A stretch of 64,000 nucleotides of DNA, taken from the NCBI GenBank assembly GCA_036567965.1, contig DATCTN010000006.1, positions 124,001 to 188,000 of the forward strand, written 5' to 3'. Under the pieces are notes generated by a model. It saw only the letters and a list, made by a program, of their open reading frames with translations, was not told the origin of the DNA and did no database searches. Positions within the stretch are counted from its first letter, which is position 1. Every line of letters begins with the position of its first letter. The translations under genes and the position numbers were made by a program. Below, in pieces: positions 1-64,000 of the stretch. The stretch comes from Candidatus Kryptoniota bacterium. Its GTDB lineage: Bacteria; Bacteroidota; Ignavibacteria; Kryptoniales; JAKASW01.

Positions 1-7
1 ATCCCAT
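1..7 (-). CDS. nuoB: NuoB, first codons only (partial, cut by window edge)
   Basis: The stop codon of nuoA and an ATG share bases as TAATG on the minus strand, and the two codons that fit in the window read Met-Gly. NuoB, the [4Fe-4S]-carrying subunit of complex I, normally follows nuoA, so this overlap is most likely its start. Only seven bases are visible, so the call rests on gene order and the stop-start overlap. Confidence 0.45.
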
Positions 8-438
8 TATTTCACTCCGGCATGGACGGAAGTTGCCTCCGTCGTCCTGCTCCGCACATAATCGATGTAGCGCGGATGTGGTTTGTCCCAATCGAGATCG
101 CCCTTCACCCAAACGTATATGTAACCGGCTACGAGCACGGCCAGAAAAATCATCATCTCTACGAACGCGAACATCCCGAGTTTCTGGTAGACGAGCGCCC
201 ACGGAAACAGGAACACGACTTCAACATCGAATATGAGAAAGATGAGGGCGATTACATAATACCTGACGTTAAACTTTACCCAGCTCTCGCCAACCGGTTC
301 TTCACCACACTCATATGTAGTGAGTTTCTCCGCGCTTGGTCTGTGTGGCCTCAGCAGTCCCGCAGCAAAAATGGCAACGGCAACGAACATCGCTGCAACG
401 ATCAAGAAGAGAAGTATTATCCCGAACTGAGAGAGCAT
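7..438 (-). CDS. nuoA: NADH-quinone oxidoreductase subunit A
   Basis: Small membrane subunit of respiratory complex I. About 143 residues with three hydrophobic segments (roughly residues 6-30, 62-86 and 93-113 from the ATG). The family hallmark YECG (in TTYECGEEP) and the acidic [14 protein letters not shown] segment, which contributes to the quinone-site loop and membrane helices, are both present. The longer frame begins with TTG at 444, but ATG at 438 has GGAG six bases upstream and is preferred. It is the first gene of what should be a nuo operon running off the left edge; nuoB appears to start on its stop codon. A good promoter lies at 466-494. Confidence 0.93.
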
Positions 439-465
439 TAACAACTCCGAAAAATTTTCGCGTTC

Positions 466-494
466 AATTTAAACCTCGATGGAAGGAAAGTCAA
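466..494 (-). promoter_or_regulatory. Promoter of the nuo operon
   Basis: On the minus strand TTGACT (494-489) and TAAATT (471-466) are separated by exactly 17 bases and lie 28 bases upstream of the nuoA ATG. The same two hexamers and spacing recur before three other genes of this window (VOC, rubrerythrin, Lpp-like), which supports the call. Confidence 0.65.
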
Positions 495-883
495 GGAAGG
501 TCAGGCAGCAACAAAGATATTAAAGTTCCTGGATCGAGACTTACTCTAAACAATTTCGACGACACACAACCACATCGCTATCTATATCGGAATCCTTTGG
601 CAACATTTGAGGGCGGTAGTGACTCAACTTATCGCAATGCATCATGCTTAACTTGGATCATCATTTATTTCTAGAGCCCGAAGCACGCCCGTACCGGAAT
701 GTTCCTATCCAGTGTTCGGGGTGACACTAAGAATTGAAATTGAGTCCACCACTTTGAGGCCAGACATTTTCTCTTCCGATCATGACGTTTTGTAGTCATT
801 AGCATTGCGGAGAGTAACGACAACGAGAACTATTTTCAAGTAAGTACCTCTTTGTGTCGCGCAGCAAGGCTTCACACCAACCG
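495..883. other. Intergenic stretch without a recognisable gene
   Basis: About 390 bases separate the nuo promoter from the stop codon of the 353-residue island protein. Short open frames exist on both strands but none has a ribosome-binding site or a recognisable product. A weak inverted repeat ATGAC/GTCAT is near 780-800; no clear terminator was found for the island. Confidence 0.5.
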
Positions 884-1945
884 CTAAGACGATTTGAGAC
901 TGTTCGACTCTCTTAACTCTCTCAACGACGAAGAGAAGTTTTGAAAACCCACCTCGTGAACCATTCTGATTCCTTTGCTCATCCCAGTGACGTAGTAGCT
1001 GTCAGGAGTGGGATATTCAACGTGAGTATCTGGATGGATCATCTTATGAAGGTACAGTCCAACAGTCTGCATCTTACCTCCTGTCGCGGCGATGATTAGC
1101 CGTTCATGAAAGCCGTATACATCATAGACATTCTTGAGCACTTGAACCGTCTCACGATAATCCAAAGTGCTCACTGTCCTCGTCAACCTGCCTTCTTCAT
1201 CTAACGGATTGTCAACCGAATATTGCTCGATGAGCTTGGAGTGAATTTCCTGTGTTGCCAGCTCACGCCATTTGAAGTCTGCCCTCGCAGGTCGACCGTT
1301 CAGGAAGATGAGCCTGTGCGGCGTTAATGTTCCCAGCATATGTCTAACGAGTTGCTCATTGAAAGAAGTAAAAGCCACCATTGTGACGGGTTGACCCTGC
1401 ATCCTAATGCTGCTCAAGCATCTTGCTCTCAAGATTGATTCCGATCCGCGACTTGGAAACTTCGCGATTAGACCCATCTCGGATCTGGATTTTGTGTATT
1501 CGCTTTCTGAAGGGGCATATTCCTCAGCTTCTGAATAAATAATCCTTAAGGTCTTCTCATAAGGGGCAAGACCGCACAAAAGAACCAAAATTAGGAATTT
1601 AGTCATAGCGGTAATGTCAACGATAATCTCTTCAACATCTTGGAGGACGGCTGCCAATTTCTCCCCGATCGTGTCCTCTATACCCATCGGACTCAGCACA
1701 TCATATTTGATTTCACCGATTTGGGAACAGCCCAGACTTGAGAGAATATCCTTGACTTCGTTTACTCGATTCTTCCCTTTTGCATGTATATACCTAAACA
1801 TGATGGCACTGTTTAGAGGGATGGCATGATCCTTCGCCAGTTTAGGCCACCCGAGCGCGCGGTCCTCGAAGCCGTAAGCACCGATAAAAAGCCTGTTGAG
1901 TTTTGAAAAGTCCGTGGTAGCGGCAAGCAATGCTGGCAAATTCAT
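884..1945 (-). CDS. Two-lobed Rossmann/CARF-like protein of unknown function
   Basis: I do not recognise this 353-residue protein by name. It appears to be built from two similar halves. In each, a hydrophobic strand ends in a small polar loop (IIVDITAMTK at 107-116; LIIAATGGKM at 283-292), followed by a helix, a strand and a conserved Tyr-x(3-4)-Tyr region (YSEAEEY 137-143; YPTPDSYY 311-318). The first half also has GAYGFEDRALGW (22-33). This layout resembles CARF and other nucleotide-sensing Rossmann domains, where a T-G-G-T/K loop binds cyclic oligonucleotides. That is an inference, not a family match. It starts on the stop of the kinase gene (ATGA), so it is translationally coupled and probably the last gene of the three-gene operon. 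No nuclease, TM or HTH motif was seen. Confidence 0.75.
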   Translation of the reverse strand: MNLPALLAATTDFSKLNRLFIGAYGFEDRALGWPKLAKDHAIPLNSAIMFRYIHAKGKNRVNEVKDILSSLGCSQIGEIKYDVLSPMGIEDTIGEKLAAVLQDVEEIIVDITAMTKFLILVLLCGLAPYEKTLRIIYSEAEEYAPSESEYTKSRSEMGLIAKFPSRGSESILRARCLSSIRMQGQPVTMVAFTSFNEQLVRHMLGTLTPHRLIFLNGRPARADFKWRELATQEIHSKLIEQYSVDNPLDEEGRLTRTVSTLDYRETVQVLKNVYDVYGFHERLIIAATGGKMQTVGLYLHKMIHPDTHVEYPTPDSYYVTGMSKGIRMVHEVGFQNFSSSLRELRESNSLKSS

Positions 1946-4503
1946 TTTCTTTTCTTCTTCGACAATTGCAAACCAGCGATCTCAAGTTGAGGCGAGCGCT
2001 TCTTCATATCTTTGCCGGAATGTGCCTTCCCATGTGATCCTTTCCTCTTTTTGTGTCGTTTCCAAGCGTCGAAGAACTCATTAGGATTGACCAACAACTG
2101 CTGGAATTGTTGATTATTCAAATGGATGTGGTCGTGGCTAGAGAAGGTTAGCTTCGAAAAAGGAATCAGGACTCTGTTCAAATAAAGTCGTGGTGTCATC
2201 ATTCCTCTCACGCTTTTCCCGCGCCAGTCTTGCAAAAAGACGTGCCATCGAACAAGCCCTTCATAGAAAGGAATGGAAGCGGAGTTGAGATCGAACTTAT
2301 CAATTATTTCCAACCTAAATGCCTGTTTAGGATTCATCCTACCTTGATTTGAAACAAGTGGACCCTGAGTCATCTCGTACCTTGAGACGTTCACAAAAGC
2401 TTCCACTATGTTCTTCAACTGAACTCCGAATGGTTCACCTATCTTGGTAGAAGAAGGTCCCTTTTCCCAGAGTGTCGGGTCTCTGACAGACTCAATAAAA
2501 GTAAGGAGTTCGCCGCCAGCGGACCGAAAAACCCGATCCTGGATCTCAGAGTCTACTTTGGTCTTGCCCTCCCTTAGGTTTCCATTCGCCTCCCGAAGAA
2601 TATCAACCAACATTTGAATCATTATTCTGACATCACTCGACCACATGCCTATGAATGCCTCAAATCCATGGTAATGGATTGTCTTCTTCTTTCCCCTCTG
2701 GGTTGCTTCCCTCATAAGAAATGCCAACTCATTGTTTGAAATTGACATTTTCCCCAGTACGTTCCGGAGGCCCAAACTCTTTCCCTTCAGACTGGGGTGG
2801 CGATCGATTCGTGGCTTGAAGATCCTTTCAAGAAATTTCGCCTTCGATTGTGGATCCTGGTGAATGCTTTCGGTCGCAAGATCTATCAACTCAAAATCTT
2901 GATGTAGCTCGAGTGGCTTCCCCTGTAAACCCTCCCTTGAAAAACTATTGGATGATTCCGTTGAAACCTTGAAAAACAATTTGCTGCGACGTTTGAAGAT
3001 AATCGGATTCAATGCTTTCTGAACATCCTTAACAACTGTGGGAATAGTGTAATCGTCAAGGAACATATACATGGGCTTTTCTCCTACCCAACGAGCATTG
3101 GCCTCCAATTGTGCTTGAAGCAGGTCCAAGAAATCAAGTCTAGCAAGCGGCCAATTCTGTATTCCTTGATACTTTCCAAATTTTGTAATTCTGCATCGCT
3201 CTTTTTCATTTTCAATAAAAGCTCTCACGTGGTTCAGAACGTTCGCATTCTCCGGCAAAGTTGCGTACCTATTCCCGAAGCTTCTTGACATAAATAAATT
3301 CAGCCAGTCGTACTTCTCAATCTGTTCAATTCCGAACTGCCCCATAGTCTTCGTCACTTCAGATAGCCATGCTAAGTGGAAGTACTGAATCAACTGTTGC
3401 TCGATGGCTGGTCCAATTTTCTTCGGAAGCCAAGGGAAAGCCTCAACAAACTCCCGACAATTAAGATAGAATCCCACAAATTGATCTGAGCCTTCAACTT
3501 TGGATGGCTCTCCAATCACTTTGTCCATGAATACTGTAAGCCGTCTAAAGGACATTGTCTTTCCGCATCCGCGCGCACCGGTTAGCACAACGTTGTTTCT
3601 ACTCAATAAGTCTTCGGCGGCGGGAAACTCAGGAACAAACAGATCCTTCCATTCCTCGACTCTATAACCTAACGCTTCGGCAAATAGATAATCCCCAGGA
3701 GTTTTGATGTCTTCCTTCTTCGATGCCGCAGCCGATTCTCGATCGGCATCAATAGCGAGCGCTTCAAGTTCATTTAGAAGCAACTCAACATTACCCTCAT
3801 AGGCACCCTGCGTTGCATCCACTTCCAGCAGTCTCTTGTTGATAAAGCCGTACAATTTCTGCAGCATTAACTTATCTCTCGCATCGAGATCCGCCTGCTC
3901 CAACCTGCCCATAAGACTCGCCGTGATCGAGAACAATTGACGAAAATCGTCCTTCGGCACGACCTTATTGTGTGATCCACCGTATCCGAAGTCCGAGATC
4001 CAAATCGTCTTAGGGCTGTTGGGAATTCGCTGATCTGGGTCTCGAATAAGGATGTTCCCCTCATGGAGATCACCATGGCTGATACGAACTGCTTTACACG
4101 CGTGAAGAACCTTGAGAATTGTCTTTAGAATTTCTTCGACGAAAGCCAAATCAAGCGGCCAACTGGGCGCGGCCAGATATTCCCTTAGATTGAGCCCCGG
4201 GATATAGTCCCAAAGGATCCAATAAAAAGGCCTGTTGTTCTTGTCAAAGTTTGAACCATGCGCGTGGTAGGGAACGACATTGGGGACCCCCCTGAGTAGG
4301 ATGACCTTCTCCAGCTCTCGTTCCCAACCGTACCTTAGATCTCCTTCCGCAATCACCTTACACGCAAGCCGGTCGTTTTGCGTGAGGCCTTCTGCTAAAT
4401 AGATCTTTCCAATACCACCCCTATTGATGAACTTCGCTATCGTATAGGTCTCGTTGAGCTTAGTCCCAACGTAAGCGTCGTCGGCTGACTCAGTCTCAAT
4501 CAT
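1942..4503 (-). CDS. Ser/Thr protein kinase fused to a STAND/ORC-CDC6-like P-loop NTPase
   Basis: An 853-residue fusion. Residues about 18-250 form a protein kinase: glycine loop NRGGIGKIY (28-35), ATP lysine in ACKV (K49), catalytic loop HGDLHEGN (143-150, D145 and N150) and DFG (171-173). Residues about 270-850 carry a Walker A GARGCGKT (309-316) and a Walker B-like FLDDY (481-485), followed by a segment rich in predicted helices and a basic C-terminal tail. All the kinase catalytic residues checked are present, so it should be active. The arrangement suggests a sensor ATPase controlling phosphorylation. It starts six bases after the methyltransferase stop and overlaps the next gene by ATGA. 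A tripartite operon of this type is typical of defence loci; the exact target is unknown. Confidence 0.85.
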   Translation of the reverse strand: MIETESADDAYVGTKLNETYTIAKFINRGGIGKIYLAEGLTQNDRLACKVIAEGDLRYGWERELEKVILLRGVPNVVPYHAHGSNFDKNNRPFYWILWDYIPGLNLREYLAAPSWPLDLAFVEEILKTILKVLHACKAVRISHGDLHEGNILIRDPDQRIPNSPKTIWISDFGYGGSHNKVVPKDDFRQLFSITASLMGRLEQADLDARDKLMLQKLYGFINKRLLEVDATQGAYEGNVELLLNELEALAIDADRESAAASKKEDIKTPGDYLFAEALGYRVEEWKDLFVPEFPAAEDLLSRNNVVLTGARGCGKTMSFRRLTVFMDKVIGEPSKVEGSDQFVGFYLNCREFVEAFPWLPKKIGPAIEQQLIQYFHLAWLSEVTKTMGQFGIEQIEKYDWLNLFMSRSFGNRYATLPENANVLNHVRAFIENEKERCRITKFGKYQGIQNWPLARLDFLDLLQAQLEANARWVGEKPMYMFLDDYTIPTVVKDVQKALNPIIFKRRSKLFFKVSTESSNSFSREGLQGKPLELHQDFELIDLATESIHQDPQSKAKFLERIFKPRIDRHPSLKGKSLGLRNVLGKMSISNNELAFLMREATQRGKKKTIHYHGFEAFIGMWSSDVRIMIQMLVDILREANGNLREGKTKVDSEIQDRVFRSAGGELLTFIESVRDPTLWEKGPSSTKIGEPFGVQLKNIVEAFVNVSRYEMTQGPLVSNQGRMNPKQAFRLEIIDKFDLNSASIPFYEGLVRWHVFLQDWRGKSVRGMMTPRLYLNRVLIPFSKLTFSSHDHIHLNNQQFQQLLVNPNEFFDAWKRHKKRKGSHGKAHSGKDMKKRSPQLEIAGLQLSKKKRK

Positions 4504-4509
4504 CTTGAT

Positions 4510-5622
4510 CTACGCTTTCCGCAAGACAATTATTGTCTCAGTTTTGTTACCTGAATAGCGTCTTCTCACTCTTCGATCAGCTGGTATTTCATCAGTCTGC
4601 CGATAAACTAATCTGTACCCTGAAACATCCTTCTTAGCTATTTCTAGGACAAGATCAGGCAAAGTCATGCCATATGAGCGACTATAGGAGTCCCCCAGCA
4701 CTAAAATACAGTAGCCACGCGGTGTGATAATCTCGTGCCAATATGCCAGCGAGTGTTTCATCAAGGAGACAAACTCACCCTCACGCGGTGAAATCAAGTT
4801 ATCCAGTTCCTTCCAATCGGAGTACCCGACCAACCAGAGCCTGAGCCTGTTGTCACGCGCGTAATCCAATTGCCGCATGTAAGGCGGACTGGTAATAATT
4901 GCATTGACCTTACGACTCGGCGAAAAGCTTCGGGCATCTCCTAACTCACATTGTCTCGACAAGCTGAAGTCCAGTTCTGGAACCCGTTTAAGAGCACGCT
5001 CCACCTTCTTCCAAAGGCGTTCCATTACATGCCGCTGGTCATAAAGCTTAGGATATTTCGAGGGAGGATATTTTTTCTTTCTTAGGTACGGAACAGTGTG
5101 GCTGCTGGGAAAGGACAAAAAGCCTGGCCTTTGGTGGTGGAGAATCCCTAAGAGGCACGAGAGCAGAAAGTCATTCTTGTTCAGCGCTTTTCTCCATGCC
5201 ATAACTTCTCTCAGAGTTTCAGGATGGAAAAAAGACCTCACCCAAGTGGGAATTATTCGCAAATCTACGGAGAGTTTCATCTTATCGATTCTTCTTTCCA
5301 TCCTGTCAAGCGTTGAGTGAGCATCTTCCAGAGTGTCAGGCGGAAAGAGCTTCCCTCTCCCCAGTGTGACTGCGTACGGATTTCGATCTACTCCAACAAC
5401 GTTTCTTCGCTTCAACCAGCCCTCCAAAAGAACCGTACCAGATCCACAGAAGGGATCATAAAGCAGTTCTCCCACCTTAGTGAATTCTTCAATCAAACTT
5501 CCCGCCATCGACGACTTCATCTTTCCGATGTAGGGCGATAGCTGGTGTAAAGATGATTCTTTTGTGAGTGCGCTTCCGCTCCAGTCACTCAGTGTGGGTC
5601 TACGCGATCCGTCGTTTCTCAT
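4510..5622 (-). CDS. DNA methyltransferase (N6-adenine/N4-cytosine amino-methyltransferase type)
   Basis: A 370-residue AdoMet-dependent methyltransferase. Motif I DPFCGSGT is at 56-63 and the catalytic motif IV TSPPY at 244-248, the order of amino-MTases in which the AdoMet motif precedes the catalytic one. The N-terminal HQLSPYIGKMKSSM stretch resembles the HPYPxK-type segment upstream of motif I in TRM11-like DNA methylases. The product could in principle act on RNA, but a DNA target fits the context better. It is the first gene of the island and the only modification enzyme; no adjacent restriction endonuclease is visible. The start at 5622 lacks an obvious ribosome-binding site, and an inverted repeat lies about 80 bases upstream. 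Confidence 0.85.
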   Translation of the reverse strand: MRNDGSRRPTLSDWSGSALTKESSLHQLSPYIGKMKSSMAGSLIEEFTKVGELLYDPFCGSGTVLLEGWLKRRNVVGVDRNPYAVTLGRGKLFPPDTLEDAHSTLDRMERRIDKMKLSVDLRIIPTWVRSFFHPETLREVMAWRKALNKNDFLLSCLLGILHHQRPGFLSFPSSHTVPYLRKKKYPPSKYPKLYDQRHVMERLWKKVERALKRVPELDFSLSRQCELGDARSFSPSRKVNAIITSPPYMRQLDYARDNRLRLWLVGYSDWKELDNLISPREGEFVSLMKHSLAYWHEIITPRGYCILVLGDSYSRSYGMTLPDLVLEIAKKDVSGYRLVYRQTDEIPADRRVRRRYSGNKTETIIVLRKA

Positions 5623-5703
5623 AAGTCACTTTATAAGTTTCCTCATTGGCTTCATCTCTCTTTCGAGGCGATTCGCTTAGACGTATCCGGTAAATGTAAA
5701 CGT

Positions 5704-5725
5704 GTGCTTAGTTCTCACTAAACAC
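5704..5725. promoter_or_regulatory. Inverted repeat upstream of the methyltransferase operon, possible operator
   Basis: TTAGT (5708-5712) and ACTAA (5717-5721) are separated by four bases and extended by GTG (5704-5706) and CAC (5723-5725) with one mismatch. It lies 82 bases upstream of the first island gene, where an operator would be expected. No regulator gene is in the island. Confidence 0.35.
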
Positions 5726-6172
5726 AAAGAAGAACGTATGATTCGAAAAATATCACAGCAAGTGTGTCCGCTGAGGATTGATGATGGACAGCGCGGCGTT
5801 CCCTGGACAAGCTCGCGACAGTCCTGTTAGCACCCTAATAAAATGCCTACTTCCGGCTTGCCGCTCATAGTCGCCGCAGACACCAACGCCCGCAGAACCG
5901 CTCTAATTTCATAAGAAAAGAAGAATGATGCAATGTGGCCCTTTGCAGTTGATTTTGCGCATTCTCGATTGATATGGAGCGCTTGATAACTTTCGATTGG
6001 AGATCGCCCTGCAAATGCCCGAGTGCTTTGTATAGCCTCCATCGTGCAATTGCTGTCAAGCAAGATGCAATGCCCCGCGCTCAGAATACATTGATGCGCC
6101 TTGCCTCGAGAATTCTGCCATCTTGTCCTCCTATCCTTTTTCTTTCTCAACTCCCACACCTGCACTCCCCGT

Positions 6173-6209
6173 CATGCCCGCATGCTTGTAGCGGGCAGCT
6201 CGCGCCCGC
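6173..6209. repeat. REP-like palindromic element, copy 1
   Basis: CATGCCCGCATGC (6173-6185) starts a set of alternative hairpins: GCCCGC (6176-6181) pairs with GCGGGC (6191-6196), which can also pair with GCCCGC (6204-6209). The 13-base core recurs at 6288-6300. There is no U-run, so it is not a simple terminator. Confidence 0.5.
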
Positions 6210-6287
6210 CCCTCGAGATTCCCGCTAATTACGTTCCGGAATGACTGATGTTGGAAAAAAGCCTTGCGCTTCTATCTCTTCACTTGC

Positions 6288-6300
6288 CATGCCCGCATGC
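6288..6300. repeat. REP-like element, copy 2 (core only)
   Basis: An exact second copy of the 13-base CATGCCCGCATGC core, 115 bases from the first and about 50 bases past the trpB stop. The flanking sequence is only partly similar to copy 1. Confidence 0.45.
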
Positions 6301-6347
6301 ACTCAGCGGACATCTCCGAAGAGTTTCAGAGACTTCGGTGCGCGTTG

Positions 6348-7583
6348 CTATCCGTCAAGCTTCAATCTCTTCGCCACGCTGTACATATCTTTGTCACCTC
6401 TACCTGAAAGATTGATCAGTACATCTTTTCCTTTCCCTTCACCTCGAGCGAGCTTGCAGGCGTAAGCAACCGCGTGCGCGGATTCCAGCGCAGGTATTAT
6501 TCCCTCGAGTTGAGAGAGCTTCTTGAACGAGTCGAGTGCTTCATCATCTGTCACGGATTCGTATTTCACCAATCCGGAGTCCTTCAGGTAAGAATGCTCC
6601 GGCCCGACTCCGGGATAGTCGAGTCCGGCTGAAATCGAGTACGCGTTCAGGACATTGCCATTTTCATCCTGCAAAAGGTATTGCATCGAGCCATGAAGCA
6701 CGCCGGGCTTGCCCAGCGAGAGCGACGCGGCAGTCTTTCCGGTATCCAGTCCTTCGCCTGCGGCCTCCACACCGACAAGTCTCACCGACGGAATATCCCT
6801 GACGAAATCATAAAAAATACCTATCGAGTTGCTGCCACCACCGACACATGCAATCACAAAGTCCGGCAATTTGCCGTATGTCTCTCTGAACTGTTTCTTC
6901 GATTCGCGGCCTATCACAGTCTGAAAGTGTCTGACCAATTTCGGATAGGGATGCATACCGACGACCGAGCCGATTATATAAAACGTGTCGCGGACATTTG
7001 TAACCCAGTCTCGAATGGCTTCACTCGTCGCTTCTTTGAGGGTCTTCGTACCGATGGTGACCGGGACGACTTCCGCACCGAGTAATCTCATCTTAAATAC
7101 ATTCGGCTCCTGACGGTGCATGTCCTCTTCGCCCATATAGACGATGCAGTTTAGTCCAAGCAGCGCGCAGACCGTTGCGGTCGCCACTCCATGCTGTCCT
7201 GCCCCCGTTTCCGCGATTATCCTTTTCTTACCGAGCTTTTTCGCGAGGAGAGCCTGACCGATCGTGTTGTTGATCTTGTGCGCGCCTGTATGAAGAAGGT
7301 CTTCGCGCTTCAGATAAAATCTCGACCCGTATTTCGCACTCATGCGTTCCGCAAAATAAATGGGAGTCGGTCTCCCCGCGTAGTTCTGAAGGAGGTAGTT
7401 ATACTCCTTGTCGAAATCCGGATCATTCTTAAGCGATTCGAAAGCTTCGTCCAGTTCTGCCGCGGCCTTCACGAGTGTCTCGGGCACAAATGAGCCACCA
7501 TAAATACCAAAGTGTCCCGCGGAATCGGGCAGCTTATAATATTCGTCTATCTTTTTCTTAAGATCTTCCATCTGATTTCCCAT
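6348..7583 (-). CDS. trpB: Tryptophan synthase beta chain
   Basis: PLP enzyme joining indole and serine to give tryptophan, about 411 residues. The PLP lysine sits in HTGAHKINN near residue 103; the phosphate-binding glycine loop GGGSNSIG and the LESAHA segment follow in the right places. The substrate-binding ETGAGQHG motif is intact. The frame opens with TTG at 7589, but ATG at 7583 (Met-Gly-Asn-Gln) is the likelier start; neither has a strong ribosome-binding site. It is the last gene of the aroA-trpB operon. trpA, its usual partner, is not in the window. Confidence 0.96.
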
Positions 7584-7690
7584 GATCAAATAAGAGAATA
7601 AAATTCACACTACGTCCCAACGCGCATCGGCGAATAGCGCCAGTTCGCGCGTGGCTTCCCGGGTTTCCAACCGTGTCACACCCGCTTGCA

Positions 7691-8308
7691 TCATCCGCAT
7701 TCCTTGGCGTCCGAGACAAACTTCTTAATCTTCGCGTGATCCTTTTGTCGGGGTGATATTTCAACACCCGATGCGGTGTCGACGCCGTATGGCCTGAGTT
7801 TCAATATTGCCTGGCACACGTTCGAATCGCTCAGACCGCCGGAGATGACGAACTTCATCGACAGGTCGACCCCACTCTCTGCTATTTTGTCCCAGTTCGA
7901 GCGCACGCCTGTCCCCCCGTATTCACCCGGGACGTACGTATCGAGAAAGACAAGGTCAGCGCCAAGCCTCGACGCCGCAGTTACATCTGCAGATTCTTTG
8001 ACACGGACCGCGCAATACAAAGATTTCTTGAACTTGAAATCGCCGAGATCGAAATTCGGATCGTAAACCTGCACAGCGTCCACTTCTGTCGCCTCGAATG
8101 CCAGGGCGATATCTTCAAGTGTGGGCTCGACTAGGATTCCGACGGTGTTCACATACGGTGACACTTCCCTAACGATGGCGGCTGCATCATCGAATTGAAT
8201 GTACCTTTTGCTCCTTGTATAGAAGTTCAAGCCAATGGCATCGGCTTGATATTCAACACACGCATAAGCGTCTTTGATATTTGTTATTCCACAGATCTTG
8301 ACGAACAA
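7691..8308 (-). CDS. trpF: Phosphoribosylanthranilate isomerase
   Basis: Third step of tryptophan synthesis, converting PRA to CdRP in a TIM barrel. The 205 residues include the catalytic cysteine in KICGI at the N-terminus, the LDTYVPGEYGGTG loop, and the phosphate-binding VISGGL and GVDTASGVE segments near the C-terminus. Length is normal. The start codon is TTG at 8308 with GAGG a few bases upstream; the family-conserved KICG lies right after it, which fixes the start. It follows trpC by 142 bases and precedes trpB by about 107 bases. Confidence 0.94.
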   Translation of the reverse strand: MFVKICGITNIKDAYACVEYQADAIGLNFYTRSKRYIQFDDAAAIVREVSPYVNTVGILVEPTLEDIALAFEATEVDAVQVYDPNFDLGDFKFKKSLYCAVRVKESADVTAASRLGADLVFLDTYVPGEYGGTGVRSNWDKIAESGVDLSMKFVISGGLSDSNVCQAILKLRPYGVDTASGVEISPRQKDHAKIKKFVSDAKECG

Positions 8309-8450
8309 TTAATCCTCAAATGTCAAACTTCAAAAGGATAGAATTACAAGTCAGAACCAAACGGTGGAACAGAAGTAAACCGGGAACACTTAATTGATCA
8401 GGTACGGTCTTTTCTTTCGACCTTTGACATTCTCCGGATCTGAAAAGACC

Positions 8451-9248
8451 TCAACGGCTCCTCCCGCCCGTGAATCGCTTCACCTCTGCCACCCTGTCGG
8501 CTGCCCTCATGAAGTGTTCACCTATCAATACCGCATGATAGCCCATATCGGCGGCAGCACTGAGTTCTTCCGGATCATTTATGCCGCTTTCGCTCACGCT
8601 GACAACGTCTTTCGGAATATTGCGTCCGAGTCTCTCGGAGACGTCACGTGAGACTTCAAATGTCGTGAGGTTTCTGTTGTTCACACCGATGGTGTCTGCT
8701 CCGGCTGAGATTGCGGTGTCCAGCTCACCCATATCATGCACTTCAACAAGCGCTCCGAGCGAGCTGCCTTTCGCAATCCGGATGAATTTCTTCAATCTAT
8801 CCGCGCTTAAAGCCGCTGCAATAAACAGTACCGCATCGGCACCGATCAACAGTGATTCATGAATCTGGTACTCATCGATGATAAAGTCTTTCCTCAGGAC
8901 AGGAATCTTCGGTACCGCATCGCGTACGCCCTGCAGATCCTTAGTTGATCCGCTGAAAAAGTTATTCTCCGTCAGGACAGAGACTGCTGAGGCGCCTCCG
9001 GCCTCATAGTCTTTAGCTATTGCTACCGGGTCAATGCTGGCAGCGATGATGCCCTTCGACGGGGACGCACGTTTTATTTCAGCAATAATCTTCACACGGC
9101 CGCCGGTCTCCCTGGAGATACACTTCCTGAAATCATTCTTAGGCCTAATTTCGGATACCAGACTCATCAGGTCGCCGGGAGTAAGAACGCCTTTCGATTC
9201 CTCGACGTTGATCCTTTTCTGGCGAACGATCGTCTCCAGGAAATTCAA
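8451..9248 (-). CDS. trpC: Indole-3-glycerol phosphate synthase
   Basis: TIM-barrel enzyme closing the indole ring. The 265 residues carry the family signature AEIKRASPSKG near residue 57 (catalytic lysine), VLRKDFIIDEYQ, GVNNRNL and SESGI, in the usual order. The start is a TTG at 9248, which overlaps the stop of the corC-like gene as TTGA, so translation is probably coupled. The beginning MNFLETIVRQK matches the usual start of TrpC, and no better initiation codon is nearby. Confidence 0.95.
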   Translation of the reverse strand: MNFLETIVRQKRINVEESKGVLTPGDLMSLVSEIRPKNDFRKCISRETGGRVKIIAEIKRASPSKGIIAASIDPVAIAKDYEAGGASAVSVLTENNFFSGSTKDLQGVRDAVPKIPVLRKDFIIDEYQIHESLLIGADAVLFIAAALSADRLKKFIRIAKGSSLGALVEVHDMGELDTAISAGADTIGVNNRNLTTFEVSRDVSERLGRNIPKDVVSVSESGINDPEELSAAADMGYHAVLIGEHFMRAADRVAEVKRFTGGRSR

Positions 9249-10525
9249 TGCCTCTTCTTCCCTTTCTTTGATTGCGGTGGACGGATCGCTTTCCTTCCAA
9301 CTGTAGGCACCTTCTTACGTGGGTGTTCCGTTTTCTTTATGGTGACCGCCTCACTATTTTTCGTTCGGACCGCTGCACCCGGATAAGGCGCCTCAGCCGA
9401 TACACCTTTTTTTATGCGATCATTCACCTGGAAGGGGTGTTCTCTGTAAGAAACCTTGAGCCGTCTAATCCTATGCTTAAACAATTCCTCGACATGGAAC
9501 AGCATTTCATCATGGTTAAAAACCTCGCCTTCTTGCGGGAGACGGCCGGCAAGTTTTTGCACGAATCCAGCCATCGTATCATAGTCTTCACCCTGAGGCA
9601 CCTCGCATCCGAGAAGCTCATTGAACCTGCTGACGGTCATCGAACCGGAAAAATGGATGTCTCCGTTTTCGTCCTTCACTATTTCGGATAACGACTCGTC
9701 ATACTCATCCTGAATTTCACCGACAATCTCCTCCAGAACATCTTCCAGAGTCACGATGCCCTCGGTGCCGCCGAACTCGTCCACGACCACTGCGAGGTGG
9801 ACTTTGTTCTTCTGCATGTCACGAAGCAGCTGGCTTATCTTCTTAGATTCCGGAACGTAATAAGGACTTCTCACGATGTCCTGAAGAACGATGACTCCGC
9901 CATCTTCGACCATCGTCAATAAGTCTTTCGCGTAGATCACACCGACAACATTATCAACAGACCCGCGGTAGACCGGGAGGCGCGAGAAACCTTCCTCGAT
10001 TACTTTTCTCAAGAGCGGTCTCGGATCCTCGTCGATGTTGATTGCGACAATGTCTCCTCTGGGCACCATGACTTCCCTGACTATCTTGTCGTTAAATTTC
10101 AGAACGCTCTCGAGAAGTTCTCTTTCGAGGACGTCTATTTCACCGCTTTTGGCAGATCTCTCGAGAATTTGTTCTATAATTTCAGACCTGTCTCCGTCTT
10201 TTCCCGATGGCGCAAACATCTTTTCGATGCTGAGGATAAAGGCCGAGGTCTTTGGAACCGCGCTCAACGCGTAACCGACGCCTAGAGACGCGCAGAAGGT
10301 CAGAGCAAATGTGGCGGAGGCAAAAGTGAAACTTATTCGTAGCATGGTTTCCGCGAGTCCTTCTAGGAGAAATACGGAAGCCAGGGTAGATATAATCACC
10401 GAGCAGACCAAGAAGAGGAAGAGGTTTTTCTTGGCAAGCTTTACGGCGTCGAAGGAAAACACCAGCCCCCACGAAAGTGATGCAGCAACAAACAGCACCA
10501 CAAAGATCAGGTAACTCCCGATCAT
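9245..10525 (-). CDS. CorC/HlyC-type membrane protein with CBS pair
   Basis: A 426-residue membrane protein of the CNNM/CorC family, thought to act in divalent-cation transport or efflux. Three hydrophobic segments (about 3-22, 34-57 and 62-88) are followed by two CBS domains (about 150-270; REVMVPRGDIVAI, GFSRLPVYRG, VVVDEFGGTEGIVTLEDVLEEIVGEI in separate pieces) and a CorC_HlyC C-terminal domain. A basic Lys/Arg-rich tail of about 60 residues is unusual. It sits between trpD and trpC with stop-start overlaps on both sides, so it is co-translated with tryptophan genes despite no obvious pathway link. Confidence 0.88.
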   Translation of the reverse strand: MIGSYLIFVVLFVAASLSWGLVFSFDAVKLAKKNLFLFLVCSVIISTLASVFLLEGLAETMLRISFTFASATFALTFCASLGVGYALSAVPKTSAFILSIEKMFAPSGKDGDRSEIIEQILERSAKSGEIDVLERELLESVLKFNDKIVREVMVPRGDIVAINIDEDPRPLLRKVIEEGFSRLPVYRGSVDNVVGVIYAKDLLTMVEDGGVIVLQDIVRSPYYVPESKKISQLLRDMQKNKVHLAVVVDEFGGTEGIVTLEDVLEEIVGEIQDEYDESLSEIVKDENGDIHFSGSMTVSRFNELLGCEVPQGEDYDTMAGFVQKLAGRLPQEGEVFNHDEMLFHVEELFKHRIRRLKVSYREHPFQVNDRIKKGVSAEAPYPGAAVRTKNSEAVTIKKTEHPRKKVPTVGRKAIRPPQSKKGKKRH

Positions 10526-11535
10526 ACGGATGTTATCTCGATGAGGGAGCGGAGTTTCTTCTCGGCAAGTCCTTTTGTGATCACGTCCCGCGCCCTGTCT
10601 ATCCCGGTTTTTATATCACGCTCGATTCCTGCCACGTAGATTGCGGCGCCGGAATTCAGGAGAACAGCATCATGGAACGGCGACACCTGTCCGCGGATCG
10701 CCATCATGAAAGCCTCCACCGCTTCTTCCTGGTTCCTTACGACAAGCTCGCTCAACTGAACCCGTTTCATGCCAAAGTCTTCCGGCTTGATTTCGTATCG
10801 TGTCACAACTCCAAGCTTGAGTTCGGCAACGATCGTTTTACCGCAAAGAGAAACCTCGTCCATGGTCGGCTCTCCGTGGACAACAAGGGCTGCCTCGCTC
10901 CCGAGATCCCTCAGCACCTCTGCGACGGGACCGACAATCTTATCGCTGTAAACTCCCATTAACTGGCGGTTTGCGCCTGCGGGATTTGTCAGGGGCCCGA
11001 GGAGATTGAATATAGTCCTCACGCCAAGATCTCGGCGGACAGGTGCCGCGAACCTCATCGACTTGTGATGGAGCGGAGCAAAGAGAAACGCGATGCCAAT
11101 TTCTTTAAGAGCCCTCTCTGTCTTCTGTAAGTCGAGCCCGTCGAGATTCAGTCCGAGTGCTTTGAGCACATCGGCACTACCTGATTTGCTGGAGACAGCG
11201 CGACCGCCGTGCTTAGCGACAGTGGCCCCCGCGGCAGATGCGACGATCGCAGCGGCGGTGGAAATATTAAATGTCCCCGCGTTATCGCCGCCCGTCCCGC
11301 ACGTATCCAGAACTATTTCTTTGTCAACGCGCAGCTTCTCCGCTTTCTCACGCATGGCCATAGCACTTCCCACTATCTCGTCGACAGTTTCTCCCTTCAG
11401 CCTCAGGGCGACGAGGAAGCCGGCAATCTGCGACTCAGTCGCCTCGCCGTTCATAATTTCCAGCATCGTCCTGTAAGCTTCATCGCGCGCAAGACTCTCG
11501 CCCGCGATTAGTTTCGCTATCGCCTCGCGTATCAT
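10522..11535 (-). CDS. trpD: Anthranilate phosphoribosyltransferase
   Basis: Second step of tryptophan synthesis, transferring phosphoribosyl from PRPP to anthranilate. The 337 residues contain the PRPP-binding DTCGTGGDNAGTFNIST motif near residue 82, KHGGRAVSSKSGSADVLEAL-type loop (here SADVLKALG), and the RRDLGVRTIFNLLGPLTNP segment, all typical. It begins two bases before the end of the spacing after bshC, and its stop overlaps the corC-like start (ATGA). No trpE or trpG is present in the window. Confidence 0.96.
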   Translation of the reverse strand: MIREAIAKLIAGESLARDEAYRTMLEIMNGEATESQIAGFLVALRLKGETVDEIVGSAMAMREKAEKLRVDKEIVLDTCGTGGDNAGTFNISTAAAIVASAAGATVAKHGGRAVSSKSGSADVLKALGLNLDGLDLQKTERALKEIGIAFLFAPLHHKSMRFAAPVRRDLGVRTIFNLLGPLTNPAGANRQLMGVYSDKIVGPVAEVLRDLGSEAALVVHGEPTMDEVSLCGKTIVAELKLGVVTRYEIKPEDFGMKRVQLSELVVRNQEEAVEAFMMAIRGQVSPFHDAVLLNSGAAIYVAGIERDIKTGIDRARDVITKGLAEKKLRSLIEITSV

Positions 11536-11536
11536 C

Positions 11537-13162
11537 TTATACCGTCAACACGTGGTGAGACCGCGAGAAGCCGGGCAGCTCGCGGAAAAGAAAATCTATG
11601 AAATCCCCACCGTACTTGTTATAAAAGTAAATAAAGTTCAGGACTCTTTCCTGGAGGTCGCGGTTCGGGAATAGCGACTGCTGGAATTTCCTTGTTTGCT
11701 GAACGACCTGTTCATTCTTCCTGTGGTATGCAGCCGTCGTCTTTTCCTCGAAATGATGAAGATGATGGATCATCCTTGATATAGTGGAATCCATTACTCC
11801 TTTCAGAGTCGCGTCGACACGCAGTACAAGCGGTTCAAGTCTCTCTATCGCCTTCCGGACATCGTCAGTCGTCTTTTCGAATTCACCCGGAATGTTTTCC
11901 GGATTGGCGGCCGCAAGTGCCTTTTTCATGACCGTCTCGAAATCGGAAAACGCATCCGACAACTCGAGTTTGTATTTCTCCATCACCTTCATAACCCTGT
12001 GTTCCAATATCGTGGCACTCGCACGCGGAAAGAGGGGCGGCATCTCGACTTCGAAGTGCTCATACACACCCTTGAGTTGGGCAAAGTATGCGAGCTCTCC
12101 CGGCCCGGCGACATAGGCGGCAGTGGGAAGGAGATAATCCTGGCACACCGGTCTGAGAACGACATTCGGACTGAAAGATTCGGGTTTGGTCTCGAGAAGC
12201 GTTCTAATTTGTTCCGGCATGAGTTTTCTCTTCGTCCCTCTGAGAGAGAAACCTGCTCCTACAGGTTCGAGTCCGCGACGAAGTCCGCCTTCGATGTAGA
12301 ACAGGTTTACAACACGCGGTTTCACCTGAACGTGATAATCCTCTTCGAGTCCCGCGCTCTGCTTTATGATTTCCTCGCTGGTCTTCGGGAATGTCTGGAA
12401 TTCTTTCTCGAAAATCGGCTTAAGCAGGCTCTTCGCCTCCGGCTCGTACGGATCCAGAACCACAAGAGGATGCGTTCCGACGATTCTTGTGAGAAGCCGG
12501 GAGAAAGCACTTGTGTAAGTCTCGCCCTCCTTGTAGGTCTCCGTCAACATTTTCATCAACGCAGGCTTGAAGTCGGACGAAGGTAGTAACGCGTCTACCT
12601 GTTGGAAAACCTGTTCAAGCGACCCATCGAATCTTATCTCGCTAAGGGGACGCAACTGCTCGTCTCCATTATTCGTCACAATCGCTTCCACACGCACGAC
12701 TTCCGAAGACGCGTTCAAGAGATGGACGTGATTCGATTCCTCGAAATCATGGTCGTCGCCCTCCAGCCAGAACACGGGCACAAATTCGAAATCAGGAAAT
12801 CGATCCTTCAGGTCGCCGGCAAGCTTTATCGCACTAATCGTTTTGAATAGAGTGTAGAGCGGCCCGCAGAAAAGTCCGACTTGCTGACCGGTAACTACGC
12901 AAAGCGAATTGTCCTTCTTCAGCAGGTCGAGCGCGGCGGAGTATGAGTCGGACGAATTCAGGCGAGAGTTCTGGCGGCGCAGGAGATCCACGAGCTTCCC
13001 TCTCCTCGGAGCGAACGCGGCGAGAACCTTCGAGAAATGACCGCGCAACTCATCGTCATTGGAAAAATCGACGCTATAGTACTTCCTGACCTTCTCGTAA
13101 TCATACAGGTAGTCGGTAAACAGTTTCGATTGTTCCGGTAAGTTTCTAAATGAAGTTTCCAT
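11537..13162 (-). CDS. bshC: Bacillithiol biosynthesis cysteine-adding enzyme
   Basis: BshC adds cysteine to glucosaminyl-malate, the last step of bacillithiol synthesis. The 541-residue length is normal. Recognised by the conserved VTGQQVGLFCGPLYTLFKT segment near residue 92, the PVFWLEGDDHDFEE motif, the RPVCQDYLLPTAAYVAGPGE region and a long C-terminal coiled coil. It starts one base after the upstream ATPase gene stop and ends one base before trpD, so it is embedded in the aroA-trp operon. bshA and bshB are not in the window. Confidence 0.95.
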   Translation of the reverse strand: METSFRNLPEQSKLFTDYLYDYEKVRKYYSVDFSNDDELRGHFSKVLAAFAPRRGKLVDLLRRQNSRLNSSDSYSAALDLLKKDNSLCVVTGQQVGLFCGPLYTLFKTISAIKLAGDLKDRFPDFEFVPVFWLEGDDHDFEESNHVHLLNASSEVVRVEAIVTNNGDEQLRPLSEIRFDGSLEQVFQQVDALLPSSDFKPALMKMLTETYKEGETYTSAFSRLLTRIVGTHPLVVLDPYEPEAKSLLKPIFEKEFQTFPKTSEEIIKQSAGLEEDYHVQVKPRVVNLFYIEGGLRRGLEPVGAGFSLRGTKRKLMPEQIRTLLETKPESFSPNVVLRPVCQDYLLPTAAYVAGPGELAYFAQLKGVYEHFEVEMPPLFPRASATILEHRVMKVMEKYKLELSDAFSDFETVMKKALAAANPENIPGEFEKTTDDVRKAIERLEPLVLRVDATLKGVMDSTISRMIHHLHHFEEKTTAAYHRKNEQVVQQTRKFQQSLFPNRDLQERVLNFIYFYNKYGGDFIDFLFRELPGFSRSHHVLTV

Positions 13163-13163
13163 A

Positions 13164-14273
13164 TCAGGCTATAAAAAGCGACCTTTCGTCATCTTTGTCG
13201 AAAAAGTGCGCGTGTGTTGTGTCGAAATACATCTTCAAGTCCGTTCCCGGTCTTGGATCAACAGAATTTGTGACCCGCGCGACAATTTGAGTTGTATTTG
13301 AGCTAAAATAGAGGAAGACTTCGTTACCCATCGGTTCGGAGATGTCGACGCGAAGTGTGGCGGTAGAGTCGAGTTCGCTACGCTGCGCCTCTTGAATGGA
13401 AATGTGCTCCGGTCTCACGCCCATGTAAAGTTTCTTATTTGAGTAAGCGGCGAGCACCGCGTCATGCGAGGATGGCAGCTCGAGTTTAAGAGCGCCGCCG
13501 AGCTCGTAGAAATAGAGTTTACCGTTCTTGCGTATCTCGCCCTCAAAAAAATTCATTGCCGGGCTCCCGATAAAGCCGGCGACAAATTTGTTTACCGGGC
13601 GGTTGTAAAGATTGAGGGGCGTATCGATCTGCTGGACGATACCGTTCTTCATTACGACAATTCGGTCGCCCATCGTCATGCCTTCGACCTGGTCATGGGT
13701 TACGTAAATCATCGTGGCGCCCAGGCGCTGATGGATCTTCGAAATCTCAGCGCGCATTTGTACTCGCATCTTCGCGTCGAGATTCGAAAGAGGTTCGTCG
13801 AACAGAAACACCTTCGGTTTCCTGACGATCGCGCGGCCGAGTGCAACACGCTGGCGTTGACCACCCGAAAGCGCTTTCGGTTTCCTATCAAGGTATTCGG
13901 AGATACCGAGGATCTGCGCGGCCTCCCTGACACGCGTGTCAATTTCAGGCTTCGGGAATTTTCGCAACTTCAGTCCGAACGCCATGTTTTCATAGACAGT
14001 CATGTGAGGATAGAGCGCGTAATTTTGAAAGACCATCGCGATATCCCGGTCTTTGGGCGCAACATCGTTCACAAGTTCGTTCTCGATATACATTTCGCCG
14101 TCCGAAATCTCCTCGAGTCCGGCGATCATTCTCAACGTGGTCGACTTGCCGCATCCTGACGGACCGACAAGCACAACAAATTCCTTGTCGGCGACTTCGA
14201 GGTTTACGTCCTTTACCGCCACGACTCCGCCCTCGTAAACTTTGGAGACGTTACTCAGCCTTACACTCGCCAT
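13164..14273 (-). CDS. MalK/UgpC-type ABC transporter ATP-binding protein
   Basis: ATPase of a carbohydrate-type importer, about 369 residues. Walker [10 protein letters not shown] near residue 38, Q-loop [13 protein letters not shown], signature [14 protein letters not shown], Walker [13 protein letters not shown] and the H-loop YVTHDQ are intact. The C-terminal ~130 residues are a TOBE-type regulatory domain ([13 protein letters not shown]). The frame opens with TTG at 14279 overlapping the aroA stop, but ATG at 14273 has GAGGG seven bases upstream and is preferred. No permease or binding-protein gene is nearby, so it is an orphan ATPase that may serve several transporters; MsmK-like sharing is known in other bacteria. 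Confidence 0.92.
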
Positions 14274-14275
14274 AT

Positions 14276-15562
14276 TCAATCCCTCACGACTAGCTTTTCA
14301 AGTGTATGAAAAAATTCAGGATAAGAAATCTCGGCCCATTCAGAATTCTTAACGACAGTATTTCCATTTGCGGCTAGTCCGGCGACGGCAAACGCCATGG
14401 CGATCCTGTGGTCCTTGAAGGAGTCAACCTCCGCACCGCGAAGGTGTCCCGTTCCGGCGACGATGAACCCATCGTCCGTCTCCGACACGTCTGCGTCCAT
14501 TGCCTGGAGGTTATCTACCACCGCGACGATGCGGTCCGACTCCTTTCGCCTGAGATCATGTGCGTCGCGCACGATCGTTTCGCCGTTTGCGAATGCCGCC
14601 ATTACACCGATCACGGGAAGCTCGTCGATAAGTCGGGGGATCATCTCTCCGCCGATCTCGACGCCGTTGAGTTCTGAATGCGACACAGTCACATCGCCGA
14701 CAGGCTCGCCTGTGGTTTCACGTATATTATTGATTTCCACTTTTGCGCCCATCATTACGAGAACATCCAGAAAACCCGTGCGCGTCGGATTGAGAGTGAT
14801 TCCGGCCGCCGTCACGGAAGAATTCGGGAGAATTGCCGCTGCCGCCATGAAAAAGGCGGCGGAAGATATATCGCCTGCTACGTCATACTCAGCGGGCTGG
14901 ACAACGTAATCAGACGAGATCTTTGTCTCGAACCCCTTGCTAGTCTTTGACTTTGCAAGTCGCAGCATTCTTTCCGTGTGATCCCGCGATTCAACAGGTT
15001 CGACGACAGTAGTCTCGCCTTCGGCAAAGATTCCGGCCAGGAGGACAGACGATTTGACTTGTGCGCTCGGAAGGGGAAGGACATATCTGATGCCGTGAAA
15101 ATTCTCGGACGGAAAAATCCTGAGAGGTGCGGTACCGCTCGCAGTTGCGGAGATGTTCGCGCCCATTTGAGAGAGCGGATCTATTATCCTCTGCATTGGT
15201 CTGCGTCTCAAGGTTTCGTCGCCCGTGATTGTCGACCCAAATTTCTGTCCTGAAAGAACTCCGCTGAGAAGTCGCATTGTGGTCCCGCTATTGCCGGCAT
15301 CGAGTGCGCTTCTGGACTGACCTAACGATGACTTCCCCTTTCCGGAAATTGTTACGTGACCGTCCTGCCGGACGATTAGTGTTCCAAGTGCTGACATACA
15401 GGAAATTGTACTATTGACATCGGCGCCGCTGGAAATGCCGTTAATTACTGATTGTCCTTTTGCCAACGAGGAGAAGATGACTGCTCTGTGGGAAATCGAT
15501 TTGTCGCCCGGTACTTTGAACGCTCCGCTTACAGAGGAAGCTCCTCTCACCTCATAATTCAT
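14276..15562 (-). CDS. aroA: 3-phosphoshikimate 1-carboxyvinyltransferase (EPSP synthase)
   Basis: Penultimate step to chorismate, condensing shikimate-3-phosphate with PEP. The 428 residues carry [12 protein letters not shown] near residue 19, the [15 protein letters not shown] signature near 88, RRPMQRI, and the C-terminal RRKESDRI and KDHRIAMA motifs. It starts with ATG preceded by GAGG. As first gene of the aroA-trpB operon it supplies chorismate for the downstream tryptophan enzymes. The adjoining upstream region contains an inverted repeat and a weak promoter. Confidence 0.96.
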
Positions 15563-15590
15563 TCGTCCTCAATTCATTTTATAGGGGCCG

Positions 15591-15627
15591 GACGTCAGAC
15601 TACAGGAAAATCGACAGCTGACGTCAA
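15591..15627 (-). promoter_or_regulatory. Inverted repeat and weak promoter upstream of aroA
   Basis: GACGTCAG (15591-15598) and CTGACGTC (15618-15625) are exact inverted repeats with 19 bases between them. On the minus strand TTGACG (15627-15622) and TGTAGT (15604-15599) are 17 bases apart, so the repeats overlap both promoter hexamers. A regulator binding here would control the whole aroA-trpB operon; this is inference. Confidence 0.35.
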
Positions 15628-15699
15628 TTCAATATAAATTTGAGGGGGTGATTATGCAATAACGGGGGGAAGGAGGAGAAAGGAGACAGGAGAGAGGAG

Positions 15700-16803
15700 T
15701 TAAGGACCGTCGAGCTGGAGCTTGACAAGTGCGGCAGTTTGAGCATCCCAAACCCAGAAGTGAGTGCCATCCCAAACTAATTGCATGGGCTGATACACCG
15801 GAATATCAGTAGAGTCTGCGATGGCACCAGTAGAAAAATCAATCCTCCCGATTCGATTATATGTATCGGGGGAGGAATAAGAAACCCACAGAGATGTGTC
15901 CACATAAGCCATAGCGTTCGTGTTCAAGACCCATATCCTCGGAATGTTCACTGAGTTCATTAGTTTCCCCGAAGAGACGTCATATTCATCGACAACTAAT
16001 GTTTGTCCGATTGATGGCCACCAGATTACGCCGATTTTTGAGTCGCTCACTGCAATCGCTACAAGATTACCATCGCAACGCTCAAGATAGAAGTTAGAAT
16101 CGAGAGAGATGGTGTTGATGTCGCACTTCAGCATCTGAACCGATTCACCTTCATGATAATTCCATAGAATGAAATATGCGGTATCTTTGTTGAATGCGAT
16201 CGGGTTCCACCAGAAGCGGCCGTATTGACTAGGCAACTGGAACTGAGAAAACACATGCGATGCACCGTTGGATGTATCCACGCTCCACCAATTTTCTGTA
16301 TACGTGACAATCGATCCGTTTTCGAACCAGAGCTGACCAAAATACTGAGGGAAGGTCGGAATGATAGACTTAACTATGGATCCTTTCACTATGGATGTCA
16401 AAACGATGGTGTCTTCAGAATATCTCCTGACTCCATCATGGTAATACGTTGCTAGTCTTACCTTGTAGTCTGTCCCCATCTGCAGAATTCCTCCGGACTC
16501 AAAATTTCCCGGAGAGTCATGAAAGTAGACATTCGCGTAGCAAATTGTGTTGTAAGATGTATCTCCGGACAGTGGCCTCACTTGGACGGCACAGCTGTCG
16601 ATGTTCCGGATAATTGCATCCCCCGGAGCAATGCCAGTCACCCCGCGAATGCGTTGATAATTGTTGTAGGTGATTGATATCTGAGGTGTCCAGCTGTCAT
16701 CATTAGAATACAACGCCTGAAGAGGAACTTCTTTTGTGCATCCCTGGAAAACCAAAGATGCTAATGCGGGAATGAAGAGGGGTAATCTATGGCCGATATT
16801 CAA
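15700..16803 (-). CDS. Surface lipoprotein, copy 1 of a duplicated pair
   Basis: A 367-residue secreted protein with a signal sequence ending in a lipobox-like VFQGC (cysteine near residue 22). The body is rich in beta strands with Trp/Asp repeats, ending in FWVWDAQTAALVKLQLDG, and may form a propeller-like fold. It is homologous along its whole length to the protein at 17771-18865 (shared WTPxxxIxYNNYQRI near residue 40 and the C-terminal FWVWDA...ALVKLQL). I do not recognise a named family. The start is TTG at 16803, aligned with the ATG of the paralogue, and lies inside the end of the upstream outer-membrane protein gene (17-base overlap). Confidence 0.85.
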   Translation of the reverse strand: MNIGHRLPLFIPALASLVFQGCTKEVPLQALYSNDDSWTPQISITYNNYQRIRGVTGIAPGDAIIRNIDSCAVQVRPLSGDTSYNTICYANVYFHDSPGNFESGGILQMGTDYKVRLATYYHDGVRRYSEDTIVLTSIVKGSIVKSIIPTFPQYFGQLWFENGSIVTYTENWWSVDTSNGASHVFSQFQLPSQYGRFWWNPIAFNKDTAYFILWNYHEGESVQMLKCDINTISLDSNFYLERCDGNLVAIAVSDSKIGVIWWPSIGQTLVVDEYDVSSGKLMNSVNIPRIWVLNTNAMAYVDTSLWVSYSSPDTYNRIGRIDFSTGAIADSTDIPVYQPMQLVWDGTHFWVWDAQTAALVKLQLDGP

Positions 16804-17737
16804 TTCCTAATTCTCCTCCAATACCTGACAACTCAAGGACAGCGTTTCTGGTCGGCACCTCGTAGTAATTTTGACTCCACGCGTAGTGAGGATAGTATGC
16901 TTCGTACGCACTTGATTCGAGGAGGACGCCAAAGGAAGCTTCTTCCGAAACAAGGCGCGCGTTGTATACGTTATTCGAGCTAGACAAGTTGATAGGGTTC
17001 GACACGAGAGCTTCTCCCAAGCGGCCGGTCCCCGTAAACTCACGAAATCTAAGGAGACGGTAGTCAATCGAGCCCACCACACAGAAACCAGGCAGGACTT
17101 CCATTTTCAGCCCACCTCGCAAAACGCCGGCCCACGCGGTGCTCGAGAGATCGGCGCTCGACTTCTGCACGTACCAACTGGTCGAGCCATATTCGAAGTG
17201 CATTTTTCCGAAAGTCCTATAAGCTGAAATAGAGCCTACTGCTGAAAAGACCTTTGAAAGATGATGTTCGTATTGGATGCCGGGACCAATCATGTAAGTC
17301 CGCAGACTGAATGCATCCTGCAGGGTTATAGTGCTTGTGGGATCGACCACCTGATGAAGATTGAAATCAGACCTACTCGAGAAGTATGATCCGCCTACAA
17401 GTAGGCTCAGTCCCTTCATAATCTCAAATCCAACCGCCGCTTCGAACTGGTTATCTCCGAAGATGTTTACGGCCGAACCCGAAGGATTCCTGAGTTCCGG
17501 ATCCAGTTGAACTTCATCCCGGACCGCGTTGTGGTCAGCGTTCAGATCTTTCCATGGCGCGTAGTGATAGCTGCCGGTTAGAGAAATGGAAAACCTGTCG
17601 AGAAATGAGGTAGAATCAGGACTGTCCTGAGCTAGTGCGGAGGGGAAAGCGACAATCATGGAAGCGAAAGCTATCCATGTCGCCAGCAGGATGGAACACA
17701 CGTAATCTTTTCCACGAACCGACGTCAACTGTACCAT
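16787..17737 (-). CDS. Outer-membrane beta-barrel-like protein, copy 1
   Basis: About 316 residues with an N-terminal signal peptide (cleavage probably after SALAQ) and alternating strand patterns typical of a small outer-membrane barrel. It is homologous to the protein at 18855-19796: both begin their mature part with FLDRxSxSLTGSYHYAPWK and share G(K/R)(M/L)HFEY and S(I/V)DYR(L/Y)L(R/K)FR(E/D)F. The frame opens with GTG at 17740 directly before ATG at 17737. It is followed by its lipoprotein partner with a 17-base overlap, so the two products probably work together at the outer membrane. Function unknown. Confidence 0.82.
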   Translation of the reverse strand: MVQLTSVRGKDYVCSILLATWIAFASMIVAFPSALAQDSPDSTSFLDRFSISLTGSYHYAPWKDLNADHNAVRDEVQLDPELRNPSGSAVNIFGDNQFEAAVGFEIMKGLSLLVGGSYFSSRSDFNLHQVVDPTSTITLQDAFSLRTYMIGPGIQYEHHLSKVFSAVGSISAYRTFGKMHFEYGSTSWYVQKSSADLSSTAWAGVLRGGLKMEVLPGFCVVGSIDYRLLRFREFTGTGRLGEALVSNPINLSSSNNVYNARLVSEEASFGVLLESSAYEAYYPHYAWSQNYYEVPTRNAVLELSGIGGELGIEYRP

Positions 17738-17770
17738 CACGCCGAAGCGCTCTCTGTGTTCATGACACTC

Positions 17771-18865
17771 CTACTGACCTTCAAGTTGGAGCTTGACAAG
17801 GGCTTTCCTCTCTGCGTCCCAGACCCAGAAGTTGGCACCGTCCCACGCGAGGCCGACCGGGGCGTACACTGGAATGATCTTGATATCAAGCAATTCACCA
17901 GACGAGTCTACTCTGCCAATTGCGCTGTTCCCGTTAGTAGAAATGGTCCATACACTCGTATCCACATAGCAACTATTATACGAAGATGGGTAGGTGTAGA
18001 AGGAATATCCAGAGTTGAGGAGAGTTCCAGAATGAATGTCGAACTCTCTGAAAATGTCGCCGACGCCGGAGTTGAACCAGGTTAACCGGATCCTCTCGTG
18101 ACTCGCTATGATACCTTGGAGAGTAAATTCCGCAGTCCCAAAGACCAGACTGCTGTCAAGCCATCCGTTAAACGGATCATAGCGGAGAAGAGGAAAGGGC
18201 TGTCCGACGGAAATCTGTTCGGACCCAAAATAGACGGTATCACCGCTGATGGTAACGGAAGTCATATAATAAGAGTACTGCGATGCAGATGGTAAGACGG
18301 GGCCAGAACTGACGAGTGATGTATTGCCATTAGAAGTATCGATCATCCACATGGAGAAAGAGCCATCGCAAAGAAGAATACCTCGACGACTAAATGAGAA
18401 CGCTATTGGGTAGGTACCTGCGGGAGTCAGGATTTCTTTCAGAACTTTTCCCGGAACGACCGGCGATACGATCGTCGTGTCCGTTGAGTACCTGACAACA
18501 CCGTCCTTGTAGTAGATTGCGATCCTCACTGCATAGGTCGCTCCCATCTGTAGAACCGGGCCAGTCCAGAATCCGCCACCTCCGTATGTGGTTGGATTCT
18601 CCGCAGTAACCACGATGCTAAACGTATCCTCAATGGCAGGTTTTATCTGGACCACGCAACTGTCAAAGTTATTCACGAGACTTGCCCTGGGTACCTTTGA
18701 AAAACTCCCGGAAATCCTCTGGTAATTATTATAGCCGATAGTGAAACTTGGAGTCCAGTCATCCTCACCCGTGTAAACAGGACCGAGTGGGACTGTTTTT
18801 GTGCAGGCGAACGACACAAATACCGCAGCAATAGAAAGAAGGACCGATGATATCCTAGAATTCAT
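17771..18865 (-). CDS. Surface lipoprotein, copy 2 of a duplicated pair
   Basis: A 364-residue lipoprotein with signal sequence ending in VSFAC (cysteine near residue 21). Clear paralogue of the protein at 15700-16803, sharing the CTKxVPL start of the mature chain, the WTPxxxIxYNNYQRI segment, the repeated Asp-Thr-Ser strands and the C-terminal FWVWDAERKALVKLQLEG. It has an ATG start with GGAG eight bases upstream and overlaps the preceding barrel gene by 11 bases. No enzyme motif was seen; a role in surface binding or assembly with the barrel partner is inferred from the conserved pairing. Confidence 0.85.
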   Translation of the reverse strand: MNSRISSVLLSIAAVFVSFACTKTVPLGPVYTGEDDWTPSFTIGYNNYQRISGSFSKVPRASLVNNFDSCVVQIKPAIEDTFSIVVTAENPTTYGGGGFWTGPVLQMGATYAVRIAIYYKDGVVRYSTDTTIVSPVVPGKVLKEILTPAGTYPIAFSFSRRGILLCDGSFSMWMIDTSNGNTSLVSSGPVLPSASQYSYYMTSVTISGDTVYFGSEQISVGQPFPLLRYDPFNGWLDSSLVFGTAEFTLQGIIASHERIRLTWFNSGVGDIFREFDIHSGTLLNSGYSFYTYPSSYNSCYVDTSVWTISTNGNSAIGRVDSSGELLDIKIIPVYAPVGLAWDGANFWVWDAERKALVKLQLEGQ

Positions 18866-19796
18866 ACTCGACTCCTATGCTCAGTCCGAATCCGGATAAA
18901 TCCAGAATTGCGGGCGTCTCAGGGCCAGGAATATCATCGTAGTAATTGGTGTGATAATAGGGGACGTACCGACTTGAGTACGGGGTTGCATGCGTGTTAA
19001 TAAAGTGGACACCGAAATACGGGTCGGCCTCTATCAATTTGACCGGTGAAACTAGCGAGTCGGCCGTCACCGTGGGCAATCCCCAGTTATGAAGCTTGAA
19101 CAGATAATTCCCCGAACCTTCAAAATCACGGAACTTGAGATAACGATAATCGACAGAGCTCAAAAGACTTATCGGCCCGTATAAACGAGCCCGGACTCCG
19201 ACTGACGCGACTCCTCCCCAGGTATTGGCGCTCATATCAGCCGAGGCGACGAAATTGAAATAGCTGTTTGTACCAGCATACTCGAAGTGGAGTCTCCCGA
19301 ACGCTCGTTCTCCGAACGCTTCACATATGATTGATACTCCCTCCGTGATATTGAGATGGTACCGGACTCCCACGCCTACCGAGTATGATCTCAAGCGGAA
19401 GATTGTTGATTCATTTGTGAATTCTCCTATATCATAGGTCTGCTCAAAATAATTCACGAGATTGTCACTTGCTGTGGACTGAAGCATTGCGCCCGTCGCC
19501 ACCAGATCTATCCCGTTCGTCATGGAAAAGTAGACCTTAGCCTGGGAAGCACCGTCTCCAATACCTTGCTTGCACCAGCCGGAGGTTTGCTGGTAAAGCG
19601 GATCAAACTCAATCTCGCTTTCCAACACCGTAAGCGAGTTGTTGAATCCCTTCCATGGCGCATAATGATAACTGCCAGTTAGAGAAACCGAGAGCCTGTC
19701 TAGGAATGATCCCGTAGCAATGCTATCCTGCGCGAGCAGTCTGCCGCCCGCGATGAACATCAGGGGAAATACAAACCATCCAAATCGCTTACCCAT
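18855..19796 (-). CDS. Outer-membrane beta-barrel-like protein, copy 2
   Basis: A 313-residue protein with a signal peptide (cleavage likely after RLLAQ) and amphipathic strands, ending in a C-terminal aromatic residue (IGVEYEF), as expected for an outer-membrane barrel. It is the paralogue of the protein at 16787-17737. The ATG at 19796 follows a GGGAAGGG stretch. It is the first gene of the duplicated four-gene block barrel2-lipo2-barrel1-lipo1. Confidence 0.82.
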   Translation of the reverse strand: MGKRFGWFVFPLMFIAGGRLLAQDSIATGSFLDRLSVSLTGSYHYAPWKGFNNSLTVLESEIEFDPLYQQTSGWCKQGIGDGASQAKVYFSMTNGIDLVATGAMLQSTASDNLVNYFEQTYDIGEFTNESTIFRLRSYSVGVGVRYHLNITEGVSIICEAFGERAFGRLHFEYAGTNSYFNFVASADMSANTWGGVASVGVRARLYGPISLLSSVDYRYLKFRDFEGSGNYLFKLHNWGLPTVTADSLVSPVKLIEADPYFGVHFINTHATPYSSRYVPYYHTNYYDDIPGPETPAILDLSGFGLSIGVEYEF

Positions 19797-19913
19797 TGCC
19801 CTTCCCTTGCATCGGAAAAGTATATGGGACTCAAGTCAGATGCAAGTCAAAATTGGAGTTTTCGTGATAGACTTGATTTCGGGGAACCATTCTACAGCGA
19901 TGAACGCCGATCC

Positions 19914-20891
19914 TTATTTCCAGATTTCTACTTCGAATACTCCCGACGAGGTTGCGACACCCCGAAACATTCCGGAGGTGTTGAAGTCCATCGCGTAATT
20001 GCCGTCCTTGTCGACAGCAATCACGCCGCCGTCGCCAGGATCGAGCACACCATGGATCACCTGGTGAACGGCATCTTCTAGAGACATACCTGCGTACCTC
20101 ATCATCGCTGAAATGTTGAATGCCACGGCGTGCTTGATGAACTTCTCGCCCCAGCCTGTTCCGGAAACCGCGCACGTCTGATTGTCCGCATATGTACCAT
20201 CACCGATAAGAGGTGAATCGCCGATCCGTCCGGGTAATTTTCCCGTCATTCCGCCCGTGGAAGTCCCTGCCGCGAGATTGCCGTATTCATCAAGCGCGAC
20301 ACATCCTGTCGTGCCGTGCTTTCCTTCTTTTTGTTCTTTCAGATATTCCTGAAGCTGTTTCATCCTAACCACAGTATCAAAATAACTGTTCGGCACCAAT
20401 TCAACCCCGACACTTTTCGCAAAGTCCTCGGCTCCCTGGTAGGCAAGAAGTACGTGCGGAGTCTTCTCCATCACAAGTCTGGCAAGTGATATCGGATGTG
20501 CGATATGCTCGACTCCCGCAACAGCGCCGCAGGATAGATCGCGCCCGTCCATTATCGCGGCATCGAGCTCGTGCGTGCCCGCGGAAGTGTAAACCGCTCC
20601 TATTCCGGCATTGAAATGAGGATCTTCCTCGAAGTACCTGAGGACTTTCTCGACTGCGTCCAGACTGGTGCCGCCGTTTCGAAGCACGTCCCTACCGATA
20701 TCGAGCGCTTTTCTCAACCCCGCATAGTATTCCTGTTTGATGGAATCGGGCATGGATTCCGGAATTGTTCCAGCGCCGCCGTGGATGACAATCGTGTACC
20801 TTTCACTCTTTTCCTGAGCCGGCGAAGAAACACTGCCGAATAAAAGTAATGCGGCGGCTATCGCCGCGAAGAAAATGATTCGTGATTTCAT
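19914..20891 (-). CDS. Secreted isoaspartyl peptidase / plant-type L-asparaginase
   Basis: Ntn-hydrolase of the isoaspartyl dipeptidase/asparaginase 2 family, cleaving isoaspartyl peptides or asparagine. It has a signal peptide (MKSRIIFFAAIAAALL, cleavage near SSPAQ), then IVIHGGAGT, GIGAVYTSAGTHELDAAIMDG, and the autoprocessing site HG/TTGCVALD with the threonine nucleophile, followed by GTSTGGMTGK and GRIGDSPLIGDGTYAD. The frame extends upstream to 20933, but ATG at 20891 has GGAAGGA before it and starts a proper signal peptide. It begins one base after the stop of the permease gene. The pair suggests scavenging of peptides or amino acids from the periplasm. Confidence 0.93.
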   Translation of the reverse strand: MKSRIIFFAAIAAALLLFGSVSSPAQEKSERYTIVIHGGAGTIPESMPDSIKQEYYAGLRKALDIGRDVLRNGGTSLDAVEKVLRYFEEDPHFNAGIGAVYTSAGTHELDAAIMDGRDLSCGAVAGVEHIAHPISLARLVMEKTPHVLLAYQGAEDFAKSVGVELVPNSYFDTVVRMKQLQEYLKEQKEGKHGTTGCVALDEYGNLAAGTSTGGMTGKLPGRIGDSPLIGDGTYADNQTCAVSGTGWGEKFIKHAVAFNISAMMRYAGMSLEDAVHQVIHGVLDPGDGGVIAVDKDGNYAMDFNTSGMFRGVATSSGVFEVEIWK

Positions 20892-20892
20892 T

Positions 20893-22431
20893 TTATTTTC
20901 CTTCCGCCCGGTTGGTCGCAGCAGATTTTCCAAGCCTGCTGTGCCATCTCCCGTAAGTAAAATATATTGTAAGTCCGATTACGAGCCACAAGACAAATCG
21001 GATCCATGTGATAAGAGGAAGTCCCGCCATCAGGATCAGACATCCGGCGACGCCGAGGACCGGAGTGATAGGTACAAGGGGCACGCGGAATTTCCTCGGC
21101 CGGTCCGGCTCTTTGACCCGCAGTATCATTATGCCGATGCAGACCAGGACAAACGCGAAGAGAGTCCCGATATTTGTGAGCTGGACAATTTCATCTATAT
21201 TCGCAATTGCGGCAAAGAAAGCCACGAAAATTCCAGTCAGAATCGTCGTGACGTGCGGAGTGCGATACTTAGGATGTATCTTGCTGAACCACGGTCCGAG
21301 GAGTCCGTCTCTCGACATCGCCATCAATATTCTCGGCTGCCCGAGCTGGAAGACCAGCAAAACGGCGGTCATCGCTATCACTGCGCCAAACGCAAGGATG
21401 CCCGCCGCCCAGTCTTCCTGTGCGAAGTGAAGCGCCGCCGCCAACGGATCGGCAACACCGACGAGTTTCGAGTATGGGATCATCCCCGTCAGCACAAGGG
21501 CCGACGCGATATACAAGATGGTACAAACCAGAAGTGACCAGAGAATTCCCCGCGGCATGTCTCGGGCCGGGTTCTTGCATTCCTCCGCCGCTGTAGACAC
21601 CGCATCAAAACCGATGTACGCGAAGAATATCAGGGACGCACCCGTCCAGACTCCGCTCAGCCCCCCGGGGAAGAATGGATGCCAGTTTGCCGGTTTGACG
21701 TACATTGCCCCGACGGCGACAAAAAACAAAATTGTACAAACCTTGAGAACGACGATTATGTTGTTGAACCTGGCAGATTCCTTGACGCCGATTACGAGGA
21801 GCCAGGTTATGAAGGCCGTGATAACAATTGCGAGAAGATTACAGACTATGGGGATTCCGAATAGGATGGGGTGATTGAGATACGCCTGGTAAGCAATCGT
21901 TGCCTCAGGGCCGAGCGACGAGATGCCCGATTCTGCGACCGCCTTTGCGGCGAAAAGTGTAGAACGATAATCGGTCGCCATCCACGCCGGAATGTGAACT
22001 CCGAATCCTAGCATTAACTGTCGGAAGTACGCCGCCCAGGAGATTGCGACCGCGATGTTGCCGACGGCATATTCGAGAATCAGGTCCCAGCCGATGATCC
22101 AGGCGATGATCTCGCCGAGAGTAGCATAACTGTATGTGTACGCAGATCCGGCAATGGGTACGAGGCTCGCGAACTCGGCATAGCAGAGCGCACAGAAGCC
22201 GCACGCTACCGCCGTCATCAAGATCGAAATAGAAACGCCCGGACCTGCGGGGGGAATACCGTTGCCGCCGGCCGTAGCGGAGCCGAGGACCGCGAATATT
22301 CCTGCACCAATAATAGCGCCGATTCCAAGAGCAGTCAGGTCGACTGCAGTAAGACTTCTCTTGAGTTTGTACTCGGGTTTCTCGCTGTCTGCGAAGATGT
22401 CATCAAGATTCTTTGTACGGAATAGACTCAT
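20893..22431 (-). CDS. APC-family amino acid permease
   Basis: A 512-residue inner-membrane transporter with about 12 hydrophobic segments. The N-terminal LGIGAIIGAGIFAVLG motif is the substrate- and Na/H-binding TM1 signature of APC/CAT-type amino acid transporters, and GFDAVSTAAEECKNP is the conserved segment after TM6. It resembles YfnA/cationic amino acid transporters, though substrate cannot be read from sequence. It is co-transcribed with the secreted isoaspartyl peptidase, suggesting import of the released amino acid. Confidence 0.92.
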   Translation of the reverse strand: MSLFRTKNLDDIFADSEKPEYKLKRSLTAVDLTALGIGAIIGAGIFAVLGSATAGGNGIPPAGPGVSISILMTAVACGFCALCYAEFASLVPIAGSAYTYSYATLGEIIAWIIGWDLILEYAVGNIAVAISWAAYFRQLMLGFGVHIPAWMATDYRSTLFAAKAVAESGISSLGPEATIAYQAYLNHPILFGIPIVCNLLAIVITAFITWLLVIGVKESARFNNIIVVLKVCTILFFVAVGAMYVKPANWHPFFPGGLSGVWTGASLIFFAYIGFDAVSTAAEECKNPARDMPRGILWSLLVCTILYIASALVLTGMIPYSKLVGVADPLAAALHFAQEDWAAGILAFGAVIAMTAVLLVFQLGQPRILMAMSRDGLLGPWFSKIHPKYRTPHVTTILTGIFVAFFAAIANIDEIVQLTNIGTLFAFVLVCIGIMILRVKEPDRPRKFRVPLVPITPVLGVAGCLILMAGLPLITWIRFVLWLVIGLTIYFTYGRWHSRLGKSAATNRAEGK

Positions 22432-22472
22432 CTAAAAACCTCGCGCATTACGGTGCTCCTCTCATGGCCGAC

Positions 22473-22501
22473 AATCTATGGACAGAAGCGTATAAATGCA
22501 A
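22473..22501 (-). promoter_or_regulatory. Probable promoter of the permease-peptidase operon
   Basis: On the minus strand TTGCAT (22501-22496) and TAGATT (22478-22473) are separated by 17 bases, about 40 bases upstream of the permease ATG. It deviates by a few bases from the better promoters in this window. Confidence 0.4.
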
Positions 22502-22542
22502 TTTCACTGCGTGCTGAAATGGAATAACATTCCGAGCGCGCT

Positions 22543-22579
22543 AATAAAAAAAGGAAGGCCGCCCCGAGGGCGGCCTTCC
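22543..22579 (-). terminator. Rho-independent terminator of the type IX-secreted protein gene
   Basis: A 12-base-pair stem (22553-22564 with 22568-22579, GGAAGGCCGCCC arm) with a three-base loop, followed on the minus strand by a run of U from AATAAAAAAA at 22543-22552. It sits about 30 bases after the stop of the 793-residue gene. Confidence 0.9.
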
Positions 22580-22610
22580 CGTTCATTTGTGGTGCATGCC
22601 GAAAGTGGGG

Positions 22611-24992
22611 TTATTTCAACAAAAGCATTTTCTGTTTGAACTCCCTGTCTCCAGCATGGAGAATCAGGAAGTAGACGCCGGATGAAAAGCGGTCCGCATT
22701 GAAGACGGCCTTGTAGTTACCGGGTTTCATTTTTGCGTCCATCAGCAGCGCGACACGCTGGCCAAGCACGTTGTAGACTGCGATATGTACCTGCGCATCC
22801 TTTGGCAGACCGAATTCAATCGTGGTCGTCGGATTGAACGGGTTCGGATAGTTGTTGCGCATGTAGAAGTCTTTCGGAATTCCGTTCGGTCTGTCTTTCA
22901 CAGCGACGATAATCGTGTGAATAACCTTATTCGAATCGACCGGCACGATCTCATATCCGCCGGTCACGACGCTCGCGCCGGAAGAATACTGGTTGACTAT
23001 GCCCGTAATCCTTACAGGATACGCGCGCTCAAGCGAGGCGCCGACATCTGTGCTGCTATTCAAGTAAACAGCCGCAGTGTCACTGCTGTCGGCATCGACA
23101 AACGAGAGGGTCTGGCCCGCCCCCCAGGTTCCTGCGATCTTGTAGAGCGTATCGACCGTGATCAGCTCTCCTTCATACGAATCAGGAGCCAATAGATACT
23201 GATGCAGTGTTACGACCTTCGGCTGAGGCGCCGCTGCTCCGTGCTTCAGGTATCCAAAGTACACCGAATCCGGCTGGAGCGGTATTATTTCTGTTAAACC
23301 TCTGTATTGAGCCACTGTCCCGACGACAGAGACGGAATCGCCGACGCTGAAAGACCGACCGAGCGTTCCATTATAGAACACATCTATTCCTGCCCCGGCG
23401 TCCTGTATGAAGTATGAAGTCACTGAGGCCGAGAGGTTCGGAGAAGTTACAACTCCATAAACCTGCAGTGTGTCGCCCAGGTTGTCGGGGATCAGATCGC
23501 TGTTGGCATCCTTTCTTGCGTTGGCAATCGAGGAGACGGGCTCCTGTGGAGCAATCACCCCGTTGAACGACCATCTCGGATCGCCGATGACTTTTCCGTC
23601 CGTCCCTGCCGCTGACAGATTGATGTCCGCGGTGTAGGAACAATTGAGAGTATCGAAGTAATACTCGACGTGGTGACGCTCGAAATCGTAGGTCCAGTTC
23701 CAGATCGGGCTGACATTGAGAGTCGGCTTATTCTTGTTGTCCAGACTCTTGTTTAGAACCCATCTGATCAAGTCTGTCATGAGTGCGGGTGCCTTCGTGA
23801 GATGCACCTGACTGATGGGGATGAATGTCTTGACAGTGTCTTTGCCCTGTGAAGCCAGGAGCGCATTCATATTCCAGGTCAGGAAAGGCGGTCCCTGTCT
23901 GTGGTAGTACGGTCCCGCATAAACAGCGTCGTTCGGCGGACCGAGCGCAAGCATTGCCGCGCCAGAATCCGTGGAGGTATAATAATTATTCTGGATGTTC
24001 CACACCGCCGCGTTGTTCTTGTTTGTCATTACCCATGTCATTCTCGGGAGATTGTTAGTCGGATCGTTCTCGGCAGGATCACTGAATTCAACCTGTCGGA
24101 CATAGGCAGTGTCTTCTCCAAGCGCGAAATGATCGATGAGAAGATTGTTTGTTATCTGGAGAGTACCGGTTCCAGACGAATCGACGGTCCCGAGAGAAAG
24201 GAATCCGTGATACGACATGTCATTGATGACGGTGTTGTGATCAAAGATGAAATTCTTGATGCAATTTGCCGAGGTTGCCTGGTAGTGGCGGATCACCCGG
24301 TCATACAGATTTACAAAAGTGCAGTTCTGGATCATGACGGTGTCGGCCCTTACGTTTCTCAGGTCAATGAATTTCCCTGCTCCAAAGTTGGACGTCGGAT
24401 GCCCCATGTCGGCAAAAATAGAATTTGTAATCTTGATATAACTCGTCGCTCCTTCGGTCCGAATAATCTGGCCTGCAATGGTCTTCATGATGCAACTATC
24501 AATAATGATGCGATTGTTCGTACCGGTCGAAAGTGTCCTCAGGATCATAGTGTTTGAGTACTTGAGAAGTGTGTCGATCGACTCCTCGTACCCTGTTACT
24601 ATGATGTGGGTCATCTTGAGTGTGGAATTACCGCTGAGGTTCAACATCTGGCCGGGCGGATTTGTCGCACTGGGAGGAGCCGGGAAAAAATAGACCGTAG
24701 GATCGTAATGCCCTGTCCCTCCGTATTCCGCGCGGAAGCTGACATTTACTCCGGCGGAAAATGTGAATGCGGCATTGACAGCGTAGACCCCGTCTTTGTG
24801 CAGCACGTAAACTCTTGTGCCCGCCTTGAACTCCGCGCTGCTCGTGTCGCTTGCGATTACGGCGTTGAGGAATTGACCTGCGCCGAACCCTGACGTGGCG
24901 TAATAGTCCTCGATTACAAGATCCTGGCTCCTTACAGTTACCGGTAAAGTAAGGAGCAACAGGATGAGCCAATAGTACCTTCTGCTAATCAT
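22611..24992 (-). CDS. Secreted beta-helix-like protein with type IX secretion sorting domain
   Basis: A 793-residue protein with a signal peptide (ends near VRSQ). The first ~430 residues have repeated short strands with Asn/Asp turns (ITNSIFADMG, MIQNCTFVNLYD, ITNNLLIDHF), the look of a right-handed parallel beta-helix. Residues about 480-690 look like one or two OB-fold-type domains found in surface-anchored nuclease-associated proteins. The last ~80 residues begin with NYPNPFNPTTTIEF and end FKQKMLLLK, the sorting domain of type IX secretion. The ATG has GGAGG upstream. It may bind or cleave a polysaccharide, but no catalytic residues were recognised. It lies just downstream of the TonB receptor gene. 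Confidence 0.87.
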   Translation of the reverse strand: MISRRYYWLILLLLTLPVTVRSQDLVIEDYYATSGFGAGQFLNAVIASDTSSAEFKAGTRVYVLHKDGVYAVNAAFTFSAGVNVSFRAEYGGTGHYDPTVYFFPAPPSATNPPGQMLNLSGNSTLKMTHIIVTGYEESIDTLLKYSNTMILRTLSTGTNNRIIIDSCIMKTIAGQIIRTEGATSYIKITNSIFADMGHPTSNFGAGKFIDLRNVRADTVMIQNCTFVNLYDRVIRHYQATSANCIKNFIFDHNTVINDMSYHGFLSLGTVDSSGTGTLQITNNLLIDHFALGEDTAYVRQVEFSDPAENDPTNNLPRMTWVMTNKNNAAVWNIQNNYYTSTDSGAAMLALGPPNDAVYAGPYYHRQGPPFLTWNMNALLASQGKDTVKTFIPISQVHLTKAPALMTDLIRWVLNKSLDNKNKPTLNVSPIWNWTYDFERHHVEYYFDTLNCSYTADINLSAAGTDGKVIGDPRWSFNGVIAPQEPVSSIANARKDANSDLIPDNLGDTLQVYGVVTSPNLSASVTSYFIQDAGAGIDVFYNGTLGRSFSVGDSVSVVGTVAQYRGLTEIIPLQPDSVYFGYLKHGAAAPQPKVVTLHQYLLAPDSYEGELITVDTLYKIAGTWGAGQTLSFVDADSSDTAAVYLNSSTDVGASLERAYPVRITGIVNQYSSGASVVTGGYEIVPVDSNKVIHTIIVAVKDRPNGIPKDFYMRNNYPNPFNPTTTIEFGLPKDAQVHIAVYNVLGQRVALLMDAKMKPGNYKAVFNADRFSSGVYFLILHAGDREFKQKMLLLK

Positions 24993-25052
24993 TTAGTCCT
25001 CCAGTTTTGAATTATGTGGTTAGTCGGTTCAAATGAGGGGTCTTCCGGTGGA

Positions 25053-28000
25053 TCATATCGATATCCTTACCCCGAAATCGGCAGACGTTCCGTAAAGTTC
25101 CTCCGTCCTGAGGAGATCCCAGCTCATCGGGACATCCGAGTAAGAAGTTCTCTCGCGTATGTTCGTGATGTTGTCGACGTTGAGATAAAGCGAGAACACC
25201 GAAGACAACTGTTGTCTCAGTGCAAGATCCCACTTCATGTATTGTTTGACATGGATATCCGATTGGTCGTAAGGACTGTACTGCTGAACGTAATCACCCT
25301 GATAGAAGACTGATAGTCTGGCTGAGAAACCTCCCAGATCATAACCGAGCGCCGCATTACCGTAGAGGTACGGTTGGTTCTCCGACAATCTCTTTGCGTC
25401 GACAGCGACGTTGACAATTTCCGCTTGCCTGCGCGGCACTCCACGAACAACCACCGTCACGGTTTCAACTTCAGTTTGAGTCTGGACTATATAAGTCTGT
25501 GATTTAGTCAGTGACAGGTTGTACGAAAGAACCAAATTGCTGAGGAAGCCAGGAAGGAAATTGAAACTTAACTGGTGTTCGAATTCAAGTCCCCACACAT
25601 AGGTTGGATGATTTGAATTGTAGGGGACATACAATGCGTAGTTACTGTTCTTGGCAAGCAAGGACTTGAATGGTTCGGCATTTTGCCATGTGACGCCGAC
25701 GGCAGTTAGCAGCGAATCGAATCCCTCACTCACATTCAAGCCGACCATTTGATGATAGAAATCGTCAATCCTTTTGAAGAACGCAGAAACGGTGAAGAGG
25801 CCGGTGATGCCCGTGTACAATTGAGAATTCAATTCAAAATTCCAAGCTTTTGCGTCCCTCAAGTTCGGATTACCGAGTGTAAGGGGGATTGCCTGGCCTC
25901 CTCCGGAAGATCCGCCCGTTCCAAGAATGAACTGAGGCAGGCGCAGGTTGTAATCCGGTCTGGCAAGCGCCCTGTACGCTGCTAACCGAAATGTAAGAAA
26001 GTACGAAGGCCTCAAGATCAACTGAGCGTTTGGAAGCCAGATGGTTTCGGTGTGAGTTGTGGTCGTATCGACGATACCAGATGGGGCCGATATAATGGTT
26101 CCGATCGACTGGAGTCCGCCGGGAGAGAAGTTGGCGATGTAGTCATTTTGTTCCCTCTCAACTCTGACTCCCGTTATCAGTGTCGCCTCCTGGCCGAAAT
26201 CAAAAGTGTTCATGAGGTAACCGGCGGTCACAGCTTCATCCACACCATAATCATCCAGGATTGCCTGTGCATTGGGGTTGTATTCGTGAGAAGAGCCGGA
26301 GACTCCATTCTTATTGAGATTGTACCATAGCTTCATCGCGTTCACGTCGATAAGCGGACTCATTGTAGCCCAGGTCAGAAGATTCCTGCTTGTTGCCGGC
26401 TGGTTCACGAAGTCCGCAAGTTCTGGTGAAATGCCTGATCTGCTGTTTAAATAGTCCTCGAACCTCGTCCCTGTGAGAACGATGGGGGAGCCGGACGAAT
26501 CCGTCGCATAGAATCCGTGGAGATAAGAATTATCGTCTAGTTCGTAACGATTCATCCATCTCGATCTCGCTTTGTACTTTCCGCCTCCTTTCAACTCTCC
26601 CGAAACAAAATCGGCAAGCGAATATTTTCTGGAAATATTAAGGAACGCGGTCCTTTCACGCTGAAAATTCTGCTGTTGATAGTAGACTGCACTGCTGCAG
26701 GCCGCGGCCGCGTAATTATTGGCCGCGATTGTGAGGAAGAGTTCGGGATGATCCTTGAACGATGAGGGAAGACTTGCATCAGGTTTCGCACCCGCTGGCT
26801 CGTTGAATATCATCTCGTAGTCAAAAGGATCGTCCACTCTCGAATCGGCGTAAGAAGCGCACCAGTCGATCTGGAAACCCGCAAAGAAGTTCTTTCCTTG
26901 AAGCGACGCGTTAGTTGTGCTCGTCGCCTGTTCTGTCGTCCGGTAATCATAATCCCAGACAATCCCCGGACTCCCCCCGGGGTAAACTCGATCGTAAAGA
27001 TTGTACTGTCTTTGAGTCCTGCTATACAGTCCGCTCAGTTTTACCGAGCCGCTGTCAGGAGTGTTCACGTCCAGAATCATCTGTCCGCCGTTTCGTTTAC
27101 GAAGCTCGTCAGTGAAATCAACTTTCAACTGGCCGTAATTATAATCGTTTGCAAAACCAAGCGGATCATAGTTTGGCGCAGATGGATTAAACGAATACCT
27201 ATAACCATATGTGACGTCTTCCCTGCTTCTGATTTTCTGTTCAATGTTGCCTTGGAGTTGTAATCCAATGACATCATCGAAGAACCTTTCGCCGTATCTT
27301 CCGGAGACATCGTACTGCCCCGCTGAATTCATGAGGCGGTTGTAGTTGCCCCTGAGATCAAACCGCAAGAGTCTCTCCGACGGAGCTTTCTTCGTCACCA
27401 GGTTGATCGTCCCCGCAATGGCGTCTCCATCCTGATCCGGAAGGAGAGCTTTGTACACTTCAATGCCTGCAAGAGATCCCTGTGAGATCATACTTAAGTC
27501 GACATCTCTTGTTGTTGAATCGGTGCCCGGAATCGAAACCCCGTCTATGGTGATGTTGCTGAATCTGGAACTGAGTCCGCGGAGCACCACTCTGCTAGCT
27601 TCACCTCCGCTTCGGATTATTGATACGCCGGGCAATCTGCCGATTGATTCCGCCGCATTGGCATCGGGAAGTTCCTGTATTTTTTCTTCGGAGACTACAT
27701 TGACGATGGTCTTCGCCGATACTTGTTGGTTTATCGCAGCGAGCTGTCCCTTCATCTGGGCTGTGACCACCACTTCTCTCCCGCGAATCTCCTGGGGAGA
27801 CAACATAACGCTCAGTGCAGTTGCTTCGTCATCTCTGATTGAGATTGATATTACCTTGCTAGTGTAACCAATGTACGACACTCGAAGTGTGTACCTGCCC
27901 TCAGGAACATTGACCAGTTTATAGTGACCGTCAATGTCGGTCGTCCCCCCGATAGAAGTCCCGACTAAAAAAACATTCGCCCCGACGAGTGGAGCAGCCG

Positions 28001-28103
28001 TTGCGGAATCGGTTACCAAGCCCTGCAGCGAGCCCTGGGCAAATGATATGGTGGTACACGCCACCAAAGAAGCGAGGCACAGGAGGAGTCGGAGCTTTTT
28101 CAT
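25053..28103 (-). CDS. TonB-dependent outer-membrane receptor, SusC-like
   Basis: About 1016 residues: signal peptide (cleaved near ISFAQ), a carboxypeptidase-regulatory-like domain (residues ~25-110, GLVTDSATAAPLVGANVFL), a TonB plug (~130-250, with LPGVSIIRSGGEASRVVLRG and IAGTINLVTKK) and a long 22-strand-type barrel to the C-terminus. No SusD-type lipoprotein is adjacent; the next gene encodes a type IX-secreted protein. Two ATGs six bases apart start it (28109 and 28103); GAGGA is optimally spaced only for 28103. A 39-codon frame ends two bases before that ATG (see the leader entry). Substrate unknown, probably a glycan or chelate. Confidence 0.93.
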   Translation of the reverse strand: MKKLRLLLCLASLVACTTISFAQGSLQGLVTDSATAAPLVGANVFLVGTSIGGTTDIDGHYKLVNVPEGRYTLRVSYIGYTSKVISISIRDDEATALSVMLSPQEIRGREVVVTAQMKGQLAAINQQVSAKTIVNVVSEEKIQELPDANAAESIGRLPGVSIIRSGGEASRVVLRGLSSRFSNITIDGVSIPGTDSTTRDVDLSMISQGSLAGIEVYKALLPDQDGDAIAGTINLVTKKAPSERLLRFDLRGNYNRLMNSAGQYDVSGRYGERFFDDVIGLQLQGNIEQKIRSREDVTYGYRYSFNPSAPNYDPLGFANDYNYGQLKVDFTDELRKRNGGQMILDVNTPDSGSVKLSGLYSRTQRQYNLYDRVYPGGSPGIVWDYDYRTTEQATSTTNASLQGKNFFAGFQIDWCASYADSRVDDPFDYEMIFNEPAGAKPDASLPSSFKDHPELFLTIAANNYAAAACSSAVYYQQQNFQRERTAFLNISRKYSLADFVSGELKGGGKYKARSRWMNRYELDDNSYLHGFYATDSSGSPIVLTGTRFEDYLNSRSGISPELADFVNQPATSRNLLTWATMSPLIDVNAMKLWYNLNKNGVSGSSHEYNPNAQAILDDYGVDEAVTAGYLMNTFDFGQEATLITGVRVEREQNDYIANFSPGGLQSIGTIISAPSGIVDTTTTHTETIWLPNAQLILRPSYFLTFRLAAYRALARPDYNLRLPQFILGTGGSSGGGQAIPLTLGNPNLRDAKAWNFELNSQLYTGITGLFTVSAFFKRIDDFYHQMVGLNVSEGFDSLLTAVGVTWQNAEPFKSLLAKNSNYALYVPYNSNHPTYVWGLEFEHQLSFNFLPGFLSNLVLSYNLSLTKSQTYIVQTQTEVETVTVVVRGVPRRQAEIVNVAVDAKRLSENQPYLYGNAALGYDLGGFSARLSVFYQGDYVQQYSPYDQSDIHVKQYMKWDLALRQQLSSVFSLYLNVDNITNIRERTSYSDVPMSWDLLRTEELYGTSADFGVRISI

Positions 28104-28105
28104 TT

Positions 28106-28225
28106 TCATTCCTCAAATTGCGTAAGAAGAAATTGCTCGAGGTACTTCGCATTCTCTTCAGCCAGAATGCAGGAACAAAATCTCTTGAAGTGCTCCGGAA
28201 GATCTGATGAAGGTTCTCTCAGCAT
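28106..28225 (-). CDS. Small 39-codon leader gene upstream of the TonB receptor
   Basis: An ATG-started frame of 39 codons whose TGA lies two bases before the preferred ATG of the TonB receptor (and overlaps the alternative ATG as ATGA). The product is amphipathic and protein-like, with EHFKRFCSC and LEQFLLTQFEE segments and two cysteines, and is not a shadow of a larger frame. It has no strong ribosome-binding site. It could be a regulatory leader peptide coupling translation to the receptor, or a small independent protein. No family recognised. Confidence 0.4.
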   Translation of the reverse strand: MLREPSSDLPEHFKRFCSCILAEENAKYLEQFLLTQFEE

Positions 28226-28366
28226 CTAACCGGCGTCTCTGTGTGTTGACTGCCGGCTTTTGGTCCCTGACACTTTCGAAAGCTCTCACGACTTGCGTTC
28301 GACACAAGCTTTCGATTAAACGGCAGAAACTACTTAAGCGATTACTTTACCGTTTATGCAATTGTA

Positions 28367-28395
28367 ATTTGCACAGATTCGATACATAATGTCAA
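28367..28395 (-). promoter_or_regulatory. Probable promoter of the TonB receptor operon
   Basis: On the minus strand TTGACA (28395-28390) is followed after 17 bases by CAAATT (28372-28367). The hexamers match the window's common pattern except for one base in the second. It would give a 5' leader of about 250 bases containing the small leader gene. Confidence 0.5.
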
Positions 28396-28560
28396 GTCTT
28401 TTTTTAAAGTTCTGATCCTTCGGTATCCAGAGACCATCAATCCTCACGAGAGTGTGTATTATCTGTTGCGAAGACGATGAAGCCGGTGTCACACTGGCCG
28501 CAAAGCACGGAGACAAATGCAAACCCGATGTCTTCGTCAACGAATGTAAGGTTATTAAAA
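28396..28560. other. Spacer between the tricorn gene terminator and the TonB receptor promoter
   Basis: Nothing recognisable is encoded here. The whole 28110-28627 interval holds, from left to right, the leader gene, the TonB receptor promoter, this spacer and the tricorn terminator. Confidence 0.5.
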
Positions 28561-28590
28561 AGTGAAGCCCCGGCAGGACCGGGGCTCACT
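28552..28590 (-). terminator. Rho-independent terminator of the tricorn protease gene
   Basis: AGCCCCGG and CCGGGGCT, flanked by AGTG/CACT, form a long stem around a five-base loop at about 28561-28590, and on the minus strand the stem is followed by TTTTTAATAA. It lies about 40 bases past the tricorn stop codon. Confidence 0.85.
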
Positions 28591-28627
28591 AATTCAAATC
28601 ACTCAAAAGATTCTTCTTAAGCTGTCA

Positions 28628-31600
28628 TCAGTACTTAACAGCCTTGTCAGGATACTGTGGCGGAGGTGGAACCGGAACGGGCTGTTCCTGGATTTCCTTT
28701 CTCAGATAATTTATCGCCGCTTCCAGTTGCGCGTCTTTCCCCTGGAATGTCTGATACGGGCCATTGTCGACCACCAAGTCCGGGTCTACTCCGTGTCCCT
28801 CGATCAGCCATTTCCCTTCCGGTCCGTAGACTCCGGTTTCCGCTGCGGATGCAATACCCTTGTCGCGGAGCCAGTTGTCGAACGACAGCCAGATCTCTCC
28901 GCCCCACGTGCGCGTTCCAATCACCTTTCCGAGTCCGAGGCGTTTGAAACCTTCGGTGAAAGCTTCACCATCGGACGCGGTGAACTCATTGCACAAGACA
29001 ATGATGTGCCCGCGGAACGCGTACTGCATATTCCAGCTCGGTTTCCCGGTCCGTGGTTTCCAGTACATCCAGGCTTTTCTCATAAGCTTCTCCAGAATCC
29101 AGCTGTCAATGTTACCGCCTTGATTATTACGAACGTCGACAATGAGCCCATCTCTGTTAAACACTGGATAGAATCCCTTGACCCATTCTGTGAAATTGCC
29201 GCCGCCCATCGCCCGGAGGTGAACATATCCGATATGACCTTCGCTCTCCTTTTCGACGATCATCCTCCTCGAATTCTCCCAGTCACTGTACTTGAGGTTC
29301 GAGGCGGCAGATTGAGAAATCGGAACCACTATTGCATCGATTTCTTTTCCGGATGCTGACGACCTGACATGAAGGAGTACTTGCTGTCCCACCTTGCCTT
29401 CGAGCAACATCTGCATAGATGGAACGGACAGGGTATTGGTACCGTTTACCGACAGGATAACATCTCCATCCGCAATATTGACTCCCGGCTTGGCGAGCGG
29501 AGACAACACATCGAGGTAATCCGGATCGGGTCTGTAGATATGTTCAACCATGTAACCACCGCTCTTATCGTCGCGCGTAACGAGGGCACCAAGCGAACCG
29601 ATACTGATCTGGTCGGTTGCAGTCCTGATATCTCCCCCGACCACGAAAGTGTGGAGCGCCGACAGCTCTGCGACGATTTGGCCGATCAGATCATTGAGCT
29701 CATCTCGGTCGGTTACCCTGTCTACGAGCGGAAGATATCTGTTCAAAGTCGAATCGTAATTTACCCCCTGCAGGTGAGGATCGTAAAAGAAATCTCGTTC
29801 CAGCCGCCAGGCGTCTACGAACATCTGTCGCCATTCCTCTTTCGGGTTGAATGAGAATGTCCAGCTGGCAAGATTGACGCTCGCTTTAGAAATCTCAGAC
29901 GGCGGAGAAGAGGAGGCATCGATCACATATATCCCGCCATCCTTTCGAAGCTCGATCTTCTTACCATCCCCGGAAAGCTCATAGCTCTCAATGTCGTCCA
30001 CAAGTGTCTTAGCCAAAACATCTTTGTCTTTGATCTCGACTGCCTCGAGCTTCGTTTTGGACCCGATCCCGGAAGGGTGTTCGGCGACGAAAAGATCTTT
30101 TCCGTTTACCGAGAGGTTAAAGTAATCCCCAGCCGGCACCGGAACTTCCTGAACTCTCGACCCGATTCCGTCGAAGTCTATCTTGACCTGGACGGTCTTT
30201 TCTTCTTTGCTCTTGTCGTTCTGGTCGTCTTTACTTTTCCCTTGTTCACCGCTCTGAAGCTCATTTGGAGGTGTGAAAGGAAATTTTTCGTCCTTCGCCA
30301 GTGCTATTCCATAAATCTTCGTCGTCTTGTCGTAGAAAGGTTCAGGTTCACGCGATCCCCACGGGCTGTACACGCTCGACTGAAATGTCCTCTCGGAGAG
30401 AAAGTACATCCATTTCCCGTCCGGGCTCCAGGCGGGGTTGTAGCTGTCAACACGGTCGTCGGTAAGCGTATGATTGGCCGCCGCCTCAACGTCGTAAACG
30501 ACCAGCTGGGAATAAAGATTCGCGGCCGGACCTGAGTATGCGAGCCACTTACTGTCAGGAGACCAGGTCAGATCGGAATAACCGCCGTATTCAGATGTCC
30601 CCACCACGGTCTGCTTCTTGGATTCGAGATCATAGATCACCAGCCTGTCGTCTTTTTCAGTGTAGGCAAGCATCTTTCCGTCGGGTGACGGGATCCCCTC
30701 ATTCCTGTATCCTCTGCCCTGGTTTGAGAGCTGAACTCCTTCTCCGACACCGTTGGAGGGATATTTCCAAAACTCGATTTCACCACTCTCCTCAGATTGG
30801 AGAACGACGGACTTCCCGTCCGGCGTGAATCTCGCGTTGCTGTAACGAACGCCGCTCTTGCGAGTAACCTCGACAAGCCTCCCTTCGTTTACCGGAACGA
30901 CAAAGACTTCTCCGCGAGCTGTCAGAACGATCTTCTCGCCGTCAGCAGAAATGTGATCTGCAGTCAGGTAGTCCATCGGCTTCTTGACCCACTTCGTGAC
31001 TTCCTGATCGAAATCGGAGGACAGAGCAATCTGAAGTTGACTGTCATGCTTCGTCGCGATGTCGTAAAGATAAAGATCTGCTCCATCATGGTACACTATT
31101 CTACCGCCATCGAGAGATGGGGTGCTCACGTCAAATCCCTTATGAAATGTTTCCTGGCGGACGTCGTCTCCGTCGCCGGTCATCGACCAGATGTTCATTG
31201 TTCCGTCGCGGTCGCTCACGAAGTAGACGCGGCCATTCCACAACACGGGATTTTTGCTTGTTCCGGGATAATCGCTTGTAATGGGCGTCGCTTCGTCCTG
31301 GCCCTTAATGTATCTCCAGATATTTTGTGCCGTTCCTCCGGCGTATCGTTTCGTGTGACTCCCCTGAAAAGGAAGGCGCGTGAAGTAAAGTGTGTCACCC
31401 GATTGCGTGAACACGCCTTCACTTGCCTGAGCAAGTGGTATCAGGTTCCTTTCGCCGGTAGCCAAATCCAGAGTTGCAAGCTGCCTGTTTGGAAGAGTCG
31501 AGAAGTAGCTCGTGCTGTATATTACTTTTCCGTCCGGCGTCCACCCGGCAACGAGAGCCGTGCCGCCTTCGTAAGTCCTTCTCACAGGAAGACCTCCGTC

Positions 31601-31879
31601 TATGGACATCGTGTATACCTCCGTCGGGCCCTCGTATTGCGCCGAGAAAGCAATTGTCTTGCCGTCAGGAGAAATGGCAGCATACGATTCGGTCCCGTGA
31701 TTCGTTGTGAGTCGAATCGCGCTTCCGCCTGATGCACCGACAATCCAAAGGTCACCCTCCGCCGTGAAGACGATCTTGTCGCCGTGAATCGCCGGGAAAC
31801 GATAATACCCTTCTCGTTCCGTACCGAACGCATACGACGAGGAGAGAACAACTAACAGAATGATAACTGAACGCTTCAC
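28628..31879 (-). CDS. Tricorn-type protease (S41 family), secreted
   Basis: A 1083-residue homologue of tricorn, a large peptidase degrading oligopeptides. It has a signal peptide (ends near AFGTE), an N-terminal beta-propeller of PD40/TolB-like repeats (YAAISPDGKTIAFSA, WSPDGKWMYFLS), a second propeller-like part, a PDZ-like domain (~800-880) and a C-terminal S41 peptidase core. The nucleophile is the serine in NEFTASDGEAF near residue 969, with the histidine in LSALHTFVV upstream. The start is GTG at 31879 with GGAGG before it. Many bacterial tricorn homologues in this phylum are exported, unlike the cytosolic archaeal form. Monocistronic, with its own terminator. Confidence 0.93.
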   Translation of the reverse strand: MKRSVIILLVVLSSSYAFGTEREGYYRFPAIHGDKIVFTAEGDLWIVGASGGSAIRLTTNHGTESYAAISPDGKTIAFSAQYEGPTEVYTMSIDGGLPVRRTYEGGTALVAGWTPDGKVIYSTSYFSTLPNRQLATLDLATGERNLIPLAQASEGVFTQSGDTLYFTRLPFQGSHTKRYAGGTAQNIWRYIKGQDEATPITSDYPGTSKNPVLWNGRVYFVSDRDGTMNIWSMTGDGDDVRQETFHKGFDVSTPSLDGGRIVYHDGADLYLYDIATKHDSQLQIALSSDFDQEVTKWVKKPMDYLTADHISADGEKIVLTARGEVFVVPVNEGRLVEVTRKSGVRYSNARFTPDGKSVVLQSEESGEIEFWKYPSNGVGEGVQLSNQGRGYRNEGIPSPDGKMLAYTEKDDRLVIYDLESKKQTVVGTSEYGGYSDLTWSPDSKWLAYSGPAANLYSQLVVYDVEAAANHTLTDDRVDSYNPAWSPDGKWMYFLSERTFQSSVYSPWGSREPEPFYDKTTKIYGIALAKDEKFPFTPPNELQSGEQGKSKDDQNDKSKEEKTVQVKIDFDGIGSRVQEVPVPAGDYFNLSVNGKDLFVAEHPSGIGSKTKLEAVEIKDKDVLAKTLVDDIESYELSGDGKKIELRKDGGIYVIDASSSPPSEISKASVNLASWTFSFNPKEEWRQMFVDAWRLERDFFYDPHLQGVNYDSTLNRYLPLVDRVTDRDELNDLIGQIVAELSALHTFVVGGDIRTATDQISIGSLGALVTRDDKSGGYMVEHIYRPDPDYLDVLSPLAKPGVNIADGDVILSVNGTNTLSVPSMQMLLEGKVGQQVLLHVRSSASGKEIDAIVVPISQSAASNLKYSDWENSRRMIVEKESEGHIGYVHLRAMGGGNFTEWVKGFYPVFNRDGLIVDVRNNQGGNIDSWILEKLMRKAWMYWKPRTGKPSWNMQYAFRGHIIVLCNEFTASDGEAFTEGFKRLGLGKVIGTRTWGGEIWLSFDNWLRDKGIASAAETGVYGPEGKWLIEGHGVDPDLVVDNGPYQTFQGKDAQLEAAINYLRKEIQEQPVPVPPPPQYPDKAVKY

Positions 31880-32299
31880 TTCTTCCTCCGCAGTTTGGTT
31901 TACAGACTTGTTGTGTTGAGTATAATATTAGTGAAACCCGAAGACTTCATTCTATGGTGTACCAACTCCCGCTGAACTAAATGTCCGCCATCGTCGAGAT
32001 GACCGGGACTCTGGAGTAAAGTCCCTATGGTATAATCCCCGGAATTGCTCCAATACCTTAAGCCGGCCAAACTCACCCGACGGACGGAGTTGTGTGATAG
32101 CAGTGAAGCCGCTCCTGAACTCCCACCCTGTGAAACTCAAATCCAACCTCTCTTCTTCCTGAAAGTCTACTTCCTTTGGACGATATTTCGTCGCATGAGT
32201 TTCGACAACTCGCCTGAGAATATAGGCGGGCGGCTACGATCTATCAAATGTGCTCGAATGTGCCATTTTGCGGGCATTTGGGACAATCGATGTCTGAGC
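31880..32299. other. Gene-free divergent intergenic region
   Basis: About 420 bases between the tricorn start and the VOC promoter. Only short frames without ribosome-binding sites occur. It should carry the tricorn promoter on the minus strand; a TATACT-like hexamer lies near 31920 but no good partner hexamer was found. Confidence 0.5.
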
Positions 32300-32328
32300 T
32301 TGACAAGGAGCCGACTGACAATTAAATT
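32300..32328 (+). promoter_or_regulatory. Promoter of the VOC gene
   Basis: TTGACA (32300-32305), 17 bases, TAAATT (32323-32328). It lies about 90 bases upstream of the ATG and is identical in hexamers and spacing to the rubrerythrin promoter. Confidence 0.6.
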
Positions 32329-32416
32329 CGCATTGCACATCGACCGTCACTTAAGCAATTAGTTGTACGAATTGTAAATATTGTCGCACTTAAACAACTC
32401 AATGCAGGGAGGAAAA

Positions 32417-32863
32417 ATGGCAGCACCCGTCACACACTTTGAGGTGAACGCTAAGGACGCAAAGCGGGCACAGGATTTTTATTCAAATCTTTTCGGATGG
32501 AAGATCGCAGTTGATCCGACGATGAACTACGGACTTGTGGATACCGGCGTCAAAATGGGAATCAATGGCGGGATCGGTCCGGCCATGCCGAACGCCCAGC
32601 CAAACGTTACCTTTTACGTGCAGGTAGAAGACGCTCAAGCATATCTTGATAAGGCAGTGAGTCTAGGTGGAAAAGTAGTTTTCCCCCTTACCGAGGTGCC
32701 GGGCATGGTAACCTACGCGCAGTTTGCTGATCCGGAGGGGAACGTGGTCGGCATCATTAAGGGACCTCAGACACCTCCGAAGGAAGCGAAGCCGAAGAAG
32801 ACTGCACCCAAGCGGAAGAAGGCAGCGAAACCGAAAAGGAAAGTCAAGAGAGGCAAAAAGTAA
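32417..32863 (+). CDS. VOC/glyoxalase-fold protein with lysine-rich tail
   Basis: About 148 residues. The first ~115 form a single VOC domain (VTHFEVNAKDAKRAQDFYSN, FGWKI, PEGNVVGIIKG), as in glyoxalase/bleomycin-resistance proteins. Residues after ~116 are a tail dominated by Lys, Pro and Ala (KPKKTAPKRKKAAKPKRK), resembling histone H1-like or nucleic-acid-binding tails, which is unusual for this family. The frame opens upstream with TTG at 32381, but ATG at 32417 has GGGAGGA four bases before it. It is monocistronic with its own promoter and terminator. Substrate unknown; the tail may target it to nucleic acid. Confidence 0.9.
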   Translation: MAAPVTHFEVNAKDAKRAQDFYSNLFGWKIAVDPTMNYGLVDTGVKMGINGGIGPAMPNAQPNVTFYVQVEDAQAYLDKAVSLGGKVVFPLTEVPGMVTYAQFADPEGNVVGIIKGPQTPPKEAKPKKTAPKRKKAAKPKRKVKRGKK

Positions 32864-32888
32864 AGACGCATTCGGCTCTCTTAGAATT

Positions 32889-32917
32889 TAATGGCGCCCT
32901 CGTGGCGCCATTTTTTT
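32889..32917 (+). terminator. Rho-independent terminator after the VOC gene
   Basis: ATGGCGCC (32891-32898) pairs with GGCGCCAT (32904-32911) around a five-base loop, followed by TTTTTT. It separates the VOC gene from the convergent fucosidase gene. Confidence 0.9.
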
Positions 32918-32924
32918 GTCCGAT

Positions 32925-34289
32925 CTAATACTCTTTGCCCTCAACTGGGACTGAGCTTCTATCTTTTATCTCGAGACTTGCCACGGGCTTATCAAGCTCT
33001 AGCTTTATGATAGTGTCGGTGGCATCGTGTTCTCTCTCAGGCATCCTAACAATTGTGCTATCCAGGCGTAGGTCGATTGACACCTTTCCTCCGGTCAAGA
33101 CTGAAGTGGACAGTATATTTGCCTTTAGCGGTGGCAAGTAAATTCGTTCACCTCTCCATTTCTGAATGTGCAAGTATATAGTTTTTCCTCTGAAGGTTGC
33201 ACCGCCCCACTCGCCATTGCGGAACGGACCGCCCCGCGTGTCGTAAACACTCTCACCGTATTTCCTAAGCCAGTCACCGATTTCTTCCAGTATCTTCACC
33301 TGCCGCAGCTCAATACGGCCGTCAGGCATCGGGCCTACATCGAGAAGAAGATTGCCGTCACCTGTCACACACTGTATCAGAATACCGATGCACTCCGATG
33401 ATGTTTTAAGCGAGTCACCCGGTTTCCATGACCATTGTGTGCCCAACGTCATGCATGTCTCCCACGGCATATTATTATTGAACAGGCCGATCTGCTGCTC
33501 GGGAGTCGCATAATCGGCGTACGGACCGATCTGTGTCTTCACGTCGTAAAGGTCGCCGGTTGGAATGTCGAGCCTGTTGTTTATTATTATTCCAGGTTGC
33601 AACGATCGCACGAGATGGTACGTGCGCGGTTGATCCCAAACTGCAGGTCCGCCTTCGGTATCGAACCAGAGTAAATCGATACGGCCGTAGTTTCCCAGGA
33701 GCTCTGAAAGATGGGTCTGCATGCGCTGAACGTAGGCCGAGTTCCGTTCGGTGCGACAGTCGGGATCGCGCCAGTCCATTGGAGAATAATACCAACCTAT
33801 CTTCATTCCCGACTGATGAGCTGCTGCGGCCAATTCTCCGCACACGTCACGCTTGAACGGTGTGCTGCCGATGTTATAGTTGTCCACTTTTGTGCGCCAC
33901 AAACAAAAACCGTCACAGTGCTTAGCGGTGAGTACCATGTACTTCATTCCTGCCGACTGGGCTATCGCGACCCATTCTTTCGCGTCGAACTTGACCGGGT
34001 CGAATCTTTTGTAGAGGTTGTCATAAACATCGACCGGTATTTCTCCTGTTCCGGTTTTCTCGATGCCGCGTCTCAGACCTCCACGTGACCAGCTGATCTC
34101 CATGCCGACAAGGCTCACGGGGCCCCAGTGAATAAACATCCCGAAACGCGCCTCTCTCCACCATTGAAGTCTCGCATCTCTGTTTTTTATAGCTGCTTCA
34201 AGCAGCGTATCAGTCTGCGCGACTGCGCCGGACGACAGAACAAAAATAAGCATGAAGCCTATCGCAGCGGAGACTCTTTTCAATTCCAT
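32925..34289 (-). CDS. Alpha-L-fucosidase-type glycoside hydrolase (GH29)
   Basis: A 454-residue secreted hydrolase removing fucose from glycans. After a signal peptide (cleaved near GAVAQ) come WWREARFGMFIHWGP, YMVLTAKHCDGFCLW, WYYSPMDW and DLLWFDTEGG, where the aspartate in WFD is the nucleophile of the family. The catalytic domain is followed by a short beta-rich C-terminal part. ATG at 34289 has GGGAG upstream. It stands alone on the minus strand and ends against the VOC terminator. The substrate could also be a related deoxyhexose. Confidence 0.92.
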   Translation of the reverse strand: MELKRVSAAIGFMLIFVLSSGAVAQTDTLLEAAIKNRDARLQWWREARFGMFIHWGPVSLVGMEISWSRGGLRRGIEKTGTGEIPVDVYDNLYKRFDPVKFDAKEWVAIAQSAGMKYMVLTAKHCDGFCLWRTKVDNYNIGSTPFKRDVCGELAAAAHQSGMKIGWYYSPMDWRDPDCRTERNSAYVQRMQTHLSELLGNYGRIDLLWFDTEGGPAVWDQPRTYHLVRSLQPGIIINNRLDIPTGDLYDVKTQIGPYADYATPEQQIGLFNNNMPWETCMTLGTQWSWKPGDSLKTSSECIGILIQCVTGDGNLLLDVGPMPDGRIELRQVKILEEIGDWLRKYGESVYDTRGGPFRNGEWGGATFRGKTIYLHIQKWRGERIYLPPLKANILSTSVLTGGKVSIDLRLDSTIVRMPEREHDATDTIIKLELDKPVASLEIKDRSSVPVEGKEY

Positions 34290-34417
34290 GGCCTATCTCC
34301 CTTCCAATTATGTGTGACGCATCCGCGTGCCGCAATATAAGCCGATGCACAGACACAACGGAATCTTATCGATAGTCGAGACTTGCGGATCGATTCACTC
34401 GGCGCACCAACAACTTC

Positions 34418-34912
34418 CTACTCGACAACTATTGGAGGAGTCGTCACCTCTTGATTTGATGCTCGAAGAAGGTAACTCATTCCTTGGGAGTCAATCAATC
34501 TGACTACAACAGTCACCTTCGTCCCTACTGCCATGACAGGTCCGCCCCGAAATGTGCCTGAGACGCAATAGAGAGAAATTCTGGCCCGCATGGGAGACAG
34601 CCATGATTTCCACACTTCACCATTCCCCATGATTATCCAGACCGCGTCGACTGACAAGATCGGATCAAGTGAAATCGAATCGACGGATGTCGCGTAGACG
34701 ACGCCGAAGAGCGAGTCGTACCCGCCGGGTCCTGAGAATCGATCTTGCTGTACCCAAAGGTACGCAGTCAGGTATAGCCTGGGTCCTCCTAGAGCGAGGG
34801 TATCGGGGGAGCTACTCAGCTGAACATACGGAATATCGGGAGGTGTGGTGCTCCTCTCACCTAGGCAGCCCGCGAAGAGAAGAAGTAAAGACATGAACAG
34901 TCGCAAATTCAT
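34418..34912 (-). CDS. Small lipoprotein, intact member of a duplicated locus
   Basis: A 164-residue protein with a textbook lipobox (LLLLFAGC, cysteine near residue 16). The rest is beta-rich with no recognised domain. The frame extends to 34960 upstream, but ATG at 34912 has AGGAGG six to seven bases before it and starts the signal peptide. Its last ~62 residues have a close but truncated copy at 37674-37862 (shared GTKVTVVVRLID and RGGPV). It precedes a remnant of a glycosyltransferase gene on the opposite strand. Confidence 0.85.
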   Translation of the reverse strand: MNLRLFMSLLLLFAGCLGERSTTPPDIPYVQLSSSPDTLALGGPRLYLTAYLWVQQDRFSGPGGYDSLFGVVYATSVDSISLDPILSVDAVWIIMGNGEVWKSWLSPMRARISLYCVSGTFRGGPVMAVGTKVTVVVRLIDSQGMSYLLRASNQEVTTPPIVVE

Positions 34913-35099
34913 GATCGCCTCCTGTTTGAAAAGCAAACAAGCTGACTCATGTTTACTCAACCCTTTCCTAATATAGATGTTCTGGCTCAGAAGTCGAATT
35001 CAAAATCCAAGCTGGTACAAAGATCCGCTGGTTTTGTGCCGCAAGCGTGATTAGTCATAGACAAATGGTATCGAAGTTTCTTTTAAAATTCTTCCGGAT

Positions 35100-35285
35100 T
35101 TGCCTGCGTCATCTGATTATTGCCCTCTTGCGAATTATTCTTTTTGGAGATCAATTTGTCGGCGTGACGTGCAAATTGCTTCAGCAGAAAACGAAAAAGT
35201 CAGGAGGACGAAATGGAAAGAGTAATGCGCCGCGGGATAAGAACGCGATTACCCATCACCGTCGCATACTTTTCGGTGACGGAAT
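35100..35285. repeat. Segmental duplication, copy A (glycosyltransferase 5' region)
   Basis: About 185 bases aligning with 37900-38088 at roughly 80 percent by eye: shared GATTATTGCCC, AGATCAATTTGTCGG, CAGGAGG and ATGGAAAGAGTAATGCGC blocks in the same order. It covers the promoter region and the first ~25 codons of the glycosyltransferase gene. Confidence 0.85.
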
Positions 35286-35329
35286 CAAGACCACGCTTGT
35301 GGGACCGGCTGGAATCCGCACAAGTGTGA
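35213..35329 (+). pseudogene. 5' remnant of a GT39 glycosyltransferase gene
   Basis: Keeps the ATG, the AGGAGG ribosome-binding site and about 25 codons homologous to the intact gene at 38015 (MERVMRRGIRTRL against MERVMRCGIRSRL), then runs into unrelated codons and a TGA after 38 codons. The remaining ~480 codons are missing; the arylsulfotransferase-like gene begins 13 bases further on the other strand. Confidence 0.8.
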
Positions 35330-35341
35330 GTTGCTATATTA

Positions 35342-37567
35342 CTACTTTACCAACACCATCTTCTTCGCGTCCGAGAAATTTCTACCGTCGGCTCCGAGCA
35401 CGGACACTCGATATAGATACACTCCAGTCGGGTAACCTAGCATGTTTACGCTCTTGTTGTAGGTACCTGCGTCCATTTTACCAAACTGAAACTCTTTGAT
35501 TCGTCTTCCGAGAATATCAAAAACCTCCAGTTTCACTGTCGAGGTTTCGCTGAGGGAAAATCCGATTACGGTCGACGGATTGAATGGGTTTGGATAATTG
35601 TCCATGAGCACAAAGGAATGATTCTCCCCCGAAAGACTCGTGGCCGAGGTGACTCCGGAGAGAAGCGTAACGGAGTGGCTCACGAATGACAGCCCCATGT
35701 CCTGAATCCCCGACTCTCTTACGCCGATTCGGAATGACGGGACGGTAAAGTGCGGAACGCGCCACGTAACGGAATCGGTTGCTGCCGGAAGATTGCGGGT
35801 GATGTCCTGCCAAGTGTTTCCGCTGTTTGTCGAATAATCCAGATCGACAGTGTCGACTCCCGAAGATTGCCACTTTATCGTTATTGACGAATCAGCCCGA
35901 ACGCTGTCCATGTGCACCGGAGACGTAATGAGGATATACGGAAATCGATAAGCCCTGTAACTCCAGATCGAGTCAGGAAGGGTCACCTCAAACACGGTAC
36001 TCCCGTCGGCCGCGACTTCGGTGACGGAGGGATTGGTCAACCCCCACCCGATCACCGTGTTTCCGTTCGCGAGTCGCTGGACATACCCTGTGGCGAAACC
36101 ATATAAGTCCGGGGTATGCCTGTATTGCCAAACAAGAGTAGCTGTCTTGTTGACCATGTCGAGTTTATATTCCACTGCCCGCGAAAAAGGAGGAGTATGA
36201 TAATTCCCGTTGTCGAACAGAGTTATGTCCCCGTTCGTGATTCGTCTTACTGCGTGCTGGTGCGAGAAGCCTATGCTATCGTTCACGAAAGTGAACTGGT
36301 TGTTTTTCCCGCCAAGTCTCCACATAATATCTCCCGTTTCGACATTTATCTTCGTGATCTCGTCAAGATGCCTTGATGACAATATCACGTTACCGTCAGT
36401 ATCTACTTCGATCGCGTTTGCGTGTACGTAGTCTATGGTATGAGCCTGAAGGTTTTCGTGAGTTGCGTCCGTGATGTTGAAATGGTCCCAACTACGCCAC
36501 TGGAATACCACATGCCTGCTTTTATCAAGTTCCTGGATTATGTTCCCCGTAACCAGGGCCGCCGGATCACCACCCGACACTAACTTGCTCATGTCTACTA
36601 ATTGGTAGTCGTCGCACAGAAGAAGAATGTGTCCGTCCGGGAGTATCCTCAAATCGTGGTCATCGTTGAAATAACCGTTTGTGCAGCTGATACTATCGAT
36701 CACCTTGAACGAAGTGTTCATCACATAATGATAGTCGCTGTTCTGGTCGAAGTATGTTAACGTACCGTCCGGTTGAATCTTGAAATCAAGAGACGATTTC
36801 GACCCGACGTTCTTGAAGTATACCGGTTTCCCCTGGTTGTCAGCCATCAAGAGATAATTTCCATAATTATTAGCGCTTGAGCCGTTGAGCGTAGCAAGAA
36901 ATACGTATCCTGGCGACGGATTCACCGATTTTGTCACGGTCAAGAATGGAAAATCGGCCGGAAGACTGTCCTGGCCGCCTGCAAGAGCTCCAAGAGCCGC
37001 CACGCCGGCGGCTTTGCGTGCCTGTCCCCGCACGTCCACATTGCGCGCGTTCGCTTCCTCCTCCTGCATCCGTATCTGCGACACCAATCGTGCGTCAGAG
37101 TCAATGTCGGTCCCGGAGACTGTGAACGAAAACGGGTCGACGTGGACACTGTCGCCGTCAGCCGAACGGATCGCGCCGTCCATCGAGACGGACACCTTTT
37201 CTCCGAGCTCAAACTTCTCCGCCGGCTGAAACAGCACTGTACGGTTATCGTCGGACAAGAGTACGGTTCCATCATGACTACCGCTCGAACTCCCGACCAC
37301 CCTGAAGCGAGCGAGAGCGACATCAGCGGGATTAAGAACGATGTCGCCCCTCACTATTATATTAGACCCCGGAGTTGCCAGCGTGGCACCTGGTAACGGA
37401 GAGAGATAGATGACATGCGAACCGAGCTCGTACGTTTTGGAACTCGTCCTGACCTTGGATTTATACAGACGTCCGAGCGTAGGCGTCCCGCCGTAAATGC
37501 CCCGCGCGCACATCAGACTCATTATCAGAAAAAGATAGTAATGAGCCTTGGTAATGGATAGTTGCAT
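35342..37567 (-). CDS. Arylsulfotransferase-like protein with type IX secretion sorting domain
   Basis: A 741-residue secreted protein. Residues about 210-550 resemble the ASST beta-propeller: DYVHANAIEVDTDGNVILSSRH and GFSHQHAVRR contain the histidines conserved around the sulfate site of bacterial arylsulfotransferases. Before it are a signal peptide and a strand-rich N-terminal domain; after it an FN3/Ig-like region and the sorting domain (DNYPNPFNPSTVIGF to the C-terminal KKMVLVK). ASST moves sulfate between phenolic esters; catalytic competence here is inferred from the histidines. Its gene separates the two halves of the duplicated lipoprotein/glycosyltransferase locus, so it may have inserted or expanded there. 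Confidence 0.87.
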   Translation of the reverse strand: MQLSITKAHYYLFLIMSLMCARGIYGGTPTLGRLYKSKVRTSSKTYELGSHVIYLSPLPGATLATPGSNIIVRGDIVLNPADVALARFRVVGSSSGSHDGTVLLSDDNRTVLFQPAEKFELGEKVSVSMDGAIRSADGDSVHVDPFSFTVSGTDIDSDARLVSQIRMQEEEANARNVDVRGQARKAAGVAALGALAGGQDSLPADFPFLTVTKSVNPSPGYVFLATLNGSSANNYGNYLLMADNQGKPVYFKNVGSKSSLDFKIQPDGTLTYFDQNSDYHYVMNTSFKVIDSISCTNGYFNDDHDLRILPDGHILLLCDDYQLVDMSKLVSGGDPAALVTGNIIQELDKSRHVVFQWRSWDHFNITDATHENLQAHTIDYVHANAIEVDTDGNVILSSRHLDEITKINVETGDIMWRLGGKNNQFTFVNDSIGFSHQHAVRRITNGDITLFDNGNYHTPPFSRAVEYKLDMVNKTATLVWQYRHTPDLYGFATGYVQRLANGNTVIGWGLTNPSVTEVAADGSTVFEVTLPDSIWSYRAYRFPYILITSPVHMDSVRADSSITIKWQSSGVDTVDLDYSTNSGNTWQDITRNLPAATDSVTWRVPHFTVPSFRIGVRESGIQDMGLSFVSHSVTLLSGVTSATSLSGENHSFVLMDNYPNPFNPSTVIGFSLSETSTVKLEVFDILGRRIKEFQFGKMDAGTYNKSVNMLGYPTGVYLYRVSVLGADGRNFSDAKKMVLVK

Positions 37568-37600
37568 CTCTTGTAGCTCCTAATGTTACTTGATTTAGAC

Positions 37601-37614
37601 CTCAAACCTTTGAG
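37601..37614. promoter_or_regulatory. Inverted repeat upstream of the arylsulfotransferase-like gene
   Basis: CTCAAA and TTTGAG separated by two bases, 34-47 bases before the ATG on the minus strand. A possible operator; no partner regulator identified. Confidence 0.25.
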
Positions 37615-37673
37615 TGGATTCTTATCCTGCGGGTTTAATCGACCCGGCTACACCAACTCCGCGATATTAGTCC

Positions 37674-37862
37674 CTACTCGATTACGACAGGAGGAACCTC
37701 GACCTCCTGGCCTGAAGCACGTAAGAGTCCCCTCATCCCTTGGGCGTCTATCAATCGGACTACGACGGTCACTTTCGTGCCCACCGCCACGACAGGTCCG
37801 CCGCGAAATGCTCCTGAGACGAAATAGGGAGGAATTCCAGATCGAATAGAAGACAGCCATGA
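37674..37862 (-). pseudogene. 3' remnant of the small lipoprotein gene
   Basis: The minus strand reads 62 codons and a TAG that align with the C-terminus of the lipoprotein at 34418-34912 (for example SWLSSIRSG against SWLSPMRAR, and identical GTKVTVVVRLID). The 5' part with start and lipobox is gone; immediately upstream begins the duplicated glycosyltransferase promoter region. The frame is uninterrupted, so the loss is recent or was never selected against. Confidence 0.8.
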
Positions 37863-37899
37863 TTGAACGGTGATAAAACCCCTTCTAAAGATTTCGCAG

Positions 37900-38088
37900 A
37901 GCTGCCTGAAGTATTTGATTATTGCCCTTTCGCGATTTATTCTTTTTTAAGATCAATTTGTCGGCATGACGTGCAGATTGCTTCAACAGAAAACGAAACA
38001 GTCAGGAGGCAAGTATGGAAAGAGTAATGCGCTGTGGGATAAGATCCCGATTGCTCGTAATCATCGCAGGTTTTTCGGTAATAGAATT
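37900..38088. repeat. Segmental duplication, copy B (glycosyltransferase 5' region)
   Basis: Partner of 35100-35285, in the same orientation 2.8 kb away. This copy leads into the complete glycosyltransferase gene. Confidence 0.85.
37915..37943 (+). promoter_or_regulatory. Probable promoter of the GT39 gene
   Basis: TTGATT (37915-37920), 17 bases, TATTCT (37938-37943). The corresponding place in copy A reads CTGATT-17-TATTCT, so the element is conserved across the duplication. Confidence 0.45.
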
Positions 38089-39565
38089 GCTCCTTCATCT
38101 ATATACGAACATGTTTGCGGGTTACGGAATATTCCGCGACGAACTTTATTACATCGCGTGCAGTAAGCGACTCGCGCTCGGATACGTAGATCAGCCGCCT
38201 CTATCGATTTACATTTTGACGTTCAGCAGGTTTCTTTTTGGCGATTCAATTTTTGCAATCCGGTTTCTTCCAGCGGTCGCGTCCGCCTTCACGGTTTTCT
38301 TCACGGGATTGACTCTGAACGAGCTAAAAGCAAACACTGTCGCGGTGGTTGCCGCATCTCTCTCTCTGATATTCTCACCCATATTCCTCGGAATGTGCAC
38401 GATCTTTTCGATGAACGCGTTTGATTGCCTTGCCTGGTCCGCCCTTTTCTACCTCACCGCGCGTTTGATCAACACCGACAATCCAAAACTCTGGATCGCC
38501 ATCGGATTATTAATGGGGTTAGGTCTACTCAACAAGATAGATATCTCGTGGTTCTGCGCCGGTTTGTTAATCGGGCTTCTGCTTACCTCACAGCGAAAAC
38601 ATCTCGCGACATTTTGGCCTTACCTGTCCGGTCTGATTGCCTTATTAGTTTTCCTTCCTTACATCATTTGGAATGCGACTCACAATTTCGCCGACCTGGA
38701 ATTCATCAGGAATGCGAGCGCGCTCAAATACGCCTCTGTGACCCGCCTCGACCTCATAACCGGACAGATTCTCGAGAATGGTCCGTTAACCCTACCTGTG
38801 TGGGTCGCCGGAATTTATTTTTACTTTTTTACCGGTATCGGAAATAAATTCAGACTCATCGGGCTGATTTTCCTGACCACATTCTTGATTCTCTTTTTGA
38901 ACGGACACAGCAAACCCGAATATCTCTCCCCCACAATCACTGTTCTGTTTGCCGGAGGCGGAATGATGGTAGAAAAGTTAACGGAGATGAGATACGCTCG
39001 CTGGACCAGGACAGCGGTTCCTGTATTCCTGCTGGTAGGGGGAATCATCGGGGTTCCTGCTGCGCTCCCAATCCTGCCGGTTGATACATACATCAAATAT
39101 GAAAAGGCGATGGGGCTAAGACCTTCGACACCCGAGGCACATCATCTTGAAGAGCTCCCTCAATTCTATGCAGATATGTTCGGCTGGGAAAACATGGCTC
39201 GATCTGTCTCGAATGTTTACACTTCTCTTCCGGTTGACGAACAGAAGCGTGCAATTGTTTTCGCAATAAACTATGGCGAAGCGGGCGCAATCGACTTCTT
39301 CAAGAATAAGTATCCGCTTCCCAATGTCATTTGTCCGCACAACAATTTTTGGTACTGGGGATACGGCGACACCACGAAAGACATCGTGATCGCTTTCGGC
39401 GCAAGTAGAGAGGATTTTCTCAAGTCCTTCTCATCCGTGACACCAGCCGCAACTATCCAATCTGAATACGCGATCCCTTATGAGAACAATCTGCCGGTTT
39501 TCATTTGTCGGGGAATCAGAGTCGACATAAAAGAGGTTTGGTCAAAGATCAAATTCTTTATTTGA
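38015..39565 (+). CDS. Dolichyl-phosphate-mannose/ArnT-type glycosyltransferase (GT39/GT83)
   Basis: A 516-residue polytopic membrane protein with about 10-12 hydrophobic segments. The first periplasmic loop has FRDELYYIACSKRLALGYVDQPPL, where the acidic pair is the catalytic/metal motif of the PMT/ArnT superfamily that uses lipid-linked sugars. The C-terminal ~150 residues are soluble. The likely role is glycosylation of a cell-envelope protein or lipid. The ATG has AGGAGG upstream. A 5' remnant of a second copy lies at 35213. It is monocistronic. Confidence 0.9.
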   Translation: MERVMRCGIRSRLLVIIAGFSVIELLLHLYTNMFAGYGIFRDELYYIACSKRLALGYVDQPPLSIYILTFSRFLFGDSIFAIRFLPAVASAFTVFFTGLTLNELKANTVAVVAASLSLIFSPIFLGMCTIFSMNAFDCLAWSALFYLTARLINTDNPKLWIAIGLLMGLGLLNKIDISWFCAGLLIGLLLTSQRKHLATFWPYLSGLIALLVFLPYIIWNATHNFADLEFIRNASALKYASVTRLDLITGQILENGPLTLPVWVAGIYFYFFTGIGNKFRLIGLIFLTTFLILFLNGHSKPEYLSPTITVLFAGGGMMVEKLTEMRYARWTRTAVPVFLLVGGIIGVPAALPILPVDTYIKYEKAMGLRPSTPEAHHLEELPQFYADMFGWENMARSVSNVYTSLPVDEQKRAIVFAINYGEAGAIDFFKNKYPLPNVICPHNNFWYWGYGDTTKDIVIAFGASREDFLKSFSSVTPAATIQSEYAIPYENNLPVFICRGIRVDIKEVWSKIKFFI

Positions 39566-39722
39566 CTTATTAGTTCGCTGCCCGCGTAGAGACTCAGTGA
39601 CCTTGCAACATCAGGGACAGTACCGGTTCCGGACACTCCGCCAAATTGGACCTCGCTCTGATGATTCGCCGGGAATTGCCGAATCCTAGGGTGTACGCTA
39701 ACCATTTGAAGGAGTAAGAGCT

Positions 39723-39860
39723 ATGAAATGCTGGGAATTCGAGTCGGGACTCGGGAAGGTGCAACCATTTACACCAGCTCAAGAGGAGGTCCTCTTGACG
39801 CAATTCCTATATCATTTCTCTTCATTCCATCTTCGGCGATTTCTGAGTACGTCGAGGTAA
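39723..39860 (+). CDS. Possible small gene, 45 codons
   Basis: An ATG preceded by AAGGAG (39709-39714) at a workable distance opens 45 codons ending in TAA. The product (MKCWEFESGLG..., with LLTQFLYHF) is not similar to anything I recognise. It lies in a ~320-base interval between the glycosyltransferase and the AraC-type gene that otherwise appears empty. The ribosome-binding site is its main support. Confidence 0.3.
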   Translation: MKCWEFESGLGKVQPFTPAQEEVLLTQFLYHFSSFHLRRFLSTSR

Positions 39861-39884
39861 TGTCCGGCAAGCTACTGGCGGAAG

Positions 39885-40277
39885 TCACTCGCCGCAGTTG
39901 CCACAACGGAGTGAATCGCAACCTTTCTGAGAAGTCCTGACATCTACCACATTATTCTCTACTTGCGATTTGACAGTGCCCGGAGTTGTTCCGTAAACAC
40001 GTTTGAAAGCGTACCTGAACGCCCTGGCACTCCCATACCCGACCGATCTCCATACGACTTCTACAGTTTGTCCTGATCTGAGAAGCTGAAATGCCCTCTG
40101 CATGCGCACTCTGCGCATGAATGAGTGTGGACGCTCCCCGAAATGGCGGGCAAAAGATTCCCGAAGATTTGTTTCGCTCACCTTCAGCGCCAATGCCAGC
40201 TGCGCAACTCCGAACCCGGGATTGGAGAGGTTTTCTGCTATCAATCCCGCTGCTGCCTCCAAATGGATGCTATCCAT
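39885..40277 (-). CDS. AraC-type DNA-binding domain protein
   Basis: A 130-residue protein that is almost only an AraC/XylS helix-turn-helix pair: FGVAQLALALKVSETNLRESFARHFG forms the first HTH and SVGYGSARAFRYAFKRVYGTTP the second, with the usual GY...FxRxFkr..G.tP pattern. No ligand-binding N-terminal domain is present. The C-terminal tail has three cysteines (Cys-x4-Cys-x2-Cys), perhaps metal-binding. The ATG follows a GGGGG stretch. Its target is unknown; the small ORF and the carbonic-anhydrase-like gene are neighbours. Confidence 0.88.
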   Translation of the reverse strand: MDSIHLEAAAGLIAENLSNPGFGVAQLALALKVSETNLRESFARHFGERPHSFMRRVRMQRAFQLLRSGQTVEVVWRSVGYGSARAFRYAFKRVYGTTPGTVKSQVENNVVDVRTSQKGCDSLRCGNCGE

Positions 40278-40738
40278 GTTACCCCCTTTTGTTTTGATAA
40301 CGGCAGCGCGTATCGATAGATCAACAGTTTTGTTGTCCGGGGGACTCGGTATTTCTTGACGTCTTATGGTAGGACTCTGCCCACTATCTCGACTTAACTA
40401 ACGTCTCCCTTCCCGCCTGGCGGGACACTCGATAATGATCTTCCATCCGTGAGGCAGCCTTACCCACCGCCTCTCTGGTAAATTTAATACTCAGCATGGA
40501 TCGGAGTCAAGTACGGTTGGTCTTTAGACTCAAAGTCGGACTGGTAGTAATGAACTGTATCTTCTCGGCGGGCACCTCGCACTTTCGGTGTCAACTGGCT
40601 TCTGAAATATTACATCTACTCTTGGCGGCGAACCGCCTCAGAAATCGCGCAGGCAGTTGGGTTGACCTGGCAAGGTTCCGATGTATTCCTGGATCAAACT
40701 TTAGCCGCGCTAAGGCAAGTAGCGGCGTGATTTCGAGC
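40278..40738. other. Intergenic stretch with a possible decayed coding fragment
   Basis: About 460 bases with no intact gene. A plus-strand frame at about 40596-40730 reads WRRTASEIAQAVGLTW and LDQTLAALRQVAA, which looks like the end of a helix-turn-helix protein, but it has no start codon and no upstream frame. A GC-rich palindrome TCCCGCC/GGCGGGA lies at 40411-40425. Confidence 0.35.
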
Positions 40739-41290
40739 TTACCCTCCGTGATTCTCCTGAATGAGGAACAGTCGGCCGCTCTCGATCCGGTATATTAATG
40801 GCGCGACGAGGATTTTCGGGTAACGGAGTCTGAGACGATTGACTTCACTCAATGTAAAGTCTATTTCATTTCCGATTTCAAACATGGGTGCGAACTGCAT
40901 GAAGTGATCCTCCGCTGCCTGTCGTTTCCAACCGGCATTGTTTACAAGTCCCTGCAGGAATTGCTCCTTTCGTGCGACAAGATTTACCATTCCGCACTGG
41001 TTGTGTCCGATGAGGGCGAGACTCCTTACCCTTCCAACTCCGATGGCATAGGATACCTTGAATTCGCTGTATCTCAGGTTCGCTCCCCCATCCCTGATTA
41101 TGAAGGCGAAATTATCGGGGATCCTAAGACGCTTTCTGTTATCCATGCACATCCCAATCAACAATTCCGCACTGGTGTAAACATCGCGCGGCCTGTCCAG
41201 ATTGTGGTACTCCAGCAACAAACCGATCGGCGTGTCCCGATATCGAGTCGGAATGTCGTCTTTCGATTCTATCGGAATTAACCTATTCAT
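40739..41290 (-). CDS. Beta-carbonic-anhydrase-like protein
   Basis: A 183-residue protein with the zinc motif of beta-carbonic anhydrases: Cys-x-Asp-x-Arg (C48, D50, R52 in GMCMDNRKR) and His-x2-Cys (H96, C99 in GHNQCGM). The class interconverts CO2 and bicarbonate; the general layout (FAFIIRDGGANLR, LALIGHNQCG) fits. The C-terminal part is short and the N-terminal extension atypical, so a related or degenerate function is possible. It is divergent from the rubrerythrin operon, with perfect palindromes in the shared region. Confidence 0.8.
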   Translation of the reverse strand: MNRLIPIESKDDIPTRYRDTPIGLLLEYHNLDRPRDVYTSAELLIGMCMDNRKRLRIPDNFAFIIRDGGANLRYSEFKVSYAIGVGRVRSLALIGHNQCGMVNLVARKEQFLQGLVNNAGWKRQAAEDHFMQFAPMFEIGNEIDFTLSEVNRLRLRYPKILVAPLIYRIESGRLFLIQENHGG

Positions 41291-41332
41291 TCAGACTTAA
41301 TCTCGTAATTGAAACCTCGTCTCATTTTTACT

Positions 41333-41344
41333 CAACCATGGTTG
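41333..41344. promoter_or_regulatory. Perfect 12-base palindrome upstream of the carbonic-anhydrase-like gene
   Basis: CAACCATGGTTG, 43 bases from the ATG of the carbonic-anhydrase-like gene. Suggestive of an operator only by its symmetry. Confidence 0.3.
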
Positions 41345-41460
41345 TGTTAATTACTCAAACACATTTTCAGGATTTCAAATTCCACTTGCAGCACGCGAGC
41401 CATTTGTCCTGAAATAATGTCCGCGGCAATCTTGTGACAATCCATTCCGTCGCCGCCAAG

Positions 41461-41474
41461 TTCCAATATTGGAA
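41461..41474. promoter_or_regulatory. Perfect 14-base palindrome in the divergent intergenic region
   Basis: TTCCAATATTGGAA, about midway between the divergent genes. Possible operator or DNA-binding site. Confidence 0.3.
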
Positions 41475-41539
41475 GAGAAAGGATATTGTCCAGGCTGCCT
41501 CACGTACGACACGCAAAAGTACGGCAGTTATTTTTCCGC

Positions 41540-41568
41540 TTGACAATTTCAGGCTGCTAATTTAAATT
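41540..41568 (+). promoter_or_regulatory. Promoter of the rubrerythrin operon
   Basis: TTGACA (41540-41545), 17 bases, TAAATT (41563-41568). The second hexamer lies inside a perfect palindrome CTAATTTAAATTAG (41557-41570). The transcript start would fall just before the PerR-box-like element. Confidence 0.65.
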
Positions 41569-41576
41569 AGGAACGA

Positions 41577-41591
41577 TTACTATTATTATAA
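41577..41591. promoter_or_regulatory. PerR/Fur-box-like operator
   Basis: On the minus strand TTATAATAATAGTAA, which matches the PerR box TTATAATNATTATAA at 13 of 15 positions. It lies directly downstream of the promoter's second hexamer, a position where binding would block transcription. A Fur/PerR-type gene is the last of the operon. Confidence 0.6.
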
Positions 41592-41613
41592 TTAACTGAC
41601 AGGAGGAATTAAG

Positions 41614-42039
41614 ATGGCAAAAACACTCAAGGGAACGAAGACTTACAACAACCTCAAGGAAGGTTTCGCGGGTGAGTCGCAGGCGAACCGGCGGTACCTT
41701 TATTTCGCGCGTCATGCAGACATCGAGGGCTATCCTGATGTCGCAGGCGTGTTCCGCGATACCGCCGAAGGTGAGACCGGGCACGCGTTCGGTCATTTCG
41801 ATTTCCTGAAGGAGGTCGGCGACCCGGTGACGAACGTTCCGGTCGGCGACACGAAGGCCAACCTGAAATCTGCCGTCACCGGCGAGACGTATGAGTACAC
41901 GGAAATGTATCCGGGATTTGCCAAGACGGCAAGGTCGGAAGGTTTCGAGGAGATCGCAACATGGTTCGAGACTTTAGCGCGAGCGGAGAAATCGCACGCG
42001 GGGAGATTCACGAAAGCTCTCGACACGCTTGGAAAATAA
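41614..42039 (+). CDS. Rubrerythrin family protein (di-iron domain, no rubredoxin domain)
   Basis: A 141-residue ferritin-like di-iron protein reducing peroxide. ExxH-type ligand motifs are visible: [38 protein letters not shown] and [11 protein letters not shown], in the helix order of rubrerythrin. The C-terminal rubredoxin domain (CxxCG) of canonical rubrerythrin is absent, so an external electron donor is needed; the following Fe-S protein is a candidate. AGGAGG lies seven bases before the ATG. A PerR-box-like site overlaps the transcript start. Confidence 0.93.
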
Positions 42040-42047
42040 TTGAGGAC

Positions 42048-42079
42048 GGGGAGTCCGCCCGCGCGGACTCTCCCCTTTT
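42048..42079 (+). terminator. Terminator/attenuator between rubrerythrin and the Fe-S gene
   Basis: GGGGAGTCCGC pairs with GCGGACT..TCCCC (one bulge) around a short loop and is followed by TTTT. It would give more rubrerythrin transcript than downstream gene transcript while allowing read-through. Confidence 0.6.
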
Positions 42080-42095
42080 ACCAGGAGGCTGACTC

Positions 42096-43364
42096 ATGGC
42101 ATTTGATTTCAACTCGACAGATTTCTACGACAGCGTCTCGTTCGAAAAGGAGACCGGACGAATCTTCGACATTTGCAACGGCTGCCGACTCTGTTTCAAT
42201 CTCTGCCCTTCTTTCGATTACCTCTTCAAAAGAATCGACCAGCTTGACGGGGAAATGAAGGACGTGAACGCAAGTGACACTGAAAAAGTGGTCGAACTCT
42301 GCTACGACTGCAAACTCTGTTATCCGAAATGTCCCTACACGCCGCCTCATAATTACATGCTCGATTTTCCGAGACTCATGCTGCGCGGAAAGGCGATCGC
42401 CGCAAAGAGCCACGGTGTTACATTTCAGGACAAGCTCCTGAGCCGCACAGACCTTCTCGGACAGATATCGACCAAGGCCGCGCCGCTCGTGAACTGGTCC
42501 ATGACGCTGAAGCCATTCAGAATCTTGATGGAGAAAACGATCGGGATTCACAGAGAGAGGAACCTCCCCAGATATTCGAGCAGGACATTCACATCGTGGT
42601 ACAAACATCACAAAAAGTCTGAACCCGTTCGATCCGACCCGCCTAAGGTGGTATTGTTCCACACTTGCTCGGTGAACTACAACGACACAGACACGGGAAA
42701 AGCCGCAATTCAGGTTCTCGAGAAGAACGGTATTCGCGTTGAAGTACCGCAACAAAAATGCTGCGGCATGCCGTTCCTGGATGGCGGCGATATAGATGGC
42801 GCAAAAAAACATGCCGAGTATAATGTTAAGCGCCTCATCGATTACGTCAGGAACGGATATGACGTCGTCACTCCGGGACCGAGTTGCACTTACCTGATCA
42901 AGCAGGAATACCCGATGCTCCTCGAAAGCTCCGACGCAAAATTACTCGCCTCTCGCACCTTCGACATTATGGAGTATCTTGCGCGGCTGAACAAGGAAGG
43001 CAAACTTTCGACCGACTTCAAGACCCCCCAGGGTGAAGTGACATATCATCTTCCCTGCCACCTGAAAGTGCAGAATATCGGATTCAAATCGAGAGATGTC
43101 CTCGAGCTGATTCCCGACACGAAAGTGGAAGTGGTCGCGAAATGCTCAGGCCACGATGGCACGTGGAGCCTGAAGAAGGAATATTTCCCGCTTTCACTTG
43201 AGGTAGGCAAGCCGCTTTTCGAAAGGTTCACGAACGGCTCACTCGCAGCGAGCGATTGTCCCCTTGCCCAGCTCCAAATTGAGAAGGGATCAGGCAAAAA
43301 GCCGCGTCACCCTGTACAGATATTGAGGGACGCGTACGGTCTTGAGCGGGATCCTAAAGCATGA
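42096..43364 (+). CDS. Fe-S oxidoreductase, GlpC/HdrD-type with CCG domains
   Basis: A 422-residue protein with two N-terminal [4Fe-4S] ferredoxin motifs (CNGCRLCFNLCP near residue 28 and CYDCKLCYPKCP near residue 71) and two CCG domains (CCGMPF in the first, a related cysteine set in CHLKV/CSGHDGTW in the second). This is the layout of heterodisulfide reductase-type and anaerobic glycerol-3-phosphate dehydrogenase subunits. Next to rubrerythrin and DUF3501 it probably delivers electrons to the di-iron centre; the trio is a recurring gene set. AGGAGG lies before the ATG. Confidence 0.9.
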   Translation: MAFDFNSTDFYDSVSFEKETGRIFDICNGCRLCFNLCPSFDYLFKRIDQLDGEMKDVNASDTEKVVELCYDCKLCYPKCPYTPPHNYMLDFPRLMLRGKAIAAKSHGVTFQDKLLSRTDLLGQISTKAAPLVNWSMTLKPFRILMEKTIGIHRERNLPRYSSRTFTSWYKHHKKSEPVRSDPPKVVLFHTCSVNYNDTDTGKAAIQVLEKNGIRVEVPQQKCCGMPFLDGGDIDGAKKHAEYNVKRLIDYVRNGYDVVTPGPSCTYLIKQEYPMLLESSDAKLLASRTFDIMEYLARLNKEGKLSTDFKTPQGEVTYHLPCHLKVQNIGFKSRDVLELIPDTKVEVVAKCSGHDGTWSLKKEYFPLSLEVGKPLFERFTNGSLAASDCPLAQLQIEKGSGKKPRHPVQILRDAYGLERDPKA

Positions 43365-43406
43365 CGGCAAGGAACAAGAAATAGTCAAATGTAAAGAGGT
43401 TGAAAG

Positions 43407-44012
43407 GTGAAAAAGATCGAATTTGATGAAATAAAAAACATTATTGAATACGAGAAATTGAGACTCCCTTTCAGGAGGAAGATCATCGCGATGAAGAATA
43501 AACGAAGACTGAAAGTCGGTGAACTCATAACTCTCACTTTCGAGAACCGGTCTACAGTCGTTTTTCAAATCGAAGAGATGATGCGCGTGGAAAGGATCGT
43601 CGACGATCGAAAAATCCGGGACGAGATCGAGACTTACAACGAGCTGATCCCGCGCGAGAACGAATTGAGCGCGACTCTATTCGTTGAGGTCGACGAGCAG
43701 GACAAGATAAGACCCGTTCTCGACTCACTTGTCGGGCTGAACACGAATTCCGTATTTCTCAGAATCGGGGACAAGTCGATTCCAGCCGTATTCGAGGAAG
43801 GATATGCAACAGATGATAGGATCAGCGCTGTCCAGTATGTAAGATTCAAATTTTCCGCGGAGGATGTCGCGGCATTTCTAACACCGCGAATCCCTTCAGA
43901 GATCGTCATCGAACACAAAAACTACAGAGCGCGCAGCGTAATGGCGGGCGAAATGCGCGAAGAACTAATTGATGACTTCAATAGCGGAGCGATGGCAAAT
44001 GTCTGGACTTAA
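43407..44012 (+). CDS. DUF3501 family protein
   Basis: A 201-residue protein of the DUF3501 family, recognised by the RRKIIAMKNKRRLKVGELITLTFENR segment in parts and IEEMMRVERIVDD. Such proteins are found next to rubrerythrin and GlpC-like Fe-S proteins; their biochemical role is unknown to me. The start is GTG at 43407 with AGAGG upstream, 43 bases after the Fe-S gene. Charged, no TM segment. Confidence 0.88.
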   Translation: MKKIEFDEIKNIIEYEKLRLPFRRKIIAMKNKRRLKVGELITLTFENRSTVVFQIEEMMRVERIVDDRKIRDEIETYNELIPRENELSATLFVEVDEQDKIRPVLDSLVGLNTNSVFLRIGDKSIPAVFEEGYATDDRISAVQYVRFKFSAEDVAAFLTPRIPSEIVIEHKNYRARSVMAGEMREELIDDFNSGAMANVWT

Positions 44013-44042
44013 CCACTGCAACTTACCGGAAAGCTCTGGAAA

Positions 44043-44435
44043 ATGGTGAGTGATAATCATACGAGGAAACGAAGCAAGCAGCGTGAGAAGGTACTCAGTA
44101 TCGTAAAGGCGACGAAATCTCATCCGACCGCAGACTGGGTGTTCCATGAGGTCCGAAGAGAAATTCCGCATATCAGCCTGGCTACCGTTTACAGGAACCT
44201 TAATCTCCTCGTGGAGTCGCGCGAGATAAATGAAGTGGTTTGCGACGGACAACTTCGATTCGATGCGAACAAGGAAGAACATTTCCATTTCATTTGCCGT
44301 GAGTGCAAAGGAATTTTCGATATAGATGAAGCGAGAGTGGAGTCCCCGGATTTCAAGCTTCCCCGCGGCTACGTGGTCGAGGACGTAAGGATGGATTTTT
44401 TTGGCAAATGTCCGTCCTGCCAGCCTAAACGCTGA
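44043..44435 (+). CDS. Fur-family regulator, probably PerR
   Basis: A 130-residue regulator with the winged-helix SLATVYRNLNLLVESREINEV and the metal-site HFHFICRECKGIFDI, plus a C-terminal CPSC pair that would form a structural zinc site with CREC. In this context (rubrerythrin operon, PerR-box-like site on the promoter) a peroxide-sensing PerR is the best reading; Fur is the alternative. It follows DUF3501 by about 30 bases and may be under its own control. Confidence 0.88.
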   Translation: MVSDNHTRKRSKQREKVLSIVKATKSHPTADWVFHEVRREIPHISLATVYRNLNLLVESREINEVVCDGQLRFDANKEEHFHFICRECKGIFDIDEARVESPDFKLPRGYVVEDVRMDFFGKCPSCQPKR

Positions 44436-44439
44436 AGCT

Positions 44440-44482
44440 CAGAATTCAGATTCTGGTGCATTGCACCTTGCTTACTGAGCAA
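44440..44482. repeat. Three adjacent small inverted repeats
   Basis: CAGAAT/ATTCTG (44440-44455, four-base loop), GGTGCATTGCACC (44455-44467) and TTGCT/AGCAA (44468-44482, five-base loop) lie back to back between convergent genes. None has a U-run, so they could stabilise the mRNA end or act as a bidirectional stop. Confidence 0.4.
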
Positions 44483-44565
44483 GTCGACACTATTGCCACC
44501 GATCGGGCGTAAGATCTTCGTTTGACAATTAAAGAACTTCGGCAGAACCGCTCCTGAAGCAATTT

Positions 44566-45846
44566 TCAATCCGGGGGTTTATCTTCCAGCTCGAATCGAA
44601 CCGTTTTCGACCAAGTCCGTTTCTCCCTCTTGATATAATCAAGATAAATTCCGCGCGCCACAACATAGATCCAGAACTGACAATATGTAAAATACATCAG
44701 GAGAACGAGAACGAGATTCTTGAATGTGTCCTGTCCTTCGTACGACAGGACGAGGAAGATTTCGAATATGAACAGGACAACCGCAAGTATCCAGACGGTA
44801 GTATATGGGCCCGGGAGAGGTACGGCGATTATATGTGATACGCTGAATATGAATATCAGATCGCTCACGCCGATCGCGAACAGAAAAACATAATACAGCG
44901 ACAAGAGGTAAAGAATCTCAAATCCGAGAAATTTGTTCTCGAACTGCGTAATCTCTTTAAAGAACTTGCCGACGACATAGTTGTTGCCCCTCACCCATCT
45001 CGTCCTTTGTTTTGCCCAAACAGATAAGGTCTCCGGTTCCTGTTCCAGAGTAACTGCAAAAGGTATGTACTTAATCCTGAAGCCTTTCATGTAGACCCTG
45101 ATGCTGAGCTCCGAATCTTCCGTTATGGCGTCTTCGTCCCAACCTTTCAGGTCGTCGAGCAGGTGTTTCCAAATCACGAAGTTTGTTCCGGGCAACGTGG
45201 ACACTTTAAAGAGTGCCCATCTTCCGGCCTGAAGTATCGCCTGGAAACTGAGAGTCTCGATGCTTATGAATCGCGTGAGCCACGTCTTGTCTTTATTTAT
45301 CGTCCTGAAATTGCCCAGCACTGCACCAAGATCCGGATGCAGGAGAAGCTCCGTCACGAGGTATTTCAGGGCATCCGGAAGCGGCTGATTGTCGGCATCG
45401 TACACCGCAATTACTTCCGCATCGGTCCTGCTAAGTCCGAGATTGAGAGCGCGCGACTTCCCTCTCCCTCCCTCTCCCTTCGGCACGTCATAACAGCGAA
45501 CGCGACTGTCGCGGCTCGCAATTTCCTTAACAATGCTTCCTGTTTCGTCCGAAGACCCATCGTTTATCACCACGATCTCAAGCTTCTCTGAAGGATAGTC
45601 GAACTTGAGCATCGCTTCGAGAGTTCTGCGGATGACCTTCTCCTCGTTATGCGCCGGGATGAGCACGCACACCCGCGGATTCTCGAAATGGGTCTGGGCG
45701 TCGATCGCCCTTTTCTCTTTCGTCGAATTCCAATTGTGAAAGAATCCGGCAATTGTGAGGACGAGCTGGTACGCGATCATGAACCAGATGAAAATTACAG
45801 ATAAGACAAAAAAACCGCCGAGAAGTGTGGTAACAAAATTAAACAC
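44566..45846 (-). CDS. Processive GT2 glycosyltransferase (PgaC/cellulose-synthase type)
   Basis: About 426 residues. An N-terminal TM helix is followed by a GT-A domain (PRVCVLIPAHNEEKVI, VINDGSSDET), then DxD (VYDADNQ), TED (AITEDSEL) and the product-binding QxxRW in KQRTRWVRGNN, then three to four C-terminal TM helices. These are the hallmarks of membrane polymerases such as PgaC, chitin and cellulose synthases. The frame can be read from a TTG at 45882, but GTG at 45846 overlaps the stop of the upstream gene by eight bases and is preferred; GGAGG lies before it. It is likely the polymerase for a surface polysaccharide with its partner. Confidence 0.9.
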   Translation of the reverse strand: MFNFVTTLLGGFFVLSVIFIWFMIAYQLVLTIAGFFHNWNSTKEKRAIDAQTHFENPRVCVLIPAHNEEKVIRRTLEAMLKFDYPSEKLEIVVINDGSSDETGSIVKEIASRDSRVRCYDVPKGEGGRGKSRALNLGLSRTDAEVIAVYDADNQPLPDALKYLVTELLLHPDLGAVLGNFRTINKDKTWLTRFISIETLSFQAILQAGRWALFKVSTLPGTNFVIWKHLLDDLKGWDEDAITEDSELSIRVYMKGFRIKYIPFAVTLEQEPETLSVWAKQRTRWVRGNNYVVGKFFKEITQFENKFLGFEILYLLSLYYVFLFAIGVSDLIFIFSVSHIIAVPLPGPYTTVWILAVVLFIFEIFLVLSYEGQDTFKNLVLVLLMYFTYCQFWIYVVARGIYLDYIKREKRTWSKTVRFELEDKPPD

Positions 45847-48800
45847 GCGCCAGTGCTCTCCTCCTTCTGACCTTGAACACAAAGTACAGGATTATGAGAA
45901 TACCGCCGGCAATGGATCCGAATATTGAAATTACCGCCGAAGACCAGAGGCTCGTCAGGTCAATTCCGTAAGATACGGTACTTTCAAGTATGACCAGAGC
46001 TTTGTGCTGACCCGGAGGAAGAATGATGCCGTAATGTTGTTCCTCGCGCGAAACGGAAAATGGGATCTCGTGATCGTCGAGAAAAACTGCGAATGGGATT
46101 TTGCCGAACGATACGGCACATCTGATCGGGGAATCGTATGTGAACTCCACGCCGCGCTGGAATGTGCGCTCGCTGAGAATGTTGCACGACGCCGCCTCGA
46201 CATGCGATTGCATCATCTCGCTTTGAAACGGATTGACGTCTGCCGGCATTACTTTCACGACGTGGTCACCGGCCGGCATCACAAAGTAGCCGGGCTGGTA
46301 AGGATACACTGTGTTCCCGTCGACTGAGACCTCCTTCACTTCCTCACTCAATCGTATTGAAGTGGAGTATGGAGCGACAATCCTGTAACCGCCGTCTATG
46401 AGTTCCATCTGTGCCTGCGGTGCGATTGAGTAAGGGATATCTGCGAGGTCCTGAGGATAAACTGTAGCCTCGGAGTAAACGGTCATCCTGGGGGCGGCCT
46501 CGGCGGCAGACCTGAGCAGAAGATATGCCTCCGTACCGGTAGGTGTCTGGGTCGGAAAATTTCCCGTATAATTCGCGGCACGGAACGAGAGAATGTTCAG
46601 ATCGATCAGGAGGTCAGATGAATCCGGTCCCAGCAACTTCCTGTATGTGTTCCCTATCCCGATATACCTGTGGGGATCAGTGTTCCAGTTCGACTGCGGG
46701 TCCTCAACCTGCAGGCTGAAATTGAAGTTTTTCCTCAGCTGCAGGATCTGGTCGACATCGACTCCGATGCTGGACCGCAGGTCTGGAAATGTTTTTTCAT
46801 CGTGCACCGTCAGTATGATTTCCGTGCCCGGCTTGTTTTTGAAAGCGTCGGATGCAATGGTGAGAAAATGGGAAGTGAATTCAGTAATCAGCGAAGCGCG
46901 GAAATCCATGAAACTTTTCCAGTCCTCAGGTGAAGTCTTGTAGTAATGAATCGATGACGGCTGGAACAGCTGTACCGGATCGAAACCATATTTCTTTTTG
47001 AACATGTTCCTCGCGCTCGCGTCGAAAGGAGTGAGGAGCTGCGGATCCGCTGGTGCGCCTTCGCCGCCAAAATTTATTTCCGCGATGTTTGCGCCGTCCC
47101 AGTCATGAGAAGTGAGAAATTTATAAGTCCAGGTCGTGGCAGAATCCATACAAACGGTATCTGCAAGCGCTACTGGGTATCGCCAGTCCCATTGAACGTC
47201 CTCACCCTTGTAATTTTTCTCGTGCCATTGTGGATGGTCGTCATAAAATTTCTTGCTTATCTGGGGCGGCTCAATCCACACATCTACATTGATTCCGTAA
47301 GCGTGGCAGAGTCGGATAAGCCTGTCATAGTCATAACTGAATTTCGGATATTCGTGCCATCCCGCGACATGGATAACTCGAATTCCCTTTATGGCCCATT
47401 GTTTTACAAGAGACTCTACACTTTCCGTTCGTCGGAGGCCGGGATCAAAGTACATCTCAACGTAATCGCGTCTCAATGTTGGATAGAGGCTAAAATAGCT
47501 CTTGAGCCACTCCACGAGGTAGGGAAATCTGGCGTAACCCTCTCCTGAAATCGGGTCGAATCGAGAACTTATTGAAATGAATTTACCGTTTCCATACTTT
47601 CTTGCCACCGCGACCGGAGCATCGTTTACGTCGTTTATGCACACGACCTCGTCGTTCTCCTGGACATCGATTCTATATGCTGACTCGAACGTTCCCCAAC
47701 TAAGCAGTTCCTCAGGAAATAGGGCGTCCCTGACCTTCTCGAGTCGCATCCCATTTTTGCTGAATTGTATCCCAAGGTCGAGGGCGACGGGATTCTTTGA
47801 ATCGGTGACGAGATTTCCGCCGTTTGAGACGTACTTGTCGATCACTTCGAAGAGTGAATCCGGCAGTTTTTCCGCGGAGGGATAAGGCATAATGACAACG
47901 TTGTAATCTCCTATCATGGATAGGTCACTCACAGAGAGAGTATCGGTAGGTATTCCGACACTTTGTAATGTTGTGACAAAACTCGCCTCGTCAAGCTTTG
48001 CCCCGCCGGTCGCGGATGAGTCCCACACAACGGCTGCAACCGCCGGAATTATCGTTTTCTTTTGAGGAAATAACCCGTCCCAGAAATTCTTCATCGCTCC
48101 AGTAACGTTATCGATGAACGTCAGTTCTCTTTCACGAACCTCCGTGGGTTCCGCCGCGTATATCCATCCCGGCTTGAGATCGATATTTCTTGTAATGTCA
48201 CCGGTGATCCGGTTCGGAGATATTTCTCTGCTGACGCGCTCCCCGCGTTCATTCAATGACACTTCTTTCAAAAATTGATCTTCGATTGAAATTTTGAACG
48301 AAGCTTTGCCGGATACGATCGCGCGATCAGGCAATTTTACAAGATTGTTTCCATCTCTTAAATCTATGTAAGTGTAACCAAGATCCCGGATTCCTTCAAC
48401 AATTTCTTGAAGAAGATTGAGCGGAAGAAATGGATGAAAGAATGCAGTGGCATATCCGTCCCTGACGTAAAGCGCGGACTTAGCGCCCTCTATAATATCG
48501 CGGACCGCTTGCTCTTCCTCCTTGGGGGTCCCGAGAGGAACATATCCTACGTTCTCCGGCACAATCTTCTCGCCGTACATATCCTGCTTTATGACATATG
48601 GGAAGAACTGGCTGTAGTCGAGGTTGTTCATCACGATCCGCTGTTCAACTGCAGTCGAGAAAACTTTTGCAATGGCAGCGTAATCGATCTCAGACGCTCC
48701 GTAATGAGGTGTCTCCCAGGCAAGAGGGTAAACACCATTTCGCATCAGTTCCTCCACGCCCATCTCGAGCTTCTGCTGCACGTATCCCGGGTTATCGTCC

Positions 48801-49765
48801 TTGATGGGTCTGCTGTTCGCTTCGTCCCAGAATTCGAAATCGCTTGCTGTCACACCGTGATATTGATGGGTATCGCCATGCATCACGATTGTCGCGCCGT
48901 GGGCCTCCGCGTACCGCAGCGCGTCGACCATGTCTGGCTCGTCGGATAAAGAAACTCTTTCATTGTCCGACGGATCGATATAGTATGGAACGACAGCGAT
49001 CAGGAACGGGACTCCTTCGTTGTACAACATGTCCGTGATCTTCCGGATGTTGTCCGGGTCCTCCAGCGGGTGCACATCTTCGATCCTTATTAATGCCGCG
49101 TGAAATTCAGAATGTTCCTGTCCGAGTATGTCGTGAAGTATTTCGGAAAAGAAAAGGTAACGGTCAGTCGTACCCATGTATGAAAAAGGAGAATCCCCGA
49201 AATAATAGAGATTGCCCGTGTGGATCGCATAAGGAGAAACTACATGCGCTGGTGCGACGGCATTGGCAAGGACTTCAACCTGGCGCCTGTTCCCGATCGA
49301 CAAAATATTCAAATATTGGTCGCCCTTTGTAAACCGGAAATTCCGGTCGAGAGCAATTACCGCGTTATATCCCGTGGTCGAGTCGAGTCTCTCAGGAACG
49401 AATCCGTACTTCGCGAGTAAATTATGTTTTGCGTTGAATGCCACTATCCCGGTGTTCAACCAAATCAGTGTCCCTTTATAATTGAATGCGTCATCCAGAA
49501 ATTTGTCCGGCGGTTGACAGTCGTTCGTGTAGCCGGTAAAGAACACGTAATCAAATTTGCCGCATTCACCGGACTTATAGTCGTCGGCGGCAACGATGGT
49601 CTTCTGAAGATCGAAATGGCCAAGGAGCTGGTACAGTTGGAGCCCGTCTCCCATAGCCGGATTGCCGGGACTTTCTTTCCCCTCATAGACAATTAGGACT
49701 CGCGAGGAAGCTATTGCTTCGGTCGCCGTCAGAAGCATGATCAACAACAACACTCTTTTAATCAT
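45839..49765 (-). CDS. Giant exported deacetylase/glycoside-hydrolase-like protein (DUF2334 type)
   Basis: A 1308-residue protein with a signal peptide, a Rossmann-like N-terminal region, and a DUF2334 polysaccharide-deacetylase-like domain (~225-480) whose metal residues appear in RIEDVHP and HGDTHQYH. Next come a GATase-like part (~560-750) and a TIM-barrel-like domain (~760-1080; YVEMYFDPGLRR, WHEYPKFSYDYDRL, VDVWIEPPQIS), then strand-rich repeats and a C-terminal TM helix (~1275-1297) with a basic tail. The deacetylase plus hydrolase combination echoes PgaB and PelA. It overlaps the GT2 polymerase gene, so both probably make and trim one exopolysaccharide. Specific chemistry is inferred. 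Confidence 0.82.
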   Translation of the reverse strand: MIKRVLLLIMLLTATEAIASSRVLIVYEGKESPGNPAMGDGLQLYQLLGHFDLQKTIVAADDYKSGECGKFDYVFFTGYTNDCQPPDKFLDDAFNYKGTLIWLNTGIVAFNAKHNLLAKYGFVPERLDSTTGYNAVIALDRNFRFTKGDQYLNILSIGNRRQVEVLANAVAPAHVVSPYAIHTGNLYYFGDSPFSYMGTTDRYLFFSEILHDILGQEHSEFHAALIRIEDVHPLEDPDNIRKITDMLYNEGVPFLIAVVPYYIDPSDNERVSLSDEPDMVDALRYAEAHGATIVMHGDTHQYHGVTASDFEFWDEANSRPIKDDNPGYVQQKLEMGVEELMRNGVYPLAWETPHYGASEIDYAAIAKVFSTAVEQRIVMNNLDYSQFFPYVIKQDMYGEKIVPENVGYVPLGTPKEEEQAVRDIIEGAKSALYVRDGYATAFFHPFLPLNLLQEIVEGIRDLGYTYIDLRDGNNLVKLPDRAIVSGKASFKISIEDQFLKEVSLNERGERVSREISPNRITGDITRNIDLKPGWIYAAEPTEVRERELTFIDNVTGAMKNFWDGLFPQKKTIIPAVAAVVWDSSATGGAKLDEASFVTTLQSVGIPTDTLSVSDLSMIGDYNVVIMPYPSAEKLPDSLFEVIDKYVSNGGNLVTDSKNPVALDLGIQFSKNGMRLEKVRDALFPEELLSWGTFESAYRIDVQENDEVVCINDVNDAPVAVARKYGNGKFISISSRFDPISGEGYARFPYLVEWLKSYFSLYPTLRRDYVEMYFDPGLRRTESVESLVKQWAIKGIRVIHVAGWHEYPKFSYDYDRLIRLCHAYGINVDVWIEPPQISKKFYDDHPQWHEKNYKGEDVQWDWRYPVALADTVCMDSATTWTYKFLTSHDWDGANIAEINFGGEGAPADPQLLTPFDASARNMFKKKYGFDPVQLFQPSSIHYYKTSPEDWKSFMDFRASLITEFTSHFLTIASDAFKNKPGTEIILTVHDEKTFPDLRSSIGVDVDQILQLRKNFNFSLQVEDPQSNWNTDPHRYIGIGNTYRKLLGPDSSDLLIDLNILSFRAANYTGNFPTQTPTGTEAYLLLRSAAEAAPRMTVYSEATVYPQDLADIPYSIAPQAQMELIDGGYRIVAPYSTSIRLSEEVKEVSVDGNTVYPYQPGYFVMPAGDHVVKVMPADVNPFQSEMMQSHVEAASCNILSERTFQRGVEFTYDSPIRCAVSFGKIPFAVFLDDHEIPFSVSREEQHYGIILPPGQHKALVILESTVSYGIDLTSLWSSAVISIFGSIAGGILIILYFVFKVRRRRALARV

Positions 49766-49935
49766 CTCTCACCTTGCATCAACTAAATATCCGGGCACTG
49801 TTCCACGACTGATATACTCAGCATATTTTATCAAACAATCTCGGAAGGAAAAAGGAAAGGTTTGCAATTGAATTAAGTATGGGATTAGAGAGAGTCTCTC
49901 AACCGGAGTGGATCCGGCACGCGGGGTCGAGACAA

Positions 49936-50907
49936 TCAGGCCTTCCCGTCCCAGTCAGCATACTTTTCGTATGCCTCGATAATGTCCTTCACCAGCTTAT
50001 GGCGGACAACGTCGGCCTTCTCTAGATACACAAAGCTTATTCCACTGACGTTCTTCAGAACTCTCTGAATCTCCACAAGACCGCTGAGGCTTTTTTGAGG
50101 GAGATCGATTTGTGTAATGTCGCCGGTTATGATGGCCTTCGAGTTGACACCGAGTCTTGTGAGAAACATTTTCATCTGCATGCTGGACGCGTTCTGGGCT
50201 TCATCGAGAATCACGAACGCACTACCGAGGGTTCGTCCGCGCATGTAAGCTAGCGGCGCGATCTCGATAGTATTCTTCTCCACATAGAGTTTCAATTTGT
50301 CCTGAGGCAGCATGTCCTCCAGCGCGTCATAGAGCGGCCTGAGGTACGGTATTACTTTTTCTTTCAAGTCGCCCGGAAGAAATCCCAGGCTCTCGCCGGC
50401 TTCGACCGCAGGACGCGTGAGAACTATTTTCTGTACTTCCCTGTTTCTGAGCGCGGCAACTGCCATCGCCACGGCTAAATAGGTCTTTCCTGTTCCCGCG
50501 GGACCGACGACAAACACGACGTCGTTCTTTTTCACCGCCCTGACAAATTGCCGCTGGCCCGGCGTTTTCGGCTTGATGAGATCGTTCCTTGCCGAGAGAA
50601 CTACCGCATCCTTCCCGTCCCCCGGCTCTTCTCTTGAACTTTCCCCAGAAACCAATTCCATTACGGTGACAACATCGTCAGTCTTCAAAACTCCCGTCCT
50701 GTTCAGAACATAGATGAGCTCTTTGAAGACTTTCTCTACCCTGTTCGTTTCTTCTTCTTCGCCCTTGATGAGGATGCTGTCACCGCGTACCACGATGTTA
50801 GCATCAAACCTGTCGGAAATTATTTGCAGATTGGAATCATTAAGTCCAAGGAGGGAAAGGGGATCGACTCCCGTTATCTTGATGCGCTTCTCGACTGTTT
50901 CTGTCAT
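49936..50907 (-). CDS. phoH: PhoH-like ATPase
   Basis: About 323 residues. An N-terminal KH-like part is followed by the PhoH NTPase: Walker A GPAGTGKTY, VLTRPAVEAGESLGFLPGDLKEK, AYMRGRTLGSAFVILDEAQNA (Walker B VILDEAQ) and the ITGDITQIDLP segment. PhoH proteins are linked to RNA processing. The frame starts with TTG at 50925; ATG at 50907 is preferred although no strong ribosome-binding site is visible. It lies just after the LysM gene terminator on the same strand. Confidence 0.92.
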   Translation of the reverse strand: MTETVEKRIKITGVDPLSLLGLNDSNLQIISDRFDANIVVRGDSILIKGEEEETNRVEKVFKELIYVLNRTGVLKTDDVVTVMELVSGESSREEPGDGKDAVVLSARNDLIKPKTPGQRQFVRAVKKNDVVFVVGPAGTGKTYLAVAMAVAALRNREVQKIVLTRPAVEAGESLGFLPGDLKEKVIPYLRPLYDALEDMLPQDKLKLYVEKNTIEIAPLAYMRGRTLGSAFVILDEAQNASSMQMKMFLTRLGVNSKAIITGDITQIDLPQKSLSGLVEIQRVLKNVSGISFVYLEKADVVRHKLVKDIIEAYEKYADWDGKA

Positions 50908-50931
50908 TCGATCAGTCGGTCGCAAGGTTGG

Positions 50932-50977
50932 AAAACAAAAAACGCTCCTGCCACGTGATTACATAGACAGGAGCGTC
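50932..50977 (-). terminator. Rho-independent terminator of the Lpp-LysM operon
   Basis: ACGCTCCTG (50942-50950) and CAGGAGCGT (50968-50976) form the stem; on the minus strand it is followed by TTTTTTGTTTT. The loop is long (17 bases). Confidence 0.8.
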
Positions 50978-51013
50978 TGAAAATCTATTCAAACTTCTTG
51001 CTGAATCCCTTGC

Positions 51014-51796
51014 TTATTTTGAAGGCGATGGTGCCTGACCCGAGTTGGCCTTCATCATACGCGCCTTTTTGGCGTAGTACGCTTTGGCTGCCGCTTTCTC
51101 GGTCGAGTTCAGAGGAGCATTCTCAGGTATCCTCAATACCTCTCTTGGATGAATCAGATCGGGATTCTTGATCTGATCGCGGTTAGCTACGTAAATCTTC
51201 GGCCACTTCCATGGATCGTCATAGATCGTCTCCTTCTTGGAGATATTCCAGAGACAATCCCTGTTCCTGGCCCATGTACCGACGGTGTAAGTCTTTTCCG
51301 CCATCTGCTGGCAATTTGCAAGCCGTGCTTTCAACTGGGCATAATTATTAGAAAGATCCTGAACCCTCGGATAGAATTCAACCGCGAGAGAAAGCCGACT
51401 CGCCTTCGCGGAATCGATCTGTGCACCAAGTGCCGCTACATCTGCTCTATGCGCGCAGAGATCCTGATCGGACATCTTTGTGTAATTGTCGATCTGTCCG
51501 GCAAGGTTGTTCAGCATCTGATCGTACGCTTGCATATCTGCCTGCGTAGCATGAAGCAAATCCAGATACTTCTGCATTTCTGCCTGGACCTGCTGATCCA
51601 TGCTTGCCAGTTGGCTTTTCAAATTAGCGACGTCCGTGTTCAGCTGATTCAATACATTCTTCAGAGAATCGCGCTGTGCGGTCAAAGTCGTAATCTGCGC
51701 CTGCCAATCGTCAAGCTTCATTTCCTCCTGTGCGGATGCCACAGAAGAAATCGCGAAGATAATCGCGACTGCTGCGAGAACACCAAGTCGTTTCAT
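51014..51796 (-). CDS. Periplasmic coiled-coil protein with LysM-like domain
   Basis: A 260-residue protein with a signal peptide (cleaved near SVASAQ), a long coiled coil (~25-165) of Gln/Leu/Asp heptads and a C-terminal LysM-like module (YTVGTWARNRDCLWNISKKE, KWPKIYVANRDQI, ILHPREVLRIP-type end). LysM binds peptidoglycan. It starts 13 bases after the Lpp-like lipoprotein and both are probably structural cell-envelope proteins, tethering outer membrane and wall. Confidence 0.88.
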   Translation of the reverse strand: MKRLGVLAAVAIIFAISSVASAQEEMKLDDWQAQITTLTAQRDSLKNVLNQLNTDVANLKSQLASMDQQVQAEMQKYLDLLHATQADMQAYDQMLNNLAGQIDNYTKMSDQDLCAHRADVAALGAQIDSAKASRLSLAVEFYPRVQDLSNNYAQLKARLANCQQMAEKTYTVGTWARNRDCLWNISKKETIYDDPWKWPKIYVANRDQIKNPDLIHPREVLRIPENAPLNSTEKAAAKAYYAKKARMMKANSGQAPSPSK

Positions 51797-51809
51797 CTAT
51801 GGCTCCTTT

Positions 51810-52091
51810 TCACTTTGAGGTGGTGGTATCGGTTTTTGTTTGCTGCATCCTTTGCTGTACAGTCTGCTCATTGGACTGCAACTTCTTAATTTGATCCTGT
51901 TTGTCAGCTATTTGCTTCTGCAAATCAGATTTCTGTTGTTGTGCTGTTTGGATTTGCTGCTGGAGCGTGGCAATTTCACTCTTAAGATCGCTTAACTGCT
52001 GCATTTGATCTTTAGTGGCACTCTTGCTACAACCAGCTAGAATGAAAGACGCTACAATGAGGCTCACAATTGCGCCGGGCAATTTTCTCAT
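51810..52091 (-). CDS. Small coiled-coil lipoprotein, Lpp-like
   Basis: About 93 residues. A lipobox FILAGC is followed by an almost pure coiled coil of Gln, Lys, Leu and Asp (QQIQTAQQQKSDLQKQIA and similar heptads). It resembles Braun's lipoprotein in architecture. The frame extends to 52139, but ATG at 52091 has AAGGAGG directly before it. A strong promoter lies at 52124-52152. High abundance is likely. Confidence 0.85.
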   Translation of the reverse strand: MRKLPGAIVSLIVASFILAGCSKSATKDQMQQLSDLKSEIATLQQQIQTAQQQKSDLQKQIADKQDQIKKLQSNEQTVQQRMQQTKTDTTTSK

Positions 52092-52123
52092 TTTTTCCTC
52101 CTTTGCGTATTTTCGTCGCTTTA

Positions 52124-52152
52124 AGTTTAATGGAATCAACGGTTTTAGTCAA
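52124..52152 (-). promoter_or_regulatory. Promoter of the Lpp-LysM operon
   Basis: On the minus strand TTGACT (52152-52147), 17 bases, TAAACT (52129-52124), about 33 bases upstream of the ATG. Divergent from the argG promoter, whose first hexamer begins five bases further along. Confidence 0.65.
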
Positions 52153-52156
52153 GCAT

Positions 52157-52185
52157 TTGATATTAAAAATATCTTAAAATATTTT
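52157..52185 (+). promoter_or_regulatory. Probable promoter of the arg operon
   Basis: TTGATA (52157-52162), 17 bases, TATTTT (52180-52185). Around it are AAAATAT/ATATTTT inverted repeats (52166-52172, 52179-52185) and, on the minus strand at about 52179-52193, a sequence close to the ArgR half-box ATGAAT-N-AAAAT. Arginine repression is possible. Confidence 0.4.
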
Positions 52186-52251
52186 CATTCATTATACTAA
52201 CTCAGTCGTGTATTTAGTAAATTTCCATTCCAAAACAGGAGATACGCGCGA

Positions 52252-53466
52252 TTGTCAAAGGTTAAGAAAGTTGTGCTCGCCTATTCCGGCGGGCTCGACA
52301 CTTCGATCATCATACCATACCTCAAGGAAACATACGGCTGCCAGGTAGTGGCGTATGCGGCCAATATCGGGCAGGGAGACGAAGAACTTGATGGATTGGA
52401 AGAGAAAGCCAGGAAAACTGGGGCTGACAAGTTTTATCTCCTCGACCTGAGAAAAGAATTCGTCGAAGACTTTCTGTTCAGGATCGTGAAGGCGAACGCG
52501 ATTTACGAACGCAGATATTTGCTTGGGACATCGATCGCCAGACCTCTCATCGCGAAATACCAGACGAGAATCGCTGAGCAGGAAGGCGCTGATGCACTTG
52601 CTCATGGATGCACCGGAAAAGGAAACGACCAGGTCCGATTTGAATTGACTTTCAAAGTCTTCGCGCCGCAGCTCAGGGTGATCGCGCCGTGGCGCGAATG
52701 GAAAATCAGATCGCGTGAAGACGCCATTAAGTACGCCGAAGAACACAAGGTGCCCATCAAGGCTACTTTGAAGAAAATTTACAGTCGCGACGGCAACCTA
52801 TGGCATCTCAGCCACGAGGGAGGCGACCTAGAAGATCCCTGGAACGAGCCGAGGGCTGATATGTTTGTCAGGACCAAATCGCCTGAGAAGGCTCCTGACC
52901 GAGCGACGTATGTAGAAATCGAATTCCTCAAGGGAGTCCCGACCTCGATCGACGGGAAGAAGCTCGAGCCTCTCGCGCTTGTGGAAAAACTTAATAAAAT
53001 AGGTGCCGCGAATGCCATCGGCCGCGTCGATCTTGTGGAAAACCGTCTCGTGGGAATGAAATCAAGGGGTGTATATGAAACTCCAGGCGGCGAAATCCTT
53101 TACGCCGCGCACAGCGATCTCGAACAAATAGTCCTGGACAAGGATACCCTGCATTACAAAGATCTCGTCTCTCAGAGATACTCGGAACTTGTGTACAACG
53201 GCCTCTGGTATACCCCGCTGCGCGAGGCAATCGACGCGTTCATGGAATCCACACAGCGGTTCGTGACCGGGACAGTAAGACTCAAACTTTACAAAGGCAA
53301 TATTATTTCCGCCGGCAAGAAGAGCCCTTACTCTCTTTACCAGGAAGACCTTGCCACATTCTCCCAGGACGATGTTTACGACCAGAAGAAGGCGGAAGGT
53401 TTTATTGATCTCTTCGGACTCTCAACGAAGGTGGCATCGATCGTCCACGGGAAGCCGAAAGAATGA
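52252..53466 (+). CDS. argG: Argininosuccinate synthase
   Basis: Joins citrulline and aspartate with ATP. The 404 residues have the N-type ATP pyrophosphatase motif AYSGGLDTS near residue 9, [17 protein letters not shown] near 120, and the later YAEEHKVPI and [13 protein letters not shown] segments. The start is TTG at 52252 with AGGAG nine bases upstream. The stop overlaps the aminotransferase start (ATGA). Confidence 0.95.
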
Positions 53467-54434
53467 AGCTCGAGGTGCGAGAACTCACGTTATCCGACGC
53501 TCAGAAGAAGGTCCGGCAGGATGACGCGTTCTTCCTCTTCTACTCTACATTTCTCGGAGGATACACCCGCGACCGCCTCCTGATGTCAGTACCGATTGAC
53601 GACCACATTGTCCACAGAGGCGACGGAGTCTTCGACAACACTCTTTGCATAAACGGAAATTATTATCTGCTCGACCAGCACATCGAACGGTTTTTCTATT
53701 CGGCAAATTCAATCGGGATCAGGCCGGAATTCTCTGAAAGCGATCTGAAGCAGCTCCTCATCAGGCTGGGACTCGCAGCGGGAAAAAGCGCGTTCATCGC
53801 GCGATACTTCCTATCGCGGGGACACGGGAGCATGAGTGTGTACCCTCATGAAGCAATTGCTCCGAACCTATATGTTCTCATCGGCAGGTCCTCGTCTCCT
53901 CCCGAGTATTATTTCAAGAAGGGGATGACAGTTATAACGAGCCCGGTAGGAATGCGACCGCCAATTTCTCCGCAGGTGAAATCGGTCGACTATTTGTCAA
54001 ACGCACTTATGGAGCTTGCCGCGCGAAACAGCGGAGCCGATACGGCAATTGCCATCGACCAGAGCGGCAACCTGACGGAAGGCTCAAACAAGAACGTCGT
54101 GGTTATTACCGATGATCGTGTGATGATGATACCTCCCTCCGACAAGATTTTGCGCGGGACGACATTGAACCGCGCGATCGAGCTCGCCGCGGAACACATG
54201 AAGAAGAGATTGCTTCGGGAAACCAGGACGGCGAGTATTCCGCTGACGGAAGCGTACAACGCGCGCGAAATCTTGTTCTTCAGCACCACGTTGCCTGTCG
54301 CTCCCGTGGTGAAATACGACGGCCGGATCATCGGAGATGGAAAACCGGGTGAGATCTGGAAGAGCTTTTATACCCTGTTCCAGAAAGACATGCGGTTGAA
54401 CAGCAAGTATTTAACTTCGCTTAAGAAGGGATAG
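53463..54434 (+). CDS. PLP-dependent aminotransferase class IV (BCAT / D-amino-acid type)
   Basis: A 323-residue fold-type IV PLP enzyme. The PLP lysine lies in [11 protein letters not shown] near residue 177; a conserved FDNTL-type beginning ([20 protein letters not shown]) and the [17 protein letters not shown] motif identify the family. It could be a branched-chain, D-amino-acid or 4-amino-4-deoxychorismate-type enzyme. Its place between argG and argH, with stop-start overlaps, is unusual for arginine operons; a role in the same pathway is not obvious. Confidence 0.9.
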
Positions 54435-54435
54435 C

Positions 54436-55812
54436 ATGGCGAAGCTGTGGGGCGGAAGATTTGTCAAGGGCGCATCGAAACTCATGGAGGATTTCAACGA
54501 CTCTCTCCCTTTCGACAAGCGACTCTGGCGGGAAGAGATCCGCGCAAGCCTGGCTTATTCCTTGGCGTTAAGGAACGCAGGTGTCCTGTCGAAATCTGAG
54601 CAATCGAAAATATCTTCCGCTCTGAGGCTCATCGAAAGAGAATTTGAATCGGGAAAGTTCGCTTTCAAGCCGCACGATGAGGATATTCACACAGCAATCG
54701 AGCGACGACTTGTAGAGAAGACGGGAGCGATCGGGAAAAAGATTCATACGGGTCGAAGTCGAAACGAACAGGTCGTAACTGATGAGCGCATGTTTCTCAG
54801 AAGCGCGTGCAAGCGCATTATCAACCTCATTCGCGAGCTGCAGAAAGGCGCCAGAGACACAGCCGATTCAACTTCACAGGACATAGTCCCGTCATACACA
54901 CACTTGCAGCAAGCCCAACTTATCAGGTTGGGCCATTATTTCATGGCACTGTTCTTCATGCTCGAAAACGATCGCCAGAGGTTCCATGATGTCGAGAAGC
55001 GAATCGATGTGCTCCCTCTCGGGTCGGGTGCGGTCGCCGGCTCAACAGTGAAGATAGACAGGAACATCCTCCGGACTGAACTTGATTTCAGTACGCTTTC
55101 GCCGAACAGTGTCGCGGCAATAAGTGACAGGGATTTTATCGGTGAATTCCTCTTCGCGGCGGCTCAGACACTGGTTCACCTGAGCCGGTTTGCAGAAGAC
55201 TTGACGATCTGGTGCACACCCGAATTTGGTTTCGTCGAACTGGACGATCTCTTCTCGACGGGCAGCAGTATGATGCCCCAAAAAAAGAATCCGGATTCAT
55301 TGGAGTTGATCAGGGGAAAAACCGCGCGGATGATCTCAAATCTGAATTCCATCCTGGTTCTGCAAAAAGGTCTACCTCTTACTTATTCGAAAGATCTACA
55401 GGAAGACAAAGAGCCGCTTTTCGATTCGACAGACACGCTTGAAATTGCTCTCAAGATTTTCAATGGAGTGATTTCGACACTTAAGATCCGCAAAGAGAAT
55501 CTCTTGAATAGAGTCGACGACTCGATCTATGCGACGGATATTGCTGATTACCTCGTAGCGAAGGGGTTACCTTTCCGCGAAGCTCATGAGATCGTCGGGA
55601 AACTCGTGCTCGCGGGGATCGATGAAGGTAAGCGGCTTCGCGATTTATCTTCTGTCGAGCTGAGGAAGATATCCAGACTGTTTGACGATCACTACGGAAA
55701 GATATTCGAACCGGTGCGTTCCGTTGAGAGACACGACGTGTTCGGCGGGACAAGCCTCAAGGGGGTGAAGGAACAGATTGAGATTGCCGACCGCATACTT
55801 GCGGCAGAGTAA
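54436..55812 (+). CDS. argH: Argininosuccinate lyase
   Basis: Splits argininosuccinate to arginine and fumarate. The 458-residue fumarase/aspartase-fold protein shows KLWGGRF at the N-terminus, DEDIHTAIERRL, the HTGRSRNEQVVTD segment and the active-site signature GSSMMPQKKNPD near residue 277. It starts one base after the preceding stop codon. Last gene of the arg cluster. Confidence 0.95.
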   Translation: MAKLWGGRFVKGASKLMEDFNDSLPFDKRLWREEIRASLAYSLALRNAGVLSKSEQSKISSALRLIEREFESGKFAFKPHDEDIHTAIERRLVEKTGAIGKKIHTGRSRNEQVVTDERMFLRSACKRIINLIRELQKGARDTADSTSQDIVPSYTHLQQAQLIRLGHYFMALFFMLENDRQRFHDVEKRIDVLPLGSGAVAGSTVKIDRNILRTELDFSTLSPNSVAAISDRDFIGEFLFAAAQTLVHLSRFAEDLTIWCTPEFGFVELDDLFSTGSSMMPQKKNPDSLELIRGKTARMISNLNSILVLQKGLPLTYSKDLQEDKEPLFDSTDTLEIALKIFNGVISTLKIRKENLLNRVDDSIYATDIADYLVAKGLPFREAHEIVGKLVLAGIDEGKRLRDLSSVELRKISRLFDDHYGKIFEPVRSVERHDVFGGTSLKGVKEQIEIADRILAAE

Positions 55813-55823
55813 CAGTCTCGTAA

Positions 55824-58064
55824 ATGAAAATAGATTTTCTAAGAGATCTTAATTCGGCTCAGCTGCAAGCCGTAAAGTCTGTCGAGGGGCCCGAACTTGT
55901 CCTGGCAGGCGCGGGGAGCGGAAAAACAAAAGTCCTCACCTACAGGGTCGCCTATCTCGTCTCGATCGGTGTGCCCTTCTACAACATTCTCTGCCTCACG
56001 TTCACAAACAAAGCGGCTGCAGAGATGAAGACTCGAATTGAAGGCCTGCTCGATATCTCCGATGAGAGCCCGAAATACCACGCGAACTGGATAGGGACGT
56101 TCCACTCTCTATTCGGCCGGATTCTCAGGATGGAAGCGGACAAGCTGGGATATTCATCCAACTTTACGATATACGATGAAGAAGATTCGCTCAAATCAAT
56201 AAGGCAAATCCTTCGCGAGAGAAACCTATCTGAAGAAGTCTTCCCTGCTTCCGGGATACGATGGCAGATCAGCAAGCTGAAGAACAGCCTCGTCCTCCCA
56301 TCTCAATTCGAGGAACGCGCCAAGTCAAGGCTCGAAGAAGTGACCTCTGACGTCTACAAGGAGTACGACGACAGGCTCAAGAAAAGCAATTCGATGGATT
56401 TCGACGATTTGCTCATCAAGCCCATCATTCTTTTCAACAGAGATCGCGCTTCTCTGGATAAATACCAGAACAAATTCAAGTTCGTCCTTGTCGACGAATA
56501 CCAGGACACGAATCGCGCCCAGTATATTCTGCTGAAGCTTCTCGCCGAAAGGCATCGCAACCTGTGCGTGGTTGGCGACGACGCGCAGAGCATCTATTCC
56601 TGGCGCGGTGCAGAGCTCCAGAACATACTTGACTTCCAGACCGATTATCCGGAATGCAAAGTGTTTCGACTCGAACAGAACTACCGTTCCACGCGGAAGA
56701 TACTGAAAGCGGCCAACTCCGTTATAGTCCACAATACAAGGAAACTGGACAAAGAACTTTGGACCGATAACCGAGAGGGCGAGCAGCTCACAGTACTGGA
56801 ATGCGAAAGCGACAGGGATGAAGGCTACAAGATAGTACAGAGGATCAGGGACGAAAGCATAAGAGACAAACTTCAACTCAAGGATTTTGTAGTTCTCTTC
56901 AGGACGAATTACCAATCCCGCGCACTCGAGGAGGCGTTCAATCGAAGCGGAATACCTTACACAATCGTGGGCGGTGTCGCATTCTACAGGAGAAAGGAAA
57001 TAAAAGATCTTCTGGCGTATCTCAAGTTGATCGTCAATCCGCTCGACAATGAATCCTTCTTGAGGATCGTGAACTCTCCTGCCAGAGGGATCGGAGACGT
57101 GACGCTGGATTACTTGCGAAGCTACGCGACCGCTGAAAAGATTTCGCTTCTTGAAGCTTCAGTGAGAATCGACGAGATCAAGGAGATACAGTCGAGGCAA
57201 CGCGGCCAGCTCAAACAGTTCGAGACTCTCATAAAGAAGTATGGCAGGATGAAATCGGAATTGTCCGTCAGCGAACTGACACGCTCGCTGATAGACGAAA
57301 TCCAGGTGGTGCGGATTTTGAAAGAGGAAGGAACCCTTGAGTCCCGAAACAGGATGGACAACATACAGGAATTTCTCGCGGGCATTGCGGAGTTCCAGAC
57401 GGAGAACCCAGAGGGGACGTTAAATGAATTTCTAGCAGAAGTTTCGCTGGTCGCCGACGTCGACCGGTGGGACACCAGGCGCAACTCGGTGACGCTCATG
57501 ACCATACACGCCGCAAAGGGTCTCGAATTCCCGGTGGTGTTTGTGAGCGGACTCGAGGAAGGACTGTTCCCTCTTTCTTCCAAGGAGCAGGACGAACTGG
57601 AAGAGGAACGCAGACTGTTTTACGTGGCTATTACAAGAGCGCAAAGAAAAGTATACCTTTCATACTCCAGGCAAAGGTTCAGGTTCGGCAAACTATCGTA
57701 CCAAGTTCCATCGCGCTTTCTCTCCGAGATAACTACCGACCTGCTGGACCAGGAACACAGCGGGAGGTTCACCGCCCAGCGATCTCTCTGGGAACCGACG
57801 AGCCGGTTTGGAGCGCTCATGCCTTCACTCACGAACATCGACACCGCATCTGAAGAAACTGGCGTCGAAAACCCTCCCGAGCCGGAAAAGCGTCCGGCCG
57901 TGAAACTCAAGATAGGATCAATTGTGGCCCACGAATTCTTCGGCGAAGGAAAAGTCATCGAGATTTCAGGAAAGGGAGACACGGAACGCGTGGTCGTTCT
58001 TTTCGGCGCAAATCAGAAGAAGCAGCTGATGGTACGGTACGCAAATCTTCGTGTGGTCAAGTGA
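55824..58064 (+). CDS. UvrD/PcrA-family DNA helicase
   Basis: A 746-residue superfamily 1 helicase. Motifs: GAGSGKT (I), GTFHSLFGRIL, VDEYQDTNRAQY (II), GDDAQSIYSWRGA (III), EQNYRST (IV), TIHAAKGLEFPVVFV (V), VAITRAQ (VI). A C-terminal Tudor-like domain (HEFFGEGKVIEISG) as in PcrA, which binds RNA polymerase, is present. It acts in repair and replication; 11 bases after argH, so probably co-transcribed. Its stop region overlaps the frame of the GNAT gene. Confidence 0.94.
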   Translation: MKIDFLRDLNSAQLQAVKSVEGPELVLAGAGSGKTKVLTYRVAYLVSIGVPFYNILCLTFTNKAAAEMKTRIEGLLDISDESPKYHANWIGTFHSLFGRILRMEADKLGYSSNFTIYDEEDSLKSIRQILRERNLSEEVFPASGIRWQISKLKNSLVLPSQFEERAKSRLEEVTSDVYKEYDDRLKKSNSMDFDDLLIKPIILFNRDRASLDKYQNKFKFVLVDEYQDTNRAQYILLKLLAERHRNLCVVGDDAQSIYSWRGAELQNILDFQTDYPECKVFRLEQNYRSTRKILKAANSVIVHNTRKLDKELWTDNREGEQLTVLECESDRDEGYKIVQRIRDESIRDKLQLKDFVVLFRTNYQSRALEEAFNRSGIPYTIVGGVAFYRRKEIKDLLAYLKLIVNPLDNESFLRIVNSPARGIGDVTLDYLRSYATAEKISLLEASVRIDEIKEIQSRQRGQLKQFETLIKKYGRMKSELSVSELTRSLIDEIQVVRILKEEGTLESRNRMDNIQEFLAGIAEFQTENPEGTLNEFLAEVSLVADVDRWDTRRNSVTLMTIHAAKGLEFPVVFVSGLEEGLFPLSSKEQDELEEERRLFYVAITRAQRKVYLSYSRQRFRFGKLSYQVPSRFLSEITTDLLDQEHSGRFTAQRSLWEPTSRFGALMPSLTNIDTASEETGVENPPEPEKRPAVKLKIGSIVAHEFFGEGKVIEISGKGDTERVVVLFGANQKKQLMVRYANLRVVK

Positions 58065-58080
58065 AAAGCTTACGAGCAGA

Positions 58081-58584
58081 ATGAAGACGAATTCCACGTC
58101 ACAATATCTCATGAGAACTGCATTACCCGCGGATGAAGCTCTCATCCAAACCGCAAGATCTCTCTTCATGGAGTATGCAAAGTCGCTGAATTTCAGTTTG
58201 TGTTTCCAGGATTTTGATGAAGAAGTTGCGCATTTGCCGGGCGACTATGCTCCCCCGAACGGCAGGCTCATACTTGTGTACGACGGGCCGGTAGCACTTG
58301 GTTGCATTGCGCTAAGGAAGATCGAAGACGGAATCTGCGAGATGAAGAGACTCTATCTCAAGCCTGAGGCAAGGGGAAAAGGATTAGGGAGAAAGCTCGC
58401 GGCAGACTTGATCGCGGAGGCCGTGAGGATCGGGTACACGAAGATGCGGCTGGATACAGTTCCATCGATGACCGAGGCGATATCGCTTTACAGGTCGCTT
58501 GGGTTCAGAGACGTACGGCAATACACTAAGAATCCAATCGAGGGCGCCCTGTTCATGGAGCTGGAGTTAGCCAAATCGGCCTAA
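58081..58584 (+). CDS. GNAT-family N-acetyltransferase
   Basis: A 167-residue acetyltransferase. The acetyl-CoA pyrophosphate loop is in LYLKPEARGKGLGRKLA (R/Q-x-x-G-x-G/A), with the upstream strand CEMKRL and the C-terminal LYRSLGFRDV. The frame opens with GTG at 58051 within the end of the helicase gene; ATG at 58081 starts closer to the domain. Substrate unknown. Confidence 0.86.
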   Translation: MKTNSTSQYLMRTALPADEALIQTARSLFMEYAKSLNFSLCFQDFDEEVAHLPGDYAPPNGRLILVYDGPVALGCIALRKIEDGICEMKRLYLKPEARGKGLGRKLAADLIAEAVRIGYTKMRLDTVPSMTEAISLYRSLGFRDVRQYTKNPIEGALFMELELAKSA

Positions 58585-58631
58585 GGGGATTGACCCCGGC
58601 TTATCTCCGGCGCTCTTCATCTTATTTCGCC

Positions 58632-59438
58632 TTAGGAATAAACCTGGACCTTCCGCACAAACTCGAGTTTCCTTCCGAGAAACCTTTCCGCTATCACATT
58701 GAATTTCTGCGGGAAGTCGCTGACGTAAAACTCATAACGTGGTTTTGACTTTTGAGAGTTGAGCATCTTCTGCGCGGTGAGAAGTTCGAGAACGGATTTA
58801 GAAGTTGCCTCGCCCGCGTCGACCAGCTTGACTCCGTTTCCGAGCGCGCGCGAGATAGGACCCTTAAGAAGCGGATAGTGAGTACACCCAAGTATCAATG
58901 CGTTTATTCTTCCGGTGAATTGCCCAAGGTATTCACGTGCCAGCAAATCTGTTACCTGGTGATCGAAGAGACCCTCTTCAGCAAGCGGAACGAAGAGCGG
59001 GCACGCTTCTGATAATACACCCACGGTGCCGTCCATTCTCTTTAATGCGGCGCTGTAAGCACCGGAGTTTATCGTAGAGAGAGTCCCGATTACACCGATC
59101 GACTTCCCGCCTGCGAGCCTGATTGCCTCTCTCGCCGTGGGTTCTATGACACCGACACTCGGCACCGTCGAATGCGCCTGTACGACATCCATCGCCACGG
59201 CTGATGCGGTGTTGCACGCGACAACTATGAGTTTCACTCCTTTCGAGAGCAGGAAGCGTGCATCCTGTGCCGCGTAGTCCCTGACGACATCTGCGGACTT
59301 GTTCCCGTACGGAACGCGGGCAGTGTCCCCGAAGTAAACTATGTTCTCATTGGGAAGATACCTGACAAGCTGACTGACAACCGTCAGCCCTCCGATGCCT
59401 GAATCGAAAACGCCGATTGGATCTTCCGGCGATGTCAC
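58632..59438 (-). CDS. murI: Glutamate racemase
   Basis: Makes D-glutamate for peptidoglycan. The 268 residues contain GVFDSGIGGLTVV, the catalytic cysteine in CNTASAVA near residue 74, the second in LGCTHYPLL near 184, and YFGDTARVPYG. Its ATG overlaps the glnD stop (ATGA), so the two are coupled although functionally unrelated. Convergent with the GNAT gene. Confidence 0.95.
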   Translation of the reverse strand: MTSPEDPIGVFDSGIGGLTVVSQLVRYLPNENIVYFGDTARVPYGNKSADVVRDYAAQDARFLLSKGVKLIVVACNTASAVAMDVVQAHSTVPSVGVIEPTAREAIRLAGGKSIGVIGTLSTINSGAYSAALKRMDGTVGVLSEACPLFVPLAEEGLFDHQVTDLLAREYLGQFTGRINALILGCTHYPLLKGPISRALGNGVKLVDAGEATSKSVLELLTAQKMLNSQKSKPRYEFYVSDFPQKFNVIAERFLGRKLEFVRKVQVYS

Positions 59439-62068
59439 TTGAAAATCAGCTCTGAAGCGATTGAGTCCTGGACCATTTGGAGTATGTTCGTTCTAAGCTT
59501 GTCGAGCTCGAGCTGGGACGGCTTGGTGCCGTCGGTGCGGAGCACGTAAAATGTGTCAACAATGCCGTCGACCCTTGTCGCAATCTTCGCGAAGTGAATG
59601 CTGAGTCCCGCGGAAGAGATAGCGGATGTGACCTTGTATAGAAAACCAAGCGAGTCCGGCGCGAAGACTTCGATCAGAGTGAAGTCCGTTGTCTCTGAAG
59701 TCTGGACCGCTACTTTTATATTCGGGTTAACCGCATTCTTGAGTTTTCTCTGCCATCTCGCCTTATGCCTCTCGAAGAGGCGATCCGGATCGGTTTGGCC
59801 TGCAAGCACACCTTTGAGATCCGTTTCGATCTTTGCCAGCTGAGTTTCGGTCAGATTATGACCTGTAATATTATCGAAGACCTTGAACCTGTCGATGATA
59901 ACGCCGTCCTCTCTGGTAAAAATGTTCGCGTCGACGATGTTCGCGTCGTTGGCGCTGAGCGACGCACAGAATCTCGCGAGCTGGAACGGCGCGTCGTTGG
60001 CGATTATCGTCACATCCGTATATCCCTGGTGCTGGTTAAACCGCAAGGACACGAGATCGAATCGGGAATCGATTGCTTCGATATGCTCAAGAATCTCGCT
60101 ATCGTCAAACACTACGGTGTACAGATCGTTCTTTATGCCGCTGAAGTGTTTTCGCACTGCCTCGGATTTATTAACCGGGAGGTCCTTCATGATGCCGTCC
60201 TGTCGCTGAGCGCGTTGTTCATCCTGTATCGATTGTACTGCGCGCGCATCGAGCGACTCGACGATTATCCTGTGTGATTTCCGGTATAGCTCGTGGAGAA
60301 GCTGACCTTTCCATTTAGTCCATACTCCGGGATTGACGGCACTAAGGTCTGCGAAAGTGAGGAGATAAAGCATCGTCAATTGTTCGGCGTTGCTGAAGAT
60401 CCTGGTGAATGAAAATACGGTTTCCGGGTCGCCAATATTACGGCGGAACGCGACCTGCTCCATCTTAAGATGATTCCTCACCAGAAAACAGACATCTTCT
60501 ATGACATCACCGAATCCAATCCTGCCGAGAGCGTGCTCGGCGACATCCACGCCGATTATTTCGTGTTTTCCAATTGAGATCGGTTTCGCAATATCATGGA
60601 ACAGGATACCCAGGTGAAGAGCGTCGCGCCTTTTTACGCGCTTCAGTAATTCTCCGAGCTCAGGATCGCTCTCCCCCACATTTTCCAGGTTTTCAATCGC
60701 AGTAAGTGTATGCTCATCTGCTGTGTAAAAGTGATAAACGTTATGTTGAAAGAATCCAATCAACCGGCCGAATTCCGGCAGGTACCTTCCGAGAATCCCG
60801 AGCTCGTTCATCGATTTGAGCGTGAAGGCAACATTCTTATCCGAAAGGAGAATAGATCTGAAGATCGAGGCGGCTTCAGACGAATTCCGGAACTCGGCCT
60901 TGCTGAAAGCATCCAGCTCTCTCGCGAGGGCCTCATGTACATTCTCGTCAAAATGCAGACCGGTTGAAGCCTTGTGGCGAAACGCGTTGAATAAGCGGAC
61001 AGTATCCCGACCAACGTCGCGCCTGAACGATATCTTCCCCTGTACCAGCGAATAGTCGTCATCAAGATGGCGTACATCCGCCGGCGCAGACGGTGATTTC
61101 AGTGTTGCGGCAATCTTATCCGACAAAATTTGATTCAGCCTGTAAATCTTCCTCGCCTGCCTGAAATAGTCGCGCATGAAACTCTCAACACCCTCAGAAT
61201 GCATTCCTTCCTCGTATCCAAGATCGGCGGCGACTTTCTTCTGAATTTCAAAATCGAGAAGATCGTTGAGTGCCGAAGACTGGTAGTGGAGACTCTGGCG
61301 GGCTCTCAGGATAAACTCAAATGCGTCCCTTGTGTGATTGTACTGGAGCTCGTTTATGATTCCATTGCGAAGGAGCTTCCCGATAAACTCGATCACTGCC
61401 AGTTCCTTCGGCTCGAAAATCGGTTCGGGCAGATATTCCGGATACAGCGCGCGAAACATCCACAGGATCGCGTGGATATCCCTGAGACCGCCGGCACTAT
61501 TCTTTATGTTCGGTTCGAGGATCGAAATGGACGTGCCGTATTTCTTCTGTCTGAATTTTATCCCGTCCAGGGTCGAGATTACAAAACTCTTATCATCGCT
61601 GTTGGATACGAAATCGCGAATTGCTTTGCTGAGTTTTGTAAAAAGCTCCCTGCTGCCTGCCACGTATCGGTGTTCAAGTGCGGCCGCCCAGCTGTCATGA
61701 TCCGTCTTATGTGTCTCCAGTACCTGGGGTATGTTTCTGACCGAGTGCCCGATATTTAGGCCGACATCCCAGAGAAAGTGCATGACGCGCTGCGCGAGGA
61801 AGCTCGCCTCTATTCCATGGCCGACGATGAACAGCACATCGATGTCGGATTGCGGGCAGAGCTCCGCTCTTCCGTAACCGCCCACGGCCACAGCCGCCAG
61901 GTTCTCGCCGCTGCCTGCCGATTCCACGGCTTCCTTTATTGCTTCATCGATTGCTACCGTAAGTGCGAGCGATACTTCAGATCCTTTTCCCCCGGACCTG
62001 TGGAGCTTCCGTGCTTCTTCCCTCCGTGAATTTAGACGATCCAGTACGCCTTGAACATTCTCTTTCAT
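59435..62068 (-). CDS. glnD: Protein-PII uridylyltransferase / uridylyl-removing enzyme
   Basis: Bifunctional nitrogen sensor. The 877-residue protein has the nucleotidyltransferase GGYGRAELCPQSDIDVLFIV (near residue 63), an HD domain with LFHDIAKP and HDIA, and two C-terminal ACT domains (DFTLIEVFAPDSLGFLYKV near the end). Length is as in typical GlnD. PII (glnB) and amt are not in the window. Confidence 0.93.
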   Translation of the reverse strand: MKENVQGVLDRLNSRREEARKLHRSGGKGSEVSLALTVAIDEAIKEAVESAGSGENLAAVAVGGYGRAELCPQSDIDVLFIVGHGIEASFLAQRVMHFLWDVGLNIGHSVRNIPQVLETHKTDHDSWAAALEHRYVAGSRELFTKLSKAIRDFVSNSDDKSFVISTLDGIKFRQKKYGTSISILEPNIKNSAGGLRDIHAILWMFRALYPEYLPEPIFEPKELAVIEFIGKLLRNGIINELQYNHTRDAFEFILRARQSLHYQSSALNDLLDFEIQKKVAADLGYEEGMHSEGVESFMRDYFRQARKIYRLNQILSDKIAATLKSPSAPADVRHLDDDYSLVQGKISFRRDVGRDTVRLFNAFRHKASTGLHFDENVHEALARELDAFSKAEFRNSSEAASIFRSILLSDKNVAFTLKSMNELGILGRYLPEFGRLIGFFQHNVYHFYTADEHTLTAIENLENVGESDPELGELLKRVKRRDALHLGILFHDIAKPISIGKHEIIGVDVAEHALGRIGFGDVIEDVCFLVRNHLKMEQVAFRRNIGDPETVFSFTRIFSNAEQLTMLYLLTFADLSAVNPGVWTKWKGQLLHELYRKSHRIIVESLDARAVQSIQDEQRAQRQDGIMKDLPVNKSEAVRKHFSGIKNDLYTVVFDDSEILEHIEAIDSRFDLVSLRFNQHQGYTDVTIIANDAPFQLARFCASLSANDANIVDANIFTREDGVIIDRFKVFDNITGHNLTETQLAKIETDLKGVLAGQTDPDRLFERHKARWQRKLKNAVNPNIKVAVQTSETTDFTLIEVFAPDSLGFLYKVTSAISSAGLSIHFAKIATRVDGIVDTFYVLRTDGTKPSQLELDKLRTNILQMVQDSIASELIFK

Positions 62069-62147
62069 ATCAGAATATAATGAAGGGGAATTTCAAAATG
62101 GAATTTGCTTTGAAGTGAATTGCACCGCGGCGCGACCAAGTTCCCGG

Positions 62148-64000
62148 TCAGCTGATGCCCGAGAATCTTTCCAGCGCCATCCTTACTTTCTGCACGAGTT
62201 GATCAAAGTCAAAGGGCTTCTCTATGACTTCCACCACTCCCTTCAGTCCCGCCTTCTCTTCCGGCGTGATATACCCTGTCGAAATTAGTACGCGGACGTC
62301 CGGGTTAGTAATCGTAAAACTGTCTAGAACCTCTCTACCCGAGAGCTCGGGCATGTTGAGGTCCAGAACTACCAAATCTATTTCGTGCCAAGCTCGTTTG
62401 AAGGTCTCGATCGCGCTAACTCCGTCTTTGGCCGTCAACACTTTGTAACCTTCCTGCTCGAGGAGGACCTGAGCTGCTTCTCTTATTCCAGCTTCGTCGT
62501 CGACAAAGAGGATCTTCTTTCCGTAAGTGGCAATCGACTCCTTCACTGCTCCATGTCCCGCTTCCTCCTTCGGTCCGCGGCCGGCGTCGCTCAGCGGGAG
62601 GTAGATGTCGAATACGGTACCCTTCTTAACTTCGCTGTAGACCTTGAGGAACCCGTTATGGGAGCGGACTATGCCGTATACGACGCTCAGTCCGAGACCG
62701 GTTCCCCTTCCCGGCGGCTTCGTTGTGAAGAACGGCTCGAACACTTTCGACATGAGCTCAGTGGGTATACCATCGCCATTGTCCTTGACCATCACAAACG
62801 CGAAGAGCCCGGGAGAAACCTGGTAAATCTCGGCTTCGATGGTGGAGACATCCCGGATTTCCGTCTTGATCGTGAGCGTGCCGCCGTGAGGCATAGCGTC
62901 ACGCGCGTTCACGGCAAGATTGAATATTACCTGCTGAATCTGACTCTGATCTCCATCGACATATATTGCTTCGGGAGTCAATTGAGTCGCAATCTTTATT
63001 GTCCTGGGAAAAGTTTCCTCGAATAAAGGTATTGATTCCATAATGATAGAGTTAACGTCAAACGCGAGCTTTTCCTCGAGTCCTCTGTGTCGGCTGAACG
63101 TCAACAGGCGCTTGGACAAATCGCTTCCCCGCAACGCGACGTTTGTGATGTTGTCAGCGTACTTCTTTAGATCCGTATGCTCAAGACTGTGCTGCAGAAG
63201 TTGGGATGAGCCGAGAACGACCTGAAGAATATTATTGAAGTCGTGGGCGATTCCTGCCGCCAGAGTAGCCATAGACTCCAAGCGCTCGAATTGCTCCAGT
63301 TTCTCCTTCTCACGAAATTCAGCCGTGCTGTCGACTGCGAGAGATTGTACACCTCGTTTAGTGCCGATGTTAATTACACTCGAATAACCTGAGAGACTTA
63401 TTGATCTACCCGATGCCGTCAACGCGTTGACAGTCCACTTATCACCTGATTTCTCTCCGCTGATTATCGAGTCGAAAATGGACTGAAGTCCTGCACGGTC
63501 TTCCTTCTGGACAAACGCGGAAAGATCGCTGCCCGGAAGGTTCTCGATATCCGTCTCGAGTATTTCTGCGAGTCTATTGTTCGAGAAGATGAGCCGTCTG
63601 TCTACCATGATGAAACTGCCGATGTATGGATTCTCGACTATCCGCCTGTACTTGTCTTCGGAACTTCTGAGTTCCTGGACTTTACTCTGGACTTCCTTCT
63701 CGAGGCGCATAGACCACCTGAAGGCGACCACGATCGTTACGAGCCCGCCTCCGAAAATTCCTGCGATCAGCAGTCCGGCAAGGACGAGCAGCGAGTTGGT
63801 GGGCTGAAAGAGCCCGGACACGTCTCCTTCACGATCCACCGCTGTAAAGTAGCATTCATATCCGCTGAACTCCAGAGGCGTGGAAGTGAGAACATAGTAT
63901 TCGCCCACTCCGGGACGAGTCATACCACTAAGGACCTCAAAGCCTTCCAGGTGCTTTCTCTGTAAGTCGAGAAATCTACCGTCGAAATCACCTGCCTGAA
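62148..64000 (-). CDS. Hybrid sensor histidine kinase with receiver domain (5' end cut by window)
   Basis: The frame is open through the end of the window with no stop before 63998, so the gene extends beyond it; the apparent Met at 63923 is internal. The visible part (>610 residues) is an extracellular sensor tail, a TM helix, a PAS domain ([18 protein letters not shown]), HisKA with [16 protein letters not shown] (phospho-acceptor His), HATPase with NARDAMP and [10 protein letters not shown] and GTGLGLS, and a C-terminal receiver ([25 protein letters not shown] with the aspartate). A signal-transduction protein without an adjacent regulator, perhaps passing phosphate to an Hpt protein. Confidence 0.92.

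Follow-up and report, generated by a model that had tools for sequence, protein, structure and literature searches.

A mobile cassette of a DNA methyltransferase, a kinase-ATPase and a tandem CARF protein as a candidate antiviral system

Why would one operon combine a CARF protein with a DNA methyltransferase (MTase) and a fusion of protein kinase and ATPase? The question is raised by three ORFs in a 64,000-nucleotide stretch of a Candidatus Kryptoniota genome (contig DATCTN010000006.1; the whole stretch is called the window below), all of them on the minus strand and transcribed from position 5622 to position 884 (Table 1). The MTase gene is separated from the kinase-ATPase gene by a gap of 6 bp, and an ATGA overlap joins the latter to the CARF gene. 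These junctions and the extent of 884-5622 were correct in the initial annotation, and the motifs that it quoted are all present: DPFCGSGT and TSPPY in the MTase, HGDLHEGN and DFG in the kinase, and GARGCGKTM and FLDDY in the ATPase. The operon goes beyond chance because its products match Pfam and PADLOC families and because the same gene order is repeated in other phyla. No RNA families were found in the window. Judged from the sequences, the three genes most likely form an uncharacterized antiviral system. Kinase-CARF proteins have been on record since 2014 with no job assigned to them, and a compact mobile operon with a DNA MTase, consisting of three genes of clonable size with clear catalytic residues, provides a setting in which such a job can be tested.

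Table 1. Features of the cassette and of the interval that holds it (window coordinates)
Feature	Position	Strand	Basis
Insertion interval holding the cassette, between nuoA and trpB	445..6347	.	trpB-nuoA adjacency in six genus-mates
MTase gene (cassette gene 1), 370 aa	4510..5622	-	Pfam, PADLOC, homologue alignment
MTase motif I DPFCGSGT, residues 56-63	5434..5457	-	Sequence, homologue alignment
MTase motif IV TSPPY, residues 244-248	4879..4893	-	SPPY invariant in 15 homologues
Ser/Thr kinase + ORC/CDC6-like AAA+ ATPase fusion gene, 853 aa	1942..4503	-	Pfam, PADLOC, alignment, structure model
Kinase domain, about residues 14-257	3733..4464	-	Pkinase 2.3e-8; model against Stk1/PknA/PknB, Z 18-19
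Kinase catalytic loop HGDLHEGN, residues 143-150	4054..4077	-	H143, D145, L146, H147, N150 invariant in 19 homologues
Walker A GARGCGKTM, residues 309-317	3553..3579	-	RGCGKTM invariant in 19 homologues
Walker B FLDDY, residues 481-485	3049..3063	-	D483, D484 invariant in 19 homologues
CARF6 protein gene, 353 aa, two CARF lobes	884..1945	-	PADLOC, structure model
First CARF lobe, about residues 14-157, with GFEDR (25-29) and DITAMTK (110-116)	1475..1906	-	Homologue alignment
Second CARF lobe, about residues 185-336, with GGKMQT (289-294)	938..1393	-	Homologue alignment

The first gene product matches Pfam N6_N4_Mtase (3.5e-12) and the PADLOC MTase_II models (1.7e-23). It is an amino-MTase of the alpha order, with motif I ahead of motif IV and both motifs intact, and its TSPPY presumably signals specificity for N4-cytosine. 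The match to MTase_II is a likeness to Type II restriction-modification, but the cassette lacks a restriction endonuclease.

In the second product Pfam recognizes an ORC-CDC6-like domain (PF24389, 4e-26) as well as the kinase. The residues K49, E63, D145, N150 and D171 of the kinase are invariant across the 19 aligned homologues, and the kinase dominates the match list of the structure model, with Stk1, PknA and PknB as its matches. The initial annotation had mentioned STAND-type ATPases in connection with the NTPase; nSTAND3 was reached only at an E-value of 0.12, and by its best Pfam match this part of the protein is an ORC/CDC6-like AAA+ ATPase. The fusion also matches the PADLOC model CARF_STK_AAA (PDLC01925) at 2e-17, the best stretch covering residues 304-661. 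An N-terminal Zn ribbon is absent from the window protein, and in the homologue alignment CxxC pairs occur only in loci L055, L057 and L058.

The third product matches the PADLOC model CARF6 (PDLC01917) at 1.1e-13. Its AlphaFold2 model is confident (pLDDT 89.8, pTM 0.92), and the top VIA-align match is Can1 over both lobes (Z 14.8, rmsd 3.5, 238 residues), followed by Csm6, Csa3, Can2 and Card1. Foldseek gave low TM-scores and mixed top rows and is unclear when taken alone, so the assignment rests on VIA-align, PADLOC and the alignment jointly. A sequence search of the PDB gave no match. Among 20 homologues G25, F26, E27, R29, D110 and E139 of the first lobe are invariant, as are F192, R227 and T260 of the second, where K291 and Q293 are kept in 95%; conservation in the family is highest in the GFEDR and DITAMTK stretches of the first lobe and in the GSKMQT stretch of the second. 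What had been described as a CARF-like protein of two lobes can thus be called a genuine tandem CARF protein. No nuclease or other effector domain was recognized in it, and Pfam, PADLOC and NCBIfam show no nuclease domain in either this protein or the kinase-ATPase. It is like Can1 in forming a tandem CARF pseudo-dimer and unlike Can1 in having no nuclease domain and in belonging to a genome without a Cas10 match. The CARF protein of L055 (10596-11615) diverges from its relatives at the C-terminus, where GSKMQT is missing, and is possibly a decayed copy.

The cassette has the marks of an insertion. In the six genus-mates examined trpB and nuoA are neighbors, 0.2-1 kb apart and with no cassette, and in the window the cassette lies between them. 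None of the 12 other genomes of the genus has the kinase-ATPase, and the CARF protein has a match in only one other of the 296 genomes that sample the phylum. The GC content of the cassette is 46.4%, against 50.5 +/- 1.0% in windows of equal size elsewhere. The two flanks of the insertion have no 12-base repeat in common. Of the homologous cassettes, that of L059 lies among phage tail genes, in a prophage tail region; L050 has a serine recombinase and PD-Lambda-4 close by, L056 has a ParB gene nearby, and L037 is plasmid-borne. A cassette that is rare, patchy, inserted and carried by mobile elements lends indirect support to the role in phage defense that the initial annotation had proposed. 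A separate observation in the window concerns 9245-10525, where a membrane protein resembling the CorC/hemolysin family, as judged by eye, is found inside the trp run (trpD, trpC, trpF, trpB) and its gene overlaps the ends of its trp neighbors.

Relatives elsewhere were sought with an alignment of the ATPase parts only, which found 17 genome loci and 3 loci on viral contigs. Together with the window, genome G078 and a Bradyrhizobium plasmid these make 22 distinct loci, L061 being apparently the same as L057 and counted once; L037 and L050 are near-identical, which lowers the number of independent cases by one. A scan of genome contigs with the window kinase-ATPase as a single protein gave no match, phage records gave none, and the CARF alignment is too divergent to serve as a query against viral contigs. 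Going by record titles, the carriers come from about 10 phyla, and the CARF gene adjoins the kinase-ATPase gene or is fused to it in every one of the 22 loci, the fusions being those of G078, L053 and L054. Leaving aside L044, which ends at a contig edge, 21 loci can be assessed for the MTase, and 17 of them have a homologous one adjacent on the upstream side. The four others have no homologous MTase: L053 has a different MTase, of beta type, whose gene overlaps the fused gene at its 3' end; L057 (7945-12771) and L058 (6423-11140), which represent a divergent branch with Zn-ribbon kinase-ATPase and CARF, carry the Druantia protein DruA in place of the MTase, with differing gene orders; and L055 has neither. 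The gene order of the window recurs in other phyla, with genes tightly spaced or overlapping. Failure of the three to travel together had been named at the outset as grounds for giving up the idea of a system; travel together they do, CARF without exception and the MTase in most cases. The B. quebecense locus L037 was considered as a four-gene form and rejected as a separate organization. In its relative L050, which is 95-97% identical, a single ORF encodes both kinase and ATPase, and the simpler view of L037 is that of a copy with its frame disrupted between the two. A thymidylate synthase gene adjoins the CARF gene in four loci (L037, 10908-11831; L050, 10741-11664; L052, 12025-13062; L051, 6066-6857), three of these genes being thyX and the remaining one a thyA that is encoded on the opposite strand.

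The partners do not share one past equally. Pairwise distances of kinase, ATPase and CARF correlate at r 0.94-0.96 over 15 loci, and on this sequence evidence the three have one common history; the MTase distances correlate with theirs at only 0.33-0.39 over the same number of loci. The kinase-ATPases of L049 and L059 are 85% identical over the whole protein, their MTases 42%. The MTase tree rejects an eight-member clade of kinase-ATPases with an AU p of 6.7e-19 and the L049-L059 pair at 4.8e-6; the CARF tree keeps the clade, though its support there is 93/90. Some rows are long-branched (L054, L047). A history so unlike that of its partners makes the MTase a swappable module, and perhaps a less integral one than had been assumed. 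Its exchange need not bring a new recognition site, since the central HHQRPGFLS region is as well conserved between groups as the region of motif I (0.60 versus 0.55).

Much of the core has been seen before. Proteins with Zn ribbon, STYK, AAA+, CARF and wHTH parts were described in 2014 by Makarova et al. (PMC4012209), and CARF6--CARF_STK_AAA in PADLOC (PDLC01925) is like the present core in uniting a kinase, CARF6 and an AAA+ domain whose P-loop contains arginine; the kinase-ATPase of L058 matches that model at 7.7e-60. The kinase-AAA-CARF family is already known, and the window represents a branch of it without the Zn ribbon described for it. Unlike the PADLOC unit, the form in the window divides these parts between two genes and is preceded by an MTase; among the present loci, the Zn-ribbon branch carries DruA or neither. 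The initial annotation knew no named system with this combination, which has to be modified for the kinase-ATPase-CARF part and for the MTase-linked operon of three genes agrees with the literature searched, where no description was found; the 2020 CARF census lies beyond that literature, and an earlier mention is possible. The same literature yielded no description of a CARF-kinase system.

A closer functional parallel is offered by Pgl, where phage resistance involves an ATPase and a kinase together with an MTase (PMC4365076); the ATPases of BREX belong to the ORC/Cdc6 clade (PMC12839542). The cassette is like Pgl (BREX type 2) in bringing together an MTase, a protein kinase and an ATPase of that clade; it is unlike Pgl in being much smaller and in having tandem CARF instead of PglZ, a core Pgl/BREX gene. 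Family searches gave no match to PglX or PglW. The sole PglZ-domain match in the genome of the window is a 529-aa frame on another contig, and 13 of the 18 carrier genomes have none. MADS, through its mad6 kinase, and PD-T4-6 resemble the cassette in the kinase domain only (PADLOC, 4.1e-14 and 4.6e-12), their other parts being unlike. CBASS was set aside, as SMODS-type CD-NTases (PF18144) have no match in the genome of the window; there was none in G078 either, and matches exceeded the cut-off in 2 of the 18 carriers.

With Pgl as the nearest functional precedent and the BREX ATPases being ORC/Cdc6-like, we favor a methylation-linked system with a kinase as output and CARF as gate. Our tentative reading, which we consider quite possible, is of a mobile, methylation-linked antiviral cassette resembling Pgl, with CARF in the place of PglZ. 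The MTase would mark host DNA. The ORC/CDC6-like ATPase, together with the kinase joined to it, would assemble with the tandem CARF protein and detect invading DNA, either because that DNA is unmodified or because it is engaged by the MTase. Binding of a nucleotide-type ligand by the tandem CARF would license or reset the complex, and the kinase would then phosphorylate proteins of the host or of the system and so arrest the infection. The kinase is proposed as output because no nuclease or other toxin domain is recognized in the cassette. The Pgl-like reading draws support from the domains and their intact motifs, the confident tandem CARF model with its match to Can1, the conserved linkage, the fusions, the shared history of the core, the insertion, the rarity, the low GC content and the mobile or defense-related surroundings, and also from the independent recruitment of the beta-type MTase in L053. 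Against it we count the missing PglZ, the lack of a recognized ligand source for CARF, the differing history of the MTase and the 4 of 21 loci that have no homologous MTase.

The main rival makes CARF, and not methylation status, the trigger of defense. Infection would yield a ligand of nucleotide or RNA-end type, produced by other components of the cell, whose binding by CARF activates the kinase-ATPase, the MTase being accessory. CARF is indeed the constant partner (22/22), the MTase being exchanged or replaced by DruA, and for CARF domains elsewhere a proposed ligand is RNA fragments that end in a cyclic phosphate (PMC11090510). However, the cassette encodes no ligand synthase, the genome of the window has no Cas10 or SMODS match and most loci retain the homologous MTase; we regard this alternative as possible but doubtful. 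A separate alternative, in which CARF responds to cyclic oligoadenylate made by Cas10 and the cassette is an accessory of type III CRISPR, would suit the structural matches to Can1, Csm6, Csa3 and Can2, and Cas10-family matches do exceed the cut-off in 4 of the 18 carrier genomes, although some may be other palm-domain proteins since the family model also matches in E. coli. It is nevertheless very unlikely, because Cas10 has no match in the genome of the window or in G078 and none over the cut-off in the other 14 of the 18 carriers.

Two further alternatives question whether there is a defense system here or whether it has three parts. A regulatory function is open to kinases and to tandem CARF proteins that lack a nuclease domain, and the copy in the window stands alone among housekeeping genes, as a signaling or regulatory operon unrelated to defense might. 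But the cassette is rare, patchy and inserted, copies of it have prophage tail genes, serine recombinases or PD-Lambda-4 for neighbors, and relatives of its MTase head other defense-like cassettes, which leaves a purely regulatory role rather improbable. Less probable again is that kinase-ATPase and CARF are the whole system and the MTase a separate neighbor at the same mobile site. The incongruent MTase tree would fit, as would L049, where a GmrSD-like ORF and an ORF of HEPN-like size sit between the MTase and kinase genes (4618-7550), a pair similar to that in L083 (6938-9830), where a relative of the MTase precedes a GmrSD_N (DUF262) protein and a HEPN-like protein. Tight spacing or overlap, the presence of a homologous MTase at 17 of 21 loci and the second MTase type recruited in L053 speak against it.

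It is conceivable, though we would not rate it above the CARF-triggered alternative, that the cassette is a self-contained form of immunity, independent of Cas10 and CD-NTases, in which self-recognition by methylation and nucleotide sensing by CARF converge on a kinase effector, with an exchangeable MTase or DruA module on a fixed kinase-ATPase-CARF core. If true, CARF signaling, so far mostly tied to type III CRISPR, would be linked to methylation-based immunity of the Pgl kind, and the cassette would pair a constant signaling core with DNA-modifying parts that can be exchanged.

Three-gene cassettes of another make, MTase-ParA-SIR2, likewise begin with a relative of the MTase; they lie on prophage contigs (L078, 6938-9989; L079; L080) and in a Salmonella record (L038, 8965-11979). 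Their ParA-like protein is an ATPase and their SIR2 protein resembles ThsA, LmuA and Dsr, so that the set looks like a further MTase-linked defense cassette.

Follow-up and report, generated by a model that had tools for sequence, protein, structure and literature searches.

Diverged, complementary remnants of a lipoprotein-glycosyltransferase gene pair on either side of an arylsulfotransferase gene: a case for old duplication with late loss

How does a bacterial genome come to hold two partial copies of one divergent gene pair, each with a different member intact, on either side of an unrelated gene? The question is raised by a locus in a 4.15-Mb genome assembled in 32 contigs; we analysed it within a 64,000-nucleotide stretch, hereafter the window, which lies inside a 203-kb contig. 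In the left copy, the lipoprotein gene (L1) is intact and about 25 codons remain from the start of a PMT_2-type glycosyltransferase gene (G1'). The right copy retains the final 63 codons of another L gene (L2') and an intact glycosyltransferase gene (G2), and the arylsulfotransferase gene AST lies between the copies. The features, in order, are as follows.

32925-34289, minus strand: alpha-L-fucosidase gene (fuc)
34418-34912, minus strand: L1, intact small lipoprotein gene, 164 aa
35080-35285, plus strand: left leader and start of G1' (ATG at 35213; homology stops near codon 25)
35342-37567, minus strand: AST, arylsulfotransferase (ASST) with a T9SS type A sorting domain, 741 aa
37673-37864, minus strand: L2', remnant of the second L gene (its final 63 codons), frame open
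37865-37881: scar where about 470 bp, corresponding to 34609-35079 of the left copy, were deleted internally
37882-38014, plus strand: right leader, upstream of the intact G2
38015-39565, plus strand: G2, intact PMT_2-type membrane glycosyltransferase gene, 516 aa

Base-by-base alignment of the copies, which the original prediction had proposed as its check, gave two ungapped direct repeats. The first (34417-34608 / 37673-37864) spans 192 nt at 76% identity and the second (35080-35285 / 37882-38087) 206 nt at 79%, rising to 82% over 35111-35285; their BLASTN E-values against the window were 1.8e-33 and 5.9e-46, respectively. Both repeats are collinear, in direct orientation and in one place, as in a tandem segmental duplication. 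They are the only two pairs of repeats longer than 70 nt in the window, and the repeated stretches occur at these places only in the whole genome. Elsewhere in the window we observed a 70-nt direct repeat of 73% identity (15705-15774 / 17776-17845), probably the ends of two related genes. The alignment confirmed the predicted arrangement of an intact lipoprotein gene with a truncated glycosyltransferase start on the left and the reverse on the right. The predicted "truncated lipoprotein end" is accurate in that the last 63 codons are kept: L2' is cut off from its start and shares 71% amino acid identity with L1 over these C-terminal codons. The roughly 470 bp missing from the right copy are, more precisely, internal (left-copy 34609-35079): the 5' half of L is gone, together with the intergenic stretch that precedes the leader. 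TGATT words at 34604-34608 and 35048-35052 of the left copy flank this deletion and are too short to support a claim. Homology of G1' to G2 is lost near 35285-35290, and an extension of it beyond 35285 was rejected, since 26 of 200 shuffles scored as well.

The gene products were assigned by family searches. G2 matched the PMT_2 glycosyltransferase family in Pfam (PF13231; 85.9 bits against a gathering cut-off of 26.1) and is presumably, at the level of its family, a polyprenyl-phosphate-sugar-dependent transferase. AST matched Arylsulfotrans (PF05935; 118.8 bits against 24.2, E 3.6e-34), and its C-terminus matched Por_Secre_tail (PF18962; 30.9 bits against 27, E 3.4e-7) as well as TIGR04183 (31.9 bits against 23), as is typical of T9SS type A cargo. 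These Pfam and NCBIfam domains bear out the prediction of an arylsulfotransferase-like, type IX-secreted gene between the copies; AST is presumably a secreted sulfotransferase, again judged by family. L1 matched no family of Pfam or NCBIfam up to E 0.01. Its N-terminus contains a hydrophobic stretch ending in LLFAGC, which we take to be a lipobox-like motif, and the protein would presumably be an outer-surface lipoprotein, likewise a family-level assignment. A single-sequence structure prediction of L1 was set aside (mean pLDDT of 39). A short AraC-type open reading frame of 130 aa with an HTH domain only, possibly a truncated regulator, was seen at 39885-40277.

The age of the two copies was estimated from the L genes. 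Differences between L1 and L2', which align without gaps in an open frame, fall at codon positions 3, 1 and 2 of this minus-strand gene in the numbers 26, 15 and 6 (chi-square p 2e-4). The dN/dS was 0.24 (Nei-Gojobori; bootstrap 95% 0.11-0.50) and dS was 0.79 (bootstrap 0.49-1.41). If L2' had been free of selection since the split, a dN/dS near 0.55 would be expected, with about half of the path neutral and 0.1 taken for the constrained half; this value lies just outside the interval. The stop-free frame of L2' is weak evidence, as 17% of neutral simulations were also stop-free, and the first 25 codons of G1' and G2 (dN/dS 0.37) are too few to time the loss of G1.

Moreover, the two copies share a 102-nt noncoding leader core before the glycosyltransferase (35111-35212 / 37913-38014), which is 85% identical. 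The core differs at 15 of its 102 sites, compared to 26 of 64 third positions in L (Fisher p 3.5e-4), and has thus diverged far less than synonymous sites. If one of the leaders had evolved neutrally from the split onward, as few as 15 differences would have a p of 1.7e-4 when dS is taken at its point estimate and of 0.08 at its lower bootstrap bound, where the argument weakens. Gene conversion of the leader, an alternative to selection on it, would mimic such constraint. Hidden coding sequence in the leader found no support: in some frames the two copies have different stops, and the changes are spread 7/4/4 over the phases. An Rfam search over 34300-38200 gave no match up to E 1, and scans for promoters (6 promoter-like sites against 4.4 expected) and terminators (1 terminator-like site against 4.0 expected) were uninformative.

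Codon-position bias in L, together with leader conservation, points to two copies that were probably both functional for long after separating, with the losses later. The reciprocal loss originally proposed fits the complementary truncations, and the same two signals favour the view that both copies were once functional; G1' is too short to add to this. By its sequence divergence the duplication is old, because dS is about 0.8, so that the locus, first described as a snapshot of genome remodelling, is not a fresh one.

With moderate confidence, we read the locus as a divergent L(-)/G(+) pair that was duplicated long ago and whose two copies have since decayed, through late losses. The ancestral unit would have comprised the lipoprotein gene L on the minus strand and the glycosyltransferase gene G on the plus strand, with the leader or promoter region between them. 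Since the duplication of this pair, which a dS of about 0.8 would place far back, selection would have kept acting on the two copies of L and probably on both leaders for much of the time. In the left copy, G would have been lost after about codon 25 through a deletion or replacement that joined G1' to the end of AST; in the right copy, the internal deletion would have removed the 5' half of L. One intact L and one intact G are left, so that in coding terms the locus still amounts to one ancestral copy of the pair, with AST now between its two genes.

The left join was examined for a remainder of G1 on the far side of AST, and the AST flanks showed no similarity to the rest of G at p 0.05 in shuffles. 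Because no 3' part of G1 was detected beyond AST, simple insertion of AST into G1, as originally proposed, is unsupported, and the join is better described as a deletion or replacement. Only about 52 bp separate the AST stop from the point where the G1' homology ends, as would be expected of a duplication join point. This proximity suits an explanation in which AST was itself inside the duplicated unit: a tandem AST-L-G' duplication with its right end within G, so that G1' would be truncated from birth, followed by loss of the left AST and by the deletion within L2. Weak flank similarity to the left of both L stops (34290-34417 vs 37568-37673) could then be shared AST-side DNA; however, this similarity is marginal and was rejected as homology, its anchored score of 10.6 being equalled by 10 of 200 shuffles and by 10 of 184 other window segments. 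No AST remnant to the left of L1 was significant after multiple comparisons, the single match (p 0.03, 60 shuffles) being on the opposite strand. Furthermore, a leader without its gene should have diverged more than is observed, unless it also served L1. We consider such a duplication unlikely.

A chimeric assembly joining two strains is very improbable. The genome is in 32 contigs and the relatives in the comparison set are metagenome-assembled, but the copies differ by about 20%, more than a repeat-collapse join would allow, and the contig around the window is 203 kb long.

We then looked for the ancestral pair in relatives. Of 61 genomes, the own one included, 21 gave a match to G. L was found in 6 of the 61, the other five at 28-37% identity and with no congener among them, in 2 of 20 genomes of the order and, within the phylum sample, in 8 of 395 genomes, counts that overlap and include the own genome; it was detected in none of 12 congeners. 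No L was seen beside G at 9 whole-genome G loci (L006, L051-L057, L066) or at 23 contig-record G loci, some of which are the same places and some on short contigs; the further G loci L012 and L014-L022, with flanks of up to 1.5 kb, lay outside this tblastn search for L. Conversely, no G was seen beside L at the loci of 11 L relatives elsewhere, one of which (L065) matched only the T9SS tail of AST. Near full-length AST-like proteins (46-50% identity) are present in four congeners (G006, G009, G011 and G003). In the last of these, two arylsulfotransferase-like genes stand in a row (contig G003:C10, locus L061, 1163-3226 and 4943-6490). The L-G pair thus appears lineage-specific among the genomes compared, all of which are distant (best other G match 63% amino acid identity). 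Neither the predicted ancestral single pair nor a double pair was seen in relatives, a search of little power at this distance. The condition named as speaking against the original prediction, halves that occur as separate loci with no ancestral pair, is weakly favoured by the data from these distant relatives. Titles and abstract beginnings in the literature contained nothing on this locus.

To the right of about 41.6 kb (41614), a rubrerythrin-like/Fe-S oxidoreductase block was conserved in 10 of 10 fetched congener loci. On the side in question, 8 of these loci extend for 8 kb or more, and fuc, L, G and AST were found in none of them there; the remaining 2 reach a contig end after no more than about 0.5 kb. 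T9SS-tail-only matches were not counted. The window is variable over 28628-41290, where none of the genes, those from the fucosidase through a carbonic-anhydrase-like gene at 40739 included, adjoins the conserved block in these 8 loci.

The two-copy arrangement could also result from import: an AST-L2-G2 segment of a related species would have entered a resident fuc-L1-G1 locus by recombination and replaced the rest of G1. Divergence of the copies would then predate their meeting, and the L2 deletion would be the only later local event. The dS of about 0.8 is indeed very diverged for a tandem duplicate, and one event would account both for G1 stopping where the end of AST begins and for the lack of a detected G1 3' part beyond. 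In congeners, the conserved right flank does not have the genes of about 28.6-41.3 kb as its neighbours; G and AST do occur in congeners, separately. However, the AST-L-G order was found in no genome examined, and no mobile-element signature was found: the best candidate for terminal inverted repeats around AST (score 12.5) was equalled by 28 of 2000 shuffles and does not exceed chance once the many pairs compared are allowed for. Gene G+C is close to the window mean, which excludes little. We regard import as possible, at a fairly low probability. As for the tandem duplication of the original prediction, the collinear copies support a duplication, and a tandem origin within the lineage looks the same here as the arrival of a diverged copy from another species. 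Overall, we place duplication of the L-G pair with late loss first, import of AST-L-G second and duplication including AST third.

If the pair was duplicated and then lost in complementary parts, the locus would be a clean, readable case of this sequence of events in a lineage that has been studied little. It also shows that gene order can be broken while the coding content of a pair stays the same. All of the proposed events are of known kinds, and the locus is real, ordinary genome remodelling. No long-standing question is opened by it, and only the conserved noncoding leader, as a possible two-way promoter shared by the pair, has some edge. We give little credence to the stronger proposal that the leader is a dedicated bidirectional regulatory element of the L-G pair, selected in both copies, with the left one now serving L1 alone and the right one G2 alone. 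If true, one divergent promoter would have been split into two one-way promoters.

Two known processes leave comparable traces. Campbell-type (insertion-duplication) integration by a single crossover produces complementary truncated homologous copies around inserted DNA. The present locus likewise has complementary truncated copies around other DNA, but its right-copy gap is internal rather than terminal and the copies are about 20% diverged. In duplication-degeneration, a tandem duplication in a bacterial genome is followed by the loss of redundant parts. Here, unlike in that process, an unrelated gene lies between the copies and the ancestral single pair occurs in no relative examined; the likeness to it lies in the two neighbouring copies, collinear and diverged, in the single functional version left of each gene, and in the complementary remnants.
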